Below, one piece after another: positions 1 to 7,157 of a stretch of DNA of 7,157 nucleotides. The stretch is from Synergistota bacterium. Its GTDB lineage: Bacteria; Synergistota; JAGHAJ01. Position numbers and translations under genes: made by a program. The notes below the pieces were generated by a model that was not told the origin of the DNA, did not search any database, and worked only from the letters and a program-made list of their open reading frames with translations. The DNA lies in assembly GCA_021161545.1 (NCBI GenBank), contig JAGHAJ010000050.1, positions 1 through 7,157 on the forward strand. Direction: 5' to 3'. Numbering within the stretch: position 1 is the first letter of the stretch; each line of letters begins with the position of its first letter.

Positions 1-277
1 GTAACACCATGATATCAAATAACATCATGAAATTCCCTGTCCTTCTCTTAGATCACTTCCTAAGCGTCGTGTCATACCCAATGGAATGGCTGAAAAAGTA
101 TCTCAATCTTCACATACTCTCAAAAGGTGGTAAATATGTCTATGCTCAGTACCCATCAACCTCCCCCCAAGGAAGCGTGCAATATGCTTTACCAAACCGT
201 GCAAACTATAGGGTGGAAAGCAACACTATGCATCGCCTTAATTGGAAGATTATACCTCCAGAGAGGGCTGATGGAAT
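1..277. other. Non-coding stretch downstream of the SLH porin gene
   Basis: I see no supported gene here. The plus strand has one open frame (9-350), but it lacks a ribosome binding site and runs through the terminator and into the porin gene antisense, so it is not credited. On the minus strand a TATAAT lies at 249-254 with a poor -35 (ATTCCA, 272-277). Below it an ATG at 154-156 is preceded by GGAGG three bases away and opens a 17-codon ORF (103-156) containing HRHIYH. This could be the leader of a gene lying beyond the left edge, but the support is slight. A 6-bp inverted repeat CATGAT/ATCATG sits at 8-13 and 24-29. Confidence 0.5.
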
Positions 278-310
278 AAAAAAAGGGGCAGGTTTAAAAC
301 CTGCCCCTTT
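278..310 (-). terminator. Rho-independent terminator of the SLH porin gene
   Basis: Read on the minus strand, AAAGGGGCAGG (310-300) pairs perfectly with CCTGCCCCTTT (292-282) around a 7-nt loop, giving an 11-bp stem rich in G-C. A run of seven T residues (284-278) completes it. It begins 12 nt after the porin stop codon. On the plus strand the stem is followed by only three T residues, so it should act in the minus direction only. Confidence 0.93.
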
Positions 311-321
311 GCTATTTCTGA

Positions 322-1722
322 TTAGAAGCTCACAAACACCCTTGCTCTGATTGCATCCTCATCCTTCGTATCGTCGTCGTAGTCAGCATTGTCGTATGCC
401 AATTCGAAGTATGTAGATGGCGTGTACTGGTACTTGATTGTAAATGTGTAGCCTTTTCCACCCAAATCGTTATCTGCATCATCACTGTAGTAACGCTCTG
501 TTGTGGATATTTTGTCGTTCCACTGCTGAGATGCCATAACGAACAGCACTTTGTGGTCAACACTAAGAGTATTATCCACACCAAGTGTTTCTGCTGGGAA
601 GCTGCTTACAAGATAGGCAAATGGTGTGTTGATTAAGAATGCTCCTTTGTCTGCCTTTAAGTACTCTACATTTAACGATGTAAACTTCAGGACCTTCTGG
701 TCAATAGCAAGTCCCGCCTTCCACACATTCGGATTCTCGTCATTGGTGTCTTCTCTACCATATATACCGTAAAGCTTTACGCCATCTGTGAATGTAACTG
801 TGAAGTCGCCAAAGAGAACGCTTGGCTCATTGAAAGAAGGTGCATCTGTCTTTGCTGCCCACTTCAAGTAGGATACTGCCAGCCTGAAGTTGTTGCTGAT
901 ATTGAAGTTCAACCTTGCACCATACAGGAACTGGTCGTATAGATAATCTGTTCCACCAACTGTAACTGTTCCATCATTGGTATACTGCCCATAAAGAAGC
1001 GTGATATCACCCACTCCAAACTTTTTCGTGAAGGAGAACATTGGAAGTCCAATGTCTGTCCATATAGCATCATTATCTGCATACAGCCCTGCAGCTCCTT
1101 CCCAGTCGAAGCATGCCTTACCTGCCGTCATCGTAAATCCCCACGGCAGAGATACCACAGTATACGCCCTGCTCGTTGATAGTGTTCCACTATCCCCATC
1201 AAACCTGAAGTGAACCGATACTTTGTCATCTACCTGCTTTGTAACATATATCCTTGCCCTGCTAACATTGATATTCTCCTCATCAGTTGTTGCTGCGCCA
1301 TCTCCACTCTTGAACAATGCATCGAACCTAAACTCGCCAGAGAACTGGAACCCATTTAAGTTCTTTTCCACTACGCCCAGTCTCTTGTCGATTGCATCCA
1401 CCTTTACGCCGAGTGCCTTCAGCTCATCCTGGAACTCCACGACGAGTTTCTGAATTACGGCGAGGTCCTCTTTAGATGCATAGTGATTCTCAACGTATGC
1501 CAGAGCCCTTGCTGTAGCAACTGCGAACTCGTACCTTGTCATCGGCTTTGTTCCCTGGAATGTACCATCTGGATAGCCCTGCAGTACTCCCTTTGCAGCC
1601 AGCTGTGCCACTGCATCGTACGCCCAGTGATTCATCGGAACATCAACAAACGGATTGGCGAGCACCGGCACCGCAAAAGCGAATACCACTACTACAGCCA
1701 TCAAAACTGCTAATTTCCTCAT
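322..1722 (-). CDS. SLH-domain outer-membrane porin (OmpM/SomA-like)
   Basis: This 466-residue protein is probably a major outer-membrane channel anchored to the cell wall. A signal peptide covers residues 1-22, with likely cleavage at VLA|NP. One S-layer homology domain follows at about 24-76, recognisable from FVDVP, HWAYDAV, GYPDGTF and the classic TRYEFA. Residues about 82-122 form a helical, coiled-coil-like stalk. From FSGEFRFDALF (about 127) to the end are amphipathic beta-strands, finishing with RVFVSF, an outer-membrane assembly signal. This order (signal, one SLH, stalk, barrel) matches porins of Synergistota and Negativicutes, where the SLH domain binds modified peptidoglycan or its polymers. 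ATG is the start, with AGGGGGT six bases upstream. Transcription probably starts at 1993-2021, giving a long leader, and ends at the hairpin at 278-310. Porin function is inferred from architecture; the substrate is unknown. Confidence 0.9.
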   Translation of the reverse strand: MRKLAVLMAVVVVFAFAVPVLANPFVDVPMNHWAYDAVAQLAAKGVLQGYPDGTFQGTKPMTRYEFAVATARALAYVENHYASKEDLAVIQKLVVEFQDELKALGVKVDAIDKRLGVVEKNLNGFQFSGEFRFDALFKSGDGAATTDEENINVSRARIYVTKQVDDKVSVHFRFDGDSGTLSTSRAYTVVSLPWGFTMTAGKACFDWEGAAGLYADNDAIWTDIGLPMFSFTKKFGVGDITLLYGQYTNDGTVTVGGTDYLYDQFLYGARLNFNISNNFRLAVSYLKWAAKTDAPSFNEPSVLFGDFTVTFTDGVKLYGIYGREDTNDENPNVWKAGLAIDQKVLKFTSLNVEYLKADKGAFLINTPFAYLVSSFPAETLGVDNTLSVDHKVLFVMASQQWNDKISTTERYYSDDADNDLGGKGYTFTIKYQYTPSTYFELAYDNADYDDDTKDEDAIRARVFVSF

Positions 1723-1986
1723 TATTCTACCCCCTTGGATTTTGGTTTTGCCACCTCTTCATCCCTTGGGAGCTCAAACACCAGAGTTTCCTCGTTTCCT
1801 CTGATTTAAAACCCCTCTTGAGATATCAGGTGGCTTTATGCAATAGCCTCCTTCTCCCCCTGCCCTGTTGCGTTCACCAAGGAGCATCGCACCTCCTTTC
1901 CTTGCATCAGGCTTCTTGATAGTGGAGGATTCTAAGAGACTATCTGCCTGTTTCGGGTAGTTTTGTCAAGGACCAACCACTCTACA
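1723..1986 (-). promoter_or_regulatory. Candidate structured 5' leader RNA of the SLH porin
   Basis: About 264 nt separate the predicted transcription start from the porin ATG. The RNA (minus strand) is purine-rich and can form several perfect or near-perfect helices. Helix A pairs AAGGAG 1898-1893 with CUCCUU 1884-1879. Helix B pairs 1852-1845 with 1835-1828 (8 positions, one mismatch). Its loop holds UUGCAU (1843-1838), complementary to AUGCAA at 1907-1902, which would make a pseudoknot. Helix D pairs CAGAG 1803-1799 with CUCUG 1786-1782. Helix E pairs GCCACCU 1834-1828 with AGGUGGC 1756-1750 and competes with helix B. CUGAU 1829-1825 with AUCAG 1805-1801 competes with helix D. It matches no riboswitch class that I can recall. 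Structures were found by eye without energies. Confidence 0.55.
1774..1887 (-). CDS. Possible 37-residue upstream ORF in the porin leader
   Basis: The ATG (1887-1885) follows AAGGAGGTG with a 4-nt gap after GGAGG, the strongest ribosome binding site in the window. The frame runs 37 codons to TGA. The peptide begins MLLGERNRAGGEGGYCIKPP and ends in a basic stretch VLNQRKRGNSGV; it is rich in Gly and Arg, with no membrane segment and no known domain. It sits 51 nt upstream of the porin ATG in a different frame. Two readings are possible: a real small protein or regulatory upstream ORF whose translation remodels the leader, or a chance frame through a structured RNA. Overlap of its start region with helix A and of its body with the other helices makes the second reading quite possible. 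Confidence 0.35.
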   Translation of the reverse strand: MLLGERNRAGGEGGYCIKPPDISRGVLNQRKRGNSGV

Positions 1987-1992
1987 CTTACA

Positions 1993-2021
1993 AGTATAAA
2001 GGCCTTTTTTACTGCTGTCAA
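1993..2021 (-). promoter_or_regulatory. Sigma-70-type promoter for the SLH porin
   Basis: On the minus strand a perfect -35 TTGACA (2021-2016) is followed after 17 nt by TATACT (1998-1993), one base off consensus. Start of transcription is expected near 1986. The promoter lies only about 20 nt after the stop of the upstream barrel gene. A second TTGACA at 1969-1964, again preceded by CC, has no good -10 partner. Confidence 0.8.
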
Positions 2022-2040
2022 GGGACAAAATGCAAAAATC

Positions 2041-2535
2041 CTAAAAATCTATGTAAACTTTTATCCCTACTTTCTTTTCTTTGTCAACCTGTTCAAAGCT
2101 GAACCTGAAAGTAGTACCCGGTTTGTAGTAATATGCCATGCCAAAACCAAACATAAAACTCGTTCCGTTGGAAATGTTTGCATCCGCAAAACCAAGCTCA
2201 CCAGACAACATGAATTTATTGCCCATGTCCTTCGATGCACCTAAGGAGAGCATCTTCGTGTTTATGCCCGCACCCACAACATTTGCGTATCTCTCAAACA
2301 GGGCATCTGTTTTCTCCGAATTGGTAGAAAGTTCAAACGCATGCAGGTTATCAAATTTTATCAGATTTACATAGAAGGAAAAGCTGTGATTGAAACTTTC
2401 TGGAGTGAGGTCAACATGCGCAAAATATCCACCTTTCTGGGGTGCATAAAACCCCCAAACTTCCGCCACACTGGTGCCGGCTACTATTAAAACAATAAGA
2501 ACGCTTACTCCTACAGTTGCTACCCACCTTTTCAT
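2041..2535 (-). CDS. Small outer-membrane beta-barrel protein
   Basis: I do not recognise the family. The ATG at 2535 gives 164 residues: a Lys-Arg-Trp start, a hydrophobic core and a likely signal cleavage SVA|EV after residue 24, leaving a mature protein of about 140 residues. The mature part alternates polar and hydrophobic or aromatic residues in short runs (FSFYVNLIKF, FMFGFGMAYYY, TFRFSFEQV) and ends KVGIKVYIDF, typical of an outer-membrane barrel with a final Phe, possibly of eight strands. A GTG nine bases upstream (2544) is in frame, but it would lie only two or three bases from the predicted transcription start. The ATG has GGTGA five bases ahead, so I prefer it. The stop is followed directly by the porin promoter with no terminator, so read-through into the porin leader is possible. 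Confidence 0.75.
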   Translation of the reverse strand: MKRWVATVGVSVLIVLIVAGTSVAEVWGFYAPQKGGYFAHVDLTPESFNHSFSFYVNLIKFDNLHAFELSTNSEKTDALFERYANVVGAGINTKMLSLGASKDMGNKFMLSGELGFADANISNGTSFMFGFGMAYYYKPGTTFRFSFEQVDKEKKVGIKVYIDF

Positions 2536-2552
2536 CCCATTCACCCAAGATA

Positions 2553-2580
2553 ATTATACCATACAACCACGCATTTTCAA
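2553..2580 (-). promoter_or_regulatory. Extended -10 promoter for the small barrel protein
   Basis: On the minus strand TTGAAA (2580-2575) is followed after 16 nt by TATAAT (2558-2553), which is preceded by TGG and so forms an extended -10. The expected transcription start near 2546 leaves an 11-nt leader before the ATG at 2535. The 11-mer TATGGTATAAT is identical to that at 3581-3591. Confidence 0.85.
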
Positions 2581-2615
2581 AGTGGTTTGTTTGATTGTTT
2601 ACCCTCAAAAGCACT

Positions 2616-2642
2616 AAATCTCCAAACAACATTTGTAGATTT
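2616..2642. repeat. Inverted repeat, 11-nt arms
   Basis: AAATCTCCAAA (2616-2626) and TTTGTAGATTT (2632-2642) are complementary at 10 of 11 positions around a 5-nt loop. No T-run follows on either strand, so it is not a typical terminator. It lies 36 nt upstream of the barrel-gene -35 and could be a protein-binding site or a weak hairpin. Confidence 0.5.
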
Positions 2643-2654
2643 GGACATACATTA

Positions 2655-2676
2655 CCTCTGTCTTGCTTCACAGAGG
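2655..2676. repeat. Inverted repeat, perfect 7-bp arms
   Basis: CCTCTGT (2655-2661) pairs perfectly with ACAGAGG (2670-2676) around an 8-nt loop. On the minus strand it is followed by TAATGTATG rather than a T-run. It is one of three inverted repeats packed into the gap between the DUF3782-like gene and the small barrel gene. Confidence 0.5.
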
Positions 2677-2720
2677 CTCAATACCCAGATACCTTATCTA
2701 CCTATATCCTTGCCATCCAC

Positions 2721-2732
2721 TTCGGTACCGAA
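2721..2732. repeat. 12-bp perfect palindrome TTCGGTACCGAA
   Basis: An uninterrupted palindrome, the form of a dimeric repressor site, but it lies about 140 nt upstream of the nearest recognisable promoter. No function can be assigned. Confidence 0.4.
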
Positions 2733-2743
2733 TTACAGAAGGT

Positions 2744-2774
2744 AAATAAAACACAAACAGAGCATAAACGCTCT
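2744..2774 (-). terminator. Weak intrinsic terminator of the DUF3782-like gene
   Basis: On the minus strand AGAGC (2774-2770), which overlaps the stop codon, pairs with GCTCT (2763-2759) around a 6-nt loop. The T-rich tract GTTTGTGTTTTATTT follows (2758-2744). The stem is short and the tract is interrupted, so termination may be partial. Confidence 0.45.
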
Positions 2775-3549
2775 AAAGTTCGTACGACCAGAAGTAAGCT
2801 ATACCCTTGGCTTGCAGGAATCTCTCTATGCTTGGTGGGTAGTCATGCGCAACAAAGAGCAAAAAGACATCTACAGATTCATTTTCTCCTATCAACCTTG
2901 CATATCTCTCGAAGCGTTCTATCTCCTTCTTTGAAGGTCTTACCTTACACTCCCCAAGTATAAGAATGCGTCTGCCATCTTTTTGAGCATACCTATACAC
3001 ATTTACATGTATATCTTTGTTCTTGACGGTAACATACCGCCTCACAAGCCCATCCTCTACTTCTATACCATGCCTTTGAAGTAAGAGTGATGGTAAAGCC
3101 CTGTACGCACTATTCTCCAGACTGTATCCAACAGAATTGGATATACCTTCAAGACGTTCTTCAAATGTCTCCATTCTTTTCGTAAGTTTTTGAATCTCCT
3201 GCTCGGTGCGTTTTTGCGCCTCAGAAAGCTCTTCCACCCTTGCAGCAAGACTTTCCAATCTCTCTTCAGTGCGTTTTTGTGCCTCAGAAAGCTCTTCCAC
3301 CCTCGCAGTAAGACTTTCTAACTTCTCTGCAAGACTCTCCAGCCTTTCTTCGGTGCGTTTTTGCGCCTCAGAAAGCTCCTTGACATTTTCCCCAAGCTCA
3401 CGGACTATCTCCTTGAGCTCATTGAACTCCTTCTTACTTACAGATTCTTCTCTCTGACGCTCAACCTCTTCAATCAAGAGGAGTAAGGTATGCCTGAGCT
3501 TAGGATCCACGTTCTCAAGCTCCCTTACAAAAGCCACACTAATAGGCAC
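2773..3549 (-). CDS. DUF3782-like coiled-coil protein with PD-(D/E)XK nuclease-type domain
   Basis: This 258-residue soluble protein has a short helical N-terminus (1-35), a long heptad-repeat coiled coil (about 38-137) and a C-terminal restriction-endonuclease-like domain (about 140-258). The coiled coil contains three near-copies of LSEAQKRTE (residues 59, 87 and 108). In the last domain, Glu145 in a helix, Asp179 in KDIHV, and Glu200/Lys202 in ILGECKV fit the D-x(n)-E-x-K active site of the superfamily, so the metal-binding residues appear intact. Proteins of this build are common in thermophilic bacteria, archaea and cyanobacteria; their substrate is not known to me. Start GTG is supported by GGGGGTGAT ending five bases ahead. 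It has its own promoter (3581-3591), so it is probably a single-gene unit. A nuclease role is inferred from motifs only. Confidence 0.8.
   Translation of the reverse strand: MPISVAFVRELENVDPKLRHTLLLLIEEVERQREESVSKKEFNELKEIVRELGENVKELSEAQKRTEERLESLAEKLESLTARVEELSEAQKRTEERLESLAARVEELSEAQKRTEQEIQKLTKRMETFEERLEGISNSVGYSLENSAYRALPSLLLQRHGIEVEDGLVRRYVTVKNKDIHVNVYRYAQKDGRRILILGECKVRPSKKEIERFERYARLIGENESVDVFLLFVAHDYPPSIERFLQAKGIAYFWSYEL
3206..3378. repeat. Direct DNA repeats within the coiled-coil coding region
   Basis: A 35-bp unit at 3206-3240 recurs at 3269-3303 with one difference (TGCGCC against TGTGCC), and its first 26 bp recur exactly at 3353-3378. Spacings are 63 and 84 bp, or 21 and 28 codons, so each unit keeps the heptad register. 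This suggests growth of the coiled coil by in-frame duplication. Confidence 0.85.
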
Positions 3550-3580
3550 CCTTCATCACCCCCATGCTTTTCCAATAAAT

Positions 3581-3591
3581 ATTATACCATA
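3581..3591 (-). promoter_or_regulatory. Extended -10 promoter for the DUF3782-like gene
   Basis: TATGGTATAAT on the minus strand (3591-3581) has a perfect -10 and the TGn extension. No acceptable -35 is present 16-18 nt upstream. Transcription is expected to start near 3574, giving a leader of about 25 nt that ends in the ribosome binding site GGGGGTGAT. Confidence 0.7.
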
Positions 3592-3666
3592 GCTTAAAAA
3601 TCAGGAGGTATCTGGTTGCATCTGCTGGACTTTTCACCCTACGGTAGTTTAGCAATACCTTTTGCG

Positions 3667-4164
3667 CTACATCGATACCTTTATGGAGAATAAAAGGCTT
3701 AAAAAAGATATTACGCCTGCTCCAACAGCAAAAACCAAGCCCGTTAGTGGTTTTGAAAAGTCCATCGTTAACGAAAGGATATACACCAGCGACAACATCA
3801 AGGCTATTACTGTAGGAAAGAATAGTAGGAAAAATTTGACTTCGCTCTTTTTGTTGTTCCATATACGGTGCTTTTGGACAGTTCTCTTTTCTTTGCGACG
3901 GAGATTCTCGTATAGGTTCACACCACCAAGCAGGAACAATACAAAAGCTGCTATGTAGGAGAAAGTATTTCGGTAAGGCATCAGAAGGTAGCCAATATAC
4001 CACCCTACCACGACGAGTACGATATGTGCCCATATCTCCGATACGATGAGTTTTATGTTTGTACCGTGCTTTGAGGCAAGCACCGTAATTGCCGCTATGT
4101 TGTCAAGAGATATCACTGTGCCTACCATTACCCCAAAGAGCACAAATGCCAGTTGAGACACCAT
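3667..4164 (-). CDS. Five-helix membrane protein, TerC/MntP/LysE-like half-transporter with extension
   Basis: A 165-residue integral membrane protein. Predicted helices are about 4-28, 38-62 and 67-86, then a basic cytoplasmic-type linker (88-110), then about 111-132 and 138-160. Helix 1 carries GTVISLDN (Asp21-Asn22), which resembles the acidic LGIDN of TerC and SMDA of MntP. Helix 2 carries EIWAH (Glu43, His47). These residues recur at matching places in the protein encoded just upstream, so the first three helices are a shared unit. Known relatives usually have two such units in about 180-200 residues; here the second half has lost the motif. Its ribosome binding site AGGAGGT lies inside the last codons of the upstream gene and only 4 nt separate the two, so translation is likely coupled. 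I infer cation export or uptake; the ion is unknown. Confidence 0.65.
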   Translation of the reverse strand: MVSQLAFVLFGVMVGTVISLDNIAAITVLASKHGTNIKLIVSEIWAHIVLVVVGWYIGYLLMPYRNTFSYIAAFVLFLLGGVNLYENLRRKEKRTVQKHRIWNNKKSEVKFFLLFFPTVIALMLSLVYILSLTMDFSKPLTGLVFAVGAGVISFLSLLFSIKVSM

Positions 4165-4168
4165 TAAA

Positions 4169-4429
4169 CTAACCTCCTATAAGCTCCCACACCGCAAGTC
4201 CCCACATACACGCAGTTGATAGGACTGCAAACAGTCTTGATTCTCCTTCCACCTTCGAGCCAATAAACCATGCAATAACTATCACTCCTATATGTGATAA
4301 GATTTCTCCAACCAATATCCATAGATTCGTGCCATACATGGATGTTATTGCAGCTGTTCCTGCGCTATTGTCCAGCGAAAAAACCATCCCTACAGTTACA
4401 CCAAGCAAAAAGGTGTTTTTTTTCATCAT
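4169..4429 (-). CDS. Three-helix membrane protein, partner half-transporter
   Basis: An 86-residue protein with three predicted membrane helices (about 6-28, 35-58, 66-84). Helix 1 holds GMVFSLDN (Asp20-Asn21), followed by YGTN; helix 2 holds GEILSH (Glu42, His46). The neighbouring protein has the same pattern (SLDN, GTN, EI..H, W.IG), so the two are paralogues. At half the length of TerC, MntP or LysE-type transporters it probably works as part of a hetero- or homo-oligomer. The start could be either of two adjacent ATG codons; AAGGGG lies six bases before the first. It is first in a two-gene unit under a perfect consensus promoter. It does not look truncated: the start signal, three helices and stop are clean, and the next gene reuses its 3' end as ribosome binding site. 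Confidence 0.68.
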   Translation of the reverse strand: MMKKNTFLLGVTVGMVFSLDNSAGTAAITSMYGTNLWILVGEILSHIGVIVIAWFIGSKVEGESRLFAVLSTACMWGLAVWELIGG

Positions 4430-4468
4430 GAAATGCCCCTTTGCGGCTGTTTTTATTCCACTTATTCT

Positions 4469-4496
4469 ATTATATTGTTGCTTTCTTCTATGTCAA
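4469..4496 (-). promoter_or_regulatory. Consensus sigma-70 promoter for the half-transporter pair
   Basis: On the minus strand TTGACA (4496-4491) and TATAAT (4474-4469), both perfect, are separated by 16 nt. Transcription should begin near 4462, leaving a leader of about 33 nt. I see no operator-like repeat or riboswitch here, which suggests steady expression unless a repressor acts. Confidence 0.9.
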
Positions 4497-4627
4497 CACA
4501 AAGGATAAGCAATCCCAGAATAGATATGAAACCGAGGTAAAAGAGAGACAGAAAACCGACCACTGAACAACACACAAGCAGAGTAAAAGCATCTTACTAT
4601 CAAGAAGGATCAAACAGAGAAAACCAA
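4497..4627. other. Intergenic gap after the GT-C-like gene
   Basis: No gene is apparent. The plus strand is strongly A-rich and purine-rich. The only hairpin seen is weak (AGTAA/TTACT around 7 nt, near 4586-4602) without a following T-run, so how the upstream three-gene unit terminates is unclear. Confidence 0.5.
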
Positions 4628-5758
4628 CTAACGATACAAAGCCGCAAAAGGAATCAACGGTAAGAAAGTCATACCAAGGATGGGAAGGAGGATTAGTTGC
4701 TCTTTATACTCAAAATATACGATAAAAAGCAAAGCATAGACATACAAGAATACCCGCGGATAACTCCAGTTTCCTCCCCATATAAGCGGAGTAAACAGAG
4801 TAGAAATACCAAGAAATACAAGCAAGAGCAATAAAGGTAGAGAAATATACCGTTTCATTAGGAGTCTAATCCCAATCAGCAGCGAAAATAGAAAAGAGGC
4901 AAAGAAAAAATCTATCATCACTCTTGTAGCTAAACTCCTACCAGAAAGCATATAACCAACAATAAATCCTACAGAGTTAAAAGGCAACCCAAAATTCGAG
5001 CTCCCCTGCACATACGGCAGGACTCCCAATCTGAACCAGATGTAAAGATGCCATCCCACAAGCAGAAATACGGGCAAGGAAAAGCACAAAATACACTTTA
5101 GTCTACGTCTGTCTTCGTGTAAAACATACCATAAAAAGACAACAATGGCGACCACAACCCCTATCTCTTTGGTAAGAACACCAAAAGCCAGAAACAGAGA
5201 GGAAACACAAAAAGCCCTATTCATATAATAATATATTGCACCAAGCAGAAGCAGAATGGCAAGAGGTTCTGCCAAATCCCGTAAGACACACATAACAAGC
5301 CCAACAGAAGCAGCATACAACCCACCTATCAAAAACCACTTCTTGACACCAAACAACCTGGCAGTTTTTACCACATAATACACTCCACCCACTACAGCCA
5401 ACAGGTTGATAAGCCACATTATAAAAGGTAATAGTCTCACCTTCCCAAAGCTTAACAACGAAGACAAGAGTGGATAAAATACCCTCTGGTATCTATAAGA
5501 CGGGGAATCTATCTGTTTGTAAACATTTCCCTTGATAAAGGGGTCTAAGGCAATATAGTAGTAAAACTGACCATCATAACCATCATCAGAACGCACATGC
5601 GTCCCATTAGGGAAATACATGGGATTGTAAAACCTGCTACCCACATGTAAAAATACGGTAAGTCCCCCACCCACAACACGCATGTAGCAAACGGATACAA
5701 CGGTGTAAAACACAAAAACCAGAAACAATAAAGTTAGCAACTTGACCCTGTCCGACAT
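4628..5758 (-). CDS. Polytopic GT-C-like membrane protein of a cell-surface glycopolymer locus
   Basis: A 376-residue inner-membrane protein with about ten hydrophobic helices, the first at 7-27 and the last near 356-374. After helix 1 comes a large outside loop (about 30-105) with an acidic DDGYDGQFYYYIALDP motif (58-73) and YRYQRVFYP (88-96). Later loops hold RDLAEP (160-165), LTKE (195-198) and NWSYPR (330-335). Acidic residues in the first loop plus this topology are typical of GT-C glycosyltransferases that use polyprenyl-phosphate sugars. The DGQFYY and YQR..YP signatures recall the AZOBR_p60025-type cell-surface glycopolymer family, named from memory. The start ATG has GGAG six bases upstream and lies 13 nt after the sialidase-like gene, so the two are probably co-transcribed. 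Donor and acceptor are unknown; catalysis is inferred, not shown. Confidence 0.75.
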   Translation of the reverse strand: MSDRVKLLTLLFLVFVFYTVVSVCYMRVVGGGLTVFLHVGSRFYNPMYFPNGTHVRSDDGYDGQFYYYIALDPFIKGNVYKQIDSPSYRYQRVFYPLLSSLLSFGKVRLLPFIMWLINLLAVVGGVYYVVKTARLFGVKKWFLIGGLYAASVGLVMCVLRDLAEPLAILLLLGAIYYYMNRAFCVSSLFLAFGVLTKEIGVVVAIVVFLWYVLHEDRRRLKCILCFSLPVFLLVGWHLYIWFRLGVLPYVQGSSNFGLPFNSVGFIVGYMLSGRSLATRVMIDFFFASFLFSLLIGIRLLMKRYISLPLLLLLVFLGISTLFTPLIWGGNWSYPRVFLYVYALLFIVYFEYKEQLILLPILGMTFLPLIPFAALYR

Positions 5759-5771
5759 GCAGAGCTCCGCT

Positions 5772-6722
5772 TCAGAAAAGCCTCACGAAGGTTGCCCTTA
5801 TCCATGGGGAACCATCTTCATCAGATATATAATAAACTATAAAAAACTCGTTTCTATCAAGCTCAATGATATCTGCATAACCGCCATCATACATGTCCCC
5901 CGTATACTTATCAATTCTGAAGTAAGTCCACTCAGAAAAATTATCTGAGACTGCCAACCCCACGCCGGGAATTTCCTCCATCAAATCTCTAAAGACAAAT
6001 AACACTCTACCTCCACAAGATTTAAGGAGCATTGGAGCTTGTCCTAATATACCGATACCATCAGGCTCATTCCACACAGAAGCATCCTTGCTGAAAGAGT
6101 AATAGAGTTCAAAAGAGGGTTCTCTACTCCTCATAACAGCTATAAACTCATCATCTAACGGTAATAGCGAAACCTCATTCAGTTCTGGTGAAAAACCATC
6201 AGGGGTTACTAATCCCCTCACACTCCAGCTGTCTCCCAGGTCCCCAGATTCCACAATTATTGGAGTTACAACACCGTCTATCTCACCATAACCCGTTCCA
6301 AGGAGCAAGGAATCTACCTGCCGAATATGAGAAAATGGGCAAAATGTTGCATCAGGAAGTCTAAAAATACTTCTACTCGTGGGTGACTCTCCCACCTTAA
6401 ACCGAGAGAGGTAAACATCACTCTTCACACGATATACAAAGCTCCTCGTCCACAGGAAAAGATGCTCTCCAAAAGGACCAGAAATTATAGCATCAAGCTC
6501 GTTATCAGAAAAGGGGACAGATATCTCATCCCATTCAATGGCATCCGCACTTCTAAACAGTCTAACAACGCCGCTTTCACCGTGAGGTTTTTCTGGGTTG
6601 ACTATCCCCTCTCTAAACGCAAGAAAGATATATGAATCTGTCTTCACAACAGTGGGAAAAGACTTATATCGTCCTACTTCCTTGGCAAACAGCTCTCTTT
6701 GCTCTATAACTTTAATATCCAC
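5772..6722 (-). CDS. Sialidase-like six-bladed beta-propeller protein with Asp-boxes
   Basis: With the start chosen here, 316 residues. Four Asp-box-like motifs mark propeller blades: SADAIEW (58-64), SGDLGDSW (159-166, full consensus), SKDASVW (211-217) and SDNFSEW (259-265). Sialidase-type positions are partly kept: FREG (Arg38, in place of FRIP), NEVSLLPLDDEFIAVMR (Glu183, Arg198), LFVFR (Arg245) and a C-terminal YADIIELDRNEFFIVYY. It resembles GH33-like and related uncharacterised propellers, but activity on sialic acid is not assured. No signal peptide is seen, so it should be cytoplasmic, unusual for a secreted-type hydrolase fold. The GTG at 6722 is preferred because GGAGGG (6735-6730) lies seven bases ahead; the ATG at 6728 is too close to it and TTG at 6740 lacks a site. 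It overlaps the upstream gene by 11 nt. Confidence 0.75.
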   Translation of the reverse strand: MDIKVIEQRELFAKEVGRYKSFPTVVKTDSYIFLAFREGIVNPEKPHGESGVVRLFRSADAIEWDEISVPFSDNELDAIISGPFGEHLFLWTRSFVYRVKSDVYLSRFKVGESPTSRSIFRLPDATFCPFSHIRQVDSLLLGTGYGEIDGVVTPIIVESGDLGDSWSVRGLVTPDGFSPELNEVSLLPLDDEFIAVMRSREPSFELYYSFSKDASVWNEPDGIGILGQAPMLLKSCGGRVLFVFRDLMEEIPGVGLAVSDNFSEWTYFRIDKYTGDMYDGGYADIIELDRNEFFIVYYISDEDGSPWIRATFVRLF

Positions 6723-7157
6723 CGTCATTCCCTCCAACAATCACAGAAAGGGTCTCTGCAAATGCGACGAGACGAGGCTCTATGGTATTCATCATAGGTA
6801 TACCCATATCTATCTTCTGCATTTCGTCCACATGCCTCTGATTGACATCCATCACAAAACGCTTCAAAAGGGAATAATCCACATTCCCATCCCAAATGCG
6901 CCTCCAAAGATTCAGCACTTTCTTCACGTTAAACTCATAAAGAAGCTCCTCATAAGTTGAGTATTCTTCTCTCTCATCTGCACTATACAAAGGTACATTC
7001 CCATCCCACAAGGAAAGGTACAAAGTATAATCACTGCCAAGGTCCCAACCCTCTTTCAAGATTTCCTCCAAGACATCTTCTTCAGGATAAACATCCATTG
7101 ACACAAGAAACTTTGACCATTCACCAAACAACATGCAGAGAGAATCCAAACGGGATA
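6712..7157 (-). CDS. Unrecognised acidic protein, 5' end outside the window
   Basis: The frame is open through the right edge, so only about the last 148 codons are visible. A TTG at 7149 could be read as a start, but nothing supports it over a truncated gene. The visible part is acidic and soluble-looking, rich in Glu, Asp, Trp and Tyr, mostly helical by eye, with no membrane segment. WDGNV occurs twice (in LSLWDGNVPLYS and RRIWDGNVDYSL), 38 residues apart. The end reads VIVGGNDGGY, and its last codons double as ribosome binding site and start of the sialidase-like gene, so the two are translationally linked. Position suggests a role with the glycopolymer genes that follow. I cannot name a family. 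Confidence 0.6.
   Translation of the reverse strand, partial: SRLDSLCMLFGEWSKFLVSMDVYPEEDVLEEILKEGWDLGSDYTLYLSLWDGNVPLYSADEREEYSTYEELLYEFNVKKVLNLWRRIWDGNVDYSLLKRFVMDVNQRHVDEMQKIDMGIPMMNTIEPRLVAFAETLSVIVGGNDGGY
6730..6735 (-). promoter_or_regulatory. Ribosome binding site that sets the start of the sialidase-like gene
   Basis: GGAGGG (6735-6730) lies within the upstream gene's last codons. It is one base from the ATG at 6728 and seven bases from the GTG at 6722; normal spacing favours the GTG. Confidence 0.6.

Follow-up and report, generated by a model that had tools for sequence, protein, structure and literature searches.

The 264-nt leader ahead of the SLH-domain porin gene in the window, the 7,157-nt stretch of Synergistota DNA analyzed here, is almost certainly a conserved structured RNA, and sequence comparison indicates that one of its C-rich segments, the anti-Shine-Dalgarno (anti-SD) segment aSD2, co-evolves with the Shine-Dalgarno (SD) sequence of the porin gene. 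We infer that pairing of aSD2 with the SD masks the SD and that the leader switches between two states. The reading that we favor, with a probability of roughly 0.7, is that the leader is a cis-acting control of the translation of a major outer-membrane protein via SD masking. In many early-branching diderm bacteria, porins of the SlpA/OmpM type anchor the outer membrane to the cell wall and rank among the most abundant proteins (PMC9388160). Formerly an orphan riboswitch candidate of a single phylum, the element now appears to serve major outer-membrane proteins of four phyla as a leader RNA. The mechanism proposed here, in which an anti-SD segment masks the start site and the leader contains its own SD copy, is concrete and testable; it narrows the search for the signal and names the exact bases to mutate. 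The S-layer gene slpA of Thermus thermophilus likewise carries a long regulatory 5′ leader on an envelope gene of the SLH/SlpA type, although we claim no homology. The features of the window are collected in Table 1.

Table 1. Features of the porin gene and its leader RNA, by position in the window
Feature	Positions	Strand	Remarks
Predicted σ70-like promoter, TTGACA-17-TATACT	1993..2021	-	11/12 consensus matches
SLH porin leader RNA, member of the "SLH motif"-type family	1723..1986	-	covariance models
UUGACA	1964..1969	-	recurs close to the 5′ end in many relatives
aSD1, CUACCC	1955..1960	-	paired with the SD's GGGUAG in the minimum-energy fold
Helix P2, 5′ strand	1934..1947	-	9 pairs (1942-1934) plus extension; by hand and minimum-energy fold
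Helix P3, 5′ strand, UCCUCC	1924..1929	-	
Helix P4, 5′ strand, CCUG	1908..1911	-	
Helix P5, 5′ strand, UGC	1904..1906	-	GGC in most relatives
SD look-alike in the P5 loop, AAAGGAGGUG	1890..1899	-	near-invariant GAGGUG
aSD2, C-rich, core loop, CUCCUUGG	1877..1884	-	co-evolution with SD
Helix P5, 3′ strand, GCA	1869..1871	-	GCC in most relatives
Helix P4, 3′ strand, CAGG	1864..1867	-	
Helix P3, 3′ strand, GGGGGA	1855..1860	-	
Helix P2, 3′ strand	1840..1852	-	by hand and minimum-energy fold
Arm P8, 5′ strand, GCCACCU	1828..1834	-	pairing probability about 1
Hairpin P9, AUCAGAG/CUCUGGU	1780..1805	-	conserved loop GAAACGAGGAAA at 1798-1787
aSD3, GCUCCC, second C-rich segment, after P9	1768..1773	-	weaker co-evolution with SD
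Arm P8, 3′ strand, AGGUGGC	1750..1756	-	
Porin SD region, CCAAGGGGGUAG	1727..1738	-	
SLH-domain porin gene, 466 aa, SlpA/OmpM type	322..1722	-	PF00395, E 4e-13

The initial annotation had proposed the promoter and, from it, a leader of about 264 nt; both agree with the sequence. Strong promoter sites are not enriched upstream of the leaders of Synergistota relatives. The fold of the leader is more stable than those of 200/200 dinucleotide shuffles (z -3.0). Its minus strand contains no intrinsic terminator-like site, a result consistent with control at translation rather than at transcription. The UUGACA near the 5′ end recurs in the rumen clade (L087-L123) as the same UUGACAAUUU immediately before the SD, and has the look of a promoter in neither place.

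A BLASTN search of 60 relatives with the leader as query returned numerous short, exact matches to 1905-1887 and 1800-1785 of the window, many of them ∼75-200 nt upstream of SLH-porin orthologues. From the relatives, 97 distinct leaders were extracted. The 5′ core of six relatives, with the window left out, was used to build a covariance model (R1), which gave 78 matches in 99 loci, one of them in the window (1931-1847, 23.4 bits, E 0.0055); at E 1e-3, it found the element in 82 of 185 Synergistota genomes. An SLH porin lies downstream in all 72 of the R1 matches with readable downstream sequence, the remainder running into contig edges. A second model trained on the R1 matches, from Synergistota only (R2), brought the number of genomes with the element to 113 of 185; it scores the window at 41 bits, a value that is not independent because the window sits in the training set. 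The leader is the sole supported match in its own genome. Two copies precede two tandem SLH porins in genome G019, and the Synergistales isolate DFE_SYN carries ten copies (L066-L070, L081, L082), several in tandem arrays, each before its own SLH porin. Two weak copies in another Synergistota genome, G122 (L214, 546-635 and 1204-1283), are followed by genes for small, charged, secreted proteins (MKKVVGFCVLSAM..., MKKVIGFCVLSAM...) and not by SLH porins. The SLH-porin leaders L009, L050, L053, L072 and L080, from Pyramidobacter and relatives, are devoid of the core and keep P9 with its conserved loop.

In the relatives, the supported core helices are P2 (GCUUC/GAAG[N]C), P3 (UCCGC/GCGGA), P4 (CCC/GGG) and P5 (GGC/GCC), and the minimum-energy fold of the window contains the same helices (P2, 1942-1934/1852-1844; P3, 1929-1924/1860-1855; P4, 1911-1908/1867-1864; P5, 1906-1904/1871-1869). 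Over 71 distinct sequences, 97.0% of cells are paired, versus 35-49% in slid registers, and double changes occur in 14 of the 16 pairs (in 122 cells, a level equaled by 0/500 shuffles). Over 94 distinct sequences the corresponding values are 96.1%, 30-49% and 220 doubly changed cells. These alignments were fitted to the structure and are biased toward it; nevertheless, for helices deduced from sequence, the effect size and the slid controls leave little doubt. Conservation, synteny and covariation thus strongly support the proposal, made in the initial annotation, of a structured cis element before a major envelope protein.

The 3′ arm of the leader is likewise conserved. When its strands were exchanged among relatives, the native combinations folded at -33.1 kcal/mol and the swapped ones at -24.5 kcal/mol (z -12), the segment tested also taking in a few P3 bases. 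The pairing in this arm of GCCACCU (1834-1828) with AGGUGGC (1756-1750), now P8, had been proposed from the sequence and has a probability of 0.97-1.00; the arm terminates in P9, which is the hairpin proposed at 1803-1799/1786-1782 (CAGAG/CUCUG). The remainder of the earlier structural model fared less well. A hairpin of 1852-1845 with 1835-1828, postulated to exclude P8, can be written as a sequence match (7 pairs, one mismatch). Its pairing probability is 0.000 and its fold lies 15.7 kcal/mol above the minimum, and it is unsupported, 1852-1844 being taken up by the 3′ strand of the conserved P2. Similarly, AUGCAA (1907-1902) is indeed complementary to the UUGCAU (1843-1838) of the postulated hairpin loop, but a 6-nt complement within 264 nt is weak evidence alone, and the strand overlaps P5 (UGC, 1906-1904). 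Since these elements share bases with P2 and P5, neither the hairpin, nor the pseudoknot, nor a mutually exclusive switch between the hairpin and P8 is supported.

The P9 loop, GAAACNNGGNNA, is strongly conserved across Synergistota and recurs in the phylum of genomes G260 and G432; in the rumen clade it reads AAGGUAA or AAGGCAA. This conservation, together with the retention of P9 only in some paralogous leaders, would suit control by a conserved RNA-binding protein acting on P9, possibly as envelope feedback. We consider such control unlikely, as a candidate protein is lacking and the rumen-clade loops are without an obligate GGA, which argues against CsrA; regulation by CsrA was rejected on the latter ground, the GGA not being kept in all members.

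In Rfam 15 (4227 families), the leader scores below the gathering threshold throughout, in agreement with the initial statement that it fits no catalogued riboswitch class. The description of the element as new holds for Rfam 15, in which the SLH motif also has no entry, but a matching riboswitch candidate, the "SLH motif", had been published, with Thermovirga lienii as its source (Stav et al. 2019, BMC Microbiol 19:66, PMC6429828). That account counts 80 examples from Synergistaceae, Clostridia, Negativicutes and metagenomes, ∼60% of them upstream of SLH-domain genes, and suggests c-di-GMP as the ligand (PMC6429828). The two share a structured leader in Synergistaceae that stands mostly before SLH-domain genes, and we regard their identity as highly probable, equating them by host and gene context. 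New relative to the published account are the broader distribution, the evidence from base pairs, the 3′ arm and its hairpin P9, and the co-evolution of anti-SD and SD. The genome G019 described above is, we presume, that of Thermovirga lienii itself.

In the window, aSD2 (CUCCUUGG) and the SD (CCAAGGGG) can form 8 bp at -13.3 kcal/mol. Among 33 diverged representatives, the aSD2:SD duplex was more stable with native than with swapped partners (z -5.5, 0/20,000). Adding seven leaders of three other phyla gave z -7.35; restriction to 19 representatives below 0.65 similarity gave z -3.8, and the signal weakened to z -2.6 in 14 very distant ones. The reversed-segment control for aSD2 gave z 0.1. 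A second segment, aSD3, also co-evolves with the SD (z -3.95). Concerted changes of anti-SD and SD include UUUCCCCC/GGGGGAAA (L126), ACAACCCC/GGGGUUGU (L153), AAAUCCCCC/GGGGGAUUU (L249) and CCUUAGGUU/AACCUAAGG (Dictyoglomus); in the rumen clade (NAAUCCCC), the anti-SD:SD pairing comprises about 4 bp. As the SD is near-invariant in most clades, the co-evolution signal comes from a minority of lineages. Two other SD partners were rejected: aSD1 (5′ CUACCC, ACCUUGG), paired in the minimum-energy fold of the window, shows no co-evolution (z -0.2), and a local SD hairpin (AACC-AAGGG-GGUU) shows none between clades (z -0.4). The leader therefore has what is expected of an SD-masking regulator, a segment that co-evolves with the SD and keeps its complementarity. 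The same finding, with that of aSD3 and the near-invariant look-alike described below, is left unexplained by a passive structure that stabilizes the mRNA of an abundant protein, as surface-layer 5′ leaders may. Despite the stable fold and the great abundance of this protein class in relatives (PMC9388160), we hold a purely passive role to be very improbable.

Co-evolution of this kind is typical of translational riboswitches, and the leader resembles these and other SD-masking leaders in that an anti-SD segment alternatively pairs with the ribosome-binding site. It differs from them in the SD look-alike beside the anti-SD in a loop and in being without a known ligand or sensor domain. A small-molecule riboswitch, in which the P2-P5 core and conserved loop would be an aptamer for an envelope-related metabolite whose binding sets the masking by aSD2, is a possibility that we take seriously without favoring it. 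The compact, highly conserved core with its near-invariant loop bases points in this direction, as does the published classification of the SLH motif as a riboswitch candidate (Stav et al. 2019, PMC6429828). The leader nevertheless matches no Rfam riboswitch class, and its association is with a single gene, for an outer-membrane structural protein, rather than with metabolic or transport genes.

The SD look-alike, AAAGGAGGUG, adjoins aSD2 and is complementary to the 3′ end of 16S rRNA. Each base of its GAGGUG is kept in 32-33 of the 33 representatives, and the motif is also kept in three other phyla. An ATG follows at usable spacing in 5/33 representatives, indicating that the look-alike is not an ordinary start site. 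In the window, AAAGGAGGUGCGAUG begins a 37-codon upstream ORF with a good SD, as a leader-peptide attenuator would need, but we give that model almost no credence and rejected it on the rarity of the start codon. In the minimum-energy fold of the window, aSD2 pairs with the look-alike over 6 bp (AAGGAG/CUCCUU), and this pairing and aSD2:SD exclude each other. Pairing of the look-alike with aSD2 or aSD3 shows no covariation signal (z 0.3 for aSD2); the look-alike hardly varies, which places its pairing with aSD2 beyond the reach of covariation.

These features suggest how SD masking might operate. In one state, aSD2, together with the second segment after P9, would pair with the SD and block ribosome entry. 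In the other, aSD2 would be held inside the folded leader, in the window by the 6-bp hairpin with the look-alike, and translation would proceed. The change of state might be triggered by a ligand or a protein, or else by the ribosome. The last of these would make the look-alike a real 16S-binding site in a ribosome-sensing or standby leader: the 30S subunit would load there, open the adjoining aSD2 and shift to the porin SD, or, alternatively, free ribosomes would set the level of porin synthesis. We consider this reading tentative and rather unlikely, although the conservation of GAGGUG and the scarcity of usable start codons after it favor a ribosome-related role, the 16S tail with which it would naturally pair is also invariant, and in the window the look-alike is calculated to bind the anti-SD tail more strongly (-15.3) than the true SD does (-12.6). 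Against it, some members retain the look-alike only in part (GGAGAUG, GAGGCG), and the motif could equally be a tertiary or ligand-binding element. More doubtful still is the broader proposal that in at least four phyla the leader is a ribosome-responsive valve and not a metabolite switch, AAAGGAGGUG capturing the 30S subunit through the universally conserved 16S tail. Were it true, the look-alike would decide the anti-SD masking of the porin start and couple envelope synthesis to ribosome supply.

Outside Synergistota, R2 scored one genome, G262 (28.8 bits, E 3e-5). Six such leaders occur among the seven genomes of its phylum, before a homologous barrel-like secreted protein without an SLH domain; we take this phylum to be Dictyoglomus, with genomes that we believe to be Dictyoglomus thermophilum and D. 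turgidum, all phylum names other than Synergistota being presumptive. In these Dictyoglomus-like loci (L213, L221, L223, L228, L232 and L233) the same leader architecture stands before the SLH-less protein (MKKLVWLLVLALLVVPAFAA...), and the anti-SD CCUUUAGG matches CCUAAGG of the SD. A model that included the G262-phylum leaders (R3) gave weak outside matches, with E 0.001-0.04, a strength at which many are chance. Six fell in a four-genome phylum, presumably Thermodesulfobium (one genome being, we believe, Thermodesulfobium narugense), with an SLH porin directly downstream in five (L248, L249, L250, L252, L253); the gene downstream of the sixth, L251, is not among the five read. A 43-genome phylum supplied two more (G260, G432); each has a P9-like hairpin and an SLH porin downstream. 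The published account lists Clostridia and Negativicutes; our searches add Dictyoglomus, Thermodesulfobium and a fourth phylum. Among ∼204 outside-phylum genomes, about one per family, no supported match was assignable to Clostridia or Negativicutes. The weak outside-phylum R3 matches L238, L240-L243 and L245, lying in genes or without a recognizable envelope gene downstream, were set aside as chance, as were, on the same grounds, L246-L247 (Synergistota) and L254. In the 1.3-Mb outside-phylum genome G298 (L237, 1543-1466, minus strand), GGC-AAGAAAGGAGGUG-...-GCC lies ∼150 nt ahead of the gene for a secreted protein that may be a barrel (MKHKLLTAVCALALVLSF...); this may, with some uncertainty, be a further phylum with the element.

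Two other features of the window were evident. After the porin gene, at 310-282, lies a strong 13-bp hairpin with T-tracts, terminator-like on both strands and probably a bidirectional terminator. At 3549-2773 is a gene for a coiled-coil protein, with a weak, below-cutoff match to DUF3782, that contains near-identical repeats of LSEAQKRTEERLESL.
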